Origin: Comamonadaceae bacterium
Lineage (GTDB): Bacteria > Pseudomonadota > Gammaproteobacteria > Burkholderiales > Burkholderiaceae_C
Assembly (NCBI GenBank): GCA_947452785.1
Contig: CANGDZ010000009.1
Coordinates: 1 to 64,000 of the forward strand
Direction of reading: 5' to 3'
DNA: 64,000 bases
Of this stretch, positions 1 to 64,000 are shown in pieces. Each line of letters opens with the position of its first letter. Position 1 is the first letter of the stretch. The notes under the pieces were generated by a model that was not told the DNA's origin, did no database searches, and worked only from the letters and a program-made list of their open reading frames with translations. The position numbers and the translations under genes are program-made.

Positions 1-52
1 AGACAGCATGGCCCAACCCCTTTGAAGCGGATAACGCATTGATTCTATTGAG

Positions 53-79
53 CATTTCTAATGGTGTCCATTAGAAATG
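53..79. repeat. Perfect 12-bp inverted repeat, 3-nt loop
   Basis: CATTTCTAATGG at 53-64 is followed by TGT and then by its exact reverse complement at 68-79. As RNA it would form a 12-bp hairpin in either orientation. No T-run follows on either strand, so it does not look like an intrinsic terminator. It lies in a gene-free AT-rich stretch (1-236) at the window edge. It could be a protein-binding palindrome or the trace of a mobile-element end; the sequence does not decide. Confidence 0.6.
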
Positions 80-236
80 ACAAGACTGGAGAGGGTGAAA
101 TTGATCGGTCACAATCAAGCATCGATTCCTATTGGAAAATCTCGGATAAATATTTAAAAAATCCTTTCAAGTAATTTTTTAAAGCTGAAGCACCCCGTAC
201 ACCCTGACCCTGCCAATCCATGGATAAACGGACACG

Positions 237-560
237 TTAAGCGAGCACACCCAGTCCATGCTTGTTCACGATATCCAAAAGCTTGAGCGCCATGCCGCTG
301 GGTTTTTTGGTGCCTGCCTCCCACTTTTGAATGGTGGATTCGCTGGTGTTGAGATACAGCGCAAAAATAGGCTGGCTCACCTTGGCGGTTTCCCTGATTT
401 TTTTGATCTGGATCGCTTCGTAAACGGGCGTTTTAACGATGCAAGACTCGTCAAACTTGCGCATGGTCGCTTTGTCTATCGCACCGACGCTGAGTAGAGC
501 AGCAGCAGACTCATGAATGCCCTCAAAGGCATCACTTTTAAATTTCTTTTTCGTCGTCAT
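237..560 (-). CDS. XRE-family antitoxin (HigA-like) of a type II toxin-antitoxin pair
   Basis: This is a 107-residue protein beginning MTTKKKFKS. Its C-terminal half has the helix-turn-helix pattern of Cro/C1 regulators (IRETAKVSQPIFALYLN...STIQKWEAG...P). It probably binds and neutralises the toxin encoded just upstream and represses their shared promoter. I chose the ATG at 560 because GGAG lies 7 nt before it; a longer reading to 590 has no such site. The gene overlaps the toxin gene by 23 bp, so translation is likely coupled. Toxin-first order is typical of HigBA systems. The family call is good; the partner relationship is inferred from overlap. Confidence 0.8.
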   Translation of the reverse strand: MTTKKKFKSDAFEGIHESAAALLSVGAIDKATMRKFDESCIVKTPVYEAIQIKKIRETAKVSQPIFALYLNTSESTIQKWEAGTKKPSGMALKLLDIVNKHGLGVLA

Positions 561-921
561 GGCAAATCTCCAAGAGATGTTTATCTTCAAGCAATTGGAC
601 CAACTGCGTCTTTTTCAGTCCTTCATAGCTCTTTGCCAACAACCTGAACATCTCTAATTCAGCGTCATCGATGTTGTCGCGATCGTTCTTGGCAAACAGA
701 TACTCATAAATCCAATAGTCCCCGCCCTTGGCCAAGACAATAGAGCGATGTTGGTTTTTATTGAGCTTTTTCTTGTAAACACCGCCACCCAAATCAACGG
801 CCTGCCCTGACATTACTTCCTTGATGGCCTCACACAAATTGGCATCCGTGATGTAAGCACTCTTGGCGCTCTTGCTGAACCTTTTGGTCTTAAACGCTCT
901 GGGCGGGGTCTTCGAGGACAT
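538..921 (-). CDS. RelE/HigB-like toxin (type II toxin-antitoxin)
   Basis: This 127-residue basic protein has an N-terminal Lys/Arg-rich segment (AFKTKRFSKSAKSAYITD) and the GGGVYKKKL...YWIYEYLFAKNDRDNI pattern. That pattern is seen in RelE-superfamily toxins that accompany XRE antitoxins. Members cleave mRNA on the ribosome; I infer the same here. It is the first gene of a two-gene operon and the antitoxin begins within its last codons. The ATG at 921 has no Shine-Dalgarno sequence, and the promoter -10 box ends only 6 nt before it, so the toxin mRNA may be leaderless or nearly so. Confidence 0.75.
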   Translation of the reverse strand: MSSKTPPRAFKTKRFSKSAKSAYITDANLCEAIKEVMSGQAVDLGGGVYKKKLNKNQHRSIVLAKGGDYWIYEYLFAKNDRDNIDDAELEMFRLLAKSYEGLKKTQLVQLLEDKHLLEICHDDEKEI

Positions 922-927
922 GATTAA

Positions 928-956
928 ATAGTAGCACCAGGTGCTATTTTAGTCAA
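928..956 (-). promoter_or_regulatory. Toxin-antitoxin promoter with embedded operator palindrome
   Basis: Read on the minus strand, TTGACT (956-951) and TACTAT (933-928) are separated by exactly 17 nt, a near-consensus sigma-70 promoter. The perfect palindrome TAGCACC-A-GGTGCTA (932-946) fills most of the spacer and touches the -10 box. A dimeric XRE antitoxin bound there would block polymerase, as expected for autoregulated type II modules. The transcription start would fall about at the toxin ATG (921). Confidence 0.75.
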
Positions 957-1008
957 TTTACCTGACATTGACCCGTAGGCAGTCCAATTGGGCCCAAATT
1001 GATAGGCC

Positions 1009-1491
1009 CTACGACACGATATAAGCCGCAGCCCCCGTCGACATCAACGTGCCATCCGGCCCCATGAACTCCATGCGCGCAGAACCCACGCGCGAGCCGA
1101 CGCGCAGGCATTGGGCGTGGATGTCGAAATACTCGCCAATGCCGGGGCGCAAATAGTCAATGCGCAAATCGATGGTGCCCAGCTTGGTAAAGCGCTCCAA
1201 GCGTTTGGCGGGCGTCTCGTCCATGTGCTTGGCCGCCAAGGCCGCCATCACCGCCGCACTGCCGATGGCGTCAAGCACCGCGCTGATAACGCCGCCGTGA
1301 ATGCGGTTGTAGGCAAAGTGCCCCACCAACTCGGGCTTCATGACGATGCGGGCCGTGACGCCGTCTGGCGTCACGCTCGTCAGCTTCAAGCCCAGGGTTT
1401 GGTTGAAAACGATTTTTTCTTCGTAAATCTGGCGAAACCCTTCCAGGTACTCGGGCTCCAAAATGACGGGGGACGCGGTGCGGTGGGGCAT
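1009..1491 (-). CDS. Hotdog-fold thioesterase, PaaI-like
   Basis: This 160-residue protein has the hotdog thioesterase signature HFAYNRIHGGVISAVLDAIGS, in which the HGG segment caps the central helix. A C-terminal strand pattern (RIDYLRPG...RVGSRVGSARMEF) also fits the PaaI / acyl-CoA thioesterase family. It probably hydrolyses an acyl-CoA formed or stalled in the pathway encoded by this operon. It is the last gene of the minus-strand run TetR, acyl-CoA dehydrogenase, DUF2147, enoyl-CoA hydratase, thioesterase, and starts 23 bp after its neighbour. The substrate cannot be read from sequence. Confidence 0.85.
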   Translation of the reverse strand: MPHRTASPVILEPEYLEGFRQIYEEKIVFNQTLGLKLTSVTPDGVTARIVMKPELVGHFAYNRIHGGVISAVLDAIGSAAVMAALAAKHMDETPAKRLERFTKLGTIDLRIDYLRPGIGEYFDIHAQCLRVGSRVGSARMEFMGPDGTLMSTGAAAYIVS

Positions 1492-1514
1492 GCCGGGAAG
1501 TTCTTTCGCTGGAT

Positions 1515-2279
1515 TTACAGCGTGGAAAAATCAGGCTTGCGCTTTTGCATGAAAGCGCCAAAGGCTTCCTTGGCTGCGGGCTCGCTCAGCATGCGACCGA
1601 AGCTGGCGCCTTCCAAATCCATTTGCGCCAGCACTTCTTGGGTTTGGCCGCCTTTCATCAAGCGCTTGGTCTCGATCAAGGACGACAGCGGCTTGGCCGC
1701 CAGTTTGCGCGCTTGGGCTTGCGCCATGGCGTTGACTTCGGTTGGAGGCACGACGCGGTTCACCAAGCCCACTTCTTGCGCGGCCTCGGCATAAAACGGC
1801 TCGCCCAGCAGCAAGGCTTCGGCGGCGCGGTGGTAACCGAACATGCGCGGGGCCAGCAAGCTCGAAGCTGCTTCGGGGCACAGACCCAAGTTCACAAACG
1901 GCATGGAGAAAGCGGCGTTGTCACCGGCATAGACCAAGTCGCAATGGAACAGCAGCGTGGTGCCAATGCCCACTGCAGGCCCGGCCACGGCGGCGACCAA
2001 GGGCTTTTCAAGCGCCGCGATGCCGCGCAAAAAGCGGAACACGTTCGACTCTTGGGTGGACGGCGGGTTGTTTAAAAAGTCAGCGATGTCGTTGCCGGCA
2101 CTGAAAATCGTTTCATGGCCTTGGATCAGTACCACGCGCACAGCGGCATCGCTGCGGGCTTGGTCCACGGCGTCGGCCATCACGCCGTACATGGCTGCGG
2201 TGATGGAGTTCTTTTTATCGAGGCGGTTGAAAGTGATGGTCATCACCCCACCGTCAATGTGGGTCAGGATGTCAGACAT
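1515..2279 (-). CDS. Enoyl-CoA hydratase/isomerase (crotonase fold), ECI-like
   Basis: This 254-residue crotonase-superfamily protein has the oxyanion-hole segment IFSAGNDIADF (about residues 58-68) and the second oxyanion segment around AGPAVGIGTTL. In the active site, Glu136 of NLGLCPEAASS is present. The other hydratase glutamate position (the FGQPEI segment in hydratases) reads FSMPFV, without a Glu. One acidic residue in this arrangement is typical of delta3,delta2-enoyl-CoA isomerases rather than hydratases, so isomerisation of unsaturated acyl-CoAs is the better guess. AAGGA precedes the ATG by 7 nt. It sits between DUF2147 and the thioesterase. Confidence 0.85.
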   Translation of the reverse strand: MSDILTHIDGGVMTITFNRLDKKNSITAAMYGVMADAVDQARSDAAVRVVLIQGHETIFSAGNDIADFLNNPPSTQESNVFRFLRGIAALEKPLVAAVAGPAVGIGTTLLFHCDLVYAGDNAAFSMPFVNLGLCPEAASSLLAPRMFGYHRAAEALLLGEPFYAEAAQEVGLVNRVVPPTEVNAMAQAQARKLAAKPLSSLIETKRLMKGGQTQEVLAQMDLEGASFGRMLSEPAAKEAFGAFMQKRKPDFSTL

Positions 2280-2328
2280 GGGGGTTTCCTTCAGAGATGC
2301 GGCTTAAGGTTGAGCGTTCGCGCCAAGT

Positions 2329-2772
2329 TCAGTTCACGCGAATCCAGGTTTGGGTGCGGCCCAGAATGGGCGCGCCAATGTAGCCGCGCACTTCCATCTT
2401 TTTACCACCGTCCACCGGGGTCAGGCGCAGGCTGTAGTTCTTGCCATTGTTGGGGTCCAAGATTTTGCCGTCTTCCCAAACGTCTTTGCCATCGGCTTTC
2501 TTGCCGCCGCGGATAATTTCCATGCCGATCTTGGCCTTGCCTTTGCGGTCGTCGGTGCACAGATTGCACAGCGGATCTTCATCAGGCATGGGTAACAGCG
2601 ATTTCTCCACCACGCCCGACAAGGTGCCGGAAGCGTTCAGGCTGATGCGCACTTCGCCCTTGGGTTTCTTAGTTTCGTCGTCAATCGTGTGCCAGGTGCC
2701 GATCGGCGTCATTTGTGCGGCGGCGTGGCCGCACAGCAAGGCCAGCACACTCATCAAGGCGAATTTAGTCAT
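2329..2772 (-). CDS. DUF2147 exported protein
   Basis: This 147-residue protein has a clear signal peptide (MTKFALMSVLALLCGHAAAQ). Its mature part has the DUF2147 layout: an opening GTWHTIDDETKKPKGEVRI, a CNLC pair, DGKDVWEDGKILDPNNGKNY, and a closing beta segment ending RTQTWIRV. DUF2147 proteins are small periplasmic beta-rich proteins without an established activity. Its place inside an acyl-CoA operon suggests a link to lipid or envelope metabolism, but that is inference. AGGA precedes the start. Confidence 0.85.
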   Translation of the reverse strand: MTKFALMSVLALLCGHAAAQMTPIGTWHTIDDETKKPKGEVRISLNASGTLSGVVEKSLLPMPDEDPLCNLCTDDRKGKAKIGMEIIRGGKKADGKDVWEDGKILDPNNGKNYSLRLTPVDGGKKMEVRGYIGAPILGRTQTWIRVN

Positions 2773-2816
2773 GGTCGTTTCCTGTAGGTTTTCAATTCAA
2801 GCGGGGTCAAGCGAAT

Positions 2817-4628
2817 TCACGCCAAGGCGGCATCGGTGTCCATCAGCACCTCACTGCCTGAGCGGGCACTGCGAATCAGGCCGGCCGTCTCGGGTAATAA
2901 GCGGGCAAAGTAAAACCGCGCTGTTTGTAATTTGGCTTTGTAAAAAGGGTCGGGGCGCTGGGCTGCGGCCTCGGCTTTGGCGATTTCGGACAAAGCCACT
3001 TGCGCCATGCGTGCCCAAAAGTACGAGAACACCAGGTGGCCGGCCACGCGCAAATAGTCGACCGAGGCAGCACCCACTTCGTCGGCATTGCTCATGGCTT
3101 TCATGCCCAGCTCGGTGGTCAGCTGGGTGACTTTTTGCCCAATATCGGCCAAGGGTTGGATGAACTCGGACATGGCTTCGTTGCCCATTTCGGCTTTCAC
3201 CAAGGCTTCCACTTGCTTGCCAAATTTCTTCAGCGACGCGCCTTGATTGCCCAGCACCTTGCGGCCCAGCAAATCGAGCGACTGAATGCCGTTGGTGCCC
3301 TCGTAGATCATGTTGATGCGGGCATCGCGCACATGCTGCTCCATGCCCCATTCTTTGATGTAGCCGTGGCCACCAAACACCTGCTGGCATTGGGTGGTGG
3401 CGCTGTAACCGTTGTCGGTCAAAAAGGCTTTGACGATGGGCGTGAGCAGGGCTAGGATATCGGCGCTCTCAACGCGCACGGTCTCGTCGGGGTGGTGCAA
3501 TTCTTTGTCGAGCAACAAGGCGCAGTAGCAGGCCAAGGCGCGACCGCCTTCGGCATAGGCTTTGGCCGTCATCAGCATGCGGCGCACATCGGGGTGCACG
3601 ATGATCGGGTCGGCTGGCTGACCCGGTGCCTTGACGCCGCTGAGCGAGCGCATTTGCATGCGGTCTTTGGCATAAGCCAGCGCGTTTTGGTAGGCCACTT
3701 CGGTCAAGCCGAGCGACTGGTTGCCCACGCCTAAGCGCGCGCCGTTCATCATCACAAACATCGCAGCCAAGCCTTTGTGGGGTTGTCCCACCATCACACC
3801 GCTGGCACCGTCGAGCACCATCTGGCAAGTGGCGTTGCCGTGGATGCCCATTTTGTGCTCCAAGCCGCCGCAGTAAATACCGTTGCGCTCGCCCAAGCTG
3901 CTGTCGGCGTTCACATTGAATTTAGGCACCAAGAACAAGCTGATGCCTTTGTTGCCAGCCGGCGCATCGGGCAGGCGGGCCAGCACCAGGTGCACGATGT
4001 TGGGCGCCAAATCGTGTTCGCCTGCGCTGATGAAAATCTTGGCGCCAGTCAAGCGGTAACTGCCATCGGGCTGCGGCTCGGCCTTGGTGCGCAGCAGGCC
4101 CAGGTCGGTGCCGCAGTGTGGCTCGGTCAGGCACATGGTGCCGGTCCACTCACCGCTCGAGAGCTTGGGCAAGTACAGGTCTTTTTGCGCGTCGGTGCCG
4201 TGCGCATGCAAGCAGGCATAAGCCCCGTGCGACAGGCCGGGGTACATGGTCCAGGCTTGGTTGGCCGAGTTGAGCATTTCAAAAAAGCACTGGTTCACCA
4301 CCAGCGGCAGGCCTTGACCGCCATACTGCGGATCGCCACTCAGTGCTGGCCAACCGCCAGCCACATACTGTTGATAAGCCGATTTAAAGCCTGTAGGCGG
4401 TGTGACCTCATGGGTGGTGCGGTCCAGCACGCAGCCCTCGCTATCGCCAGAGATGTTCAGCGGGAACACCACTTCGGCCGCGAACTTGCCGCCTTCCTCA
4501 AGCACGGCATTGACCGTATCGGCATCGGAATCGGCATACAGCGGCAGGGCTTTGAGTTCATCGTCCAGGTGCAGCAACTCGTGCAGCACAAATTGCATAT
4601 CGCGCAGTGGTGGGTTGTAAACAGGCAT
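2817..4628 (-). CDS. Acyl-CoA dehydrogenase, long form with C-terminal extension
   Basis: This 603-residue FAD-dependent dehydrogenase introduces the 2,3 double bond into acyl-CoA. It shows MCLTEPHCGTDLGLLRT (flavin/substrate loop), the GGHGYIKEWGMEQHVRDARI segment, and YEGTNGIQSLDLLGRK. The Glu of YEG, near residue 440, is the expected catalytic base. At about 600 residues it belongs to the long subfamily with an extra C-terminal domain, unlike the 380-residue short-chain enzymes. GGAG precedes the ATG. It directly follows the TetR gene and is the main enzyme of the operon. Chain-length specificity cannot be judged. Confidence 0.93.
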   Translation of the reverse strand: MPVYNPPLRDMQFVLHELLHLDDELKALPLYADSDADTVNAVLEEGGKFAAEVVFPLNISGDSEGCVLDRTTHEVTPPTGFKSAYQQYVAGGWPALSGDPQYGGQGLPLVVNQCFFEMLNSANQAWTMYPGLSHGAYACLHAHGTDAQKDLYLPKLSSGEWTGTMCLTEPHCGTDLGLLRTKAEPQPDGSYRLTGAKIFISAGEHDLAPNIVHLVLARLPDAPAGNKGISLFLVPKFNVNADSSLGERNGIYCGGLEHKMGIHGNATCQMVLDGASGVMVGQPHKGLAAMFVMMNGARLGVGNQSLGLTEVAYQNALAYAKDRMQMRSLSGVKAPGQPADPIIVHPDVRRMLMTAKAYAEGGRALACYCALLLDKELHHPDETVRVESADILALLTPIVKAFLTDNGYSATTQCQQVFGGHGYIKEWGMEQHVRDARINMIYEGTNGIQSLDLLGRKVLGNQGASLKKFGKQVEALVKAEMGNEAMSEFIQPLADIGQKVTQLTTELGMKAMSNADEVGAASVDYLRVAGHLVFSYFWARMAQVALSEIAKAEAAAQRPDPFYKAKLQTARFYFARLLPETAGLIRSARSGSEVLMDTDAALA

Positions 4629-4658
4629 GGGAACTCCGAAAGAAATTGAAAACAGAAA

Positions 4659-5321
4659 TCAACGGGAAACGGTGGACGTGTAGCGCGCGCAAATTTGCGC
4701 AAAGCCTTTGCGCGCACGCTCTACAGCGCCGGGGTTGCGCAAGAAACGGGCTTCGTAATGCAGGGCCAAAATCAGGCCGTGAATTTCAAACGCAATTTGC
4801 CTGGCATCGGCTTGCGGATCGAGCTGCCGCAAACTTTGAGCCATCTCGATCGCACGACGCAAAGCGTCTTGCCAAGTGTTGACGGTGGAGGCCAGTGCAT
4901 CGCGCACCGGGCCGGGCCGGTCGTCAAACTCGACCGCACCGCTGATGTAGATGCAACCCGAGTCGATCTCGGTCGAGGTGCGCTGCATCCAGTTGTCAAA
5001 CAAGGCTGTGAGACGTGGCAAGCCGCGCTCTTGTTGCAGCGCGGGGTAAAACACCTCATGCTCAAAGCGGTCGTGGTACTCGCGAATGACGGAAATTTGC
5101 AATTCTTCACGCGAGCCAAAATGGGCAAACACGCCCGACTTGCTCATGCCCGTGACCTCGGCCAAAGCGCCGATGGACAAACCTTCCAGACCGATTTGCG
5201 AAGCCAGACCCAGCGCCGCTTCCACGATCGCCGCCTTGGTTTGCCGGCCTTTGTGCAAGACGCGGCCAGCCCCTTCGGCGCGAAGCGGAACGATTGAAAC
5301 AGGAGTAGATGCTGTGGCCAT
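4659..5321 (-). CDS. TetR/AcrR-family regulator of the acyl-CoA operon
   Basis: This protein of about 220 residues has an N-terminal TetR helix-turn-helix (TKAAIVEAALGLASQIGLEGLSIGALAEVTGMSKSGVFAHFGSREEL). Its C-terminal ligand domain is of the type found in fatty-acid responsive repressors. I prefer the ATG at 5321; a TTG at 5330 would also fit but abuts the operator. It is the promoter-proximal gene of the operon it probably represses. A 14-bp palindrome (5334-5347) lies immediately upstream, which is the usual autoregulatory layout. The ligand is unknown; an acyl-CoA is the obvious candidate from context. Confidence 0.85.
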   Translation of the reverse strand: MATASTPVSIVPLRAEGAGRVLHKGRQTKAAIVEAALGLASQIGLEGLSIGALAEVTGMSKSGVFAHFGSREELQISVIREYHDRFEHEVFYPALQQERGLPRLTALFDNWMQRTSTEIDSGCIYISGAVEFDDRPGPVRDALASTVNTWQDALRRAIEMAQSLRQLDPQADARQIAFEIHGLILALHYEARFLRNPGAVERARKGFAQICARYTSTVSR

Positions 5322-5333
5322 GGATTTCAAAAA

Positions 5334-5347
5334 AGAACGATCGTTCT
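5334..5347. promoter_or_regulatory. Palindromic TetR operator
   Basis: AGAACGATCGTTCT is a perfect 14-bp palindrome 12 bp before the preferred ATG of the TetR gene. Its ACGATCGT core is of the kind bound by TetR repressors of acyl-CoA operons. It is the only strong dyad in the leader and probably controls the whole 5321-1009 operon. Confidence 0.7.
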
Positions 5348-5408
5348 ATTCTGCACGAAAATCCGGGGCTTTTCAGCGCCACCCAGATCAGGGTTTGTTC
5401 TAGGTGGC

Positions 5409-5457
5409 GTTTGAAGAAATAACCGGCGTGCACCTTGCGCGCACGCCGGTTTCAAAC
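5409..5457 (-). terminator. Strong hairpin after the FAH-family hydrolase gene
   Basis: AACCGGCGTGC at 5421-5431 pairs perfectly with 5441-5451 across a 9-nt loop. A further GTTTGA/TCAAAC pair (5409-5414, 5452-5457) extends the stem beyond a one-sided bulge. It lies 17-65 nt past the stop of the minus-strand hydrolase gene and ahead of the next operon's operator. A clear U-tract is lacking, so it may be an atypical terminator or a 3' stabilising hairpin. Confidence 0.55.
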
Positions 5458-5473
5458 GGGCTGTCTTGAAAGC

Positions 5474-6343
5474 TTAAGGAAGCAGTTTGAAAGGAATCAC
5501 CTTTTGGCTTTGCTCGCCCAGGCCTTCAATGCCCAGGGTCATCACATCGCCCTTTTTCAAGAACACGGGTGCAGGCAGGCCATCTTTCTTGATGCCCATG
5601 CCCACGCCCGGAGGCGTGCCGGTGGTGATGATGTCACCCGGCTCCAAGGTCATGAACTGGCTCACATAGCTGACCAATTTGGCCACGCCAAAAATCATGG
5701 TCTTGGTGCTGCCGGTTTGCATGCGCTCGCCGTTCACGTCCAGCCACATGGACAGGGCTTGCGGGTTCGGAACTTCGTCGCGCGTCACCAGCCAAGGACC
5801 GATGGGGCCGAAGGTGTCGCAACCCTTGCCCTTGTCCCACGTGCCGCCGCGTTCGAGTTGGTATTCACGCTCGCTCACGTCGTTGATGGTGCAATACCCG
5901 GCCACATAACCCAGTGCGTCTTTTTGCGAAACGTAACGCGCGCGGGTGCCAATCACCACGCCGAGTTCCACTTCCCAATCGGTTTTCTTGGAGCCTTTGG
6001 GCAACATCACGTCGTCGTTCGGACCTTGAATGCAGCTGGTGGTCTTCATGAAGACGATCGGCTCTTTAGGGATCGGCATGCCGGACTCGGCCGCGTGGTC
6101 GGCGTAGTTCAAGCCAATGGCGATGAATTTACCGGTGTGCGCCACCGGGCTGCCCATGCGGGGCTTGCCACGCACCAAAGGCAGTTTGTCGGTTTTGACT
6201 TTGGCCAGTTTGGCCAGGGCTTTGTCCGAGAGTTGATCGGGTGTGACGTCTTTGATCACGCTGCTCAGGTCACGCAGACGGCCTTGGGCGTCGATCAGAC
6301 CGGGTTTTTCTTTGCCAACTTGGCCATAACGAACGAGTTTCAT
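5474..6343 (-). CDS. Fumarylacetoacetase-fold hydrolase, likely 2,4-diketo-3-deoxy sugar-acid hydrolase
   Basis: This 289-residue member of the fumarylacetoacetate hydrolase (FAH) family has metal ligands Glu124 and Glu126 in DWEVELG and Asp155 in TINDVSERE. It also has the NYADHAAE segment and the FMKTTS loop. FAH-family enzymes cleave C-C bonds of 1,3-diketones. Beside two SDR dehydrogenases and a sugar-acid dehydratase, the most coherent role is hydrolysis of a 2,4-diketo-3-deoxy-aldonate to pyruvate and a hydroxy acid, as in known L-fucose and L-rhamnose diketo-hydrolase routes. It is the last gene of the minus arm. Confidence 0.85.
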   Translation of the reverse strand: MKLVRYGQVGKEKPGLIDAQGRLRDLSSVIKDVTPDQLSDKALAKLAKVKTDKLPLVRGKPRMGSPVAHTGKFIAIGLNYADHAAESGMPIPKEPIVFMKTTSCIQGPNDDVMLPKGSKKTDWEVELGVVIGTRARYVSQKDALGYVAGYCTINDVSEREYQLERGGTWDKGKGCDTFGPIGPWLVTRDEVPNPQALSMWLDVNGERMQTGSTKTMIFGVAKLVSYVSQFMTLEPGDIITTGTPPGVGMGIKKDGLPAPVFLKKGDVMTLGIEGLGEQSQKVIPFKLLP

Positions 6344-6402
6344 GCACGGAGCCTTTCAGGAAAAATCAAATGGTAACGCGTTCGAGACAACGCGCTTAAA
6401 AA

Positions 6403-7161
6403 TCAATAGGTGGAACGCCCGCCCGACAAGTCGAACACCGCGCCGGTAGAGAAGGAACAGTCCTCGGTACACAGCCAGGTGACCATGGCCGCCACTTCTT
6501 CAGGCTGGCCAAAGCGCCCCATGGGAATTTTGGACAACATGAACTGAATGTGTTCCGGCGTCATCTGGTCAAAGATAGCGGTTTTGACCGCGGCCGGTGT
6601 GACACAATTGACGCGCACGCCGGTGTCGGCCAACTCTTTGCCCAGCGACTTGGTCAGCGCAATCACCGCGGCCTTGCTGGCGCTGTAAGCGCTGGCGTTG
6701 GGGTTGCCGTCTTTGCCGGCCACCGAGGCGATATTCACAATGCGGCCAAAAGCGCGGCCGCGCATGTGCGCCGAAAGCTCACGGCAGCAGTAAAACAGGC
6801 CATTCAAATTCACGTCCATCACCTGGCGCCAAGCGTCCACAGGGTAGTCCCAGACTTTGACGTTGGGGCCGGTAATGCCGGCGCAGTTCACCAACGCATC
6901 CACTGGCGCCAGCGCCACCGTGGTTTGCGTGGCGTGCACCACCGAGGCGTGATCGGCCACATCCACAGGTACGCAGTGCACCACGGCACCGGGGAGCTCA
7001 GTTTGGAGTTGCGCTGCGGCGGCTTGCATGCCTTGGGCATCGCGATCCCACAGTGTGACCTGCGCCCCTGAAGCGAGCATGCGCTGGGCGATGGCAAAGC
7101 CCAGGCCGGTCGCGCCGCCTGTGATCACGCCGTGACGGCCCTTCATGTCGAGTTGGTTCAT
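6403..7161 (-). CDS. SDR-family NAD-dependent dehydrogenase
   Basis: This classical 252-residue short-chain dehydrogenase has the TGGATGLG nucleotide loop (14-21), Asn93 in NCAG, Ser146, Tyr159 and Lys163 of YSASK. Asp39 at the end of the second strand (LWDRD) favours NAD over NADP. It lies 12 bp downstream of a second, different SDR gene and 59 bp before the FAH hydrolase. In the proposed pathway it could oxidise the sugar at C1 or a hydroxy-acid product. Substrate is not readable from sequence; generic annotation would call it FabG-like. Confidence 0.85.
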   Translation of the reverse strand: MNQLDMKGRHGVITGGATGLGFAIAQRMLASGAQVTLWDRDAQGMQAAAAQLQTELPGAVVHCVPVDVADHASVVHATQTTVALAPVDALVNCAGITGPNVKVWDYPVDAWRQVMDVNLNGLFYCCRELSAHMRGRAFGRIVNIASVAGKDGNPNASAYSASKAAVIALTKSLGKELADTGVRVNCVTPAAVKTAIFDQMTPEHIQFMLSKIPMGRFGQPEEVAAMVTWLCTEDCSFSTGAVFDLSGGRSTY

Positions 7162-7173
7162 CTTGTGCTTTCG

Positions 7174-7923
7174 TTAAATGGTCATGCCGCCGTCGACCAT
7201 GTAGGCGTTACCGGTGGCGAAAATGGATTCATCGGATGCCAGGAAGGTCACGATGGGGGAGATTTCATGCGCCTGCGCCAAACGGCCCATGGGCTGGCGG
7301 TTGATGAAGTCTTTGCGCGCCTGCACCGGATCGGCGTAGCTGTTGATGCGGTCTTGCAATGAGGGCGTGTCCACCGTGCCGGGGCAAATGCAGTTGCAGC
7401 GAATGCCTTGCTTGACGTAATCGGCCGCCACGCTCTTGGTCAATCCAATCACCGCCGCTTTACTGGAGCCGTAGACAAACCGATTGGGCAGTCCGCGCAC
7501 GCTGGAGCACACGCTGGCCATGTTGATGATGCTGCTGCTCTGGCCCGTGGCCTGGAACTGCGCCAGCATCTTGGGTACCACAGCCTGGATCATCCAGAAC
7601 TGTGAACGCACGTTCAGGTTGAAGGCAAAGTTCCAATCGTCATCGGTGGCATCCAAGATGGGGCCGTTGTGCACGTAGCCCGCGCAATTGAAGACGATGT
7701 CGATCTTGGGCAGTGCCGCAACCTGGGCCTGAATCGCGCTCTTGTTCATGACATCGAGCACGGCGGTGTGCACACCGGCCACGCCTTCGTAGTCTTTCAA
7801 CAGTGCAGCGTTCACGTCGGTCGCGTACACCGTGGCGCCTTCGGCCGCCATGCCCAACACGGCGGCTTTGCCGATGCCTTGACCGGCTGCGGTCACTAAG
7901 GCTATTTTTCCTTGCAATCTCAT
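7174..7923 (-). CDS. SDR dehydrogenase resembling 2-keto-3-deoxy-L-fuconate 4-dehydrogenase / BDH2
   Basis: This 249-residue SDR has TAAGQGIG (11-18), Asp36 for NAD, Ser137, Tyr151 and Lys155. The segments RFVYGSSKAAVIGLTKSVAA and RCNCICPGTVDTPSLQ are close to those of human BDH2/DHRS6 and of bacterial 2-keto-3-deoxy-L-fuconate dehydrogenases, which oxidise C4 of the keto-deoxy acid. I chose the ATG at 7923, preceded by AGGAG with 5-nt spacing, over an upstream start at 7965. It is the first gene of the minus arm, facing a GntR gene across the operator at 8039-8055. Confidence 0.85.
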   Translation of the reverse strand: MRLQGKIALVTAAGQGIGKAAVLGMAAEGATVYATDVNAALLKDYEGVAGVHTAVLDVMNKSAIQAQVAALPKIDIVFNCAGYVHNGPILDATDDDWNFAFNLNVRSQFWMIQAVVPKMLAQFQATGQSSSIINMASVCSSVRGLPNRFVYGSSKAAVIGLTKSVAADYVKQGIRCNCICPGTVDTPSLQDRINSYADPVQARKDFINRQPMGRLAQAHEISPIVTFLASDESIFATGNAYMVDGGMTI

Positions 7924-8038
7924 AGGTTCTCCTGAATGTGAAGCGACAGCGGAGCGATGGGTCAAGGCGGGGATCGATCGGGTTTATCCCGATGATGAAG
8001 GCCTTGACGCCAGCGCGGGTAGCATGCCACCATTGTGC

Positions 8039-8055
8039 AATTGGTCGGACCAATT
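8039..8055. promoter_or_regulatory. FadR/GntR-type operator between divergent arms
   Basis: AATTGGTCGGACCAATT is a perfect 17-bp palindrome (8-bp arms, one central base). Its GTC-G-GAC core is the classical dyad of FadR-subfamily GntR regulators. Its left half also supplies a -35-like TTGGTC (8041-8046) with TATATT at 8066-8071 for the rightward promoter, at a slightly long spacing. A repressor here could control both the SDR/FAH arm and the regulator/dehydratase arm. Confidence 0.8.
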
Positions 8056-8094
8056 TACCCATACGTATATTCCCTGACTTTTTCTAATTACCGA

Positions 8095-8808
8095 ATGAAT
8101 TCACCTGCTCAAGAACCCCAACGTCTGTACCGCCAACTCGCACAGCAACTGCGCGACTGGGTGCTGGCCAGTGGTTTTGCGCCGGGCGACCGTTTACCCG
8201 CCGAGCGCGACTTGGCTGCGCAATGGGGTGTGAGTCGCTCCTCCCTGCGCGAAGCGGTGATTGCGCTGGAGGTGGAGGGCGCGATCGAAGTGCGCACCGG
8301 CTCGGGCATTTATGTCACGGCCTTGGCACTCACGCCCGCGCCCACCTATCGCTCTGGCGCAGCAGGCCCCGGTGACTGGGGGCCTTTGGAAGTCATGCAA
8401 GCGCGTGAATTGATCGAGTCCGAAATGGCCGCACTGGCCGCGGCGCATGCGAACCGCCGCGATCTGCAAGCCCTGGCCAAAGCCCTGACGCAAATGAAAA
8501 AAGACATTGCACGCAACCAGGTGCCGCGCCACGGTGACGAAGCTTTTCACATGGCCATTGCCAAGGCCTGTGGCAACAGCGTGCTGCTCGACACCTTGCA
8601 CGGTTATTGGCAAGCACGCAATGGCGCTATTTTTGAGCGCTTGAGCGACTACTTTGAAAAACCGGTCTCCTGGCAAACCGCCTTGACCGAACACGAAACC
8701 ATTTACCAAGCCCTGTGCGCGCACGATGCGGGCGCCGCCAAACGGGCCATGAAACACCACCTCAAGCAAACACACAAACGCTACAACGCCCAATGGCACA
8801 GCGTGTGA
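8095..8808 (+). CDS. GntR-family (FadR subfamily) regulator of the sugar-acid locus
   Basis: This 237-residue regulator has an N-terminal winged helix (LRDWVLASGFAPGDRLPAERDLAAQWGVSRSSLREAVIALEVEGAIEVRTGSGIYV). Its C-terminal all-helical FCD ligand domain has scattered histidines expected to bind a metal (DEAFHMAIA...TEHETIYQAL...MKHHL). FCD regulators typically sense organic or sugar acids. I chose the ATG at 8095 over an in-frame start at 8035, which would overlap the operator. It is followed after 15 bp by the UxaA-type dehydratase gene, so it is co-transcribed with a target and probably autoregulated. Confidence 0.88.
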   Translation: MNSPAQEPQRLYRQLAQQLRDWVLASGFAPGDRLPAERDLAAQWGVSRSSLREAVIALEVEGAIEVRTGSGIYVTALALTPAPTYRSGAAGPGDWGPLEVMQARELIESEMAALAAAHANRRDLQALAKALTQMKKDIARNQVPRHGDEAFHMAIAKACGNSVLLDTLHGYWQARNGAIFERLSDYFEKPVSWQTALTEHETIYQALCAHDAGAAKRAMKHHLKQTHKRYNAQWHSV

Positions 8809-8823
8809 ATTTAGAAAGACTTT

Positions 8824-10350
8824 ATGCAAACCTTTATTCGACTTCATCCCGCCGACGACGTGGTCATTGCCCGCAGCCAACTCATGAGCGGCAGCCAGGT
8901 GGAAGGCATTGCTGTGCGCGGTTTGATTCCACCGGGTCACAAAATCGCCACCCGGGCCCTGGCGTCCGGTGAAGCAGTGCGCCGTTACAACCAGATCATT
9001 GGTTTTGCCAGCCAGGCCATTGGCGCGGGCGAGCATGTGCATGTGCACAACCTGAACATGGGCGCGGAGAAAGGCAACTTTGCACGCGACTACGCTTTTT
9101 GCGCCGACGTGAAACCCGATGCGCCGCGCCGCCACGCCACTTTTCAAGGCATCGTGCGCGCAGACGGGCGCGTGGCCACGCGCAACTACATTGGTATTTT
9201 GTCGAGCGTGAACTGCTCGGCCACGGCCGCGCGCGCCATTGCCGACCACTTTTCCAGACACACCAACCCTGTGGCCCTGGCCGAATTCCCGAACATCGAC
9301 GGCGTGGTGGCTTTGACCCACGGCACCGGCTGCGGCATGGACACCGAAGGCACGGGCCTGAAGCTGCTGGAGCGTACTCTGGCCGGTTACGCCACGCATG
9401 CCAACTTCGCCGGCGCGGTGGTAGTGGGCTTGGGTTGCGAAGGCAACCAACTGCAAACTTGGCTGGCACACAGCGGCTTGCAAGAAGGCAACACCTTGCA
9501 AACCTTCAACATCCAGGACACCGGGGGCACGGCCAAAACCGTAGCCAAAGGCATTGAATTCGTCAAACGCATGTTGCCTGAGGCCAACGCCGTGCAGCGC
9601 GTGCCCTGTAGCGTAGAACACATTGTGGTGGGCTTGCAATGCGGCGGCTCGGACGGCTACTCGGGCATCAGTGCAAACCCGGCGCTGGGCGCGGCAGTGG
9701 ACCTGCTGGTGCAGCATGGCGGCACGGCCATCTTGAGTGAAACGCCTGAAATTTACGGCGCCGAGCACTTGCTCACTCGCCGCGCAGTGCGCCGCGAGGT
9801 GGGCGAAAAACTGGTCGAGCGCATACGCTGGTGGGAGCATTACACCGAGATCAACCAAGGCGAGATGAACAACAACCCCTCGCCGGGCAACAAGGCCGGC
9901 GGCTTGACCACCATCTTGGAAAAATCGCTGGGCGCTGTGGCCAAGGGCGGCACCAGCAATCTGCAAGCCGTATACGAATACGCCGAGCAGGTCAAAGCGC
10001 ATGGCTTTGTCTATATGGACACGCCGGGCTACGACCCGGTCAGCGCCACCGGCCAAGTGGCCGGCGGAGCGAACGTGATTTGCTTTACCACCGGGCGAGG
10101 CTCGGCCTATGGTTGCGCGCCCTCACCTTCGCTCAAGCTCTCCACCAACACGGCGCTGTGGCAAAAGCAAGAAGACGACATGGACATCAACTGCGGTGAG
10201 ATCGTGGACGGCACCACCTCCATCCAGGCCATGGGCGAAAAAATCTTCCGACACATCCTGGACTGCGCATCGGGCAAGCCCAGCAAGAGCGAGTTACACG
10301 GATACGGGCAAAACGAGTTTGTACCTTGGCAAGTGGGCGCGGTGATGTAA
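8824..10350 (+). CDS. UxaA-family sugar-acid dehydratase (altronate/galactarate dehydratase-like)
   Basis: This 508-residue protein has an N-terminal SAF-type domain (about 1-95, with GHKIATRAL) followed by the large altronate/galactarate dehydratase catalytic domain (FQGIVRADGRVATRNYIGI, HGTGCGM, GLGCEGNQ, LQCGGSDGYSGI, GCAPSPSLKLSTNT). The family removes water from an aldonate or aldarate to give a 2-keto-3-deoxy acid. Here it can supply the substrate for the SDR and FAH enzymes of the opposite arm. Canonical L-fucose and L-rhamnose routes use an enolase-superfamily dehydratase at this step, so this is an atypical combination. The true substrate is unknown. Confidence 0.88.
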   Translation: MQTFIRLHPADDVVIARSQLMSGSQVEGIAVRGLIPPGHKIATRALASGEAVRRYNQIIGFASQAIGAGEHVHVHNLNMGAEKGNFARDYAFCADVKPDAPRRHATFQGIVRADGRVATRNYIGILSSVNCSATAARAIADHFSRHTNPVALAEFPNIDGVVALTHGTGCGMDTEGTGLKLLERTLAGYATHANFAGAVVVGLGCEGNQLQTWLAHSGLQEGNTLQTFNIQDTGGTAKTVAKGIEFVKRMLPEANAVQRVPCSVEHIVVGLQCGGSDGYSGISANPALGAAVDLLVQHGGTAILSETPEIYGAEHLLTRRAVRREVGEKLVERIRWWEHYTEINQGEMNNNPSPGNKAGGLTTILEKSLGAVAKGGTSNLQAVYEYAEQVKAHGFVYMDTPGYDPVSATGQVAGGANVICFTTGRGSAYGCAPSPSLKLSTNTALWQKQEDDMDINCGEIVDGTTSIQAMGEKIFRHILDCASGKPSKSELHGYGQNEFVPWQVGAVM

Positions 10351-10414
10351 ACCTCGCCGCAAGCTTCATCTCTGCCCACATTTTTTATTAACCGAATTTG
10401 CATTTCAAAATCAC

Positions 10415-11482
10415 ATGAACCACGTCATTCCCGCATCCCAACTCGAAACCCAAATCACCGCCCTGTTTGTCAAAGCCGGCGCAACCCCGGCCAACGCCCA
10501 GCAGGTCGCCGCCAATTTGGTCATGGCCAATTTGAGCGGACACGATTCGCATGGCGTGGGCATGGCACCGCGCTATGTGGATGCGATTTTGGAAGGCAAT
10601 CTCTCACCCAACACCGGTGTGGCGGTGAAGGTCGACACCGGCATGCTGCTGGGCCTGGATGGTCAGCACGGCTTTGGCCAAGTGGTGGGCGTTCAGGCGA
10701 TGGAGATGGCGTTTGAGCGAGTGGCCCAGCACGGGGCTTGCATCATGTCGCTATCGAGCTCACACCATTTAGGGCGCATCGGTCACTTTGCAGAAATGGC
10801 CGTGGCCAAGGGCTGGGTTTCGCTGCATTTTGTCAGCGTGTTTTCACGTCCGGTGGTGGCGCCGTTTGGCGGCGCCGACGGGCGCTTTGGCACCAACCCC
10901 TGCTGCATCGGCATTCCACTGGGTTTAGGCTCCAGCGCGCAAGAACCGTTTGTCTTGGACTTTGCCACCAGCCGCGTGGCGCAAGGCAAGATGCGCGTGG
11001 CGCACAACGAAGGCCGCGAAGTCAAACCCGGCACCTTGATCGACGAACATGGCAACCCCACCAACCGGCCGGGCGTGGTGGTGGTGCCCCAAAGCAATGG
11101 CCGCATGGGCGCATTGCTGCCGTTTGGCGAATACAAAGGCTTTGGCATGGCGGTGGCCTGCGAGCTGCTGGGCGGCGCCTTGAGCGGCGGCGGCACCTGG
11201 CACAAGGAAGCGGACGGTCGCCGTGCGGTGCTGAACAGCATGCTGACCATCGTCATCGATCCGGCTCGCCTGGGCACGCAAATGAGCTTTGCACAGGAGT
11301 CGCTGGCCTTCATTGAGTGGCTGCGCCAAAGCCCTGATGCGCCGGGCAGCGACGGGGTAACGCTAGCCGGGGAACCCGAACGTGCTGCGCGCGCCGATCG
11401 ATTGAAAAACGGCGTGACGGTGGACGACGCCACCTGGCAAGAGATTCAAGCATCGGCCCTTAAATTGGGCGCGACGCTGTAA
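10415..11482 (+). CDS. Malate/L-lactate dehydrogenase family oxidoreductase (Ldh_2)
   Basis: This 355-residue NAD(P)-dependent 2-hydroxyacid dehydrogenase belongs to the malate/L-sulfolactate/ureidoglycolate family, unrelated to classical LDH. Hallmarks are SGHDSHGVGM near the N-terminus, SSSHHLGRIGHFAEMA with the catalytic His region, FGTNPCCIGIP, and LPFGEYKGFGMAVACELLGGALSG. In this locus it could oxidise the hydroxy acid released by the FAH hydrolase, such as lactate, or reduce a keto sugar acid. It is the last gene of the plus arm and ends 10 bp from the convergent slmA gene. Confidence 0.87.
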   Translation: MNHVIPASQLETQITALFVKAGATPANAQQVAANLVMANLSGHDSHGVGMAPRYVDAILEGNLSPNTGVAVKVDTGMLLGLDGQHGFGQVVGVQAMEMAFERVAQHGACIMSLSSSHHLGRIGHFAEMAVAKGWVSLHFVSVFSRPVVAPFGGADGRFGTNPCCIGIPLGLGSSAQEPFVLDFATSRVAQGKMRVAHNEGREVKPGTLIDEHGNPTNRPGVVVVPQSNGRMGALLPFGEYKGFGMAVACELLGGALSGGGTWHKEADGRRAVLNSMLTIVIDPARLGTQMSFAQESLAFIEWLRQSPDAPGSDGVTLAGEPERAARADRLKNGVTVDDATWQEIQASALKLGATL

Positions 11483-11492
11483 ACGTCCAGTT

Positions 11493-12146
11493 TCAGCGCA
11501 GCAAGGCCAAGCAAGCGTCCAGGTGCAGCATCACCGGACGCTTGAAACCGGAGCGGGCAAATTGTTGCAACCGGCCCAAGGCAAAGGCCATCATCAACGA
11601 AGCTTTGACCTGCGCATCGGCGGCAGGGGTGGACGTTGACGCGATGGTCGACGCCGATGTTGCAGCGCCTTCGCGCAGGGTCTGGCGCAGCACCGACTCG
11701 ACCTTGTCAAACAACAAGTTCATGCGCTCTTGCAATCGCTCATTTTCCAGCACCAAGGCTTCTCCGGTCATCACCCGCGTCATACCCGGATTCTTCTCAG
11801 CAAAATGCAACACCATGGTGACGATGCGCGCAGCTTGCTGAGCCCCCGGCGCCTCGCGTTCTTGGACCTGCCGGACCAAGGCCATCAAGGACTGCTCGAT
11901 GAAATCAATCAGCCCTTCAAACATCTGCGCCTTGCTGGCAAAGTGCCGGTACAGCGCGGCTTCGCTCACGCCCAAACGCGCCGCCAAAGCGGCGGTGGTC
12001 ACCCTCTCGCCTCCCGGTTGCTGCAGCATGGCCGCCAGCGTCTGCAAAATTTGCACCCGGCGCTCGCCCGGCCTTGGACGCTTGCGCGCCGGGGCTTGGG
12101 GTTCGTCGTCTGATTCGTCGTCGGGCGCGGTCATGGGCGCAGGCAT
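11493..12146 (-). CDS. slmA: Nucleoid occlusion factor SlmA-type TetR protein
   Basis: This 217-residue TetR-fold protein begins with a Pro/Arg tail (RKRPRPGERRVQILQTLAAML). Its HTH, TTAALAARLGVSEAALYRHFASKAQMFEGLI, is characteristic of SlmA. SlmA binds chromosomal sites and antagonises FtsZ over the nucleoid, coupling division to segregation. I use the ATG at 12146, whose A is shared with the argB stop (TGATG), so translation is coupled to argB. A low-complexity Ala/Ser/Thr insert near residue 175 (ATSASTIASTSTP) is unusual. The gene is the last of rfbB-rfbD-argB-slmA. Confidence 0.88.
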   Translation of the reverse strand: MPAPMTAPDDESDDEPQAPARKRPRPGERRVQILQTLAAMLQQPGGERVTTAALAARLGVSEAALYRHFASKAQMFEGLIDFIEQSLMALVRQVQEREAPGAQQAARIVTMVLHFAEKNPGMTRVMTGEALVLENERLQERMNLLFDKVESVLRQTLREGAATSASTIASTSTPAADAQVKASLMMAFALGRLQQFARSGFKRPVMLHLDACLALLR

Positions 12147-13054
12147 CAATGGCTGCGGATCATGGTGCCGAAGGCCTGATCGGTCAAAATTTCCAGCAGC
12201 ATGGCGTGTGGCACGCGCCCATCAATGATGTGCACCGCTTTCACACCACTTTTGGCGGCGTCCAGCGCGCCGGCGATTTTGGGAATCATGCCGCCGCTGA
12301 TGGTGCCGTCAGCGCACAACTCGTCGATGCGGGTGGGCGTCAACTCGGTCAAGAGCTCGCCAGCTTTGTCCAGCACGCCGCGAATATTCGTCAGCATCAA
12401 CAGTTTTTCAGCTTGCAACACGGTGGCCAGTTTGGCGGCCACCACGTCGGCGTTGATGTTGTAGCTTTCGTTGTTCTCACCAAAACCGATGGGGCTGACC
12501 ACCGGAATAAAGGCATCGTCTTGCAGCGCTTTGAGCACGCTAGGATCGATGGAAACGATGTCACCCACCTGGCCGACGTCGTATTCTTTGCTCGGATCTT
12601 GGGTATCGAGCAGGCGCAGTTTTTGGGCACGGATCAAGCCCCCGTCGCGCCCGGTCAGGCCCACGGCTTTGCCACCTGCACGGTTAATCATTCCGACAAT
12701 ATCTTGTTGCACTTCGCCGCCCAGCACCCACTCGACCACTTCCATGGTCTCGGCGTCGGTCACGCGCATGCCTTGAATGAACTCTCCTTTTTTACCCAAG
12801 CGGTGCAACGCGCTTTCAATTTGCGGGCCGCCGCCATGCACCACCACCGGATTCATGCCCACCAGTTTTAGCAGTACCACATCTTCGGCAAAAGCTTGTT
12901 GCAAAGCCGGATCGGTCATGGCGTTGCCGCCGTATTTGATGACCAGTGTTTTGCCCTGGAACTTGCGAATGTAGGGCATGGCCTGGGCCAGGATTTCAGC
13001 CTTGAGTTGCGGACTCAAGTGGGCGGCGCTGGCGGCATGGATGCTGTCGGTCAT
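12146..13054 (-). CDS. argB: Acetylglutamate kinase ArgB
   Basis: This 302-residue amino-acid kinase phosphorylates N-acetylglutamate in arginine biosynthesis. Visible motifs are VIKYGGNAM (phosphate binding), [35 protein letters not shown] and [27 protein letters not shown]. The length fits the arginine-inhibited branch, which has an extra N-terminal helix ([17 protein letters not shown]). It starts 22 bp after rfbD and runs into slmA by a stop/start overlap. Confidence 0.95.
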
Positions 13055-13076
13055 GGTGCGGGGGTCTTTCTCGAAT

Positions 13077-13994
13077 TCAAGCGGGGGACAAAATTTCGGC
13101 CAACATGCGGTCCACGCCGTGCTGCCAAGCGGGCATGTGCAGACCCAAGGTGGTTTGCAGTTTGCTAGTGTCTAAACGGGAGTTGTGCGGGCGACGCGCG
13201 GCCGTGACAAAGGCGCTGCTGGCCACCGGAGCAATGTCTTGCACCTTCAAAGGCAGTGTCGGCACCAACTGCCGGGCCATGTCGATCACATGGCTGGCGT
13301 AGCCGTGCCAGGTGGTGTGGCCAGAAGCCACTAAGTGGTAGATGCCGGACAAGGCTGCTTCGTTGTTCACTTGTGCTAAGTCGCTCACCTGGCGGATCGC
13401 GTGCGCGGTCACGTCGGCGATCAAGTCGGCGCCGGTGGGCGCGCCAAACTGGTCGTCAATCACGGTCAAGCGGTCGCGCTCTTGCGCCAAGCGCAACATG
13501 GTTTTTGCAAAGTTGCCGCCCCGACTCGCATAGACCCAGCTGGTGCGAAAAATCAAATGCTTGCAACCGCTGGCTGCGATCAATTCTTCGCTTTCGCGTT
13601 TGGTCTGGCCGTACACACTCAGGGGCTGTGTAGTGTCGTCCTCTTGCCAAGGCGTTTGGCCCTGGCCGTTGAACACATAGTCGGTCGAGTAATGCACCAG
13701 CCAAGCGCCCAGGGCCTTGGCCGCTTGTGCCAAGGCACCGGGCGCGGTGGCGTTGAGCAAGCGCGCCAGCTCGGGCTCGCTCTCGGCCTTGTCCACGGCG
13801 GTGTGAGCTGCGGCGTTGACAATGACTTGGGGTTGAAAGTTCAGTACCGTTTGCACCAGCGCGTCGGGCTGGCTCAGGTCGCCGCAAGCCGGGCTACTGT
13901 GGCGGTCCAGCGTCAGCAACTCACCCAAAGGGGCCAGGCTGCGCTGCAGCTCCCAACCCACTTGACCGTTGCGGCCCAGCAGCAAAATTTTCAT
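13077..13994 (-). CDS. rfbD: dTDP-4-dehydrorhamnose reductase
   Basis: This 305-residue NAD(P)-dependent reductase is the last enzyme of dTDP-L-rhamnose synthesis. It has a short Rossmann start ([16 protein letters not shown]), [24 protein letters not shown], and the catalytic [10 protein letters not shown] segment. It overlaps rfbB by 4 bp (ATGA). The usual partners rfbA and rfbC are not beside it, so they must lie elsewhere if the pathway is complete. Confidence 0.94.
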
Positions 13995-15085
13995 ACGGCG
14001 TTCACTGCGGTGGCGGCTGAAGCAGGTGGCGCGTATTGTTGTTGCACCCAGTCGCGGTAAGCACCGCTTTGCACATGGCTTACCCAGTCAGGATTCGCCA
14101 AATACCATTCCACAGTTTTGCGGATGCCGCTGTCAAAAGTCTCAGCCGGTTTCCAGCCCAGTTCTTGTTCCAGCTTGCGCGCATCAATCGCGTAGCGCCG
14201 ATCGTGGCCTGGGCGGTCGGTGACGGTGGTGATTTGCGTGGCGTAACTGCTGCCGTCTGCTTTGGGGCGCAGCTCGTCGAGCAGCTTGCACACGGTGTGC
14301 ACGATCTCCAAGTTGGGTTTTTCGTTCCAACCACCCACGTTGTAGGTCTCACCCAACTGGCCGGCTTGCAACACGCGGCGAATCGCACTGCAATGGTCTT
14401 TGACGTACAGCCAGTCTCGGATTTGCATGCCGTCGCCATACACCGGCAGATGCTTGCCCGCCAAGGCGTTGACGATCATCAACGGGATCAGCTTTTCAGG
14501 AAAGTGGAAGGGCCCGTAATTGTTCGAGCAGTTGGTGGTCAACACCGGCAAACCGTAGGTGTGGTGCCAAGCGCGCACCAAATGGTCAGACGCGGCCTTG
14601 CTGGCCGAGTAAGGACTGTTGGGTTCGTAGCGATGGGTTTCGGCAAACGCGGGTTCGTCTTGCGACAGCGAGCCATACACCTCGTCGGTCGAGACATGCA
14701 AAAAGCGAAAGCCTGTTTTCTCAGCCGCCGGCAAGGCAGACCAAAACCCGCGCACCGATTCGAGCAAACGGAAAGTGCCGACGATATTGGTTTCAATGAA
14801 CTCGCCTGGACCGTGGATGGAACGGTCCACATGACTCTCAGCGGCAAAGTTGATCACCGCACGGGGCTGGTAAGTTTGCAACAACTGCGCGACCAAGTCG
14901 GCATCGCCAATGTCGCCCTGCACAAAGACGTGGTGCGGGTTGTCCTGCAGGCTGGCCAGAGTTTCCAAATTGCCCGCGTAGGTCAGCTTGTCCAAATTGA
15001 TCACTGTTTCCGACGATTCGGCCAGCCAATCCAAAACAAAATTGGCGCCAATGAAGCCGGCACCGCCAGTGACAAGAAGAGTCAT
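13991..15085 (-). CDS. rfbB: dTDP-glucose 4,6-dehydratase
   Basis: This 364-residue extended SDR has [15 protein letters not shown] at the N-terminus, the STDEVYG catalytic segment (Thr-Asp-Glu), and [11 protein letters not shown] with the Tyr/Lys pair. [15 protein letters not shown]-like and [16 protein letters not shown] segments follow. It converts dTDP-glucose to dTDP-4-keto-6-deoxyglucose for rhamnose-containing glycans. It is the first gene of the rfbB-rfbD-argB-slmA run; 150 bp separate it from the divergent phasin gene. Confidence 0.95.
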
Positions 15086-15235
15086 AAAGCCTAGAGATGG
15101 GTTTGCCGCTGCCCGGGATGAGCCACGTGCCTGCGCATTGTCAGCGCCTCAAGCCTGGATTTTAGAAGCAGTTGGACTCCCCTTGAGGTCTTCGCAGCGG
15201 TTACAGTGTGAAAAGCATTCCCAGGAGTCCACAAC

Positions 15236-15715
15236 ATGCCCAAAAAACCCTCTGCCTCAGAAGCCTCCAGCGCGCCGTCTGAAGAGTCATCGCAACACAT
15301 TTGGCTGGCTGGCCTAGGGGCTATGGCCAAAGCGCAATCGCAAGGCACGAAGGCTTTTGAGGCTTTGATTGCCGACGGCCTGACCTTTCAGCGCAAAACC
15401 CAGATGGCGGCGCAAGAAAAAATCACCGCCGCGACCGAGCAACTGAGCCATTTAGCCAAAGACTTTGGGCAGCAATCCACTGGCCGGATTGACCGCCTGG
15501 AGCATTTATTTGAAGACCGGGTGGCGCGAGCGCTGCCCCGGTTGGGCATCCCGTCCCTGGCCGATCTGGAGGCTTTGAGCGAACGCGTGGCCCACTTGGA
15601 GGCGCAACTGGCCAAAATAAGCCAACGTACCAAAATCGCAGCGGTGCCCAAAGCGGCCAAGACCGCGGCGTCCTCTAATGTCACCGCGCCAGCGGCGGCG
15701 AAAAAAACGCGCTGA
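15236..15715 (+). CDS. Phasin-family polyhydroxyalkanoate granule-associated protein
   Basis: This 159-residue protein has an amphipathic helical phasin core (HIWLAGLGAMAKAQSQGTKAFEALIADG...EKITAATEQLSHLAKDFGQQS). A coiled-coil stretch follows (LADLEALSERVAHLEAQLAKIS), and then an Ala/Lys-rich tail (AVPKAAKTAASSNVTAPAAAKKTR). Such tails occur in PhaF/PhaI-type phasins that coat PHA granules and may touch DNA. AGGAG precedes the ATG. The downstream TetR gene supports a PHA context; the polymerase genes are not in this window. Confidence 0.85.
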   Translation: MPKKPSASEASSAPSEESSQHIWLAGLGAMAKAQSQGTKAFEALIADGLTFQRKTQMAAQEKITAATEQLSHLAKDFGQQSTGRIDRLEHLFEDRVARALPRLGIPSLADLEALSERVAHLEAQLAKISQRTKIAAVPKAAKTAASSNVTAPAAAKKTR

Positions 15716-15742
15716 ACTTCGCGCACCCAAGAAGCTCTTGCC

Positions 15743-16405
15743 ATGGTCAAAAAAGCCCCCCGCCGAACGGCAGAGCGCATCGTCACGGTGTCGTTGGACC
15801 TGTTCAATCGGTTCGGCGAGCCGAACGTCTCGACCACGCTGATTTCGGCAGAACTGAGCATCAGTCCCGGCAATCTGTACTACCACTTCCCGGCCAAAGA
15901 CACGCTGGTCAACCATTTGTTTGACAGCTATGAAGCGGCCATCCTGAGCTTGATGGAGGCCAGCAGCGATGTGCAAGATGTGGAAGACGCTTGGTTCTTC
16001 TTGCATTCGCTGTTCGAGCTGATTTGGGATTACCGGTTTTTGTATCGTGACTTGAACGACTTGCTGTCGCGCAATAGGCATTTAGAGACGCACTTCAAAC
16101 ACATTTTGGAGCGCAAAACCGCCGCCTTACGCACCCTGCTGGAATCCATGGCGCATGCACAAAAACTCCACATTGATGCCCATACCGTGGAAACCCTATC
16201 GGCCAGCATGGCCGTGGTGGTGACCTATTGGCTGAGCTATGAATATGTGCGTGACCCACGCCATGCCATGGAGCCGCAAAGTGCCGGCTTGGCCTTGGCA
16301 CGCGGAGCGCGCCATGTGCTGTCGCTGCTCACCCCTTATTTGGCCGATGCCTCGCAGAAATCCCATTTGCAGCAACTGACGGCCGCTTACCAACCCGCCC
16401 CGTAA
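15743..16405 (+). CDS. TetR-family regulator, PhaD-like
   Basis: This 220-residue protein has an N-terminal HTH (RIVTVSLDLFNRFGEPNVSTTLISAELSISPGNLYYHFPAKDTLVNHLF) and a helical C-terminal domain rich in Trp, Tyr and Leu (EDAWFFLHSLFELIWDYRFLYRDLNDLL). It begins 27 bp after the phasin gene. TetR proteins named PhaD sit beside phasin genes in Pseudomonas and control them. The same role is plausible here, but the name is not assigned because the resemblance is positional. Confidence 0.8.
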   Translation: MVKKAPRRTAERIVTVSLDLFNRFGEPNVSTTLISAELSISPGNLYYHFPAKDTLVNHLFDSYEAAILSLMEASSDVQDVEDAWFFLHSLFELIWDYRFLYRDLNDLLSRNRHLETHFKHILERKTAALRTLLESMAHAQKLHIDAHTVETLSASMAVVVTYWLSYEYVRDPRHAMEPQSAGLALARGARHVLSLLTPYLADASQKSHLQQLTAAYQPAP

Positions 16406-16415
16406 ATCTGTCGCT

Positions 16416-17201
16416 TCAAGCTCTCGCTTCAACCTGCCCCCCAAAGCGGTGCATCGCCAGGGTCAACAGGCCATCAAAAATCAGGCTGTCGACCAACTCA
16501 AATTGGATCGACATGCTGGGCGCCATTTTCCAGCCAGCCCCGCCGGTCATGATGCACAGGGGCTCCTGGCCGGTGTGCTCACGCAAATGCGTCACCATGC
16601 GCTCGCAAGCGCCGGCAATGGCAAAGGTGCCGCCACTGGTGAGTGCGTCGCTGGTGTTGGTCGGAAATTCGCGCACATCGCCGGTGGGGACATGCAAACC
16701 GGCCGTACCCGATTCGAGCGCGCGCAGCATGATGCCGTGGCCGGGCAAGATGATGCCACCCAGAAATTTCCCGTCTTTGTCAATGGCCTCTACCGTCACC
16801 GCGGTGCCCACCATGACCACAATCAAAGGCCTGGCAGGCCCTTGCGACAGCATGCGTTGCCGCGCCCCAATCATCGCCACCCAGCGGTCCGAGCCCAAAC
16901 GGGCCGGATGGTCATACCCGTTGTACAAACCCGCCTCTGCCGCGCTGGAGACTACCCATTGCGGTGAAACATCCCACAATTCCATTTGTTCTTGAACTCG
17001 GCGTTTGACCGCATCGCCGGCCACCACGCAACCGATCATGCGAACGGGCGAGGGCAGATCAGCCCAAGGGCCTTCGGAGAGTCGTTCAATGTTTTCAAGA
17101 AACTCAGCACCATGGGCCAACACCTTGGCTTCGGGATGAGGGTTTTCATAAAGCGCCCATTTCAAACGGGTGTTGCCAACGTCTAGGGCCAGTATGTTCA
17201 T
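16416..17201 (-). CDS. coaX: Type III pantothenate kinase CoaX
   Basis: This 261-residue ASKHA-fold kinase catalyses the first step of coenzyme A synthesis. It has the type III motifs [14 protein letters not shown] (phosphate 1), [41 protein letters not shown] and TGGAG near the C-terminus. The common partner birA is absent upstream. Its start codon lies only 12 bp from that of the divergent C45 acyltransferase gene, so its promoter must lie within that gene or the messenger has almost no leader. It is convergent with the PhaD-like gene. Confidence 0.92.
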
Positions 17202-17213
17202 CGCAGGATCATC

Positions 17214-18398
17214 ATGAATTTCACGTTCCCTATTATCACCCTACCCGTTCATGCCAGCGCCCACGATCGAGGGCGCCTTTACGGTGTTGCAGCAGCGCCT
17301 CAGATTCGCCACAGCGTGTTGACTTACGCCAAGATGTTTGCCTGCTGCGGCATCGATTGGGCCCAGGCGGGCCAACGTGCTCGCCAGTATGCCCCGGCGA
17401 TCAACGCACTCGACCCTTTGCTGATGCAAGAGATGCAAGGCATTGCGGACGGCAGCGGCTGGCAACTGAGCGACATCCTCGCCCTGAATTGCCGCACCGA
17501 AATATTGCCCCCCAGCTTTCTCAGCGACGATAACCACCCCGCCGCTGCTGCTCTGGCCACCAACCGACTGGCCGGCCTGCCCGACTGGGAGCCGGACCAG
17601 CCGCTGGACCCCCACTTGCAAGACGGTGAATGCACGGCCATGGCGGTGCAAGGGCGAGTCAGTGAAGACGGCCACACCTGGCTGGCGCAAAACTGGGACT
17701 GGATCGGGCGCCAGCGCGCTGCGCTGGTGATTTTGAAAACTCACGACGCGCGTGGCCGCGCCCTGACTACGCTGACCGAAGCGGGCATGCTGGCCAAAAT
17801 TGGCATGAATGCCGCTGGTTTCGCCTTGGGCCTGAACATCTTGCGCTCAACCCGAGACGGCTTGGAACCTGGGGTGCCAGTGCACATTGTGCTGCGCCAT
17901 TTGCTCGGCTGCGACTCGGTCGCCCATGCGCGTGAACGCCTGACGCAGATAGCCACGCTGGGATTTGGTGCTGCATCCAATATTCCATGCGCGGATGCGC
18001 AAGGGGAGGTGGCCTGTTTTGAAATCGCCCCTGCGGGCTGGGCTGAACTCAAACCGGAAAACGGGGTAGTGGTGCACACCAACCACTTCATGTGCAATCC
18101 GTTATTGGGCGAGCAGTCCCCGATGGGTTTGGCCTTGTCCAGCCAACCGCGGCTGGATACCGCAACTGTGCATGCCGCCCAAAAAGGGCTGGGCTTGGAC
18201 AAATTACAGGCTTTTTTGCGCGATGAATCGGATGGCTTTTTGTCGATCTGCCGCACCCCCGATCCTGCGCTGCCGCCTGAAGGCCGGGTGGAAAGCGTGG
18301 CCGGTATCGTAATGAATACGCACACCCGTCAGATATGGATTGCCCCCGATGTGCCCAGCCGCGTGGCCTTCCAAGCCGTTGCCAACGACTGGATTTGA
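17214..18398 (+). CDS. C45-family autoproteolytic acyltransferase/hydrolase
   Basis: This 394-residue protein resembles acyl-CoA:6-aminopenicillanate acyltransferase precursors, which are Ntn hydrolases that self-cleave to expose a catalytic Cys. The expected new N-terminus is Cys140 in [11 protein letters not shown]. The downstream [21 protein letters not shown] and [17 protein letters not shown] segments match the Ntn core. AGGA precedes the ATG by 5 nt. No signal peptide is evident, so it is probably cytoplasmic. Proteins of this family hydrolyse or transfer acyl groups on amides; the substrate is unknown, and no beta-lactam cluster is nearby. Confidence 0.85.
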
Positions 18399-18400
18399 GC

Positions 18401-18865
18401 TCAGCTGCCGCTGCCCGTCACCGATTGGGCTTTGCGGATCGCGCTCTGGGCGTCGGCATCGCTCATATTGGGCGCTGCAGTGGCGCCCACTTGCAGCAAC
18501 AAGCCCAGAACCTTGGAGCCATGCTCGATGGCGATGGAGCCGTATTTAATATCGCCTTGCACCAGGCAATCGGCATGCAATTCCACGCGTTCGTGCGCGT
18601 GAATGTGGCCAGACACCTTGCCGGCCACTACCACGCGGTGCGCCACGATGTCGCCCTGCACCTCGCCTGAGACGCCAATCACCACGGTGATTGACTCGTC
18701 TTTGGAGGACTCGATATTGCCCACCACTTTGCCGTCGATGCGGATGCTATCGAGCAGCACCATACGGCCGTGAATCGCGGTGTTTTTGCCAATCAAGGTG
18801 TCAAACTTTTCCGGCAGCGCTTTGAAGGTGGTGCTTTTGTTCTTGGCGAACTTACTGAAGAACAT
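18401..18865 (-). CDS. Bactofilin-family cytoskeletal protein
   Basis: This 154-residue protein consists mostly of a right-handed beta-helix domain (about 20-120). It has short hydrophobic-Gly repeats such as GKNTAIHGRMVLLDSIRIDGKVVGNIES and GVSGEVQGDIVAHRVVVAGKVSGHIHA. Bactofilins polymerise without nucleotide into membrane-associated filaments that place cell-wall enzymes. It follows the M23 peptidase gene by 21 bp with GGAG before its ATG, an arrangement recurrent in curved and stalked bacteria where bactofilin directs an M23 endopeptidase. Confidence 0.9.
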   Translation of the reverse strand: MFFSKFAKNKSTTFKALPEKFDTLIGKNTAIHGRMVLLDSIRIDGKVVGNIESSKDESITVVIGVSGEVQGDIVAHRVVVAGKVSGHIHAHERVELHADCLVQGDIKYGSIAIEHGSKVLGLLLQVGATAAPNMSDADAQSAIRKAQSVTGSGS

Positions 18866-18886
18866 CAGGAATCTCCGAAAAAAATA

Positions 18887-19825
18887 TTACTTTTGCAAAA
18901 CAGCCAACACCTGCGTTGGGTTGATGACGGCCTCCTTGTAAAGGATTTCGTAATGCAAGTGGGGACCGGTCGAGCGGCCCGTATTGCCCAAAGCGCCAAT
19001 AATGATACCGCGCTCAATTTTGTCACCTTCCGCCACTTTGCGGTGACTTAAATGGGCGTAACGGGTTTGAAATCCCTGGGCGTGGCGCACTTCCACCCAG
19101 TTGCCATAGGCACCAGACCACTCCGATTTGGTCACCACGCCGGCCGCAGAGGCCAGTACCGGTGTGCCCACCGGGCCAACAAAGTCCAAGCCCTCGTGGA
19201 CGCCAGGGCGGTGGGTGATCGGGTCCAAGCGCACACCAAACGTGCTGCTGACGCGGGCGTTGTCTTGAATCGGCAAAGCCGTGGGCAGCGTTTTGAGCCA
19301 GTCGATTTCCTGGCTCCATTGCTGGTGTAGCCTGTCGGCGGTGCGCCAAAGTTGACCCGCTTCTTGACTGGCAGTGTCCAGTTGCAGCGCCAAATCGGCA
19401 CGTCGAAAGTAATCCCAAGAAGGCGCTTTGAAAGGGCCGCCGCGCCCATCCTGGGCTGACAAACTGTCCACCGTGACGCGCTTGCCCAAGTTGCCAATTT
19501 TGTCCAAAGAGGCTATTTCGTTTTTATCCGCCTCCAGCTTTTGCACGTGGTGCAGCACCGCTTGGAGCCGGTCCTGGAGTACTACCAACTTGTCACGGTA
19601 GCCGGCTTCTAGGCGTTGCTGCTCGCTGGCACTGGTCACGCCGCCTATGCTTTGCGCCAGAGTAGGGTTGATCTCAATCGCCACCCGTAAGCCCACCCAA
19701 TGAAAGGCAAAGCCCAGCACCACCAGCATAAAAGACAGTACGCCTGCGCTCGCCACGAGACTGCGGGCCGTGATCGAAACAGTTTGGACGCGAGACGTCA
19801 GCCCGGATACCCAAATAAGTTGCAT
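18887..19825 (-). CDS. M23-family peptidoglycan endopeptidase, membrane-anchored
   Basis: This 312-residue protein has a short cytoplasmic N-terminus, one membrane segment (about 25-48), a coiled-coil linker (65-115), and a C-terminal LytM domain. Zinc ligands His210 and Asp214 (HEGLD) and His291 (HLHYE) are present, with His258 and His289 as catalytic candidates, so the peptidase should be active. It probably cleaves peptidoglycan cross-links in the periplasm. Together with the downstream bactofilin gene it is likely a local cell-shape module. Confidence 0.9.
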   Translation of the reverse strand: MQLIWVSGLTSRVQTVSITARSLVASAGVLSFMLVVLGFAFHWVGLRVAIEINPTLAQSIGGVTSASEQQRLEAGYRDKLVVLQDRLQAVLHHVQKLEADKNEIASLDKIGNLGKRVTVDSLSAQDGRGGPFKAPSWDYFRRADLALQLDTASQEAGQLWRTADRLHQQWSQEIDWLKTLPTALPIQDNARVSSTFGVRLDPITHRPGVHEGLDFVGPVGTPVLASAAGVVTKSEWSGAYGNWVEVRHAQGFQTRYAHLSHRKVAEGDKIERGIIIGALGNTGRSTGPHLHYEILYKEAVINPTQVLAVLQK

Positions 19826-19919
19826 CGCTCTACTTTCATCAACTCGAGAAATGGAGCGTTCATTTTACATGAAAGTAGAACTAATTTACTTGTTAAATAT
19901 ATATAATAACTAAATAATA

Positions 19920-21341
19920 TTATATAATTGGTCTGGCAATAGGTCGCTTATTTTCATAGGCCTTGGACGCGCGCAAGACCAAGGCATCACCAAACATCGG
20001 TCCAACAAACTGCAAGCCCATGGGCAAACCGTCTCGGGTCAAACCGCAGGGAATGGTCGAGGCCGGTTGTTGAGTCAGGTTGAAGGGGTAGCTGAACGGC
20101 GTCCAACCCAGCATGGATTCGGGACTCAAGGGACTGTGGCCCGCAGGCAGCGCATCAAAAGCCGGGATGGACACGGCCGGTGTCACCAGCAAATCAAAGC
20201 GCTGCATGAACTGACGCATCTGGCTACCGAGCACCCCACGGCGCTGGTTCAGGTGCTGAATATCCAGCGCCGACAAGCGCGAACCCAGTTCCGCCTCGGC
20301 CATGAAATCGGGGTCAGCCAGACTTTGCTGCTCGGCGTTCAAGGTGTTCCACACCGTCCAAGCGCCCAAGAACCACAGGCCGGTGGTGATGTCCAAGGGG
20401 TCTTCAAAACCGGGGTCGACCTGCTCCACGTGCGCGCCCAAGTCTTGCAGCACCTTGACCGCCTCGGCCACCGCAGCAGCAATCTCGGGGTGCACGTTTT
20501 TCGCATAACCCAGGGTGGGCGAATAGGCGATGCGCAAGCCTCGGATGCCGTCATTCAAGCCGGCGGTGTAATCTACGGTGTCTTCGGGCAGGGACGTCCA
20601 ATCCCGGGCGTCAGGGCGCTTCATCACGTTCATCATCAACGCAGCGTCTTGAACGCTCATGGTGTGCGGCCCCAAATGGGCCACCGAACCAAAGGGTGAG
20701 AGCGGATACGCCGGCACGCGCCCGAAGCTGGGTTTGAGGCCAAAGTTGCCACAAAACGCGGCAGGAATGCGCACACTGCCCGCGCCATCGGTGCCCACGC
20801 CAATGGGGCCCAGGCCGGCCGCCACGGCCGCCGCCGTGCCGCCCGAGGAGCCGCCCGGGGTTTTGTTCAGGTTCCAAGGATTACGGGTGATACCGGTGGC
20901 GGGCGAGTTGGTCTCGCCTTTGCAACCGAATTCGGGGGTGGTGGTTTTGCCCAGCAGCACCGCACCGGCCTCGCGCAAACGGGCCGTCACGGGGGCGTCG
21001 ACGTCCCAGGGCTGATCCGGGTTGACGGTGCGGCTGCCGCGCAAGGTGGGCCAGCCTTGGGTCAAGATCAGGTCTTTGATGGTGGCGGGAACGCCTTCCA
21101 AAGTGCCCACGGGCGCACCAGTAGCGCGGTGTGCTTGCCAGCGTGCTTCGCTCACCTGGGCGCTTTTCAAGGCGGCTTTTTCGTCGAGCAAACAAAAGGC
21201 ATTGATCTTCGGATTCACCCGCGCCGTGCGGGCCAAGACCGCTTGCGTCACTTCGACCGGCGAGGCCGCGCCGCTGCGGTACAAGCCGATCAAGGTGTCG
21301 GCGCTGAGTTGGGTCAGGTCTGAATTTTGGTCTTGGGTCAT
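19920..21341 (-). CDS. Amidase-signature family hydrolase
   Basis: This 473-residue amidase has the signature TPGGSSGGTAAAVAAGLGPIGVGTDGAGSVRIPA, which carries the cis-Ser and nucleophilic Ser. The catalytic Lys is in GVPATIKDLILTQG. It hydrolyses a carboxamide, possibly one taken up by the transporter encoded upstream. It overlaps the M81 gene by 4 bp (ATGA) and is the last gene of a six-gene operon with the ABC transporter. The region after its stop (19826-19919) is very AT-rich with no clear terminator. GatA is unlikely because gatB and gatC are absent. Confidence 0.9.
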   Translation of the reverse strand: MTQDQNSDLTQLSADTLIGLYRSGAASPVEVTQAVLARTARVNPKINAFCLLDEKAALKSAQVSEARWQAHRATGAPVGTLEGVPATIKDLILTQGWPTLRGSRTVNPDQPWDVDAPVTARLREAGAVLLGKTTTPEFGCKGETNSPATGITRNPWNLNKTPGGSSGGTAAAVAAGLGPIGVGTDGAGSVRIPAAFCGNFGLKPSFGRVPAYPLSPFGSVAHLGPHTMSVQDAALMMNVMKRPDARDWTSLPEDTVDYTAGLNDGIRGLRIAYSPTLGYAKNVHPEIAAAVAEAVKVLQDLGAHVEQVDPGFEDPLDITTGLWFLGAWTVWNTLNAEQQSLADPDFMAEAELGSRLSALDIQHLNQRRGVLGSQMRQFMQRFDLLVTPAVSIPAFDALPAGHSPLSPESMLGWTPFSYPFNLTQQPASTIPCGLTRDGLPMGLQFVGPMFGDALVLRASKAYENKRPIARPII

Positions 21342-22837
21342 GGTCTTGTCCTTGTGTGAGGGCTGAGTTTTTTCCAGGGCAAATCACCCGGATCGGCGGC
21401 CATGGGGCCGGGGGCTTTGGCCACCAGCACATGGCTGGCGATGGGGGTGAAATCGGCGCGGAAATGGTTGGAACTTTTGACCACCAAAACCTTCATGTTT
21501 TCCGGATGAATGCCCACGGTACGAAACAGCTCACGGTCCAGCATTTGCATCTTGCCGCTGGCCACGGCCACGTAAATACCTTCGATTTCCAGACAAGCAC
21601 TTGGGCCCATCTGGATGGTCGAGCCGGTCATCATCGGACCTTTGAGTAAACAGGCACCCGGGCTGACGGCGCGTACCGTGAAGCGCCCTTGCACCGGCGG
21701 ATCGCTCAGATCGCCACTGAAAATCGGCACCGCTTTGCCCAAACTCATTTCCAGTTGCGCGCCCACGCCCGCCTCACAGGCTTTGCGAGCGGCTTGCGGG
21801 TCGAACAGCAAACCCAGCGCAATTTGCTGCGGAAACAGGTGCCCTGCTCGCTGCTGCAGCAAGGCGTGCAGCATACCCGTGGTGTTGCTGTCGCCCCCGG
21901 CCCCAGGGTTGTCTTGGGTGTCGGCCAGCACCACTGGCGCAGCTTCAATGGCCGCCCACGCCAACGCCTGGGCCACGGCCTCGCGCGCCGGTTGCCATTG
22001 CGGGCGCCACTGCTGCGCTTGAACCGCTTGCGCATACAAGCGTTCGACAGCCAACTTCGCTTGCGCGCCATGGGCCCAAATCACCGGACCGCATTCTTCA
22101 AAGTCAGACGCTGGAAAGCCCATGCAAAAACTCAGCATGGCCCCAAGCTCACGGTCCAGCGCGATCAGCTGTTCATAAAGGGCTTGGGCCGGCGCCATCC
22201 AAGTGCTTTGCGCATTGAGCGAAATGAGAAAGGGCAAGCGCTGCACATGCAGGGGCTCTTTGCGGCCCAGTTGCAAGCGCCGCTGCAGCAATCGCGCCGC
22301 CAACTCGCCCGTGGCAGCCATGTCCACATGCGGGTAGGTGCGGTAAGCGACCAGGCCGTCTGACTCGCGCAGCATGCGGGCGGTGACGTTGGCGTGCAAA
22401 TCCAGGCTGGCCACGATCGGGATGTGGGGCCCCACCAGTTGGCGAATGCGACCAATTAATTCACCTTCACTGTCGTCGGCGTGTTCGGCCACGGCCGCAC
22501 CGTGCAAATCCAAATACACGCCGTCCAATCCCTGCGCCAGCGCGGCGCGCACATCGTCCATGATCGCCTGGCTGATGCGCTCAAACGCGTCTTGCGTCAC
22601 ATACGAAGACGGCGAGGCCCCGGCCCAGGCCGAGGGCACCAGCGTCCACTGCAAACGCCGCGCCTCGTCCATGAAGCCGCCCATGGGAATGTTCACCCCA
22701 GTGAGCAAGTCAACCATGGCTTGGCCGCGCACAAAGGCCGGGAACGCCTCGCCGGTGTTGAAAGCCGCCCAGTCGGCCAGACTGGGCGCAAAGGTATTGG
22801 TCTCGTGCTGGTAGCCAGCGATCAAAATGCGCGTCAT
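21338..22837 (-). CDS. M81-family metallopeptidase (MlrC-like)
   Basis: This 499-residue protein resembles microcystinase C. It has QHETNTFAPSLADW at the N-terminus, YLDLHGAAVAEHADDSEGEL, ASLDLHANVT and TYPHVDM as likely metal-ligand segments, and DTQDNPGAGGDSNTTGMLHAL. The C-terminal DUF1485-type part follows. MlrC opens small peptides late in microcystin breakdown, but most family members have no known substrate. Its operon with an oligopeptide ABC transporter and an amidase suggests use of an imported peptide or cyclic amide. Confidence 0.87.
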   Translation of the reverse strand: MTRILIAGYQHETNTFAPSLADWAAFNTGEAFPAFVRGQAMVDLLTGVNIPMGGFMDEARRLQWTLVPSAWAGASPSSYVTQDAFERISQAIMDDVRAALAQGLDGVYLDLHGAAVAEHADDSEGELIGRIRQLVGPHIPIVASLDLHANVTARMLRESDGLVAYRTYPHVDMAATGELAARLLQRRLQLGRKEPLHVQRLPFLISLNAQSTWMAPAQALYEQLIALDRELGAMLSFCMGFPASDFEECGPVIWAHGAQAKLAVERLYAQAVQAQQWRPQWQPAREAVAQALAWAAIEAAPVVLADTQDNPGAGGDSNTTGMLHALLQQRAGHLFPQQIALGLLFDPQAARKACEAGVGAQLEMSLGKAVPIFSGDLSDPPVQGRFTVRAVSPGACLLKGPMMTGSTIQMGPSACLEIEGIYVAVASGKMQMLDRELFRTVGIHPENMKVLVVKSSNHFRADFTPIASHVLVAKAPGPMAADPGDLPWKKLSPHTRTRP

Positions 22838-22906
22838 GGCAACGCCTTGTGGTGTGAACGGTTGTGAGTAAATCTGGAGAACAGTGAAATTTTTTTGAAT
22901 TTCAGA

Positions 22907-24502
22907 TCAAAACGCCGCCGGTGCGGCGTCAAACAATTTGCGGGTATAGGCGTGTTGCGGGTGGGCGTACAAGTCCACCGTGCGGCCCTGCTCCACCATC
23001 TGCCCTTGGTGCATCACGATTACGCTGTCGCACAACTGTGCAGCCACACGCAGGTCGTGGGTGATGAAGAGCATGCCCAAGCCAAACTCGGCTTGGATCT
23101 CGCGCAGCAAGCTCAAAATTTGGGCCTGCACACTCACGTCCAGCGCACTCACCGCTTCGTCGGCCACCAGCACCTTAGGCTGACAGGCCAGGGCCCGCGC
23201 AATCGCCAGGCGCTGGCGTTGACCGCCACTGAATTGGCTGGGGTAGCGGTCCAACGCCTCTACCGGCAAGCGCACCTTGTGCATCAACTCCTGCGCCATT
23301 GCCCAGGCCTGGGCTTTGGGCATGCCGAAGTTGACCGCGCCTTCTATGATGGACTGGCCCACCGTGCGGCGCGGGTTGAGGGATCGGTTCGGGTCTTGAA
23401 ACACCACCTGCACCAGGCTGCGCAGGGGGCGCAAACGCCCTTCGGGCAGCAGCGCAATGTCATGCTCGCCCCACTGAATTTGGCCCACGGTAGGGTCGAT
23501 CAAGCGGATCAAACAGCGCGCAAAAGTCGACTTACCCGAACCCGATTCACCCACAATGCCCACGGTTTCACCAGCGCGAATTTGCACATTGGCATCGCGC
23601 AGCGCTTGGGTTTCATGGGTGCGCCCCATCCAGTCACGGCTAATGTAGGTTTTGCCCACCTGATGCCCGCGCAGCAAGGCCGGGCCTGAGGGTTCAGGCC
23701 GGGCCGGCGGCGGCGTCATGCCCGGTACGGCGGCCAGCAACAGGCGCGTGTAATCAGCCTGGGGGCGTTTGAGCACCTGCTCGCAGGTGCCGGATTCGAC
23801 CGCCAGACCTTGGTGCATGACCAGCACATCGTCGGCAATTTCAGCCACCACGCCCATGTCGTGGGTGATGAACAGCACAGCCACGCCCTGATCAGCTTGC
23901 AGCTGCTCAATCAACTTCAAGATTTCTTTTTGTGTCGTCACGTCCAGCGCGGTGGTCGGCTCGTCGCAAATCAGCAGCACGGGTTTCAAAATCACAGCCA
24001 TGGCGATCACGATGCGCTGGCGCTGCCCGCCGCTGAGTTGGTGCGGAAAGCTGCGCAAGATCCGCTCGGGCTCGGGTAGGCGCACACTTTCAAACACACG
24101 CAGCACCTCGGTGCGGCGCTTTGCTTGAGGCCAATCAGTGTGGGTGGCGAGCAACTCGTCTACCTGATCGCCGCAGTTCATGACCGGATTCAGCGCCGTC
24201 ATCGGCTCCTGAAACACCATGCCCATGACGCGGCCGCGCAAATCGCGCAAGCGCGAAGGCGTGGCGTCAAGCAAGGACTCGCCTTGCAGCAGCACCTGGC
24301 CGAGGTCGGGCTTCAATTCACGCGCCAGCAGCCCCATGACAGTGGTGGCCATGACGGATTTACCGGAGCCCGACTCGCCGACCACACACAGTGTTTTGCC
24401 AGGTTGAATCGTCAGGCTGATGCCTTGTACCGCATGCTTCCGGTCGCTGCCCGCAGGCAAAGACACGGACAAATTTTGAATGGCTAAAACAGGGGCCGTC
24501 AT
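22907..24502 (-). CDS. Oligopeptide ABC transporter, fused dual ATP-binding subunit (DppD-DppF type)
   Basis: This protein of about 531 residues contains two ABC ATPase domains. The first has Walker A GESGSGKSVMAT and LSGGQRQRIVIAMA. The second, starting near residue 290, has GESGSGKSTFAR and FSGGQRQRLAIARALAC, each followed by an OppD/F-type peptide-transporter tail. In many species these are two separate subunits, so the fusion gives a fixed heterodimer. I chose the ATG at 24502, which shares a base with the stop of the permease gene (TGATG). It powers uptake through the two permeases upstream. Confidence 0.92.
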   Translation of the reverse strand: MTAPVLAIQNLSVSLPAGSDRKHAVQGISLTIQPGKTLCVVGESGSGKSVMATTVMGLLARELKPDLGQVLLQGESLLDATPSRLRDLRGRVMGMVFQEPMTALNPVMNCGDQVDELLATHTDWPQAKRRTEVLRVFESVRLPEPERILRSFPHQLSGGQRQRIVIAMAVILKPVLLICDEPTTALDVTTQKEILKLIEQLQADQGVAVLFITHDMGVVAEIADDVLVMHQGLAVESGTCEQVLKRPQADYTRLLLAAVPGMTPPPARPEPSGPALLRGHQVGKTYISRDWMGRTHETQALRDANVQIRAGETVGIVGESGSGKSTFARCLIRLIDPTVGQIQWGEHDIALLPEGRLRPLRSLVQVVFQDPNRSLNPRRTVGQSIIEGAVNFGMPKAQAWAMAQELMHKVRLPVEALDRYPSQFSGGQRQRLAIARALACQPKVLVADEAVSALDVSVQAQILSLLREIQAEFGLGMLFITHDLRVAAQLCDSVIVMHQGQMVEQGRTVDLYAHPQHAYTRKLFDAAPAAF

Positions 24503-25377
24503 CAAGAACCCCGCTTGGCAAATTTGGGGTCCAGCACATCGCGCAAGCCATCACCCAATAAATTCACGGCCAACACCGTGGGCACCAAAAACAAAGCCGG
24601 GTACATCACGTTGCCCGGGTACTGGCTGAACTGCACCCGACCCTCGGCCATGATGTTGCCCCAGGTGGGGATATCGGGCGGCAAACCCAGGCCCAAGAAA
24701 CTCAGAATGGCTTCGGTCAACACCGCCGAGGCCGCGACAAACGTGCCTTGCACGATCAAAGGCGCCATGGCGTTGGGCAAGATGTGGCGAAACAAAATCA
24801 CTGGCGTGGGCGTGGCCAAGGCGCGTGCTGCCTCCACAAACGGCTCTTCGCGCAAGCTCAGTACCAGGGCGCGCACCAAGCGGGTGACGCGCGGCACTTC
24901 AGGGATGGCAATCGCCACCACCACGGTGGTGATCGTGGCGCCCAAGGCGGCCACCAAAGCTATGGCCAGCAAGATCGCAGGGATCGCCATCAGGCCGTCC
25001 ATCACGCGCATCAAGATTGCGTCCAGCGCGCGAAAGTAACCGGCCAACATGCCCAGTGCGCCGCCCAGCACCAGCGACAAAACGGCCGTGCAAGAGCCGA
25101 CCAACAATGACACACGCGTGCCGTAGATCACGCGGCTGAACAGGTCGCGGCCAAAACTGTCGGTGCCCAACCAAAACGTGTGTTGCACTGAGGTGCCGTC
25201 GAGCAAAGCAAACAAGCCCGCATCCCCTGCGCCCTTGTTGATGAAATTGGAATCCATGGCAGACGGATCGACTGTCCCCAAAAAGGGCGCCAAGGCGGCC
25301 ACCAGCAACATCAAGCCCAGCACCGCCCCGCCAAAACGCACCGAGCCATTGGCCAGCAAACGTTGATATGCGTTCAT
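24502..25377 (-). CDS. Peptide ABC transporter permease (DppC type)
   Basis: This 291-residue inner-membrane permease has about six hydrophobic segments, a long periplasmic loop after the first, and the EAA motif region EEPFVEAARALATPTPVILFRHILPNAMAPLIV. It matches the OppC/DppC family. Its start overlaps the stop of the DppB-type gene and its stop overlaps the ATPase start, both TGATG, so the three proteins are made in step. Confidence 0.93.
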   Translation of the reverse strand: MNAYQRLLANGSVRFGGAVLGLMLLVAALAPFLGTVDPSAMDSNFINKGAGDAGLFALLDGTSVQHTFWLGTDSFGRDLFSRVIYGTRVSLLVGSCTAVLSLVLGGALGMLAGYFRALDAILMRVMDGLMAIPAILLAIALVAALGATITTVVVAIAIPEVPRVTRLVRALVLSLREEPFVEAARALATPTPVILFRHILPNAMAPLIVQGTFVAASAVLTEAILSFLGLGLPPDIPTWGNIMAEGRVQFSQYPGNVMYPALFLVPTVLAVNLLGDGLRDVLDPKFAKRGS

Positions 25378-26330
25378 CAGTAACGAATCCTCGGATCTAA
25401 AAACAAATAACTCAGATCCACCAGCAGGTTGACCATCACATAGCTCACCGAGAACAACAGCACCAAACCTTGAATCACCGGAAAGTCCCGATTCAGCACA
25501 GCATCCACTGTGAGCGAGCCCAAGCCAGGAATGGCAAACACCGTCTCCGTCACCACTACCCCGCCGATCAACAACGCAATGCCAATCCCGATCACGGTGA
25601 CGATGGGCACGGCCGCGTTCACCAGCGCATGGTGCAGCAGCACGGCGCGCTCGGTTAGGCCCTTGGCGCGGGCCGTGCGAATGTAGTCTTCTGTCAGGGC
25701 TTCGGACACACTGGCTCGCGTCACCCGGGCGATCAAAGCCACGTAAATCATGGCCAAAGTCATCCAGGGCAAGATCAACTGACGCATCCAGGCCCAGGGG
25801 CCAGCGCCCGACGCGCCGAGCAGGCTTTTATAACCTTGCACCGGCAACCATTCGAGCCGAATGGCGAACAGGTAAATCAATAAATAACCGATCACAAACA
25901 CCGGGATCGAAAACCCGGCCACGGCAAAACCAGACAGCAAACGGTCCAGCCAGCCGCCCAAGCGCCAAGCGGCCAAGGTGCCCAGCGGCACAGCCACCAA
26001 AACCGCCAAGATCACCGTGCCCACAGCCAGCGCCAGCGTCGGCTCAATGCGCTGGGCAATCAACTCGGTGACCGGCTTACTCAGGTAAAAGGAATACCCC
26101 AGATCCCCTTGCAAGACACGACCGATCCAGATGCCGTATTGAACCGGGATGGAACTGTCCAGCCCCAGCTGGGTGCGGATTTGGGCGATGTCTTCGTTGG
26201 TGGCGTTGTTGCCGGCAATGGCCGCGGCCGGATCACCTGGGGCCAACCTCAAAATGAGGAAGACCACCAAGGACACGACCAGCAAGACCGGCAGCACCGC
26301 GGCGATGCGCCGCAGCAGGAAAGAGAGCAT
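25377..26330 (-). CDS. Peptide ABC transporter permease (DppB type)
   Basis: This 317-residue inner-membrane permease begins MLSFLLRRIAAVLPVLLVVSLVVFLILRLAPGDPA, the characteristic DppB/OppB opening. It carries the EAA-loop sequence EDYIRTARAKGLTERAVLLHHALVNA. It forms the translocation channel with the DppC-type partner. It lies 14 bp downstream of the substrate-binding protein gene. Confidence 0.93.
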   Translation of the reverse strand: MLSFLLRRIAAVLPVLLVVSLVVFLILRLAPGDPAAAIAGNNATNEDIAQIRTQLGLDSSIPVQYGIWIGRVLQGDLGYSFYLSKPVTELIAQRIEPTLALAVGTVILAVLVAVPLGTLAAWRLGGWLDRLLSGFAVAGFSIPVFVIGYLLIYLFAIRLEWLPVQGYKSLLGASGAGPWAWMRQLILPWMTLAMIYVALIARVTRASVSEALTEDYIRTARAKGLTERAVLLHHALVNAAVPIVTVIGIGIALLIGGVVVTETVFAIPGLGSLTVDAVLNRDFPVIQGLVLLFSVSYVMVNLLVDLSYLFLDPRIRY

Positions 26331-26344
26331 CTATGAAGCCTGAC

Positions 26345-27928
26345 TCAGTTTTTCTTGATGTTCCACATCACCGGAATACCCGGTGTTTGCAACACGCCCG
26401 ACACATTGCTGCGAATGGCGGTAGGGCTTTGATACTGGCCTAACGGTGCGTGGGTCGCGGTTTCAAACGCCACGCGCTGGATTTCGCTGGCGATTTTTTT
26501 CTTTTCTTCCGGCTTTACAGTGCGTGCAAAGCGGTTTTTCAGGTATTCGAGACGAGGCTCGTCTTGCCAGCCGAACCAGCCGTTTTGCCCTTTGGCATTG
26601 AACATCTGGATGGTCAGGGGGCTTGAAATATCACCCGCGGTCCAGGCCGTCAAAAACGCACTCCAACCGCCATTGGCCGGTGCGTCTTTCTTGGCGCGAC
26701 GCGCCAGCAAGGTAGCCCAGTCCATTTGCTGAAAGTCCACCTTGAACCCCGCCGCTTCGAGTTGCTGCTTGGCCACCAAAGGCAGTTTGGCGATCGAGGC
26801 CAAATCTGTCGGGCGCATCAACAACACTGGCGTGCCGTCGTAGCCCGCGTCTTGCAGCATTTGCTTGGCTTTGGCGGGGTTGGCCACGCCGGTGAAATAA
26901 CCAGTGTCTTCATCGCCATAGGCCGTGCCGCAAGGGTACATGCTGCGGCACAAACGGCCCAAGGCGGGCACGCCCACCTGGGTGTTGATATAGGCCTGCT
27001 GGCCCATGGCCACCATGGCCGCTTGGCGAATCTTCACGTTGTTGAACGGTGCGTGTAAGTGGTTGAAACGCATGATGAACTGCAGACCAGCAGGCGAGAA
27101 GTCTTCGACCTTCACGCCTTCGGTTTTCTTCAGGGTTTCGTACTGCTCAAAGCTGGGCTGCTCGACCATGTCGACTTCGCCTGCCTTCAGGGCATTGAAC
27201 TGGGTTTGCGGGTCGCGGATGATGACCCACTCGACACGGTCAAAATTGACAGGACGGCCACCGGCCACGCCACTGGGGGCCTCAGGGCGCGACTTGTATT
27301 TGGCGTTGCGGGTGTAGACCACCAGCGCGCCGGGCTTGAACTCATCGGCCTTAAAGACAAAGGGGCCTGAGCCAATGTGTTCTTTGATTTGCTCGGCGCC
27401 CGGTGTGGCCGCAATGCGCGCGGGCATGATGAAAGGCACGTTGGACGAAGCTTTGCCCAGCGAGTCGAGCATGATGCCGCAAGGCTGGTTCAATACAATT
27501 TTGAAGGTGTTGGCATCTGGCGTTTCGTAGGCGGTGATGAAGGTCGACAAAATGCCGCCCATCGCGTCACGGCTAGCCCAGCGCTTAAGCGAAGCCACCA
27601 CGTCGGTGCTGGTCACCGGCTTGCCGTCATGGAACTCCAGGCCCGAACGCAGTTTGAAAGTCCAGGTCAACTCGTCTTTGGAGACTTGGTAGCTGTCCAC
27701 CATTTGCGGCTTGATAGCGCCCTTGGCGTCTTCAGAGAACAGCGTGTCGTAAATCATGTACGCATGGTTGCGCGTGACATAGGCTGTGGTCCAGATCGGA
27801 TCGAGCACCGTCAAGTTGGCATGCGGAACAAAGCGAAAAACCTTGTTGGGCGGGGTTTGCGCCATCGCGGGGCTCAGCAAACTCAAACCGAGCACGGTGG
27901 CCACGGTCAATAGGAAACGTCTTTGCAT
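26345..27928 (-). CDS. Peptide ABC transporter substrate-binding protein (SBP family 5)
   Basis: This 527-residue protein has a signal peptide (MQRRFLLTVATVLGLSLLSPAMAQ) and the family 5 layout: DPIWTTAYVTRNHAYMIYDTLF, WTFKLRSGLEFHDGKPVTSTDVVASLKRW, and a C-terminal domain ending in RSNVSGVLQ. It captures peptides, nickel or related ligands in the periplasm. I place the start at 27928, where GGAG lies 8 nt upstream; an open frame continues to 28147 but has no signal sequence. It is the first gene of the six-gene operon and faces the second amidase gene across 162 bp. Confidence 0.92.
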   Translation of the reverse strand: MQRRFLLTVATVLGLSLLSPAMAQTPPNKVFRFVPHANLTVLDPIWTTAYVTRNHAYMIYDTLFSEDAKGAIKPQMVDSYQVSKDELTWTFKLRSGLEFHDGKPVTSTDVVASLKRWASRDAMGGILSTFITAYETPDANTFKIVLNQPCGIMLDSLGKASSNVPFIMPARIAATPGAEQIKEHIGSGPFVFKADEFKPGALVVYTRNAKYKSRPEAPSGVAGGRPVNFDRVEWVIIRDPQTQFNALKAGEVDMVEQPSFEQYETLKKTEGVKVEDFSPAGLQFIMRFNHLHAPFNNVKIRQAAMVAMGQQAYINTQVGVPALGRLCRSMYPCGTAYGDEDTGYFTGVANPAKAKQMLQDAGYDGTPVLLMRPTDLASIAKLPLVAKQQLEAAGFKVDFQQMDWATLLARRAKKDAPANGGWSAFLTAWTAGDISSPLTIQMFNAKGQNGWFGWQDEPRLEYLKNRFARTVKPEEKKKIASEIQRVAFETATHAPLGQYQSPTAIRSNVSGVLQTPGIPVMWNIKKN

Positions 27929-28090
27929 TTTCAATTCTCCAAATTCCGAACAAGGATGTGAACATGATGACATTGAACGGTGCACTCTGATCGTCACCTT
28001 TGCGCAAATTGAGCAAGGGGTTTGCACCAATGGCCGGATCAGGCTCACACGACTCCATAATGTAAATCTTTTGGAATAAATTTCTACATC

Positions 28091-29521
28091 ATGGTCTACC
28101 CTGAGTTCTCCGCCAACGAACTGTCGCAAGCCATTCATTCCAAGCAAGTGTCATGCCGCGATGTCATGCAATCCACCCTGAGGCAGATTGAACGACACAA
28201 CCCCAAAAGCAACGCCCTGGTGAGCCTGGCCGACGAGGGTGTACTGCTGCGCCAAGCCGATGAACGCGATGCCCAACTCGCGCGCGGTGAGTCCATGGGC
28301 TGGATGCATGGCATGCCCCAAGCGATGAAGGATTTGGCCAATGTGGCCGGTTTTCGCACCACTTTGGGTTCTCCCTTGATGCGCGATTTTGTCGCCAGCG
28401 AAGACGGCTTGATGGCCAGTCGCATGAAGGCCAGTGGCTGCATTGTGATTGGCAAAACCAACACCCCTGAATTTGGCTTGGGCTCACACACATTCAACGA
28501 AGTCTTTGGCGCAACGCGCAACGCCTGGGATGCCCGCAAAACCGCAGGCGGCAGCAGCGGCGGTGCAGCGGTCGCTTTGGCGCAGCGCATGTTGCCGGTG
28601 GCCGACGGATCTGACTTCATGGGCAGCCTGCGCAACCCGGCGGGATGGAACCATATTTTTGGCCTTCGCCCCTCGCAAGGGCGCGTGCCCATGGTGCCTG
28701 CGCAAGACGTATGGATTTCGCAATTGGGCACCGAAGGCCCCATGGGCCGCAGCGTGCGCGATGTGGCGATGCTGTTGTCGGTGCAAGCGGGCCATCACCC
28801 GGCCTCGCCCCTGTCGATCGCCCAAGACGGCAAGGCCTTCACCGCGCCCCTAGATTCCAACGTGAAAGGCCAGCGCGTGGGCTGGCTGGGTGATCTGAAC
28901 GGCTACCTGCCCATGGAAGATGGCGTGATGGCCACCTGCCTTGATGCTTTGAAATCCTTTGGCACCCTGGGTTGCCACACCGAGACCACGGGCTTGGGCA
29001 TGCCGCCTGAAAAAGTGTGGGAGGCTTGGTTGGTCTGGCGCCAAGCCTTAGTGGGGCCGCGCGTCGCACCCCACATGCTCAAGGCCGAGAACCATCACCT
29101 GGTCAAGCCTGAAGCACGGTGGGAGTATGAGCAGTCGCTCAAATTAACCGGCCCGCAACTGATGTCCGCCAGCGCCACACGCAGCCAGCTTTATCAGAAG
29201 ATGCTGGCCTTGTTTGAGCGCTTTGATGTGCTGGCAATGCCGGCCGCGCAGGTCTGGCCGTTTGATGCGAATGAGCGTTGGCCACAGCAGATCAACGGCC
29301 GCACCATGGACACCTACCACCGCTGGATGGAAGCCGTGATTTACGCCACCTTTGCCGGCCTGCCTTGCATCAGCGTGCCCGCCGGTTTCAGCCCAGACGG
29401 TTTGCCGATGGGCTTGCAATTGATCGGCAAACCGCAAGGCGATTTCGCGCTGCTGCAACTGGCCCACGCCTATGAGCAGGCCAACTTGGACATGATCCGC
29501 CAGCGCCCACCCGGCGTTTGA
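28091..29521 (+). CDS. Amidase-signature family hydrolase, second copy
   Basis: This 476-residue amidase has Lys in GMPQAMKDLANVAG and the nucleophile region TAGGSSGGAAVALAQRMLPVADGSDFMGSLRNPA. Note Asp-Phe-Met-Gly where the first amidase has Asp-Gly-Ala-Gly. It is only distantly similar to the amidase at 19920-21341, so the two are not a recent duplication. It is transcribed away from the peptide-transporter operon and probably shares its physiology. No good ribosome-binding site precedes the ATG. Confidence 0.9.
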   Translation: MVYPEFSANELSQAIHSKQVSCRDVMQSTLRQIERHNPKSNALVSLADEGVLLRQADERDAQLARGESMGWMHGMPQAMKDLANVAGFRTTLGSPLMRDFVASEDGLMASRMKASGCIVIGKTNTPEFGLGSHTFNEVFGATRNAWDARKTAGGSSGGAAVALAQRMLPVADGSDFMGSLRNPAGWNHIFGLRPSQGRVPMVPAQDVWISQLGTEGPMGRSVRDVAMLLSVQAGHHPASPLSIAQDGKAFTAPLDSNVKGQRVGWLGDLNGYLPMEDGVMATCLDALKSFGTLGCHTETTGLGMPPEKVWEAWLVWRQALVGPRVAPHMLKAENHHLVKPEARWEYEQSLKLTGPQLMSASATRSQLYQKMLALFERFDVLAMPAAQVWPFDANERWPQQINGRTMDTYHRWMEAVIYATFAGLPCISVPAGFSPDGLPMGLQLIGKPQGDFALLQLAHAYEQANLDMIRQRPPGV

Positions 29522-29532
29522 ATGTCTAGGGC

Positions 29533-29970
29533 TTAATTTTGCCGCCAAGGCAGGCCGCGAAACTTCCAGCCTCCGGTCTGGCCGCGATGCAAATCGGCGT
29601 CCACATTGCCCTCAAAGCCTTCCAGAATGTTGTACGCCGTCAGGCCCAACTCGGTGGCCCGCAGTGCGGCCGCGATGGAGCGCACGCCGCTGCGGCACAG
29701 CAACACCAGATTTTTGCCTTCGGCGCCCAGGGCTTGAATTTCTTCGTCAAACTCGCGGTTCATGGACATGCCTGGCCACTGCTTCCAAGCCAGGGGTTGG
29801 GCGCCAGGCACCGAGCCCACCCATTCGCGCTCGGCATCGGTGCGCACGTCGACCAACACGGCTTCACCGGCCTGCACCCAAGCCCAAGCCAAAGCAGGAG
29901 AGATGTCGCCAGCATAGCCATCGGCCGTTTGCACAGTCTGCGGCAGGGTTTCAGATGATTTTGAATTCAT
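29533..29970 (-). CDS. Rhodanese-like domain protein
   Basis: This is a 145-residue single rhodanese domain with LVDVRTDAEREWVGSVPGA and the active-site loop LLCRSGVRS, whose Cys92 can carry a persulfide. The C-terminal NILEGFEGNVDADLHRGQTGGWKFRGLPW is a common ending in betaproteobacterial rhodaneses. It may act as a sulfur carrier or a thiosulfate/cyanide sulfurtransferase. It is monocistronic and convergent with the amidase gene. Confidence 0.9.
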   Translation of the reverse strand: MNSKSSETLPQTVQTADGYAGDISPALAWAWVQAGEAVLVDVRTDAEREWVGSVPGAQPLAWKQWPGMSMNREFDEEIQALGAEGKNLVLLCRSGVRSIAAALRATELGLTAYNILEGFEGNVDADLHRGQTGGWKFRGLPWRQN

Positions 29971-30288
29971 AAGTAGTAGGCAAAAGAGGTGACTTCAATC
30001 AAGAAAAGCCAGGCCCTGACAGCAAGGCTCCCCGGCGCTGTGTTTTGCACAGTTTATCAATCGATTTATTTGCCTGATGATTGGCGCGCACAAGCTGTGA
30101 ACTGAATTATTTTGACGCCTTTGCGGAAATTAATTCAGGGCATTTGGGGCCTTTTAACGCCAAACAAGGGTTAGCGCTACAGGTCACGCCAATGTACCTG
30201 GACCATAATTCCTACCGATCCCCGATGTCAGGGGTCGGATGCCCCTTGCGCTCATCGCCTTTTTCGTCAATCCACAGGAGATAACCTC
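29971..30288. other. Intergenic leader of the Liv-type operon
   Basis: This 318-bp region holds no gene that I can support. A CATAAT at about 30204-30209 could be a -10 box for the rightward operon, with only a weak -35. Just after it, CCGATCCCC (30215-30223) and GGGGTCGG (30231-30238) form a hairpin with one bulged base in the presumed leader. AGGAG stands before the ATG at 30289. No known riboswitch class was recognised. Confidence 0.4.
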
Positions 30289-31536
30289 ATGAAACGTCGT
30301 GTCCATTTGACCGTCCTTGCATCGTTGATGCTGGCCACTGGTTTTTCTTTCGCTGCAGACCCGATCAAGGTCGGTGTGACAGGCCCTTACACCGGTGGAT
30401 CTTCTTCCATGGGCGTGAGCATGCGTGACGGGGTCAAACTGGCCATCAACGAAATCAACAAAGCCGGTGGCGTGTTGGGTCGTCAATTCTTGGCTATCGA
30501 ACGTGACGACGAAGCCAAAAACGAACGCGGCGTGCAAATCGCGCAAGAGTTGATCAACAAAGAACAAGTGGTCGCCACCTTAGGCTTCATCAACACCGGC
30601 GTGGCCCTGGCTTCGCAGCGCTTTTACCAAGAAGCCAAGATCCCGGTCTTCAACAACGTGGCCACCGGCTCCGTCGTGACCCAGCAGTTCAAAGCGCCTG
30701 AGTTCCCAGACAACTACATCTTCCGCAACGCCGCGCACGACAGCATCCAGGCGCCCATGATCGTGGAAGAAGCCATTTCCCGTCGCAACTTCAAAAAGGT
30801 CGCCATCCTTGCCGACTCCACTAACTACGGCCAACTCGGTCGTGAGGACTTGGAAAAAGCATTGGCCGCGAAAAACGTCAAAGCCGTCGCGGTTGAGAAG
30901 TTCAACATCAAGGATGTGGACATGACCGCGCAGTTGCTCAAAGCCAAAGAAGCTGGCGCCGAAGTCGTCTTGACCTACGCCATCGGACCTGAACTGGCGC
31001 AAATCGCCAACGGCATGACCAAGCTGGGATGGAAAGTGCCGATGATCGGCAGCTGGACTTTGTCCATGGCCAACTTCATCGACAACGCCGGCCCTGGTGG
31101 CGAGGGTGCTCGCATGCCCCAGACCTTCATTCAGGAACCCAACACCGTCAAGCGTAAAACCTTCATTGAAGCGTACCTGAAGACCTTCAAGCCGAAGAAC
31201 AACCGCATCGACTCACCCGTGTCGGCTGCGCAAGGTTATGACTCGGTGTATTTGCTGGCCGCCGCCATCAAACAAGCTGGCAGCACCGAAGGCCCCAAAG
31301 TGCGTGAAGCCTTGGAAAACCTGCAAACCAAAGTGGAAGGCGTGGTCACCACCTATGACAAGCCATTCACCCACGACGATCACGAAGCCATCACGGCCAA
31401 CATCCCAATCTTCGGTGAAGTCAAGGGCAGCAAAGTGGTTTACGCCTACGAAGAAGACCGTATCAAAGGTGCAGACATCCGCACCAAAGCGGTGAAGAAA
31501 GCAGCAACCGCCGATAAGCAGCCTGCTAAGAAGTAA
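30289..31536 (+). CDS. Liv-type ABC transporter substrate-binding protein
   Basis: This 415-residue periplasmic protein has a signal peptide (MKRRVHLTVLASLMLATGFSFAA) and the leucine-binding-protein fold. It opens DPIKVGVTGPYTGGSSSMGVSMRDGVKLAINEINKAGGVLGRQ. It is the receptor of the branched-chain amino acid/amide transporter encoded downstream; aromatic or amide ligands are also possible in this family. AGGAG precedes the start. A hairpin with a U-run follows its stop, probably letting it be made in excess over the membrane parts. Confidence 0.92.
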   Translation: MKRRVHLTVLASLMLATGFSFAADPIKVGVTGPYTGGSSSMGVSMRDGVKLAINEINKAGGVLGRQFLAIERDDEAKNERGVQIAQELINKEQVVATLGFINTGVALASQRFYQEAKIPVFNNVATGSVVTQQFKAPEFPDNYIFRNAAHDSIQAPMIVEEAISRRNFKKVAILADSTNYGQLGREDLEKALAAKNVKAVAVEKFNIKDVDMTAQLLKAKEAGAEVVLTYAIGPELAQIANGMTKLGWKVPMIGSWTLSMANFIDNAGPGGEGARMPQTFIQEPNTVKRKTFIEAYLKTFKPKNNRIDSPVSAAQGYDSVYLLAAAIKQAGSTEGPKVREALENLQTKVEGVVTTYDKPFTHDDHEAITANIPIFGEVKGSKVVYAYEEDRIKGADIRTKAVKKAATADKQPAKK

Positions 31537-31551
31537 TTGAGAGCACGACAG

Positions 31552-31589
31552 TGCGCCGTATCTGCGATCAGCGGATACGGTGCATTTTT
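31552..31589 (+). terminator. Intra-operon terminator/attenuator after the binding-protein gene
   Basis: TGCGCCGTATC (31552-31562) pairs with GATACGGTGCA (31574-31584) with one G-U pair, followed by TTTTT. It sits 16 nt past the stop of the binding-protein gene and 45 nt before the permease gene. Partial termination here would give the high receptor-to-permease ratio usual for such transporters. Confidence 0.8.
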
Positions 31590-31633
31590 GTTTTCCCGGT
31601 TGAGTTTTCTTTTATTACCCTGTCGAGCCTTTT

Positions 31634-32512
31634 ATGGAAATCTTGCTACAACTTGTTTACAGCGGTGTTGCGCTGGGCATGATCTACGCGGTCATTGCTT
31701 TCGGCTACCAGCTGACGTTCGCCACCTCGGACACCTTGAACTTCGGCCAAGGCGACGCCTTGATGCTGGGCGCCTTGGTCGGTCTGACCTTGGTCGACCG
31801 CATGGGTCTGAACTATTGGCTGGCCCTGCCTGTCGTGGGCTTATTTGGCATGGTGCAAGGCGCATTTGTGGAGCGCATCGGTGTGCGCCCGGCCATCAAA
31901 ATCAAGAGCGAATTCGGTTGGATCATGTCCACCATCGCGCTGGGCATCATTTTTAAAAACGTGGCTGAAAACATCTGGGGTCGCGATGATTTGAAGTTCC
32001 CATCCCCCCTGCCTGAATCCCCTTTGAAAGTGTTCGGCGCCAACGTCATGCCCATGGAAATACTGGTCATTGGCGGAGCTCTGCTGATGATGCTGGCGGT
32101 GGAATTTTTCAACCGCAAAACCATTTACGGCAAGGCCGTGGTGGCCACCTTCAACGACCGCGATGCGGCCAAACTGATGGGCATCAATACCGGTTTGGTG
32201 ATTACGTTTTCGTACGCCTTGTCCTCCATGTCGGCCGCCTTTGCGGGTGTGCTGATTGCGCCGCTGACCCTCACAGGGGCCACCATGGGATCCGTACTGG
32301 GCCTCAAGGCCTTTGCGGTCGCCATCATTGGCGGTCTGACCAGCGGCATGGGCATCATCGTCGGCGGCATCATTTTGGGTATCGCTGAAACAACCACCGG
32401 TTTTTATATTTCCACCGGCTACAAAGACGTACCCGGTTTGGTCCTTTTATTGTTCGTCTTGGCGGTCAAGCCTGCAGGCTTGTTCGGCAAATCAGCGATC
32501 AAGAAAGTTTGA
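31634..32512 (+). CDS. livH: Liv-type ABC transporter permease (LivH)
   Basis: This 292-residue integral membrane protein with about eight hydrophobic segments has typical LivH elements: MEILLQLVYSGVALGMIYAVIAFGYQLTFATSDTLNFGQGD at the start and ATFNDRDAAKLMGINTGLVITFSYALSSMSAAFAG near the middle. Its stop is 2 bp before the start of the fused permease-ATPase gene. It forms one half of the channel for branched-chain amino acids or related compounds. Confidence 0.9.
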   Translation: MEILLQLVYSGVALGMIYAVIAFGYQLTFATSDTLNFGQGDALMLGALVGLTLVDRMGLNYWLALPVVGLFGMVQGAFVERIGVRPAIKIKSEFGWIMSTIALGIIFKNVAENIWGRDDLKFPSPLPESPLKVFGANVMPMEILVIGGALLMMLAVEFFNRKTIYGKAVVATFNDRDAAKLMGINTGLVITFSYALSSMSAAFAGVLIAPLTLTGATMGSVLGLKAFAVAIIGGLTSGMGIIVGGIILGIAETTTGFYISTGYKDVPGLVLLLFVLAVKPAGLFGKSAIKKV

Positions 32513-32514
32513 AA

Positions 32515-34440
32515 ATGAATCGCAAATATTTCCTAGCTTCCGTGCTCGGCTTTATCGCCCTGTGCTTGGTGCCTGTCTTCACGCACAACCCCTACTACAT
32601 CCACTTGGTCGAGACCATCATGATCTATGCGATCTTGTTGTTCGGCCTGGACATCGTGGTGGGCTACACCGGTCAAGTGTCCCTCGGCCATGCGGGCCTG
32701 TTTGGCATTGGCGCCTACACCGCCGGCGTGCTGTTCTTGAAAGTAGGCGCGCCGTTCTGGGTCATCTTGCCCGCCAGTATTGCGGTCACCGCCGTGTTCG
32801 GTGCCCTTTTGGCGCTGCCTGCACTGCGCGTGTCCGGACCTTACCTGGCCATGGTGACCTTGGCGTTTGGCACCATCATCCAGATCTTGATCAACGAAAT
32901 GACCTTCCTCACCGAAGGGCCCATGGGTTTGAAAATTCCCAAGCCCACGGTGGCCGGCTACAAGTTCAACGATGAGTCGTTCTACTGGGTGGTGTGCGTG
33001 ATGCTGGCGCTGTCGCTGCTGGTGGTGCACCGAGTTTTGCGCTCGCAACTGGGCCGCGCCTTTGAAGCCTTGCGCGGCAGCCCCGTGGCGTCTGACTGTA
33101 TGGGCGTGTCGGTGTACCGCTACAAGGTCTATGCCTTTGTGATCAGCGCCGGTTTTGCCGGTCTGGCCGGTTGCTTGTACGCTTATTCCGAGCAGTACAT
33201 TTCACCCAACACCTACAACAACGAACTGACCGTGATGTTCTTGTTGGCCATCATTATGGGCGGGCGTAAAACGCGTTTGGGCGCCATGTTGGGTGCGACC
33301 ATTATTGTCTTGCTGCCTAAATTGCTAGACGATCTGGAGGCCTTTCGCATGGTGGCCAGCGGCCTGGCGGCTTTGATCTTCGTGGGCGCGGCCTTGGGCA
33401 TTGCGGCGCGTCGCACTACGCTGCACACCATGTTTGTGCCGGTGGTCGGCACCACAGCCTTGGCGGCGTTCTCGTTCTGGCTGGACAACATCACCGACTG
33501 GCGTTTGTCGGTCTTTGGCTTGATGATTTTGTTTGTCGTGTACTACCTGCAAGACGGCATTGTGGGCTTTGTCCGCTTGCTGCTGGGACGCAGCAACACT
33601 GCCGACACGGACGTGTCATTGCACGAAGAAAATCCAGCACAAGACGCCTTGATGCAGAGCGCCAAGAGCGACCGTCAAGACATTTTGGTAGCGAACCAGG
33701 TGCTGATGCAGTTTGGTGGCCTCAAAGCCATCAACTTGGTGGATCTGAAAATTCAGCGCGGCACCATCCACGGCTTGATCGGCCCCAACGGCTCCGGCAA
33801 GAGCACGATGATGAACGTGTTGACCGGCATTTACGTGCCGACCGCTGGCGCCATCGAGTTCGATGGCCGATCGGTGGTGGGACGCACCTCGTCCGACATC
33901 GCGCTGTCCGGCATTGCCCGCACCTTCCAAAACGTGCAGTTGTTTGGCGAGATGACCGCTTTGCAAAACGTGCAGGTCGGTTTGCACCACACCTTCAAAA
34001 GCAATTTTGTGGATGTCGCTTTGCACACCGCCCGCTACCACCGCGAAGACCACGCCGCCACCGAGCGTGCGCTGGGCTTGCTGCGCTTTGTCGGCCTGGC
34101 CGAGTTGGCCAACGAAGAAGCGCGTAACCTGCCCTACGGCAAGCAGCGCCTTTTGGAAATTGCCCGTGCCTTGGCGCTCGACCCGCAACTTTTGTTGCTG
34201 GACGAACCGGCTGCCGGCCTCACGGCCCCTGACATCAAGGAGTTGGTGCAAATCATTCGCAAGATCCGCGACCACGGCATCACCGTGATTCTGATCGAGC
34301 ACCACATGGATGTGGTGATGAGCATCTGCGACACTGTCTCGGTGCTCGACTTTGGGCAAAAAATTGCCGAAGGTCAGCCCGCGCAAGTGCAAGCCGACGA
34401 GAAGGTCATTGAAGCCTACCTCGGCGGAACAGCCGCCTGA
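32515..34440 (+). CDS. Fused Liv-type permease and ATP-binding protein (LivM-LivG)
   Basis: This 641-residue protein carries a LivM permease in its first 330 residues (HAGLFGIGAYTAGVLFL, FEALRGSPVASDCMGVSVYRYK). A short linker follows, then a LivG ATPase from about residue 380. The ATPase has Walker A GPNGSGKSTMMN, IARTFQNVQLFGEMTALQNV, the LPYGKQRLLEIARAL signature and LLLLDEPAAGL. LivM and LivG are normally separate. The join is in frame with no frameshift trace, so I read it as a true fusion. I start at the ATG at 32515 rather than a TTG 6 bp earlier. Confidence 0.9.
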   Translation: MNRKYFLASVLGFIALCLVPVFTHNPYYIHLVETIMIYAILLFGLDIVVGYTGQVSLGHAGLFGIGAYTAGVLFLKVGAPFWVILPASIAVTAVFGALLALPALRVSGPYLAMVTLAFGTIIQILINEMTFLTEGPMGLKIPKPTVAGYKFNDESFYWVVCVMLALSLLVVHRVLRSQLGRAFEALRGSPVASDCMGVSVYRYKVYAFVISAGFAGLAGCLYAYSEQYISPNTYNNELTVMFLLAIIMGGRKTRLGAMLGATIIVLLPKLLDDLEAFRMVASGLAALIFVGAALGIAARRTTLHTMFVPVVGTTALAAFSFWLDNITDWRLSVFGLMILFVVYYLQDGIVGFVRLLLGRSNTADTDVSLHEENPAQDALMQSAKSDRQDILVANQVLMQFGGLKAINLVDLKIQRGTIHGLIGPNGSGKSTMMNVLTGIYVPTAGAIEFDGRSVVGRTSSDIALSGIARTFQNVQLFGEMTALQNVQVGLHHTFKSNFVDVALHTARYHREDHAATERALGLLRFVGLAELANEEARNLPYGKQRLLEIARALALDPQLLLLDEPAAGLTAPDIKELVQIIRKIRDHGITVILIEHHMDVVMSICDTVSVLDFGQKIAEGQPAQVQADEKVIEAYLGGTAA

Positions 34441-34460
34441 CGGCCGATTGGAGTATTGAG

Positions 34461-35183
34461 ATGTTGAGTATCAAAAATCTAGAAGCAGGCTATGGCAAGG
34501 TCCATGTCCTGCATGGCATCACGATCGACGTGCCCAAAGGCAAAGTCGTGACCCTGATCGGCTCCAACGGCGCCGGCAAGACCACCACCATGCGCGCCAT
34601 CTCCGGCATGATCAAGCCCACCTCGGGCGAGATCAGCTTGAACGGCAAACGCATCGACGGTCTGGAATCGTTCCATATCGCCAAACTGGGCTTGGCCCAT
34701 TCGCCCGAAGGACGCCGCGTTTTTGCCACCATGACGGTGACCGACAACCTGACTCTGGGCGCCTTTCCGCGCCTGACTGGCAGCCGGCCCAAAGGCGATG
34801 TGGCCGGTGACCTGGACAAGGCCATGGACCTGTTCCCTCGCCTCAAAGAGCGGCGCAACCAATTGGCAGGCACCTTGTCGGGCGGTGAACAGCAAATGCT
34901 GGCCATGGCCCGCGCTGTGATGCTGAACCCGGAGGTGGTGCTGCTGGACGAACCCTCCATGGGCTTGGCCCCGATCTTGGTGGAAGAAGTCTTCAAGATC
35001 ATCAGCCGCCTGAAAGAGCAAGGCGTGACCATGCTGCTGGTGGAGCAATTTGCCGCCGCCGCGCTGAACGTCGCCGACTACGGTTACGTGATGGAAAATG
35101 GCCGCATCTCGGTGCACGGCGATGCGGAGAAGCTGAAAACCGACCCAGCCGTGAAAGCCGCCTACCTGGGCGGTGGCCACTGA
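34461..35183 (+). CDS. livF: Liv-type ABC transporter ATP-binding protein (LivF)
   Basis: This 240-residue ATPase has LSIKNLEAGYGKVHVLHGITIDVPKGKVV, Walker A GSNGAGKTTTMRAI, the LSGGEQQMLAMARAVM signature, LLDEPSMGLAPILVEEVF and a LivF-type ending. It pairs with the ATPase half of the fused LivM-LivG protein. A good ribosome-binding site (GGAG) precedes the ATG. A terminator at 35228-35259 closes the operon. Confidence 0.93.
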   Translation: MLSIKNLEAGYGKVHVLHGITIDVPKGKVVTLIGSNGAGKTTTMRAISGMIKPTSGEISLNGKRIDGLESFHIAKLGLAHSPEGRRVFATMTVTDNLTLGAFPRLTGSRPKGDVAGDLDKAMDLFPRLKERRNQLAGTLSGGEQQMLAMARAVMLNPEVVLLDEPSMGLAPILVEEVFKIISRLKEQGVTMLLVEQFAAAALNVADYGYVMENGRISVHGDAEKLKTDPAVKAAYLGGGH

Positions 35184-35227
35184 TTGCACTTGCTTAGCCA
35201 CCTGTTTGTCAGCTGGCGTTCAGCCCC

Positions 35228-35259
35228 AAGCCGTGCAGTGCAAACTTCACGGCTTTTTT
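35228..35259 (+). terminator. Rho-independent terminator after livF
   Basis: AAGCCGTG (35228-35235) and CACGGCTT (35248-35255) form an 8-bp stem with a 12-nt loop; the T-run extends to 35259. It separates the transporter operon from icmF. Confidence 0.85.
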
Positions 35260-35268
35260 GTTCTGTAC

Positions 35269-35317
35269 TCGACAAATTCTCCAGTCCCGCTATGATTGAC
35301 GTTTACGTTAACGTCAA
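35269..35317 (+). promoter_or_regulatory. icmF promoter overlapped by a LiuR-like operator
   Basis: TCGACA (35269-35274) and TATGAT (35291-35296) lie 16 nt apart and match sigma-70 boxes at five of six positions each. A 22-bp near-palindrome, TTGACGTT at 35296-35303 through AACGTCAA at 35310-35317 with one mismatched pair, starts at the last base of the -10 box and covers the probable start site. ACGTTAACGT-type dyads of this form are the sites known for LiuR, a MerR-family repressor of branched-chain and acyl-CoA catabolism. No such regulator gene is in the window. Confidence 0.7.
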
Positions 35318-35350
35318 TTAACCCTTTCTTCGCTCACCAAGAGACACGCC

Positions 35351-38300
35351 ATGACCGATCTGTCTGCCGAATTCAAAGCCCTGGCCGAATACCGCCCCAC
35401 GAACAAGGTGCGCTTTGTCACCGCAGCCAGCCTGTTTGACGGGCACGATGCCGCCATCAACATCATGCGCCGCATCTTGCAGAGCATGGGCACCGAGGTG
35501 ATTCACTTGGGGCACAACCGCTCAGTGGACGAGGTGGTGACCGCTGCTTTGCAAGAAGACGCGCAAGGCATTGCCATCAGCTCCTATCAGGGCGGGCACA
35601 ACGAGTATTTCAGCTACATGGTGGATCTGCTCAAGGCACGGGGTGGCGAGCACATTCAGGTGTTTGGCGGCGGCGGTGGGGTGATCGTGCCTTCCGAAAT
35701 TCGCGCCTTGGCCGAAAAAGGGGTGCGAATCTTCAGCCCTGAAGACGGCCAAAAAATGGGCCTGGCCGGCATGATCGGCGAGATGGTCATGCGTTGCGAC
35801 CAAGACGTCAGCCCCTTGGCCCCGAAAGATGTGGCTGCGATCCAAGGCCATGGCGAAATGAACTGGCGCGCCTTGGCGCAACTCATCACCGCATTGGAAA
35901 ACGACAAGGCCGATGCCAGCGTGGTGGCCCATGTGCGCGAACAGGCTGCGCAAAAGAAAGTGCCCGTGCTGGGCATCACCGGCACCGGCGGCGCAGGCAA
36001 GTCCAGCCTAACCGACGAGTTGATTCGCCGCCTGCGCCTGGACCAGGACGACCGCTTGCGCGTGGCCGTGATCTCGATCGACCCTTCACGCCGCAAGAGC
36101 GGCGGCGCCCTGCTGGGTGACCGCATCCGCATGAATGCCATCAGCCCTTGGTCGCAAGGTCCACGCGTGTTCATGCGCTCGCTGGCCACGCGCGACTTTG
36201 GCTCTGAAATTTCTGCGGCCCTGCCCGACGTGATCGCTGCGTGCAAAGTGGCCGGCTTTGATTTGATCGTGGTCGAAACCTCTGGCATTGGCCAGGGAGA
36301 CGCCGCCATCGTGCCGCACGTGGACGTGCCCATGTATGTGATGACGCCCGAGTTTGGCGCCGCCAGTCAGCTCGAAAAAATCGACATGCTGGACTTTGCC
36401 GAGTTCGTGGCCATCAACAAGTTCGACCGCAAAGGCGCCTCCGACGCCTTGCGCGATGTGGCCAAGCAAGTGCAGCGCAACAAAGAAGCCTGGACCGTGC
36501 CCATGGAACAGATGCCGGTGTTCGGCACCATGGCGGCGCGCTTTAACGACGATGGCGTAACGGCGCTGTACCAGGCTCTCAAAGCCCGATTGACCTTGCT
36601 GGGCATGCCAACCGGTGAAGGGCGCTTGCCCGTGGTCAACGTGCGCCACAGCACGCACCAAAATCCGGTCGTGCCCTCTGCTCGCACCCGCTACTTGGCA
36701 GAGATCAGTGACACCGTGCGCGGCTACAAAAAGCGCGCCCGTGAACAAGCCCATCTGGCGCGCGAAATTCAACAACTTCGCGCCGCTGCCGTGATGCTCG
36801 AAGCCGGAAAATCGGGTCGCGCCCGCGCCGCCGAAGCCGCTTTGGACTTGGCCAAGGCCAGGGAAGAAACGCAGGATCCCAACGCCCGCAAGCTGCTGAC
36901 CCAATGGCCCGACATGCAAAAAGCCTACGCGGGCGACGAGTACGTGGTAAAGATTCGCGACAAGGAAATCCGCACCGCGCTGACCACCAAATCGCTCAGC
37001 GGCACCACTATTCGAAAAGTGGCGCTGCCGCAATATGAAGACCATGGTGAAGTGCTCAAGTGGCTGATGCTGGACAACGTGCCCGGCAGCTACCCCTATA
37101 CCGCTGGCACTTTTGCCTTCAAACGCGAGGGCGAAGACCCGACCCGCATGTTTGCCGGCGAAGGCGATCCCTTCCGCACGAACCGCCGCTTCAAACTGGT
37201 GAGCGAAGGCCTGCCGGCCAAGCGGCTGTCCACAGCCTTTGACTCGGTCACGCTGTACGGCAACGATCCGGATCGCCGCCCCGACATCTACGGCAAGATC
37301 GGCAACTCGGGCGTGAACGTGGCCACGCTGGACGACATGAAGGTGCTGTATTCGGGCTTTGACCTGTGCAACCCGACCACCTCGGTGTCCATGACCATCA
37401 ACGGTCCGGCGCCGTCCATCTTGGCCATGTTCATGAACACGGCCATCGACCAGAACATTGACAAATTCAAGGCTGAGAACGGCCGAGAGCCAACCGAGAC
37501 CGAAACCGCCAAGATCAAAGAATGGGTGCTGGCCAATGTACGCGGCACGGTGCAGGCCGACATTTTGAAAGAAGACCAAGGTCAGAACACCTGCATCTTC
37601 TCCACCGAGTTCTCGCTCAAAGTCATGGGCGACATCGCGCAGTACTTTGTGCACCATGACGTGCGCAACTTCTACTCGGTGTCGATCAGCGGTTATCACA
37701 TCGCCGAAGCGGGGGCAAACCCGATTTCGCAACTGGCCTTCACGCTCTCCAATGGCTTCACCTTCGTCGAAGCGTACTTGGCGCGCGGCATGCACATCGA
37801 CGACTTCGCACCGAACCTGAGCTTCTTCTTTTCCAACGGCATGGACCCAGAATACACGGTCATGGGCCGCGTGGCGCGCCGCATCTGGGCGGTGGCCATG
37901 AAAGAGAAATACGGCGCCAACGAGCGCAGCCAAAAACTCAAGTACCACATTCAAACTTCGGGCCGCTCGCTGCATGCGCAAGAAATTCAGTTCAACGACA
38001 TCCGCACCACGCTGCAAGCGCTGATTGCGATTTACGACAACTGCAACAGCCTGCACACCAACGCCTTTGACGAAGCCATTACCACGCCCACCGAAGACTC
38101 GGTGCGCCGCGCCATGGCGATCCAGATGATCATCAACCGCGAATGGGGTTTAGCCAAGAACGAAAACCCGAGTCAAGGCGCGTTCATCATCGACGAACTC
38201 ACCGAGTTACTGGAAGAAGCTGTGCTGGCCGAGTTTGAAAAAATTGCCGAACGCGGCGGCGTCTTGGGTGCCATGGAAACCGGCTACCAGCGCGGCAAGA

Positions 38301-38641
38301 TCCAAGACGAGTCCATGCACTACGAGATGCTCAAGCACACGGGCGAACTGCCCATCATTGGCGTCAACACCTTCCGTAACCCCAAGGGCGATCAAGTCAT
38401 GGAAACGCTGGAGTTGGCCCGCTCGACCGAGGAAGAAAAGCAGTCGCAACTCCAGCGTCTGCAAGACTTCCAAACTCAGCATGCCAACGCATCTCCCGCG
38501 ATGCTTAAGCGTTTGCAACAAGCCGTGATCGATAACGGCAATGTGTTTGAAGTGCTGATGGACGCGGTGCGCGTTTGCTCGCTGGGCCAGATCACCAACG
38601 CCTTGTTTGAAGTGGGTGGGCAGTACCGCAGAAATATGTGA
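35351..38641 (+). CDS. icmF: Fused isobutyryl-CoA mutase IcmF
   Basis: This 1096-residue adenosylcobalamin enzyme interconverts isobutyryl-CoA and n-butyryl-CoA. Its domains run in IcmF order. A B12-binding domain (about 18-150) has FDGHDAA, with His32 as the expected lower cobalt ligand, and a GGGGGV loop. A MeaB-like GTPase chaperone has a P-loop near 207-216 ([12 protein letters not shown]). A TIM-barrel mutase makes up the second half ([35 protein letters not shown]). The length matches the family. Next to a branched-chain amino-acid transporter and a LiuR-like site, a role in valine/leucine carbon flow or butyrate use is likely. Confidence 0.95.
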
Positions 38642-38668
38642 ATTTTATTTACTTAGCCATAATCATAT

Positions 38669-38702
38669 GCGTCATTAAGTTGACACAATGAGTCGTCAGA
38701 AT
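38669..38702 (+). promoter_or_regulatory. Candidate PhoB-dependent promoter
   Basis: GCGTCAT-TAAG-TTGACAC (38669-38686) fits the Pho-box plan of two 7-bp direct repeats with a 4-bp spacer, matching CTGTCAT-like consensus at 10 of 14 repeat positions. CAGAAT, a plausible -10 box, follows after 10 nt at 38697-38702, the spacing expected when PhoB replaces a -35 box. It precedes two alkaline phosphatase genes, which fits phosphate-starvation control. Confidence 0.55.
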
Positions 38703-38736
38703 TCTCTAGGTTCCCACTTATTAACCTGGAGAATTC

Positions 38737-40182
38737 ATGAAGCACTTGATGCTTGCTGGCCTTTTGGCGGCTGTTACTTTTACAGGGTGTTCTAGCAACA
38801 CCCCTGCACCTAAAAACGTCATCTTTTTCTTAGGTGATGGCATGGGCATGACCACCATGACAGCCGCGCGAATCTACGGCGTTGGCGAAGACGGCGAGCT
38901 GACGATGGACACATTGCCAGAAACCGCTTTCATCAAAACCTTCTCAAATGATGCCCAGGTCACCGACTCAGCCCCCTCCATGGCGGCTTATATGACCGGT
39001 GTGAAAATGAACAACGAAGTGGTGTCGATGTCACCGGACACCGTTGCCATCGCTCCAGGCAAGGATGCAACCACAGGCGTCTCCAACAGCATTAACAACT
39101 GTGTAAGCAGCAACGGCGCCCCTGTGCAAACCTTGTTGGAAATGGCCATCGCCAAAGGCATGGGCACTGGTGTAGTCTCTACTGCTCGGCTCACGCATGC
39201 CACACCGGCTGTCACTTATTCGCACATCTGTAACCGCAATGCAGAGTACGAGATCGCTCGCCAGGCTGTGCCCGGTGGCGCAGGCTACAACACGGCACTG
39301 GGCAATGGCGTAGACGTTTTGATGGGCGGTATCAGCCAGTATTGGGTGCCCTTCAATGCCACCGGCAGTGCGGCAGAGAAAAAAGGTCGGCCAGACGGTC
39401 GCAACCTGATCAATGAATTCAAAGCCAAAGGCTATACCTTTGTCTCTGACAAAGCCACCTTCGATGCGGCCCCTGTGAGCTCCGGCTCCAAGATCATCGG
39501 TTTGTTCGATCAGGCATTCACTCAAGGTCACATGTCTTATGACCTGGACCGGAACCCTGCCAGTGAACCCAGCCTGGCTGAGATGACCACCAAGTCCATG
39601 GACCTGCTGGCGAAAAAAGGCAAAGGCTATTTCCTGATGGTTGAAGGTGGTCGCATTGACCATGCCTTGCATGAAACCAACGCCAAGCGGGCATTGCACG
39701 ACACTGTGGCATTTGACAACGCCATCAAGGCGGCCATCAACAAAGCCAAAGAGACCGACACCAACCTGACCAACACCTTGATCGTGGTCACGGCGGACCA
39801 TGATCACACGCTGTTGATGCAAGGTTATTCCAAGATCACCGGCAAAACCACCACGGCTTCGGCTGGCATTTTGGGCTTGCTGCGCAGCTATGTCGACGGT
39901 GCTCTGAGTAAAGATGCCGACAACTCGCCTTACACCATCCTGGGTTTTGGCAATGGCCCGAACCGGGTTTCAGACCGCACCACCGTCGCTGCGCTGGATG
40001 ATGCGACCGTCAGCGCCAACGACTACCTGCAAGAGTCAGCTATCCGAACCGGCACAGGCGGTGAAACACATGGTGGCGCGGATGTCTTTCTGGGCGCCAT
40101 TGGCATGTCCGCTGAGCAATTCAAGGGCGTTCTTGACAACACGGCTGTTTTTGGTCTGGTTCGTCAAGCGCTGGGACTTTGA
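38737..40182 (+). CDS. Alkaline phosphatase, lipoprotein form
   Basis: This 481-residue PhoA-superfamily phosphatase begins MKHLMLAGLLAAVTFTGCSS, a lipoprotein signal with the modified Cys at position 18, so it should be membrane-tethered. Metal and catalytic parts are visible: FFLGDGMG (Asp ligand), Ser78 nucleophile in TDSAPSMAAYMTGVK, VEGGRIDHALH, VTADHDHT and GGETHGGADV. It releases phosphate from organic esters outside the cytoplasm. It is followed 21 bp later by a close paralog with a different N-terminus. Confidence 0.93.
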   Translation: MKHLMLAGLLAAVTFTGCSSNTPAPKNVIFFLGDGMGMTTMTAARIYGVGEDGELTMDTLPETAFIKTFSNDAQVTDSAPSMAAYMTGVKMNNEVVSMSPDTVAIAPGKDATTGVSNSINNCVSSNGAPVQTLLEMAIAKGMGTGVVSTARLTHATPAVTYSHICNRNAEYEIARQAVPGGAGYNTALGNGVDVLMGGISQYWVPFNATGSAAEKKGRPDGRNLINEFKAKGYTFVSDKATFDAAPVSSGSKIIGLFDQAFTQGHMSYDLDRNPASEPSLAEMTTKSMDLLAKKGKGYFLMVEGGRIDHALHETNAKRALHDTVAFDNAIKAAINKAKETDTNLTNTLIVVTADHDHTLLMQGYSKITGKTTTASAGILGLLRSYVDGALSKDADNSPYTILGFGNGPNRVSDRTTVAALDDATVSANDYLQESAIRTGTGGETHGGADVFLGAIGMSAEQFKGVLDNTAVFGLVRQALGL

Positions 40183-40203
40183 TCCAATGATCTGGAGAAC
40201 ATA

Positions 40204-41598
40204 ATGAAACGTATTTTAATTTCTGCTCTGATGTCTGGTTTTGCTGTTGCCTCTTGGGGTGCAGGCGAAGCCAAAAATGTGATCTTCTTCTTGGGCGATG
40301 GTATGGGGCCCGTCACCGTGACGGCTTCACGCATTTACCAATACGGTGAAGCTGGCCAACTGACCATGGACAAGCTGCCACGCACAGCGCGCATCAAGAC
40401 CTATTCAAAAGATGCGCAAACCACGGACTCGGCACCTTCAATGGCGGCTTACATGACCGGCGTAAAGATGAACAACGAAGTGGTCTCAATGTCTGCAGCG
40501 ACGATAGCCGTAGCACCAGGCAAAGACACTGCAACCGGCGTCAGCAACTCAGTCAACAATTGCCTGAGTTCGAATGGCGCATCTGTGCCCACATTGCTGG
40601 AACTGGCCATCGCCAATAAAAAAGCCACAGGCGTAGTCTCTACCGCCCGGTTAACCCATGCCACGCCAGCGGTGACCTATTCACACATCTGTAACCGCAA
40701 TGCCGAGTACGACATCTCACGCCAAGCTGTACCCGGCGGTGCAGGCTACAACGCGGCGTTGGGCAATGGCATTGACTTCTTTATGGGCGGCATCAGTCAA
40801 TACTGGGTGCCGTTTAACGCCACCGGTAGCGCAGCTGAGAAAAAGGGTCGCCCAGATGGTCGTAACCTGATTAACGAAATGAAATCCAAGGGTTATACCT
40901 TTGTCTCAGACAAAGCCACGTTTGATGCGGCAGCCACCACGACAGGGGTCAAAATTTTTGGTTTGTTTGATCAAGCTTTCAGCCAAGGCCACATGTCTTA
41001 TGAGTTGGACCGCAATGCCGCACTGGAACCTAGTCTGGCTGAAATGACCACCAAGGCCATTGATGTCTTGTCCAAAAACAACAGTGGTTATTTCTTGATG
41101 GTCGAAGGCGGCCGTATCGACCATGCATTGCACGGCACCAACGCCAAGCGGGCCTTGGTTGACACCATTGCCTTTGACAACGCCATCAAGGCCGCACTGG
41201 ACAAAGTGGATTTGAGCAACACGCTGGTAGTGGTGACGGCGGACCATGACCACACCATGGCGTTCAATGGCTACCCCAAAAAGGGTAACCCCATTTTGGA
41301 CATCGTTCGCGGCTACACAGACGGTCTGCCCGCCAAGGATGCCGACGGTAAAACCTTCACCACCCTGGTTTTTGGCCAAAGTCCAAACCGCCCCGCAGCT
41401 CGTGCAGATGTCGATTCGGCGACGGCCCTGGGCAACGACTATCTACAAGAAGGCACAGTCAAAGTGGCCAACGGTAACGAGTCCCACGGTGGTGGCGACG
41501 TTCGCCTGCACGCCACCGGCGCTGGCTCGTCCACCTTCAAGGGCACCATAGACAACACCAAGGTGTTCACACTCGTTAAAACCGCTTTTGGTTTTTAA
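40204..41598 (+). CDS. Alkaline phosphatase, periplasmic paralog
   Basis: This 464-residue protein is strongly similar to the preceding gene throughout (LGDGMGPVTVTASRIYQYGE, Ser76 in TDSAPSMAAYMTGVK, GGISQYWVPFNATGSAAEKK in common). It has a cleavable signal peptide (MKRILISALMSGFAVASWGAG) in place of the lipobox. It also lacks part of the loop before the last metal ligand that the first copy has. The pair looks like an old tandem duplication with divergence of cellular location. It is followed by a terminator at 41623-41651. Confidence 0.93.
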   Translation: MKRILISALMSGFAVASWGAGEAKNVIFFLGDGMGPVTVTASRIYQYGEAGQLTMDKLPRTARIKTYSKDAQTTDSAPSMAAYMTGVKMNNEVVSMSAATIAVAPGKDTATGVSNSVNNCLSSNGASVPTLLELAIANKKATGVVSTARLTHATPAVTYSHICNRNAEYDISRQAVPGGAGYNAALGNGIDFFMGGISQYWVPFNATGSAAEKKGRPDGRNLINEMKSKGYTFVSDKATFDAAATTTGVKIFGLFDQAFSQGHMSYELDRNAALEPSLAEMTTKAIDVLSKNNSGYFLMVEGGRIDHALHGTNAKRALVDTIAFDNAIKAALDKVDLSNTLVVVTADHDHTMAFNGYPKKGNPILDIVRGYTDGLPAKDADGKTFTTLVFGQSPNRPAARADVDSATALGNDYLQEGTVKVANGNESHGGGDVRLHATGAGSSTFKGTIDNTKVFTLVKTAFGF

Positions 41599-41622
41599 AC
41601 CACGGTTCTTGCCCATCACTCT

Positions 41623-41651
41623 AGCCGGTAAGCCTTGCTTACCGGCTTTTT
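41623..41651 (+). terminator. Rho-independent terminator after the alkaline phosphatases
   Basis: AGCCGGTAAG (41623-41632) and CTTACCGGCT (41638-41647) form a perfect 10-bp stem with a 5-nt loop and TTTTT. It ends only 7 nt before the ATG at 41658 of the next gene, so that gene is either read through from upstream or uses a promoter that overlaps this stem. Confidence 0.88.
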
Positions 41652-41657
41652 CAATGA

Positions 41658-42425
41658 ATGCACATGCGTCCTCAACGTTCACTTTGTCTAAGTATCGCCA
41701 CCCTGCTCCTGGTGACCACGGGTTTCGTGCACAGTGTCAGTGCCCTGGCGCAAACGCCATTGGCAGCTGCGGTTGCCAACAATCGCGTACTCCCAGCAAC
41801 CCCCGCCAAGGTTGACCTGGATGCCCTCATCCGGGTTGAATCCAAAACCATAGGCTCCGATGGCGTCACTCGCACCAGCCTGTATGAAGAAACCTTCATG
41901 CGCCGAGGCGAACAGATCTGGACGCAGCGCATACGCCCCAAACAAACCACGGCTCACAACCATGACAAAGAAGGACACGCGGGTCATAAGCATTTGGATC
42001 CTTTTGAAGGTGGTCGGCTGATCAGTCTAGAAGATGGGAAGCCGCAAATGCGCCTGATCAGTGCCAGCGAAAAGCGGGTGGTCAGCGTCCCGTCGGTAGA
42101 GTTTGGAAATCTGGGATTTGATGGTTCATGGGAAAGAGCTTATTACTTGGTCACTCAACTCGAATTCAAAAGCTTCAAACCCGCCACCCGCGTCAGCAAT
42201 GTATCGGATGCGAAGTGGTTTGAAAAAAAGGGCGAAATCAACGAATCCATTTTGTGGGACAACAACCGAAAGGTCCCATTGGTTATTGAGAGTACCAATC
42301 GACAGGGCAGTCAATGGCGCAGAATCACAGTGATTCCACGCAAAGAATTGACGGCCGTGGTGCCCTGGGGTCCACAACTGGTTAAAAACTTTGATCAAAT
42401 GCTGTATTCAGACTTCTTGGATTGA
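41658..42425 (+). CDS. Exported His-rich protein of unknown function
   Basis: This 255-residue protein belongs to no family I recognise. It opens with a signal peptide (MHMRPQRSLCLSIATLLLVTTGFVHSVSALAQ). A His-rich patch near residues 98-111 (AHNHDKEGHAGHKH) could bind a metal. The rest is a beta-rich, Trp-containing sequence with no repeats, ending in VPWGPQLVKNFDQMLYSDFLD. A second ATG at 41664 is an alternative start. It follows two metal-dependent alkaline phosphatases in the same direction but stands directly behind their terminator. A periplasmic metal-binding or accessory role is possible but unproven. Confidence 0.75.
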   Translation: MHMRPQRSLCLSIATLLLVTTGFVHSVSALAQTPLAAAVANNRVLPATPAKVDLDALIRVESKTIGSDGVTRTSLYEETFMRRGEQIWTQRIRPKQTTAHNHDKEGHAGHKHLDPFEGGRLISLEDGKPQMRLISASEKRVVSVPSVEFGNLGFDGSWERAYYLVTQLEFKSFKPATRVSNVSDAKWFEKKGEINESILWDNNRKVPLVIESTNRQGSQWRRITVIPRKELTAVVPWGPQLVKNFDQMLYSDFLD

Positions 42426-42507
42426 ACCCCAATACTGTGCGCGAATAGCCTGATGATGATCGGTTGTAGAGGCTTTGCCGCAAGCCTCGGAATGGCACAA
42501 TCCATCC

Positions 42508-44016
42508 ATGCAAAGACCCACCCCCTTCATCGCCCCCGAAGTTTTTGACGACGCCGACACCGCGCTAGAGCGGGTGCAGGCCATTTACGAACAAAGTCTG
42601 AAGCACCTGCGTGACGCCATGCGGCGTTATGTGGCGGGTGAGCACATGGTGGACAAAATTCGCGCCTGTTACCCCTTTGTGCGCTTGCAAACCACGACCG
42701 ACTGGGTACCGCCCCAAAATTTGGATGAAGAATGGCTGAGCTTTGGCTTTGTGGCCACCGCTGGGCGCTACGAAACCACCTTGACCCGGCCTGACCTGTT
42801 TGCCGTTTACCTGCGCCAGCAGTTTGCGTTGTTGTTGGCCAACCATGGCGTGGCGCTGGAGGTAGGGACCAGCCAGTTGCCCATGCCGGTGCACTTTTCA
42901 TTTGACGACAATGAACATATTGAAGGCGAACTAAGCCCCGAGCGCCGAGCCCAAATGCGCGAGGTGTTTGATCTGCCCGATCTCACCGCCATGGACGACG
43001 GCATTGCCAATGGCACTTACCAAGTCGCGCCGGGTCAGGCTGCGCCGCTGTCGCTGTTCACCGCGCCGCGCATCGACTATTCGCTGCACCGCCTGCGCCA
43101 TTACAGCGGCACCCACCCCGTGCATTTTCAGAACTATGTGCTGTTCACCAATTACCAGTTCTACATCGATGAGTTCATCGCCCTGGGCCGTACCGAGATG
43201 GCCAAAGCAGACAGCCCTTATGTGGCTTTTGTGGAGCCGGGCAATGTGGTGACCCGGCGTGTGGGTTTGAGCGCAGAGGCAGGCGACGCGGTGGGCACGC
43301 CACCGCCACGTCTGCCGCAGATGCCGGGCTACCACTTGGTGCGTGCGGACCGCTGCGGCATCACCATGGTCAACATTGGCGTGGGACCGGCAAACGCCAA
43401 AACCATCACCGACCACATCGCGGTGCTGCGCCCACACACCTGGCTGATGCTGGGCCACTGCGCGGGACTGCGCACCACGCAGCAACTGGGCGACTATGTG
43501 CTTGCTCACGCCTATGTGCGTGAAGACCATGTGCTGGACGAGGAACTGCCGCTGTGGGTGCCTATTCCCGCGCTGGCCGAGATTCAGGTGGCACTGGAAA
43601 GTGCCGTTTCCGAGGTCACAGGCTGCCAGGGACCGGAACTCAAACGCCTAATGCGCACCGGCACCGTGGCCAGCACCGACAACCGCAACTGGGAGTTGCT
43701 GCCGACCAGCCACGTGGCCAGCACGCCGCAGCAGCGCTTCAGTCAAAGCCGCGCTGTAGCGCTGGACATGGAAAGCGCGACGATTGCTGCCAATGGCTTT
43801 CGCTTTCGGGTGCCCTACGGCACGCTGTTGTGCGTGAGCGACAAGCCGCTGCACGGCGAGATCAAGCTGCCCGGCATGGCGAATCACTTTTACCGCGAAA
43901 GGGTGAGCCAGCATTTGCAGATCGGCATTCGCGCGCTGGAGAAGTTGCGCGCCGCAGGCCCCGCCCAATTGCACAGCCGCAAGCTGCGCAGCTTTGCCGA
44001 AGTGGCTTTCCAATAA
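42508..44016 (+). CDS. amn: AMP nucleosidase
   Basis: This 502-residue enzyme splits AMP into adenine and ribose 5-phosphate. It has the N-terminal AMP-nucleosidase domain (about 20-170, HLRDAMRRYVAGE, HFSFDDNEHIEG) and a C-terminal nucleoside-phosphorylase-like domain (TMVNIGVGPANAKTITDHIAVLRPHTWLMLGHCAGL, ALDMESATIAANGFRFRVPYGTLLCVSDKPLHGE). I use the ATG at 42508 (MQRPTPF). In E. coli amn is phosphate-regulated, which suits its place after alkaline phosphatases, though I see no Pho box directly before it. An inverted repeat at 42469-42488 precedes the start. Confidence 0.93.
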   Translation: MQRPTPFIAPEVFDDADTALERVQAIYEQSLKHLRDAMRRYVAGEHMVDKIRACYPFVRLQTTTDWVPPQNLDEEWLSFGFVATAGRYETTLTRPDLFAVYLRQQFALLLANHGVALEVGTSQLPMPVHFSFDDNEHIEGELSPERRAQMREVFDLPDLTAMDDGIANGTYQVAPGQAAPLSLFTAPRIDYSLHRLRHYSGTHPVHFQNYVLFTNYQFYIDEFIALGRTEMAKADSPYVAFVEPGNVVTRRVGLSAEAGDAVGTPPPRLPQMPGYHLVRADRCGITMVNIGVGPANAKTITDHIAVLRPHTWLMLGHCAGLRTTQQLGDYVLAHAYVREDHVLDEELPLWVPIPALAEIQVALESAVSEVTGCQGPELKRLMRTGTVASTDNRNWELLPTSHVASTPQQRFSQSRAVALDMESATIAANGFRFRVPYGTLLCVSDKPLHGEIKLPGMANHFYRERVSQHLQIGIRALEKLRAAGPAQLHSRKLRSFAEVAFQ

Positions 44017-44028
44017 GACCTGCCGCCC

Positions 44029-44946
44029 ATGGCCCTCGTTCTGCTCAACCCCCATGCGCAAGGCGGACGTGCCGCCCAGCTGGCACCTGCCTTGGCGAAG
44101 TGGCTGCAAGCCCATGCACCCCAAGCCACGCTGGCAGAGCCCGAGGCCCTGGTCGACTGCCTGACGCTGCTGCGCAGACTGCCCACCGGCAGCCGTGTGG
44201 TGGCGGTGGGCGGCGACGGCTCGCTCAACCGCTGGCTGCCTGCCATCCTCGAAAATCAATTGACCTTGGGCCTGGTGCCCATGGGCAGCGGCAACGACTG
44301 CGCGCGCGGATTGGGACTGTATGGCATGCCTTGGCAAGCCGCCTTGCACCACGCCCTGCACGCGCCATCGCACATGGTGGACACCGGCTCGGTGAGTTGG
44401 ACCGATCTGCAAGGCCAAGTGCAGCAAACGCCCTTCCTGTCCAGCCTCACCGCGGGCTTTGACTCGGCCGTCGGCCTGCGCGCTTTGCAGGGGCCGCGCT
44501 GGCTCCAAGGCTTGCCCCGCTACCTGTGGGCCACGCTGAAAGAGTTGCTGCACCTGCGCGACTGGGACTTGCAGGTGCGGCTCGATGGCGTTGCAGTGAA
44601 ATCAGGTCGGGCCTTGTTTGCGTCCAGCCTGAACACTCCCAGTTTTGGCTCCGGTATGCCCGCGGTGCCCCATGCGCGCATGGACGACGGCCAGCTGGAC
44701 ATGCTCTACGCAGGCCCCTTTGCCCGCCTGGGCGCCTTGTGCATGCTGCCGCGCCTGCTGATGGGCTGGCACCTGCGCCATCCCCGCATTGACACCCGCG
44801 CCTATCGGCAACTGGACATCTCGTGTTCGCAGGGTGTGCCACTGGCTGCAGACGGCGAGTACCTGGGCGTGGCCCAAACGCTGTCGGTCTGTTGCCTTGC
44901 GGCCAGCTTGGCCTGCGTTCCTCGATGGCCTAACGACCTACAATGA
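44029..44946 (+). CDS. Diacylglycerol-kinase-fold lipid kinase
   Basis: This 305-residue protein of the DAGK/sphingosine kinase superfamily has VLLNPHAQGGRA at the N-terminus, the nucleotide motif VAVGGDGSLNRWL (GGDGS at 61-65) and LVPMGSGNDCARGLGL. A beta-rich C-terminal domain follows, ending with a DGEYLG segment. It probably phosphorylates a membrane lipid. It lies 12 bp after amn and 4 bp before gshB, so the three genes form an operon. The lipid substrate is unknown; YegS is the nearest well-known relative. Confidence 0.87.
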   Translation: MALVLLNPHAQGGRAAQLAPALAKWLQAHAPQATLAEPEALVDCLTLLRRLPTGSRVVAVGGDGSLNRWLPAILENQLTLGLVPMGSGNDCARGLGLYGMPWQAALHHALHAPSHMVDTGSVSWTDLQGQVQQTPFLSSLTAGFDSAVGLRALQGPRWLQGLPRYLWATLKELLHLRDWDLQVRLDGVAVKSGRALFASSLNTPSFGSGMPAVPHARMDDGQLDMLYAGPFARLGALCMLPRLLMGWHLRHPRIDTRAYRQLDISCSQGVPLAADGEYLGVAQTLSVCCLAASLACVPRWPNDLQ

Positions 44947-44950
44947 CGAC

Positions 44951-45892
44951 ATGAAAATACTGTTTGTTGCCGACCCACTCGAATCGTTCAAGATCTACAA
45001 GGACACCACGTTCTCGATGATGCGCGAGGCGCAAAAGCGCGGGCATCAGGTGGTGGCCTGTGAGATGACCGATGTGCGCTGGCAGCAAGGTGAAGCGGTG
45101 TCGGCGCAGGTGCGCGAGATTGGCCTGACGGGGAACGCCGGCGACTGGTTCACTGAAACCGCCGTGCACCGCGCCGCGCTTAAAGACTTTGCGGCAGTGA
45201 TCATGCGCAAAGACCCGCCCTTTGACAGCGAATATTTTTATGCAACGCATTTACTGAGCCAAGCTGAACGCGAAGGCGCCAAGGTGTTCAACAGCCCTGC
45301 GGCTTTGCGCAACCACCCGGAAAAGCTGGCGATTCTGGAGTTTCCGCAGTTCATTGCACCCACGCTGGTCACACGCAACGAGGCCGACATTCGCGCCTTT
45401 CATGCGACACACGGCACCATCATTTTGAAGCCGCTCGATGGCATGGGCGGCATGGGCATTTTCAAAGTGGGCTCCGATGGCCTGAACCTGGGCGCGATCA
45501 TCGAAACCCTGAATCGGGATGGCGCGCAAACCGTCATGGTGCAAAAGTTTTTGCCCGGCATTGCCCAAGGTGACAAGCGGGTGCTGCTGATCGGTGGCAA
45601 GCCCGTGCCGTTTTGCCTGGCGCGCATTCCGCAAGGCGGCGAGGTGCGCGGCAATCTGGCTGCGGGCGGCAAGGGCGTGGCCCAACCCATCTCGGCACGT
45701 GACCGCGAAATCGCCGAAGCGCTGGGCCCCATCTTGATGGCGCGCGGCCTGATGCTGGTGGGCCTGGACATCATCGGCGACAGTCTGACGGAGATCAACG
45801 TCACCAGCCCGACTTGCTTTCAGGAAATCACCGACCAGATGGGTTGCGATGTGGCAGCGCTGTTCATGGATGCGGTGGAGGCCGCGCTGTAA
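44951..45892 (+). CDS. gshB: Glutathione synthetase
   Basis: This 313-residue ATP-grasp ligase joins gamma-glutamylcysteine and glycine. It starts MKILFVADPLESFKIYKDTTFSMMREAQKRGH. The ATP-grasp parts are IILKPLDGMGGMGIFKV, VQKFLPGIAQGDKRVLLIGGKPVPFCLARIP and LDIIGDSLTEINVTSPTC. The length matches the E. coli enzyme. gshA is not in the window. Confidence 0.95.
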   Translation: MKILFVADPLESFKIYKDTTFSMMREAQKRGHQVVACEMTDVRWQQGEAVSAQVREIGLTGNAGDWFTETAVHRAALKDFAAVIMRKDPPFDSEYFYATHLLSQAEREGAKVFNSPAALRNHPEKLAILEFPQFIAPTLVTRNEADIRAFHATHGTIILKPLDGMGGMGIFKVGSDGLNLGAIIETLNRDGAQTVMVQKFLPGIAQGDKRVLLIGGKPVPFCLARIPQGGEVRGNLAAGGKGVAQPISARDREIAEALGPILMARGLMLVGLDIIGDSLTEINVTSPTCFQEITDQMGCDVAALFMDAVEAAL

Positions 45893-45895
45893 TTT

Positions 45896-46663
45896 TCAAG
45901 GCGGGTTGAGATCACCGTCTTCAAAAGTGTAAATACGACCAGGCTGCAAAGCCGTCCACCGCTCGTCGGTGGTGAGCGGCGCGGTCACCACCAGGGCGAC
46001 CCGGTCGGTCTCTCGGGTCACATCGGCAAAGTTCACGCTCACATCCTCGTCACTCAAGGTAGCTTGTGCGAAGGGATGGTGGCGCAGCACGTAATGCAGG
46101 CTCGTGCTGGCATGTGCCCACAGCGCTTGCCCGTTGGACAGCAAAAAATTGAAAGTGCCGTGCTGGGCAATCTGCGGCACCAACTCGCTCAAGGTGAGTG
46201 ACAACTCTTGTACTGTGGGCACACTGGCATGCGACTTGGCCAGCTCTTGCATCAGCCAACAAAAAGCCAACTCGCTGTCGGTCTGCCCCACAGGTTTGAA
46301 GTTGCCATGCAAGCGCGGCGCGAAGTCCACCAAATTGCCATTGTGTGCAAAGACCCAATACCGGCCCCAGAGTTCGCGCACAAACGGGTGGCAGTTTTCC
46401 AGCGAGACCACACCTTGCGTGGCTTTGCGAATGTGCGCAATCACGTTGCGGCTTTGAATCGGGTAGCGACGAATCAAGTCGGCAATGGGGGACTGGCTGG
46501 CACTTTGGTGGTCCACAAAATGGCGCACGCCGTTGCCTTCAAAAAAAGCAATGCCCCAGCCATCCGAATGGTGATCGGTCACCCCTCCGCGCTGTGCAAA
46601 GCCCGAAAAGCTAAAGGTCACATCGGTGGGCGTGTTGCAGTTCATGCCGAGCAGTTGACACAT
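45896..46663 (-). CDS. Class II glutamine amidotransferase (YafJ-like)
   Basis: This 255-residue Ntn hydrolase has Cys2 as the expected nucleophile (MCQLLGMNCNTPTDVTFSF). The glutaminase pattern FAQRGGVTDHHSDGWGIAFFEG, HIRKATQGVVSLENCHPF, WVFAHNGNL and GQTDSELAFCWL is complete. No synthase domain follows, so the acceptor reaction is unknown. E. coli YafJ and related solo glutaminases have the same form. It ends 4 bp from gshB in convergent orientation. Confidence 0.9.
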   Translation of the reverse strand: MCQLLGMNCNTPTDVTFSFSGFAQRGGVTDHHSDGWGIAFFEGNGVRHFVDHQSASQSPIADLIRRYPIQSRNVIAHIRKATQGVVSLENCHPFVRELWGRYWVFAHNGNLVDFAPRLHGNFKPVGQTDSELAFCWLMQELAKSHASVPTVQELSLTLSELVPQIAQHGTFNFLLSNGQALWAHASTSLHYVLRHHPFAQATLSDEDVSVNFADVTRETDRVALVVTAPLTTDERWTALQPGRIYTFEDGDLNPP

Positions 46664-46691
46664 CCAAATACCTCCTATGGGGCTTCGATTG

Positions 46692-48203
46692 TCAGGCCGT
46701 TTTGTCGGATTTCAATTGCCAAGCGGCCAACAAGGCCAAGGCCATTAAACCGGCCAAGAACAAAAAAGTTTCATTGAAGGCCTGCAAGCGAAGCACGGCT
46801 TGGTCGTTGGACGTCAGTGACACCCCATGCACCGCCAAGCGCCACTGCAGCACAATCGCGCACAAACTCACACCCGAGGCACCGCCCAGCATGCGCATGA
46901 AATTGATCACGCTGGAACCTTGCGGAATCAACGCGTGCGCCAGACCACGCAGAGAGCCAGAGTTGAGCTACGGCAAGATCAAGCCCAGCCCCACTCGCCC
47001 CAAGATCACCCAAGTGGTCAGCCACCAGATGCTGGAGCTGACCTGCAAAGTCGCCATCAACACAAACGAAGCGGCCAGTAAGGCCAAGCCCGAGCACACC
47101 AGCACATAGATGGGTTTGCGGTCCGCCAAGCGCCCCGTCAGGGCAATGGTGATCGCCAGCATTAAACCCGCAGGCAGTAAAGCCGTACCGGTGTAGGAAG
47201 CCGACAGGCCCATGCCTTGTTGCATGTACAGCGGCAGCAAGTAAGTCGAGCCAAACAAGCCTGCGCCATAGATGAATGCCACCCAACTGCCCATGGCAAA
47301 AGCACGGTGCCGAAACACCGACAAGTTCATCAAAGGCCTCAAGCCACTGGCCTGCGGGCGGTGCAACAAACGGTGTTGCCAAAACACAAACGCCAGCAAC
47401 CCAGCGACCGCTGCGCCCAGCAAGCTCCAAGCATGGGTAGCTTGCCAACCGGCTTCGCGCAAAGACACCAAACCGTTGAGCAAGCACAAAGTCGAAGCGG
47501 TCGCCAACAGCAAACCCCAAGCATCCAGGCTGGGGCCTTCGCGATTCGGCGCTTGTCCGCTGGGTGCGGTGGTGGGTACGTATTTGCGCGCCATCCACAG
47601 GGAAGCCATGGCTAAGGGCACGACCATGAAAAAGATAGAACGCCAGCCAAAGGCATCGACCAACAAGCCGCCAATGCTCGGCCCCACGGCCGGGGCCAAT
47701 ACCACGCCGGTGCCAAAAAAGCTGCCCGCCCGGCCCTGCTCACCCGCACCAAAGACCCGCAAAATAATGATCGCCGGAATTGGCTGCACCACACCTGCCG
47801 CCAGGCCCTCGGCCACCCGGGCCACCAAGACCCAGTTGAAATCATTGGCCAAGCCACCACCAATACCGCCGAGAAGCAACAGCCACATGCAGGCCGAATA
47901 GGTACGCCGATAGCCATAGCGCGCCAAGAGCCATGGCGTGGTCAACATTGACACGGTCATGGCCACCATGAAGCCCGACGACACCCATTGCGTGCGCGTT
48001 GGGCTCATCACGAAATGCTGGCCCATATCGGGAATCGCCACGTTGATGATGGTCGACGACATGATGGACGCCATGGTGCCCAGCATGACCGAGAGCAGCA
48101 GCAGCCAACGGTAACGCTCGCCATAGCGCAGCTGCAGAGCCGCCAGCGTGGCGCTGTGCGGGCTCAAGCCCGATGACGCAGACAGCGCCCCAAAAAAGAC
48201 CAC
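46692..48203 (-). pseudogene. DHA2-family MFS exporter interrupted by an in-frame amber codon
   Basis: The minus strand encodes a 14-helix drug-exporter-type MFS protein (WLLLLSVMLGTMASIMSSTIINVAIPDMGQHF, WVSSGFMVAMTVSMLTTPWLLARYGYRRTY, LAPAVGPSIGGLLVDAFGWRSIFF). After GLILP the frame meets TAG at 46970-46968. It then continues in the same frame with LNSGSLRGLAHALIPQGSSVINFMRMLGGASGVSLC, the normal next part of DHA2 proteins, to a TGA at 46692. One base change explains the break. The start, a GTG at 48203, is uncertain. A truncated protein of about 411 residues would lack the last helices. Confidence 0.85.
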
Positions 48204-48394
48204 AGAGGTATAAACACGAGGGATGTAGAGATTTAAAAACTACGCCATTTTGCGCTGGCTCCTCTGCGATAAATTGCCACATCAGCGACTATTTTAATTT
48301 ATAGAACTAAAGAAGTAATAAAATAATTAAATAGAGTATTTTTTGAGTTATTTAATATACATTCAGAAAATGCAATTCGCATGAGGGAGCTCCA
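48204..48394. other. AT-rich intergenic leader of the OmpA/Bap-like operon
   Basis: These 191 bp are much richer in A and T than the surroundings and separate the divergent MFS pseudogene and OmpA-family gene. Several TATTTAAT- and TATAGA-like stretches could serve as -10 boxes, but no single promoter stands out. AGGGAG lies just before the TTG start at 48395. Confidence 0.4.
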
Positions 48395-49384
48395 TTGAAC
48401 CGTCTAGCACTCATTCCCTTTCGCTTGCCGTACAAGGTGCGCAAAGTTTTTTCAGTTGGCCTTGCGATTTGCGCTTTGGGGGGCTCACTTCCCTTACAAG
48501 CCCAACCCGCCGTTGAACCTGTCAGTTCAAACTCACCGGTCATTGTCAAGTACGGCACCAAATTTCTGACCGCTCAGCGGGCGCCCGTACAGCAAGCACG
48601 CCTCATTGTGTATCGTCAAACCAACGCCACGCGCACAGGCCCGGTCAACATCTACTTGGAGGGTCGCTTTCATACCGCTTTGCTCAGCGGTGGCTATACC
48701 GAGTTTTGCGCGGCACCAGGCCGGCTCGCCATTCAGTCGGTGTATGACGACGCGCAAACCATGCATCTTGGCAAAGAAGCCCCGGGCCAGCAATGGCCGC
48801 TAAAGGCAGGCGACACGCTGTTTTTGCGCGTGAATGAGGCCACTTCATTGCGCACGACTTTGCTGGAGGTCGCGCCAGAGTCTGCGAATAAAGAGCTGAC
48901 GCTGACCGCGGCGCAAATCCACGTGCTGTCCCGTGCCCCAGCCGCACGGACTTGCGACACGCCCGCACCGGTCGTGACGGCCGCACCGATACCGCTCGAT
49001 CCCCGCAATTACGCTCTGCAGGCGGACGCCCTTTTTGAATTTGGCAAGACCGAATTAAAAGTGGCGGGCTACAACGCGATTGAAGGCTGGGCGCAGCAAC
49101 TCAAGCAGGATTACAGCCAGGTGGACCGCATCCGCATCATCGGCCACAGCGACCCGATAGGTAAACCCAAACGCAACCGCGAGTTGTCCTTGGCAAGAGC
49201 CGAGCGAGTGGCCGATCAACTGCGTGACCGCGGCGTCAAACCTGTGCAGGGCTTCAAAGTGGAAGGGCAAGGGGAGAAATCGCCAGTCAAAACAGATTGT
49301 GGCAACACGCCGACACCGGCCAACAAACTGTGTCACGCGCCCAACCGCCGTGTCGAGATCATTGTTTACGGCGCGAAAAATTGA
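48395..49384 (+). CDS. OmpA-family outer-membrane protein
   Basis: This 329-residue protein begins at TTG (48395), preceded by AGGGAG with 5-nt spacing; no in-frame ATG would keep the signal peptide (KVRKVFSVGLAICALGGSLPLQAQ). Residues 45-190 form a beta-rich domain of no family that I recognise. Residues 215-325 are an OmpA/MotB-type peptidoglycan-binding domain (ADALFEFGKTELK, IRIIGHSDPIGKPKRNRELSLARAERVADQLRDRG, NRRVEIIVYG). It lies 17 bp before the Bap-like gene and may anchor or help place that protein at the surface. Confidence 0.85.
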   Translation: MNRLALIPFRLPYKVRKVFSVGLAICALGGSLPLQAQPAVEPVSSNSPVIVKYGTKFLTAQRAPVQQARLIVYRQTNATRTGPVNIYLEGRFHTALLSGGYTEFCAAPGRLAIQSVYDDAQTMHLGKEAPGQQWPLKAGDTLFLRVNEATSLRTTLLEVAPESANKELTLTAAQIHVLSRAPAARTCDTPAPVVTAAPIPLDPRNYALQADALFEFGKTELKVAGYNAIEGWAQQLKQDYSQVDRIRIIGHSDPIGKPKRNRELSLARAERVADQLRDRGVKPVQGFKVEGQGEKSPVKTDCGNTPTPANKLCHAPNRRVEIIVYGAKN

Positions 49385-49401
49385 ACCCGTCTGGATCCAT
49401 C

Positions 49402-52005
49402 ATGAAAAAGTCATACCAAGTCAAAATCATTCTAGGCGCGGGAGAAACGCAAACGCTGGACATTGCCTCATCACCCTTTGGCGGTGCGACGACCGTCAAG
49501 GCGCTGCCAGGTGCACGGTACCAACTGATCGACACGGCGGCAGGTCAGGCCCCGGACAACCTGCGCGCCAGTCGCAGTGGCAAGGATTTGCTGATTCGTT
49601 TTGATGGGCGTGAGCAAGCCGACTTGGTGATTGCCGATTACTACAGTTTCACTGCTTCCAACGCTCAGGCCTTGTTGGGTGAGTCGCAAAGCGGAATTTC
49701 TTACCCCTACATTCCCGAATCCGGCGAATGGGCCAGCAGCATTGCTCAGATGACGGACGGCGTCCAGCCCGTGGGTATGGCACTGGGCAGTGAGCCCGTG
49801 GCCTTGGCCGATTTTTCACCGGCGGGTTTGGGCGTCATCGCGGCCGCAGCAGGCTTTAACCCCTTATGGGCCGCTCCTTTGCTCCTGCTGGGTGCCGCCG
49901 GTGGCGGTGGCTCTGCAGGTGCCGCCGTCGACACCACGCCTCCCGTCCTCAGGGCTGCGTCCTTGTATGGCTCCGATGACAACGGCATGAGTGCCACGGA
50001 CGGCATCACCAGCATCAACACACCGCGCATCACGGGCGACACCGAGCCCAATGCCCGCGTCAAAGTCACCATCAACGGCCATGAATACACCGGCCAAGCC
50101 GATGCCCAAGGCCATTTCGTGATCCCTGTGACCGACCCTCTGCCGGAGGGCACGCAAACCTACAGAGTCCAAGCCACCGATGCCGCGGGCAACAGCACCA
50201 CAGTTGACGGCACACCCTTTACCGTCGACACCCATCCCCCCGCTGCCCCTACAGGCCAGCTGGATGGTCGCGATGACACGGGTTTGAGCGCTACCGACGG
50301 CATCACCGGCGACAACATGCCCCGCATCACGGGCCACGCCGAAGCCAACGCCTCAGTCAAAATTACCATCAACGGCCACGACTATTCTGGCCAAGCCGAT
50401 GCCCAGGGTCTTTATGTAATTCCCGTAACCGCCCCGCTGCCAGATGGAGCGCAAACCTACAGAGTGCAAGCCACCGACGCCGCAGGTAACAGCACCACGG
50501 TTGACGGCACACCCTTTACGGTGGACTCCAGCAGCGTCAGTACCAGTCAGGGCGTCGGTCTGAGTATCGACTCGATCACGCAAGACACCGGTTTCGATGC
50601 GCACGACTTCATAACGGGGGACAACACCCTAACTTGGAACGGCAAATTGATTGAAGGGACATCCGTATTCAATCCTGCAGATTGGGTACAAGTGCAGTTG
50701 CTCGACGCTCAAACCCAAGTCTTGGCAAGCCAGTACGTTCGACCGCAAAGAACTGCGGGAGTTTGGAATTGGAACTGGTCCGGCGATGCTTTGTCCTTGG
50801 CCGATGGCATCTACACTTTGAAAGCGCAGTTGGTGGACACGGCTGGGAATGTGCTTTCAGCGCCTTGGGCCTGGAGCCACAACGTGACGGTGGATACCCA
50901 AGCGCAACAACTGAACGGGCAACCCGACCCGAACGCCGACTTCAGCATCCACATCAGCCATTTACTTCCCGACAGGGGTCTGAGCACAACCGACTTTTTG
51001 ACCAGCGTCAGCCAACTGACTTTCACGGGCAATATCACCAGCAGCCCAAACCACGCCAGTTTCAACGCCAACACGGGGCGCGTGCTAAATGAGATCATGG
51101 ACCACAACGGCAAGGTCGTGGCCTTTCAGTACCAGACCCCCTCCAGCACGGGCGACTGGGCCTTCGACAACACAGCCGTATCTTTGGGCGTAGTTGGCGC
51201 GGTGACCACCTACACCCTCAAGTCCGTCACAGTGGACAACGCGGGGCATTTCATGAACGCCACCACACATGCATTCACGGTGGATTTGCATGCGCCGGTG
51301 GTGAGTAATCCGGGAACTGTAGTCATTGCCGGCGGCAATGACTACAGCCAAATGAGCTTCAGCGCTGACGAACTAGGCGCCTACATATTTAATGGAGTTC
51401 AGCAAACGAGCGGGACCCTGGATTTAGGTGGACTCACCCATTTTGAGGCAGGACAGTTCAATATGGTTTTTCGCGATGGCGCAGGCAACGAATGGACCCG
51501 ATCCAATACCCAAGCTTGGGATTTCCACTTGCTGCAATCGATCACCCTGGACATGTCATCGTCGAGCTCCCCTGCTTTTGACAATGCTCAATTGGTGGGG
51601 TCCGTGGGCACGCAGTTAATGACAACGGCCGGTCAAAACCTGGATCTGTCGTCGCTGTACACGCTCACACCTGAGCTGCAGGCCAACGGGGGCATCAACC
51701 GCATCGTCATGGGCACGGGCGCGCAAACGCTCACGGTGTCCATCGGCGACGTGCTGGAGTTAGGCATCAGCAACAGCTTTGCCAACACAGCCGCCCTCAA
51801 AGATCACTTGCAAATGCGGGTGGATGGCGACAGCGCGGACAACCTCACCCTCACCAAACAATGGGCCAACTCGACTGCGCAAAGCTGGTCCCTCACCCAA
51901 GGCCAGGCCACACTGGATGGGCAGATCTACAACGTCTACAACAACGAAGCTTTAAAGCTCGACTTGTTTGTGCAGTCGGCGATCCATGTGACGGTAACCC
52001 TCTAA
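49402..52005 (+). CDS. Bap-like surface protein with Ig-type repeats
   Basis: This 867-residue protein starts with the prefix seen in BapA-like biofilm adhesins (SYQVKIILGAGETQTLDIA...LLIRFDGREQADLVIADYY). A hydrophobic Gly-rich stretch follows (PLLLLGAAGGGGSAGAAVDTTPP), then two nearly identical 99-residue Ig-like repeats (residues about 176-373) and further diverged Ig-like domains. The C-terminal domain (RIVMGTGAQTLTVSIGDVLEL...HLQMRVDGDSADNLTLTKQW) is of the kind found near the end of type I-secreted adhesins. Calcium-binding RTX repeats and secretion genes are absent here. It is very small for a Bap protein. Confidence 0.8.
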   Translation: MKKSYQVKIILGAGETQTLDIASSPFGGATTVKALPGARYQLIDTAAGQAPDNLRASRSGKDLLIRFDGREQADLVIADYYSFTASNAQALLGESQSGISYPYIPESGEWASSIAQMTDGVQPVGMALGSEPVALADFSPAGLGVIAAAAGFNPLWAAPLLLLGAAGGGGSAGAAVDTTPPVLRAASLYGSDDNGMSATDGITSINTPRITGDTEPNARVKVTINGHEYTGQADAQGHFVIPVTDPLPEGTQTYRVQATDAAGNSTTVDGTPFTVDTHPPAAPTGQLDGRDDTGLSATDGITGDNMPRITGHAEANASVKITINGHDYSGQADAQGLYVIPVTAPLPDGAQTYRVQATDAAGNSTTVDGTPFTVDSSSVSTSQGVGLSIDSITQDTGFDAHDFITGDNTLTWNGKLIEGTSVFNPADWVQVQLLDAQTQVLASQYVRPQRTAGVWNWNWSGDALSLADGIYTLKAQLVDTAGNVLSAPWAWSHNVTVDTQAQQLNGQPDPNADFSIHISHLLPDRGLSTTDFLTSVSQLTFTGNITSSPNHASFNANTGRVLNEIMDHNGKVVAFQYQTPSSTGDWAFDNTAVSLGVVGAVTTYTLKSVTVDNAGHFMNATTHAFTVDLHAPVVSNPGTVVIAGGNDYSQMSFSADELGAYIFNGVQQTSGTLDLGGLTHFEAGQFNMVFRDGAGNEWTRSNTQAWDFHLLQSITLDMSSSSSPAFDNAQLVGSVGTQLMTTAGQNLDLSSLYTLTPELQANGGINRIVMGTGAQTLTVSIGDVLELGISNSFANTAALKDHLQMRVDGDSADNLTLTKQWANSTAQSWSLTQGQATLDGQIYNVYNNEALKLDLFVQSAIHVTVTL
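49927..50520 (+). repeat. Tandem pair of 297-bp Ig-domain repeats
   Basis: Both units begin with GTCGACACC and run 49927-50223 and 50224-50520, each exactly 297 bp (99 codons). Long stretches match, for example around 50158-50229 and 50458-50526, while the starts of the two units differ more. Such units expand and contract by recombination, so copy number may vary between strains or be collapsed in assemblies. Confidence 0.85.
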
Positions 52006-52019
52006 AGCCAAACGAAAAA

Positions 52020-52037
52020 AGGCCTGCAAGCAGGCCT
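52020..52037 (-). terminator. Terminator after malate synthase G
   Basis: AGGCCTGC-AA-GCAGGCCT is a perfect 8-bp stem. Read on the minus strand it is followed by a T-run (positions 52019-52015), so it terminates the malate synthase transcript. It lies 45 bp past the glcB stop. Confidence 0.8.
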
Positions 52038-52045
52038 ACACGGTG

Positions 52046-52076
52046 TGCGGGTCAATGAACCCCGCACAGCGGTTTT
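52046..52076 (+). terminator. Possible terminator after the Bap-like gene
   Basis: TGCGGG (52046-52051) and CCCGCA (52061-52066) form a 6-bp stem with a 9-nt loop. After 6 nt comes TTTT in the plus direction. It is weaker than its minus-strand neighbour at 52020-52037. Together they separate the convergent genes. Confidence 0.45.
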
Positions 52077-52081
52077 GGTCT

Positions 52082-54313
52082 TTATGCCGCGGACTTGACC
52101 TTTAAACGCCAAGCATGCAACAAAGGCTCGGTGTAGCCGCTAGGCTGCGCCTTGCCTTTGAAGACCAGGTCGCAAGCGGCTTTGTAGGCGGCTGACTTGG
52201 CAAAATTGCCTGCCATCTTTTTGTACTCGGGGTCACCGGCGTTTTGGCTGTCCACCACCGCAGCCATGCGCTCCATGGTGGCCTTGACTTGCTTTTGCGT
52301 CACGATGCCGTGGTGCAACCAGTTGGCCATATGCTGGCTGGAAATGCGCAGCGTGGCACGGTCTTCCATCAAGCCCACACCGTTGATGTCCGGCACTTTG
52401 GAGCAGCCAACACCTTGATCGACCCAGCGCACCACATATCCCAAAATGCCTTGGGCGTTGTTGTCGAGTTCTTTTTGCTTGTCTTCGGCGGACCAGTTGG
52501 CGTCTTGCAAAGCCACCACGGGGAATTGCAGCAACTTGTCTAAGGTCTCTGCGCGCAAGGTTTTGGGGTCTTGTTTGAGCACCCCTTTTTCCATTTGCTT
52601 TTGCAGCGCAGGCACGTTGACCTGGTGGTAATGCAGGGCGTGCAAAGCTGCGGCAGTGGGACTGGGCACCCAAGCGGTATTGGCGCCCGACAGCGGGTGT
52701 CCAATTTTTTGTTTCAGCATGTCGGCCATCAGGTCGGGCATAGCCCACATGCCTTTGCCGATCTGGGCACGACCGCGCAAGCCGCACTGCAGGCCCACGG
52801 TCACGTTGGCTTTTTCGTAGGCGGTCAGCCAGGTGCTGGTCTTGATGTCGCCCTTACGCATCACTGGGCCGGCCAACATGCAGGTGTGCATTTCATCGCC
52901 GGTGCGGTCTAGGAAACCGGTGTTGATGAAAGCGACGCGGCTCTTGGCAGCGTTGATACAGGCCTTCAAGTTGGCGCTGGTGCGGCGCTCTTCGTCCATG
53001 ATGCCCAGCTTGACCGTGGAGGCTTTCAAGCCCAACACTTTTTCCACGCGACCAAACAACTCGTCCGCAAACGCAACTTCTTTGGGGCCGTGCATTTTGG
53101 GCTTAACGATGTAGACGCTGCCGGTGCGGCTGTTGCGCAAATCGGCGGTTTTTTTCTTTTGCAAATCCACCATGGCACAAGTGGTGGTAATCATGGCGTC
53201 CATGATGCCTTCAGGGATCTCTTTTTTGCTACCGTCTTTGGCGGTGTACAAAATCGCAGGGTTGGTCATCAAGTGGCCGACGTTGCGCACAAACATGAGC
53301 GAGCGACCATGCAGTTTGACTGTGCCTTTGCCTGCGGGTTTGGTGTAAATGCGGTCAGGGTTCAAGGTGCGGCTGAAGACCTTGCCGTTTTTCTCCACGC
53401 TCTCGCTCAACGTACCTTGCAAAATGCCCAGCCAGTTGCTGTAGGCCAGCACTTTGTCGTCAGCATCCACAGCGGCCACCGAGTCTTCCAAATCCAAAAT
53501 GGTCGACAGCGCGGCCTCCACCACCAAGTCGCACACATGGGCTGGATCGGTCTTGCCGATCAGGTGAGCGGGGTTGATTTGCAGGTCCAGGTGCAAGCCG
53601 TTGTGCACGAACAGAACCGAGCTCGGAGTTTTGGCGTCGCCTTGGAAGCCCACCAACTGCTTGGGGACGGCCAAGGTGGTCTTGCCGGTTTTCAAGGTCA
53701 CAACCAACTGGCCGCCCTGAATCGCATAGCCGGTGCTGTCGATGTGTGAGCCCTTCTTCAAAGGCGCGCAACGGTCCAGGACATAGCGGCAGTATTCAAT
53801 GACTTTGGCGCCACGCTTAGGGTTATAGCCCGTGCCTTTTTCGCAGCCGTTGTCTTCACTCAGCGCATCGGTGCCGTACAAAGCGTCGTACAGCGAGCCC
53901 CAACGCGAGTTGGCGGCGTTCAAGGCGTAGCGGGCGTTCAAGATCGGCACCACCAACTGCGGGCCGGCCAACTTGGCCAACTCGGCGTCCACGTTTTGCG
54001 TGGTGGCTTGAACGGTTTTGGGCTCAGGCACCAGGTAACCAATTTGGCTAAGGAACTTTTGGTAAGCCTTCATGGCCTTGCCTTCGGCAACAGGGCCTGG
54101 GTTGGCGGTGTGCCAAGCGTCCATGGCGGTCTGGATGCGGTCACGCTCGGCCAGCAAGGCGATGTTGTGCGGTGCCAGGTCAGACACCAGGGCATCAAAG
54201 CCTTGCCAAAAAGACTCGCTCTTCACGCCGGTGGCGGGCAGCACCTGCTCTTCAATGAAACGGTAAAGCGTGGTGGCGACTTGCAGGCCATGGACTTTGG
54301 TGCGTGGGGTCAT
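52082..54313 (-). CDS. glcB: Malate synthase G
   Basis: This 743-residue enzyme condenses glyoxylate with acetyl-CoA to malate. Isoform-G features are the length, [21 protein letters not shown] near the N-terminus, [64 protein letters not shown], and [30 protein letters not shown] toward the C-terminal half. It lets the cell grow on two-carbon compounds and complements glycolate use. It diverges from a LysR gene, a likely regulator, across a 281-bp gap with a spaced inverted repeat. Confidence 0.95.
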
Positions 54314-54396
54314 GTGAAATCTCGATTGGAAGAGTAAAAAACAAAGGTGTCAGAAAATTGCGCGCGAGCTTGTAGCTGTCTGATCAGCACTTCGAC

Positions 54397-54444
54397 TTTA
54401 TTCGATGTGCACAGGTTAATAAACAAGGAAAAAATTCATTAACC
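54397..54444 (-). promoter_or_regulatory. Candidate glcB promoter flanked by an inverted repeat
   Basis: GGTTAAT (54414-54420) and ATTAACC (54438-54444) are exact inverted copies with a 17-nt gap. On the minus strand TTGTTT (54426-54421) and AATAAA (54402-54397) could be -35 and -10 boxes, 18 nt apart. One half-site would then fall in the spacer and the other just upstream of the -35. The layout suits control by the divergent LysR-type protein, but the half-sites are not a textbook T-N11-A box. Confidence 0.4.
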
Positions 54445-54594
54445 CATGACTTTAAGGCAAAAGTGACTGCCAACCATGAAAGCATGGCTCAGCGCTTTCA
54501 AAAGGATTTGCGCTCGACTTTCCAAAAACCCAAGTACGCTAATCACACACGCAAACGCCTTGATTTTTGACAAAATCTTGCATAATGAACGCTT

Positions 54595-55524
54595 ATGGAC
54601 AAGTTCAAGGTCTTCGAATCCTTCGTCTCCGTTGCTACCAAAGGCAGCCTCACCGCCGCCGCTCGGGCCGAAGGGGTGGCCCCCGCGATCATGGGGCGCC
54701 GCCTGGACGCCCTGGAAGAACATCTGGGTGTGAAACTGCTTGTGCGCACTACAAGACGCATCAGCCTGACCCACGAAGGCACGGCTTTTTTAGAAGACTG
54801 CCAACGACTGCTGGGCGAGGTGGCCAATGCCGAAGCCAGCGTCTCTGCCGGCGGACTCAAGGCCAGCGGTCATTTGCGCATCACCGCCCCTGCAGGTTTT
54901 GGTCGCCGCCATGTGGCGCCCTTGGTGCCGCAGTTCCGAGCGATCCACCCCGATGTGTCAATTTCCCTGAATTTGAGCGACCGCGTGGTCGATTTGGCGG
55001 GCGAAGGCTTTGACTGCGCTGTGCGCGTGGGCGATCTGCCCGACTCGTCTTTGGTGAGCGTGCGCATTGCCGACAACCGGCGCCTGTGCGTAGCCTCGCC
55101 GGCCTATTTGGCCCAGCGGGGCACGCCGCAAAGGCCAGCAGATTTGGTGCACCACGATTGCCTGACCCTGTCGAGTGACGCCAGTCAAACGCGGGGCTGG
55201 GCCTTTAAAGTGCCGCAAAAAAATGCCGAAGCCAGCGAGCTGATTCACCTCAAACCCTCTGGCCCCATGGACTGCTCGGACGGCCAGGTGCTGCACGACT
55301 GGTGCTTGTCAGGCCTGGGCATTGCCTGGCGCAGCACCTGGGAGGTAGAAGCCGAAGTTCAAGCTGGCCAACTGGTGCCGGTGCTGCAAGACTTTGCCGC
55401 GCCCTCCAACGGCATTCACGCGGTGTTTTCGCAGCGCAAACATTTGCCACTTCGGGTGCGGCTATGGATTGATTTTTTAAAGCAGCAATACAGTCAGCCG
55501 CATTACTGGAACCCACCGGCATGA
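54595..55524 (+). CDS. LysR-family transcriptional regulator
   Basis: This 309-residue protein has an N-terminal winged helix (FKVFESFVSVATKGSLTAAARAEGVAPAIMGRRLDALEEHLGVKLLVRTTRRISLTHEG). Its LysR effector domain is of the CrgA/DhcR-like group (ASGHLRITAPAGFGRRHVAPLVPQF, GEGFDCAVRVGDLPDSSLVSVRI). It is divergent from glcB, the usual geometry for a LysR regulator and its target. It overlaps the next gene by 4 bp (ATGA), so the deacetylase may be in its regulon. Confidence 0.88.
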   Translation: MDKFKVFESFVSVATKGSLTAAARAEGVAPAIMGRRLDALEEHLGVKLLVRTTRRISLTHEGTAFLEDCQRLLGEVANAEASVSAGGLKASGHLRITAPAGFGRRHVAPLVPQFRAIHPDVSISLNLSDRVVDLAGEGFDCAVRVGDLPDSSLVSVRIADNRRLCVASPAYLAQRGTPQRPADLVHHDCLTLSSDASQTRGWAFKVPQKNAEASELIHLKPSGPMDCSDGQVLHDWCLSGLGIAWRSTWEVEAEVQAGQLVPVLQDFAAPSNGIHAVFSQRKHLPLRVRLWIDFLKQQYSQPHYWNPPA

Positions 55525-56372
55525 ACAAGCTTGGAGATACGCCAGCATTCAAAAGCGTGGTGCTGTGCGCTGACGATTTCGCCTTGAGTGCGGCGGTGTC
55601 AGAGGCCATTGCGCAGTTGGCAAAGGCCCAGCGCATCAGCGCCACCAGCGCCATGGTGCTGTCACCGCGCTGGGTGGAGGACGCGGCGCGCTTAAAAGAG
55701 CTGCGCGGCCAGATCGACGTGGGCCTGCATTTGGATTGGACGAGCGACTTTGCCGTCCTCCAAGGACACGGCCATTCGCTCGGACAAATCATGCTGCGCA
55801 GCGTGTGGCCTGAAGCTTTGGGGGGCTTGAACGCTCAGACCGTCGAAGCCGAAATAGAACGCCAACTCGATGCTTTTGAATCGGTCTGGCAAGCGCAGCC
55901 CGATCACATTGACGGGCATCAGCATGTGCAGCAGTTCGGCGCAATTCGGCAGGCCTTGCTCAAGGTCATGGCCCGCCGCTATGCAGCGCGCCAGCCTTAC
56001 CTACGAGTCTCACGCCCGCCCGCGGGGCAAGCTGACTTCAAAGGCCACGTGATGGCCGCTTGGGGCAGCCAGGCCCTCACGCGCGAAGCGGCGATAATGC
56101 ACATTCCTTGCGCGCCAGCGCTGTTGGGCATTTACGACCTGTTCGATGAAGGCGTGGATTACGCCAGCCTCATGGACACTTGGCTGGGCCAGGCGCCAGA
56201 AGCAACCTTGCTCATGTGCCACCCGGGTTTATCCGGCCAGGTCGATGTGCAGACCGGTGACCATGCCTATGCCCGCGTGGCCGAATGGCAGCATCTGTCG
56301 AGCGAAGCATTTGCGCAGCAACTGCAGCAACACGGCGTGCGCTTGGTGCGCGGTGCCGGACCGTACCACTAG
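55521..56372 (+). CDS. ChbG/HpnK (YdjC) family carbohydrate deacetylase
   Basis: This 283-residue metal-dependent deacetylase-like protein has VVLCADDFALSAAV (Asp pair), GLHLDW and DHIDGHQHVQQF, which hold the expected metal-binding Asp and His residues, and LLMCHPGLSG near the C-terminus. Relatives remove N-acetyl groups from chito-disaccharides or hopanoid glycosides. It is translationally coupled to the LysR gene and convergent with the GT2/GtrA pair, which suggests a glycan or glycolipid modification role. Confidence 0.87.
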   Translation: MNKLGDTPAFKSVVLCADDFALSAAVSEAIAQLAKAQRISATSAMVLSPRWVEDAARLKELRGQIDVGLHLDWTSDFAVLQGHGHSLGQIMLRSVWPEALGGLNAQTVEAEIERQLDAFESVWQAQPDHIDGHQHVQQFGAIRQALLKVMARRYAARQPYLRVSRPPAGQADFKGHVMAAWGSQALTREAAIMHIPCAPALLGIYDLFDEGVDYASLMDTWLGQAPEATLLMCHPGLSGQVDVQTGDHAYARVAEWQHLSSEAFAQQLQQHGVRLVRGAGPYH

Positions 56373-56445
56373 CTAAAGCAGAGTGATGGTTGAATGAGCG
56401 GCTGAATGCGCCGCATACTGGGCTCTCAATGCTTGAGCCGCAGGC

Positions 56446-56823
56446 TCAGCGCTGAAAAGCCCAGAAGCGGCTCAGTACAAAAGTTTGCGCCGAGGCCACC
56501 ACCAAGGCGACGAACAAGGCGAGTAGCGCAAACCACCCGTAATGCCGGGTCAGCAGCATGAACACCAGTTCGTTGCAGGCAAAACCGGCCAGCGCTGTCA
56601 CGCCAAAACGCCGCAGGCTTTGCTTCATCGGCGTGGACGTGCCTTTGAAGCTGAGCCAGCGATGCCCGATAAAACTGACGACAAAGGCGACGACAAAACC
56701 CAGCGCATTGGCCCCTTCGGGCCACAGCTCGGGTTGCAGGTATTGCACCAAGGCAAAGACGCCCATGTGGGTCAGTGCGGCGCTGACGCCCGTGAGCAAA
56801 AACCAGAAGGCAGTGGACCTCAT
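56446..56823 (-). CDS. GtrA-family membrane protein
   Basis: This 125-residue protein has four membrane helices (MRSTAFWFLLTGVSAALTHMGVFALVQYL, GFVVAFVVSFIGHRWLSF, FGVTALAGFACNELVFMLL, FALLALFVALVVASAQTFVLSRFWAF). GtrA proteins are thought to flip polyprenyl-phosphate-linked sugars for periplasmic glycosylation. The ATG at 56823 overlaps the stop of the glycosyltransferase gene by 4 bp. A longer reading to 56889 lies inside that gene and adds no membrane segment. Confidence 0.87.
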   Translation of the reverse strand: MRSTAFWFLLTGVSAALTHMGVFALVQYLQPELWPEGANALGFVVAFVVSFIGHRWLSFKGTSTPMKQSLRRFGVTALAGFACNELVFMLLTRHYGWFALLALFVALVVASAQTFVLSRFWAFQR

Positions 56824-57863
56824 GCCTTGGGCAAGCCCGATGGATTTGCGGCGCCCGCCAAGCCTGCGCCCACGCGCTTTTGCACCCAAAAGACGGGGCG
56901 CTGCTTGACCTCTTCATAAATGCGGCCCACGTACTCCGCCAAGATACCCATGCCCATGAGTTGGATGCCGCTGAGCAGCATCATGCCGACCACAATGGTG
57001 GCATAACCCGAGACTTGGATGCCCGCGTAGAAATACTCCACCACGACCCAGGCGCCATAACCAAAGGCCGCAAGCGACAACAGCAAACCGAGCAAACTCA
57101 AAAAGCGCAGCGGCACGGTGGAAAACGCCACCACACCGGTGACCGCCAAACCAATCGAACTGCGCCAGCCAAAACGCGAAACGCCCTCAAGGCGGGGCAA
57201 CGGCTCGTATTCAATGGCGGTGCTCTTGAACCCAGCCCAAGCGTACAAGCCCTTCATGAAACGGTTGCGCTCAGGCAAGGCGTTGAGCGCCTTGACGACT
57301 TGCTGGTCCATCAAACGAAAGTCCCCTGCATTCGGTGGAATCTTCACGCGATTGCCCGAGTTGACGAAGCGGTAAAACAGCTGGACCAATTGGCCGTGCA
57401 AGGCGGTTTGATCGTCACGCGTGGTGCGAATGGCGTAAACCACGTCCAGACCCTGGCGCCACAAATCCAACATCTTGGGCACCAAATCGATCGGGTGCTG
57501 ACCGTCTGAATCCATGATCACCACCACGTCGCCAGTGGCGCAGGACAGGCCTGCGGTTATGGCCGCCTCTTTGCCAAAGTTGCGACTCAGCTGCAGCAAA
57601 ACGACTTCGGGGTACTGCCCACACAACTGCTCCACCACGGCCACGGTCGCGTCGCGGCTGCCATCGTCCACCACGATCAGCTCGACCTGCTGCGACAAGC
57701 GGCGCAAAGTGGCCAACACCTGCGCTACCACCTGCGGCAAATTCGCAGCCTCGTTGTGCGCCGGCATGACGCAGGAGATCGAGGCCTGTGCGCGCACGGG
57801 GGCTGCCACGGGCACGCTTTGCGCCGTGAAAGGGACAGGGGTCGTGACAGGAGATGAATTCAT
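56820..57863 (-). CDS. GT2 polyprenyl-phosphate glycosyltransferase
   Basis: This 347-residue glycosyltransferase has a catalytic domain with SCVMPAHNEAANLP, VELIVVDDGSRDATVAVVE, SRNFGKEAAITAGL and IMDSDGQHPIDL. Two C-terminal membrane helices follow (FLSLLGLLLSLAAFGYGAWVVVEYF, ATIVVGMMLLSGIQLMGMGIL), as in ArnC/GtrB-like enzymes that load a sugar onto undecaprenyl phosphate. It is coupled to the GtrA flippase candidate; the transferase that attaches the sugar to its final target is not adjacent. I use the ATG at 57863; an open frame extends to 57971 without a better start. Confidence 0.9.
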   Translation of the reverse strand: MNSSPVTTPVPFTAQSVPVAAPVRAQASISCVMPAHNEAANLPQVVAQVLATLRRLSQQVELIVVDDGSRDATVAVVEQLCGQYPEVVLLQLSRNFGKEAAITAGLSCATGDVVVIMDSDGQHPIDLVPKMLDLWRQGLDVVYAIRTTRDDQTALHGQLVQLFYRFVNSGNRVKIPPNAGDFRLMDQQVVKALNALPERNRFMKGLYAWAGFKSTAIEYEPLPRLEGVSRFGWRSSIGLAVTGVVAFSTVPLRFLSLLGLLLSLAAFGYGAWVVVEYFYAGIQVSGYATIVVGMMLLSGIQLMGMGILAEYVGRIYEEVKQRPVFWVQKRVGAGLAGAANPSGLPKA

Positions 57864-57947
57864 GGTGGTTTCTGGCGGTTTTGCCAATGCTAATGCATAG
57901 GCCTCTGATTGGCGCCGCCAACACACTTGTAAAACCGCGGCCCCATG

Positions 57948-57978
57948 AAAAAACCCCGCCTGCTGACGCAAGACGGGG
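57948..57978 (-). terminator. Terminator after the PsiF-repeat gene
   Basis: On the minus strand CCCCGTC at the 5' side pairs with GGCGGGG (one G-U pair). A TGC/GCA extension closes a GTCA loop, and a run of six T follows at 57953-57948. It lies 24 bp beyond the stop at 58002. Confidence 0.85.
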
Positions 57979-58001
57979 CGATTCAGCGCCAGGGGCTGGG
58001 C

Positions 58002-58382
58002 TTACTTGCTTTTCAGGCACTCACTCATGAAAGCTTTGCGTTCGTCGCCCTTTTTACCGGCGGCATCGGCGTTACAGGTTTTCATTTTGTTTTGCTGAGC
58101 GGTTTTGGGGGCGACTGCGGGCTCGGCCTTGGCGCTCAAACAGGATTTCATGAAGGCTTTGCGCTCATCGCCTTTTTTGCCTTCAGCGTCTTTGTTGCAA
58201 GTCGCCATTTTGCTTTGTTGGGGCGTTTTATCAGCCATCGGAGCAGGGGCTGCAGGAGCTGCGGCCGGTGCGGCGGCCGCAGCTGGCGCTGCGGGGGCTG
58301 CCGCTTTGGCCGGTTCAGCCGCCTGAGCCACGCCGACAGCCAGAGTCAAACCCATCGCCAAAAGAGAAAGAAATTTGCGCAT
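58002..58382 (-). CDS. PsiF-repeat periplasmic protein
   Basis: This 126-residue protein has a signal peptide (MRKFLSLLAMGLTLAVGVAQA), an Ala/Pro-rich spacer, and two PsiF repeats (KMATCNKDAEGKKGDERKAF and KMKTCNADAAGKKGDERKAF, each with two Cys). PsiF of E. coli is a phosphate-starvation-inducible protein of unknown function. GGAG lies 7 nt before the ATG at 58382. I looked for a Pho box upstream and saw none that convinced me. Confidence 0.88.
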   Translation of the reverse strand: MRKFLSLLAMGLTLAVGVAQAAEPAKAAAPAAPAAAAAPAAAPAAPAPMADKTPQQSKMATCNKDAEGKKGDERKAFMKSCLSAKAEPAVAPKTAQQNKMKTCNADAAGKKGDERKAFMSECLKSK

Positions 58383-58573
58383 GATGTATCTCCAAAAATG
58401 GTCAGAAATGTTAAAAAACTTATCCTTGCAGACGCCGTACTGCCTGGATCCTCCATTTAACGTCATGCCCACCCACTGCGTGGACAAGCCAGTTGTCATA
58501 TTGTGTAACAGGTTTTACCCCCCCAGTGATCACGGCTGGCAAGGGGCGTTTTGCCAGACCCGTAAAATGGCGC

Positions 58574-60283
58574 ATGCTTTCAGCCAAACAAGAATTGCTC
58601 GCGGCTTTAGCCTCCGAGCTCGACAACATCCTCCCCGGTGCGGGCGCTAAAGCGGCTTTTGAGTCGCCCAAAGTGGCCGCCCACGGCGACTTTGCCTGCA
58701 CGGCGGCCATGCAATTGGCCAAACCCCTGCAACGCAACCCGCGCCAACTGGGCGAGCAACTGCGCGACGCCTTGATGGCCAACCCGGCCTATGTGCGCTG
58801 GGTCGAGGCCATCGACATCGCTGGCCCCGGATTCATCAACATCCGCCTCAAATTCGCGGCCAAACAGGCCATCGTGCATGAGGTGCTTGCGGCAGGGGCC
58901 AAGTTCGGCCAGCAGGCCGACAACGGCCAACGCGTGCTCGTGGAGTTCGTCTCGGCCAACCCCACAGGCCCACTGCACGTGGGGCACGGGCGCCAAGCGG
59001 CGCTGGGTGACGCGATTTGCAATTTGTTTGCCACACAGGGCTTTGACGTCTACCGCGAGTTTTATTACAACGACGCGGGCGTGCAGATCAACACCTTGGC
59101 CACCAGCACGCAGTTGCGCGCCCAAGGCTTCAAGCCCGGCGACACTTGCTGGCCCACTGACCCGGATAACCCGGCCAGCAAAGCGTTTTACAACGGCGAG
59201 TACATCGCCGACATTGCACAAGATTTCTTGGCAAAAAACACGGTGCGCTCTGACGACCGCGAGTTCACCGGCAGCGGCGATGTGGCGGATCTGGACGGCA
59301 TGCGCCAGTTCGCCGTGGCCTACCTGCGCCGCGAGCAGGACCTGGACTTGAAGGCCTTTGACGTCCGCTTCGACAACTACTACCTCGAGTCCAGCCTGTA
59401 CACCAGCGGCAAAGTGGCGGACGCCGTGAGCCGTTTGCAAGCAGCTGGCAAGACCTACGAGCAAGACGGCGCATTGTGGCTCAAGTCCACCGACTACGGC
59501 GACGACAAAGACCGCGTCATGCGCAAGCAAGATGGCACTTTCACCTACTTTGTGCCGGACGTGGCCTACCACATCGCCAAGTGGGAGCGCGGTTTTACCA
59601 AGGTGGTGAACATCCAGGGTACCGACCACCACGGCACCATTTCCCGCGTGCGCGCTGGCTTGCAAGCGGCCAACGTGGGAATTCCTGAGGGCTACCCCGA
59701 CTACGTGCTGCACACCATGGTGCGGGTGATGCGCGGCGGCGAAGAAGTGAAAATTTCCAAACGTGCCGGCAGCTATGTGACCTTGCGCGATTTGATCGAG
59801 TGGACCAGCACCGATGCGGTGCGCTTCTTTTTGCTGAGCCGCAAGCCCGACACCGAATACACCTTTGATGTCGACCTGGCAATCCAAAAGAACAACGACA
59901 ACCCGGTCTACTACGTGCAGTACGCCCACGCCCGCATTTGCTCGGTGCTGCGCGCCTGGGCCGACAACGACGGCGGCGATGTGGCCACGCTCCAAAACGT
60001 CAACTTGTCCGCCTTAGAAAGTCCACAGGCGCAGGCCCTGATGTTGCAACTGGCCAAGTACCCATCCATGTTGAGCGCCGCGTCAAGCGACTTTGCGCCG
60101 CACGATGTGACCTTTTACTTGCGCGATCTGGCCGCTTGCTACCACAGCTACTACGACGCCGAGCGCATCCTGGTCGACGATGTGGCCATCAAGCAAGCGC
60201 GTCTGGCCCTGGTCGCGGCCACCGCGCAGGTGCTGCACAATGGCTTGAAGGTCTTGGGGGTTTCCGCCCCCATCAAAATGTGA
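58574..60283 (+). CDS. argS: Arginyl-tRNA synthetase
   Basis: This 569-residue class I synthetase has the Arg-specific N-terminal domain and [22 protein letters not shown], which contains the HIGH-equivalent HVGH. It also has [11 protein letters not shown], a KMSKS-like [15 protein letters not shown] loop, and a C-terminal anticodon-binding DALR domain ([13 protein letters not shown]). I place the start at 58574; an open frame from 58493 adds a segment with no family match. It is divergent from the PsiF gene and followed 13 bp later by the SPOR gene. Confidence 0.95.
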
Positions 60284-60296
60284 TGAAGGTCCAGAG

Positions 60297-60986
60297 ATGA
60301 AACAGCATTCGCAAAGAGGTGGCGCCGCCACGGGTTTTATCATCGGCTTGGTGATCGGATTGGCCGTGGCACTGGCGGTGGCGATTTATGTGACCAAGGT
60401 CCCCACCCCGTTCACCAACAAGAACCAACCCCGATCGTCCGAACAAGACGCCGCCGAAGCGCAGAAGAACAAAGACTGGAACCCCAACGGCGCGCTGCAA
60501 ACCAAGCCTGCAGCCAGCAGTACCGAAGCCCCTGACGCCACCAAAGAAGGCAGCAAAGTAGAGGCACCAGAACCGGCCAAAGAGGCCCCCAAAGCCCCTG
60601 CACCCAAAGATCTGAGCAAAGAGCCCGCCAAGGAAGCGGTCAAAGAAGTGCCTAAGCCAGAGACCAAGCCCGCGGTCACGGCCGATCCCTTAGGCGACCT
60701 GGTCAAATCCAAAACAGCGCAGAGCCCACCCGCCTCGGGCAGCGGCGACCCGTTCACCTACTTCGTTCAGGCCGGTGCTTTCCGCAGCCAGGCCGAGGCC
60801 GACGCACAGCGCGCCAAGTTGACCCTGCTGGGGCTGGACGCGAAAATCAGCGAACGCGAACAAGCCGGCAGGCAGGTCTACCGTGTGCGTTTGGGCCCCT
60901 ATGACGACAAAGAGGTGGCCGAGCGCGCCAAGTCCAAATTGGACGCGGGCGGCATCGAAACCGCCTTGGTGCGCGTGCAGCGCTGA
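60297..60986 (+). CDS. SPOR-domain inner-membrane protein (FtsN-like)
   Basis: This 229-residue protein has a short cytoplasmic start and one membrane helix (about 12-33, TGFIIGLVIGLAVALAVAIYV). A long Lys/Pro/Ala/Glu-rich periplasmic linker (45-140) follows, and then a C-terminal SPOR domain (FTYFVQAGAFRSQAEADAQRAKLTLLG...VYRVRLGPYDDKEVAERAKSKLDAGG). SPOR domains bind denuded glycan at the septum. The layout and the argS neighbourhood match the FtsN-like protein of betaproteobacteria, but the essential FtsN motif cannot be judged here. Confidence 0.87.
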   Translation: MKQHSQRGGAATGFIIGLVIGLAVALAVAIYVTKVPTPFTNKNQPRSSEQDAAEAQKNKDWNPNGALQTKPAASSTEAPDATKEGSKVEAPEPAKEAPKAPAPKDLSKEPAKEAVKEVPKPETKPAVTADPLGDLVKSKTAQSPPASGSGDPFTYFVQAGAFRSQAEADAQRAKLTLLGLDAKISEREQAGRQVYRVRLGPYDDKEVAERAKSKLDAGGIETALVRVQR

Positions 60987-61033
60987 CGCAGCCCCTCTCT
61001 GGCCCCTTTACCGAATTCTGATTGGATATGCAT

Positions 61034-61708
61034 ATGAAACGCCGTGACTTCAACCTGTCCAGCCTCACCGCCAGCGTGAGCGCCCTGTCCATGCCCGCCT
61101 GGGCCCAAGCCCCAGCGGCCAAGCCGGTAGCCGGCCCGCCCATCAAACTGAGCGAAGGCAAGGACTACAACCGCCTGGAGCATCCTCAGGCCAACGAGGT
61201 GGGCGCCGGAAAAATCGAGGTGATTGAGTTCTTTTGGTACAGCTGCCCACACTGCAATGCCTTTGAACCCACCTTGGCCAACTGGATTAAAAATGCCCCT
61301 AAAGACGTGGTGGTGCGCCGCATTCCCGTGGCGTTCAACGACAGCTTTGCCCCGCAACAACGTTTGTTCTTTACCCTGGAAGCACTGAATTTGTTGGACA
61401 GCTTGCACGCCAAAGTATTTCAAGCCGTGCATGTCGACAAGCAGCCCTTGAACACCGACGCCAGCATCCAGGCCTGGGCAGAAAAGCAGGGCGTGGACAA
61501 AACCAAGTTTGCCGATACCTACAAATCCTTTGGCATGGCCAGCAAGTTGCGCCGGGCGGTGCAGTTGCAAAACGACTTCAAAGTCGAAGGTGTGCCCGCT
61601 TTAGGCATTGCAGGGCGCTTTTACACCGACGGCTCCATGGCCGGCAGCATGGAGCGTGCACTGCAAGTCACCGAGGCCTTGCTGGCTCAGGTGCGTCAAG
61701 GCAAGTAG
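61034..61708 (+). CDS. DsbA-family thiol:disulfide oxidoreductase
   Basis: This 224-residue periplasmic thioredoxin-fold protein has the active site Cys71-Pro-His-Cys74 (FFWYSCPHCNAFEP) and the cis-Pro loop VEGVPALGI. It introduces disulfides in exported proteins. The N-terminus MKRRDFNLSSLTASVSALSMPAWAQ has a twin-arginine-like RRDFNL motif, which would suggest Tat export of an already folded protein; most DsbA proteins use Sec. I use the ATG at 61034 because TTGGAT lies at proper spacing; an ATG at 61028 is possible. Confidence 0.88.
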   Translation: MKRRDFNLSSLTASVSALSMPAWAQAPAAKPVAGPPIKLSEGKDYNRLEHPQANEVGAGKIEVIEFFWYSCPHCNAFEPTLANWIKNAPKDVVVRRIPVAFNDSFAPQQRLFFTLEALNLLDSLHAKVFQAVHVDKQPLNTDASIQAWAEKQGVDKTKFADTYKSFGMASKLRRAVQLQNDFKVEGVPALGIAGRFYTDGSMAGSMERALQVTEALLAQVRQGK

Positions 61709-61734
61709 CCCACCCCGCAACACGGTTTGCCCCG

Positions 61735-61767
61735 AGTCCGCCCGATTCATCTCTGGCGGACTTTTTT
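61735..61767 (+). terminator. Rho-independent terminator after the DsbA-family gene
   Basis: AGTCCGCC (61735-61742) and GGCGGACT (61755-61762) form an 8-bp stem with a 12-nt loop and six T. It ends the argS/SPOR/dsbA unit and leaves about 60 bp for a promoter before lptA. Confidence 0.85.
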
Positions 61768-61829
61768 ACGTCTGCAAGGCCTTGTGAGCCCCTGCTTGCA
61801 CCTACAATCTAAGCAAGATTCGCGCCCTC

Positions 61830-62462
61830 ATGAAAACTCTACTTGTACCAACCTTGCTGGCCTTGGCCGCCCTTGTGGCGTCGCCCTGGGTCGTCGCCGA
61901 AAAAGCCGACAGCAACAAGCCGATGTACATCGAGGCCGATGCACTGAAACACGACGAATCCAGCAAGACCACCACCTTCACAGGTCACGTGAACGCAACC
62001 AAAGGCACCTTGGTGCTGCGCGCCGCCAACATGGTGGTGGTGCAAGACGCCGCAGGCAAGCAAGTGGCCGACATGACGGCTGCTCCTGGCGAAAAGGCCT
62101 TTTTCCGGCAAAAACGTGAAGGCCTGGACGAATTTACCGAGGGTGAAGCTGAAACAGTGAGTTATGACAGCGCCGCCGACAAGATCACCCTGATCGGTCG
62201 CAGCGAACTGCGCACCTTCCAAGGCACTCGACTGTCCGACCGGGTGCAAGGTCACCTGATTGTGTACAACAATGTCACCGAAATTTTCACGGTCGACCCC
62301 AAGTCCAACCCACCGGGCTTGGCCAACGGGGCAATGCCCCCGCGCATCAAAGCCATGCTGACACCACGCAACACCGCGGGCGAAGAGGCCACAGGCAACA
62401 CGCTGGTGCCAGCGCTGCGCAACAGTCCGCGTGTGACCGCGCCGACAGGAAGCCGACCATGA
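61830..62462 (+). CDS. lptA: LPS transport periplasmic protein LptA
   Basis: This 210-residue protein has a signal peptide ([23 protein letters not shown]) and the OstA/LptA beta-jellyroll core ([40 protein letters not shown]...[23 protein letters not shown]). It bridges lipopolysaccharide from the inner to the outer membrane. It overlaps lptB by 4 bp. lptC, usually immediately upstream, is missing here. Confidence 0.93.
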
Positions 62463-63247
62463 GCCCAGAGGCCGCAGCGCAAGTGCCCTCCGAAGCCGGT
62501 GAGCAGGTCAGCAGCTTGGAAGCGCTGCACCTGAAAAAAGCCTATGGCTCGCGCAAAGTGGTGCAAGACGTGTCTGTCAAAGTCCACAAGGGCGAGGTGG
62601 TGGGCCTGCTCGGCCCCAACGGCGCAGGCAAAACCACCTCGTTCTACATGATTGTGGGCTTGGTACGCACCGATGGCGGTCAAATCTTGATCGATGGCCA
62701 AGATGTCACCCGCATGCCCATCCATCGCCGCGCGCGCATGGGTTTGTCGTATCTGCCGCAAGAAGCCTCCATCTTTCGCAAACTCAATGTGGCCGACAAC
62801 GTGCGCGCGGTGCTGGAGTTGCAGCGCGACGAGCACGACCAGCCTTTGAGCGAAACCGCCATCGAAAAACGTCTGCAAGAACTTCTGCAAGACTTGCGGG
62901 TGGATCACCTGCATGACTCGCCGTCTGTGGCCTTGTCAGGCGGTGAGCGACGTCGGGTTGAGATTGCCCGCGCCCTGGCCACCAACCCACGCTTCATTTT
63001 GTTGGACGAGCCCTTTGCCGGTATCGACCCGATCGCGGTGATTGAGATCCAGCGCATCATTGCTTTTTTGAAAGCGCGTGGCATCGGCGTCCTGATCACC
63101 GACCACAATGTGCGCGAGACCCTGGGCATTTGCGATCACGCCTTCATCATTAGCGAAGGCCATGTGTTGGCCCAAGGTACGCCCGATCAAATCGTCCACA
63201 ACGCCGATGTTCGGCGCGTGTATTTGGGCGAACATTTCCGCATGTGA
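62459..63247 (+). CDS. lptB: LPS export ABC transporter ATP-binding protein LptB
   Basis: This 262-residue ATPase has Walker [18 protein letters not shown], the Q-loop [12 protein letters not shown], the signature [15 protein letters not shown], and Walker [17 protein letters not shown], diagnostic for LptB. It drives LPS extraction with LptF and LptG. A 20-residue N-terminal extension precedes the usual start. It is coupled to lptA and followed 76 bp later by rpoN. Confidence 0.95.
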
Positions 63248-63323
63248 GCATGAACCTCGCCCACGCCCTCTTCCCCAATGACCCGCAGCCCCTTGGCGCT
63301 GCAGGCGCAGGAGGCGTTGCGCC

Positions 63324-64000
63324 ATGAAGCAAAGCCTGTCCCTGCGCATGTCGCAGCATCTGGCGCTCACGCCCCAGCTGCAACAATCGATTCGTCTGCT
63401 GCAACTGTCAACGCTGGAGTTGAGCGCAGAGGTCGAGCAGATGCTCGACGAAAATCCCTTTCTGGAACGCACCGCCGAAGAGTCTCTGGCCGAAGAATTC
63501 GGTCTGCCTGAAGCAGACACCCGGGTGAGCTTGGGCGACCGGGTGACCGAGGCGAGTACAGAGTCAGGGACTGACGCGCGCGAGCAGGGCAACGACTCGG
63601 CAAGCGAAGCCACCGTGGCCAAAGACGAAGCCGTGACCGACGTGGCCGAAAGCTGGGAGGGCGATGGCAGCGTGGACATGACGCCCGACGACAGCGAATG
63701 GGGCAACGACGCTGGCTCGCGCAAAACATCGAGCAACGACAGCGACGCCCCCGATGCCATCGAACTGGCTCGCGGCCTGGGCTCTTTCACCGAATTTTTG
63801 CACCGCCAGGCCCTGTCGCTGCGCCTGTCTGAAGTGGACCGCGCGGCGCTGCGTTATTTGATCGAGTCGCTCAACGACGACGGTTACCTGGAAGACTCTT
63901 TGCAGTCACTGGCCGAAGGGCTGGCCGGCACCGAAGACCTGGAACAACTCGAAGAGTTGGTGCACCGTTTCACCATGGCACTGAGCCTGTTGCAGTCGCT
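63324..64000 (+). CDS. rpoN: RNA polymerase sigma-54 factor, N-terminal part (runs off the window)
   Basis: This gives the first 225 residues of sigma-54. Region I is MKQSLSLRMSQHLALTPQLQQSIRLLQLSTLELSAEVEQMLDENPFLE. An acidic, low-complexity region II (about 55-145) follows. The start of the core-binding domain is FLHRQALSLRLSEVDRAALRYLIESLNDDGYLED. AGGAGG lies 9 nt before the ATG. The reading frame is open at 64000, so the C-terminal DNA-binding part and RpoN box lie outside. The lptA-lptB-rpoN order is usual in proteobacteria. Confidence 0.95.
   Translation, partial: MKQSLSLRMSQHLALTPQLQQSIRLLQLSTLELSAEVEQMLDENPFLERTAEESLAEEFGLPEADTRVSLGDRVTEASTESGTDAREQGNDSASEATVAKDEAVTDVAESWEGDGSVDMTPDDSEWGNDAGSRKTSSNDSDAPDAIELARGLGSFTEFLHRQALSLRLSEVDRAALRYLIESLNDDGYLEDSLQSLAEGLAGTEDLEQLEELVHRFTMALSLLQS

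Follow-up and report, generated by a model that had tools for sequence, protein, structure and literature searches.

An unnamed family of exported histidine-patch proteins encoded beside paired PhoA-type alkaline phosphatases, a candidate metal-binding accessory

The window, by which we mean the whole 64,000-nucleotide stretch of DNA analysed, carries a cassette of three forward-strand genes. PHO1 (38737..40182) encodes a first alkaline phosphatase with the lipobox FTGC, PHO2 (40204..41598) a second with a plain Sec signal, and the third gene (41658..42425) an exported protein of 255 amino acids with a histidine patch, named FAM here and aligned with 31 homologues. Both upstream products match Pfam family PF00245 (E 2.4e-95 and 6.3e-99), bearing out an initial annotation that had placed the third gene after two metal-dependent phosphatases. 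Among zinc enzymes that work outside the cytoplasm, alkaline phosphatase is a classic, and it is key to phosphorus recycling. A weak Pho-box-like direct repeat, GCGTCAT-N4-TTGACAC, precedes PHO1 on the forward strand (38669..38686; shuffle p 0.23 for the window alone), and a terminator-like forward-strand hairpin with a T run lies between PHO2 and FAM (41623..41647), about 10 nt ahead of the FAM start codon. The gene behind FAM matches AMP nucleosidase families in Pfam. Directly upstream of the cassette is a large ORF of 1096 amino acids (35351-38641), which by eye we take to be an IcmF-type methylmalonyl-CoA-mutase fusion.

FAM begins with a Sec-type signal peptide (residues 1-31; 41658..41750, forward strand), read by eye, with cleavage between ALA and QT at residues 29-31. 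The window protein matched no family in Pfam and none in NCBIfam at E ≤ 1, and no PDB sequence matched the profile of the 32 FAM members at E ≤ 10. Scattered weak Pfam or NCBIfam matches of single members (UBact, hmgA and others) were dismissed, each family appearing in at most two of the 32. ZinT and ZnuA are periplasmic zinc proteins with histidine-rich stretches, a feature they have in common with FAM, but at E ≤ 1 FAM was placed neither with these nor with similar zinc- or metal-binding periplasmic proteins by Pfam or NCBIfam. The initial annotation was therefore right to report a signal peptide and no recognisable family, and the match to a known non-metal family that it named as grounds for dropping its metal proposal was looked for and not found. 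An orphan or spurious ORF is ruled out by the 31 homologues. A literature search for the family or the cassette found no paper describing either; the accessible portions of a paper on Cupriavidus metallidurans BS1 (PMC7019866) and of one on Ramlibacter phosphatases (PMC5768637) make no mention of the cassette, and the latter portion reports a Ramlibacter genome with no PhoA. By these comparisons FAM is an unnamed protein family, apparently undescribed so far.

The order PHO1-PHO2-FAM on one strand was found in 31 of the 32 loci inspected, the window included (one further locus, L055, was dropped as a duplicate of L002). At the remaining locus (L039) the contig begins inside PHO2, and at another (L058) PHO1 is present and truncated by the contig start. 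A search for FAM gave matches in 22 of 299 genomes of the window's family, 21 of which were kept, including the window's own; the match in G092 was dropped as spurious, at 28% over part of the query and with no PHO2-type enzyme in the genome. A PHO2-type enzyme at E ≤ 1e-90 occurs in 21 of the 299, and these are the same 21 genomes that hold FAM, the two draws of 299 being taken as identical as judged by genome handles. Co-occurrence with the phosphatases, proposed earlier as a check, thus holds at the level of both genome and gene order, and because of these two observations the role of an independent envelope protein, also entertained at the outset, is now unlikely. In a rough clustering of ORFs of at least 110 amino acids around 31 loci, the neighbours recurring in at least four were the phosphatases, antisense artefacts and one other, a generic ABC ATPase (seven loci, at varying distance). 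Such linkage would fit any accessory role, including secretion, anchoring, inhibition or lipid contact.

Among the 78 partner enzymes compared, one duplicate locus (L055) counted, none departs from the conserved residue at any of the eight metal-ligand positions or at the catalytic Ser and Arg (E. coli PhoA numbering). Two further positions are kept in 78/78 and 77/78, the position equivalent to 328 being Q in one PHO1.

The FAM patch, HNHDKEGHAGHKH, comprises residues 100-112 (41955..41993, forward strand) and was delimited on the 32-row alignment and by His count. It contains five His, at positions 100, 102, 107, 110 and 112, out of seven in the whole protein, and a 13-residue stretch with five His arose in 8 of 20,000 shuffles of FAM. 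The dense patch first noted is thus real, while the count given for it, six His within about 14 residues, has to be lowered to five in 13. Nine positions are invariant in the alignment (G69, R72, R82, W88, H110, H112, W237, D252 and D255), among them both histidines of the HxH core, H110 and H112, which are present in 32 of 32 sequences including that of the window; this conservation weighs more than the density of the patch. The segment upstream of H110 varies in length, and the loop holds three to eight His with the core pair counted. At the C-terminus, the motif YSDFLD (42405..42422, forward strand) contains the invariant D252 and D255 and a nearly invariant Y250. Because the stretch ahead of H110 varies, the conserved element, as read from the alignment, is the HxH core along with the C-terminal aspartates and not the whole patch; loss of conservation in the patch, which would have told against metal binding, was looked for and not seen at this core.

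Export together with conserved potential metal ligands, and a genetic link to a metalloenzyme, were sought as marks of a metallochaperone. FAM has the first, with its signal judged by eye and H110, H112, D252 and D255 invariant in 32/32, and it has the second in 31/32 loci, in 21/21 genomes and, in a distant branch described below, in 13 of 13 testable loci. Since FAM travels with zinc-type phosphatases and carries an unchanging His pair, it is probably a metal-binding helper of those enzymes. The reading we favour, at a probability of roughly 45%, is that FAM binds metal in the periplasm as a dedicated accessory of PhoA-type alkaline phosphatases, most likely as a zinc-loading or metal-guarding partner. 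Metal binding, the identity of the metal as zinc and the mechanism of delivery are what we infer from this pattern, and an invariant HxH in a loop could instead be structural. The earlier suggestion that the protein delivers or stores metal for the phosphatases emerges strengthened, though not proven, and is now testable and well linked to its enzymes.

More remote relatives bear on this reading. Searched against 369 genomes of the class, the 32-row FAM profile returned the window's own copy and distant relatives only, the latter in four other genomes and, as a further copy, on contig C3 of the window's genome (E 1.3e-7). There, a second, distant PhoA-type phosphatase is followed just downstream by a distant FAM relative ending ASHKHD (L067:7914-10352, reverse strand). 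A profile of this distant branch found 15 of the 369 genomes, and all 13 loci with enough contig have a PhoA-type phosphatase upstream in the same orientation. L081, L083 and L087 were left out as fragments or cut by contig ends. The upstream phosphatases are 31-41% identical to PHO1/PHO2, and at L092 a gap of about 0.6 kb separates the phosphatase from the FAM relative. Comparison of the FAM and distant-branch profiles by hhalign gave a probability of 98.3 (E 1.4e-14, 172 columns, residues 60-255), while four reversed or column-shuffled distant-profile decoys reached at most 0.5% against the window family. As judged by this profile match, the two branches are homologous along most of the mature protein. 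The distant-branch relative at L080/L091 (G746) has an apparent duplicated segment near its start, RHWYPWRLQD and QWYLWRQQD.

The internal His loop is absent from the distant branch. The counterpart of YSDFLD there is DYADxGD, past which the proteins extend to ends such as HHGH, HQH, HKHD, HLHSH and GHKH; across 14 proteins, the last 12 positions hold 44 His in 168 residues versus 89 in 3255 elsewhere. A distant relative on an Azotobacter chroococcum plasmid (L156, 5428-6591) has both an early GGHAHGHDH stretch and VHHH at its end. A His cluster that is kept on one scaffold while its position shifts argues for metal binding, and is the best argument for a metal function that the sequences offer. 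The same plasmid also provides a point against a helper dedicated to phosphatases: all that was detected upstream is the C-terminal part of a phosphatase, apparently a remnant, and the FAM relative persists beside it.

A partner of the FAM type does not accompany every PhoA. Of the 369 class genomes, 51 have a PF00245 match at E ≤ 1e-30 and 24 have one at E ≤ 1e-105; among these 24, 13 have an adjacent partner and 11 do not, as judged by profile and by the downstream DNA, with just 0.7-1.0 kb of downstream room at two of the eleven. At seven further loci with weaker PhoA matches (L168-L174) the profile detected no partner either. The idea that every PhoA needs such a partner was accordingly rejected, since 11 of the 24 strong-PhoA genomes do without one, and PhoA folding in general therefore does not depend on it. 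PhoA-type enzymes may have the partner but do not require it: where testable, the partner implies the phosphatase, and the converse does not hold.

Structure models of the window protein and one relative have mean pLDDT values of 46.3 and 52.6 and pTM values of 0.48 and 0.52. At this low confidence they agree with the beta-rich remainder initially described, and the structure prediction called for at that time offers a possible fold without settling it. The top Foldseek matches to these low-confidence models are LolA, RseB and their relatives (best E 1.2e-3 and 5.4e-4), with TM scores mostly between 0.2 and 0.4, and VIA-align gave best Z scores of 8.4 (107 aligned, rmsd 3.0) and 7.7 (133 aligned, rmsd 4.0), a level near 8 that is common for models that have no clear relatives. 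Among the matches listed by Foldseek and the best 50 listed by VIA-align, LolA, LolB, RseB/MucB, VioE, LppX/LprG and ependymin predominate; porins, ushers and ApoB also appear in the VIA-align list of the second model. A LolA/RseB-like half-barrel, in that group a curved antiparallel beta-sheet with a helical lid, may thus be the fold of FAM and is treated as a lead only, because Z scores of this size are common where true relatives are lacking. By hhalign, the FAM profile matched LolA, RseB and LolA_like at no more than 1% probability, in a comparison that lacks power since its positive control, LolA against RseB, also failed. The Pfam families LolA, MucB_RseB and LolA_like gave no match for the window protein and are absent among the families listed for the 32 members. 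Like the LolA/LolB/RseB (MucB)/LppX/VioE/ependymin group, FAM would be a beta-rich half-barrel according to the low-confidence models; unlike that group, with which the underpowered hhalign comparison and sequence searches detected no similarity, it has an invariant HxH, a C-terminal DxxD and a link to PhoA. That the HxH and DxxD motifs lie close together in space would be a guess, because the models are poor.

The fold lead also opens the way to a different function, that of a dedicated folding, sorting or anchoring chaperone of the LolA/RseB type, which might handle the lipoprotein PHO1 or keep the phosphatases competent for type II secretion, with the histidines tuning surface charge or partner binding. 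Both low-confidence models match mainly LolA/LolB/RseB-type folds, and a strict automatic pattern finds a lipobox in PHO1 at 24 of 29 readable loci (PHO2, 3 of 31), with four more (L027, L032, L034 and L036) lipobox-like by eye. A type II system of C. metallidurans is also reported to secrete alkaline phosphatase (PMC6357080, in excerpt). Against such a chaperone, the distant phosphatase in the window's genome has no lipobox and none stands out in the neighbouring phosphatases of the distant branch, whose N-terminal stretches are mostly cut before the start codon. The failed-control profile comparison with LolA, RseB and LolA_like lends it nothing, and it leaves unexplained both the invariant HxH and the reappearance of His clusters at the C-terminus. 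We consider it unlikely, and keep to the metal-binding accessory as our preferred reading. A more specific form of that reading, held tentatively and with more doubt than belief, is a new family of periplasmic zinc-loading chaperones for PhoA-type phosphatases, in which a LolA-like half-barrel would have had its His cluster moved among at least three places (internal loop, C-terminal tail and early loop) while the enzyme link and the C-terminal DxxD were kept.

Upstream sites were scored against the Pho-box consensus. In a first, strict-halves scoring of both strands, 13 of 44 stretches, a set including those of the window's two phosphatases, scored at least 11, versus 38 of 1760 shuffles. After this first pass the scoring was loosened to accept either C or T as the last base and restricted to the forward strand. 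Of 28 cassette loci, the window apart and with L039, L046, L055 and L058 excluded, 24 then had a Pho-box-like site upstream of PHO1 at shuffle p ≤ 0.05. Sites reaching 12 of 14 matches number 13 on the forward strand versus 1 on the reverse. Only 4 of 14 distant-branch upstream regions have a site at p ≤ 0.05. These motifs hint that the cassette may be phosphate-regulated.

Of the 22 PHO2-FAM gaps that span 25 nt or more, 11, among them that of the window, contain a terminator-like hairpin with a T run, versus 3 of 1100 shuffles; the 11 include close relatives, and the gap lengths depend on start codons chosen by eye in the relatives. In a general terminator scan of 38500-42700, the number of terminator-like sites (6) is close to that in shuffles (mean 6.1), and the site ahead of FAM has the longest stem, with 11 pairs. 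The presence of a hairpin in 11 of these 22 gaps points to few FAM copies per enzyme, perhaps through fewer FAM than phosphatase transcripts, and a recycled helper fits low copy number better than a bulk metal store does. FAM as a store or buffer of metal, or as a guard against metal-phosphate precipitation around the phosphatases, and not as a deliverer, is improbable on this account. The His-rich loops with up to 8 His would suit it, as would two Cupriavidus plasmid copies near czc and MgtC-like genes or near mgtA and an MgtC-like gene, but no metal genes recur as neighbours across 31 loci, and the invariant core is a short HxH and no long repeat.

Helpers comparable to the metal-binding accessory proposed here have been described. 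CueP is required for metallation of SodCII (PMC4192464, in excerpt); as proposed for FAM, it is small and periplasmic and assists a metalloenzyme outside the cytoplasm in gaining its metal, the likeness being one of role, with sequences uncompared, and FAM differing in its PhoA-type client and in a metal that is likely zinc and not copper. The metallothionein BmtA has been suggested to supply zinc to the alkaline phosphatase of Synechococcus (PMC9337993, in excerpt), and is thus, like FAM as proposed, a metal-binding protein serving alkaline phosphatase under phosphate scarcity, whereas FAM is exported and encoded in fixed linkage with its enzymes. Beyond this suggestion for BmtA, the passages retrieved in a literature search named no dedicated metal partner of PhoA. 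The excerpted account of ElpS, a surface lipoprotein of Caulobacter crescentus encoded beside a type II secretion cluster, describes a phosphate-starvation protein that gives more alkaline phosphatase activity when overproduced and is not itself a phosphatase (PMC2996285). Since ElpS raises activity without being a phosphatase, accessory modulators may exist, and it resembles the proposed FAM as a phosphate-starvation accessory tied to higher alkaline phosphatase activity, again with sequences uncompared. It differs in lying at the surface of a host that, in the same excerpt, lacks a phoA homologue, while the client of FAM is PhoA-type. ElpS, together with RseB and MucB among the better matches of the low-confidence models, would also be in keeping with FAM as a regulator or inhibitor of the phosphatases, for instance an RseB-like sensor or an on/off partner answering metal or phosphate; across 31 loci, however, the cassette has no recurrent neighbour with a sensor or signalling role, and we hold such a function of FAM to be very improbable.

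The Sec route exports proteins unfolded and metal-free. If FAM is a metal-binding accessory, phosphate scarcity would switch the cassette on, and PHO1 and PHO2 would reach the periplasm in this unfolded, metal-free state. FAM, perhaps as a LolA/RseB-like half-barrel, would hold Zn2+ or another divalent metal through the invariant HxH, which the invariant C-terminal D252 and D255 might join, with its variable His-rich stretch as a collecting arm. It would then hand metal to the phosphatases or keep their metal sites correctly filled, a few FAM molecules per enzyme acting as recycled helpers. Were this true, it would bear on how extracytoplasmic zinc-type phosphatases obtain their metal, and an unnamed family would be acting as a known type of helper with an unusually shifting His cluster. 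Should FAM load or guard zinc, assisted delivery of zinc in the periplasm could be tested simply by co-expression, and FAM might serve as a helper for phosphatases used in metal precipitation.

The FAM family is patchily distributed. It was found in 17 of 141 genera, in 8 of 90 genomes of a same-genus sample (the window's own included) and in six plasmid-collection records, from Cupriavidus (four), Burkholderia (one) and Aeromonas (one). A scan of genome contigs gave one relative, viral contigs scanned with the FAM profile gave none, and phage records gave no match. Because this distribution is patchy and sometimes plasmid-borne, the PHO1-PHO2-FAM cassette probably moves between lineages. An artefact of regional synteny was rejected as the source of the linkage, as neighbours other than the phosphatases vary and the family occurs in these 17 genera and on plasmids. 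In C. metallidurans, an alkaline phosphatase is described on a plasmid that also carries part of a czc cluster, with no partner named in the excerpt (PMC6357080). On a Cupriavidus pauculus plasmid (L024, 4913-16588) the cassette is close to MgtC-like and czc cation-efflux genes, and on C. metallidurans BS1 plasmid p1 (L026, 4929-14525) it is close to a carbohydrate porin gene, mgtA and an MgtC-like gene.
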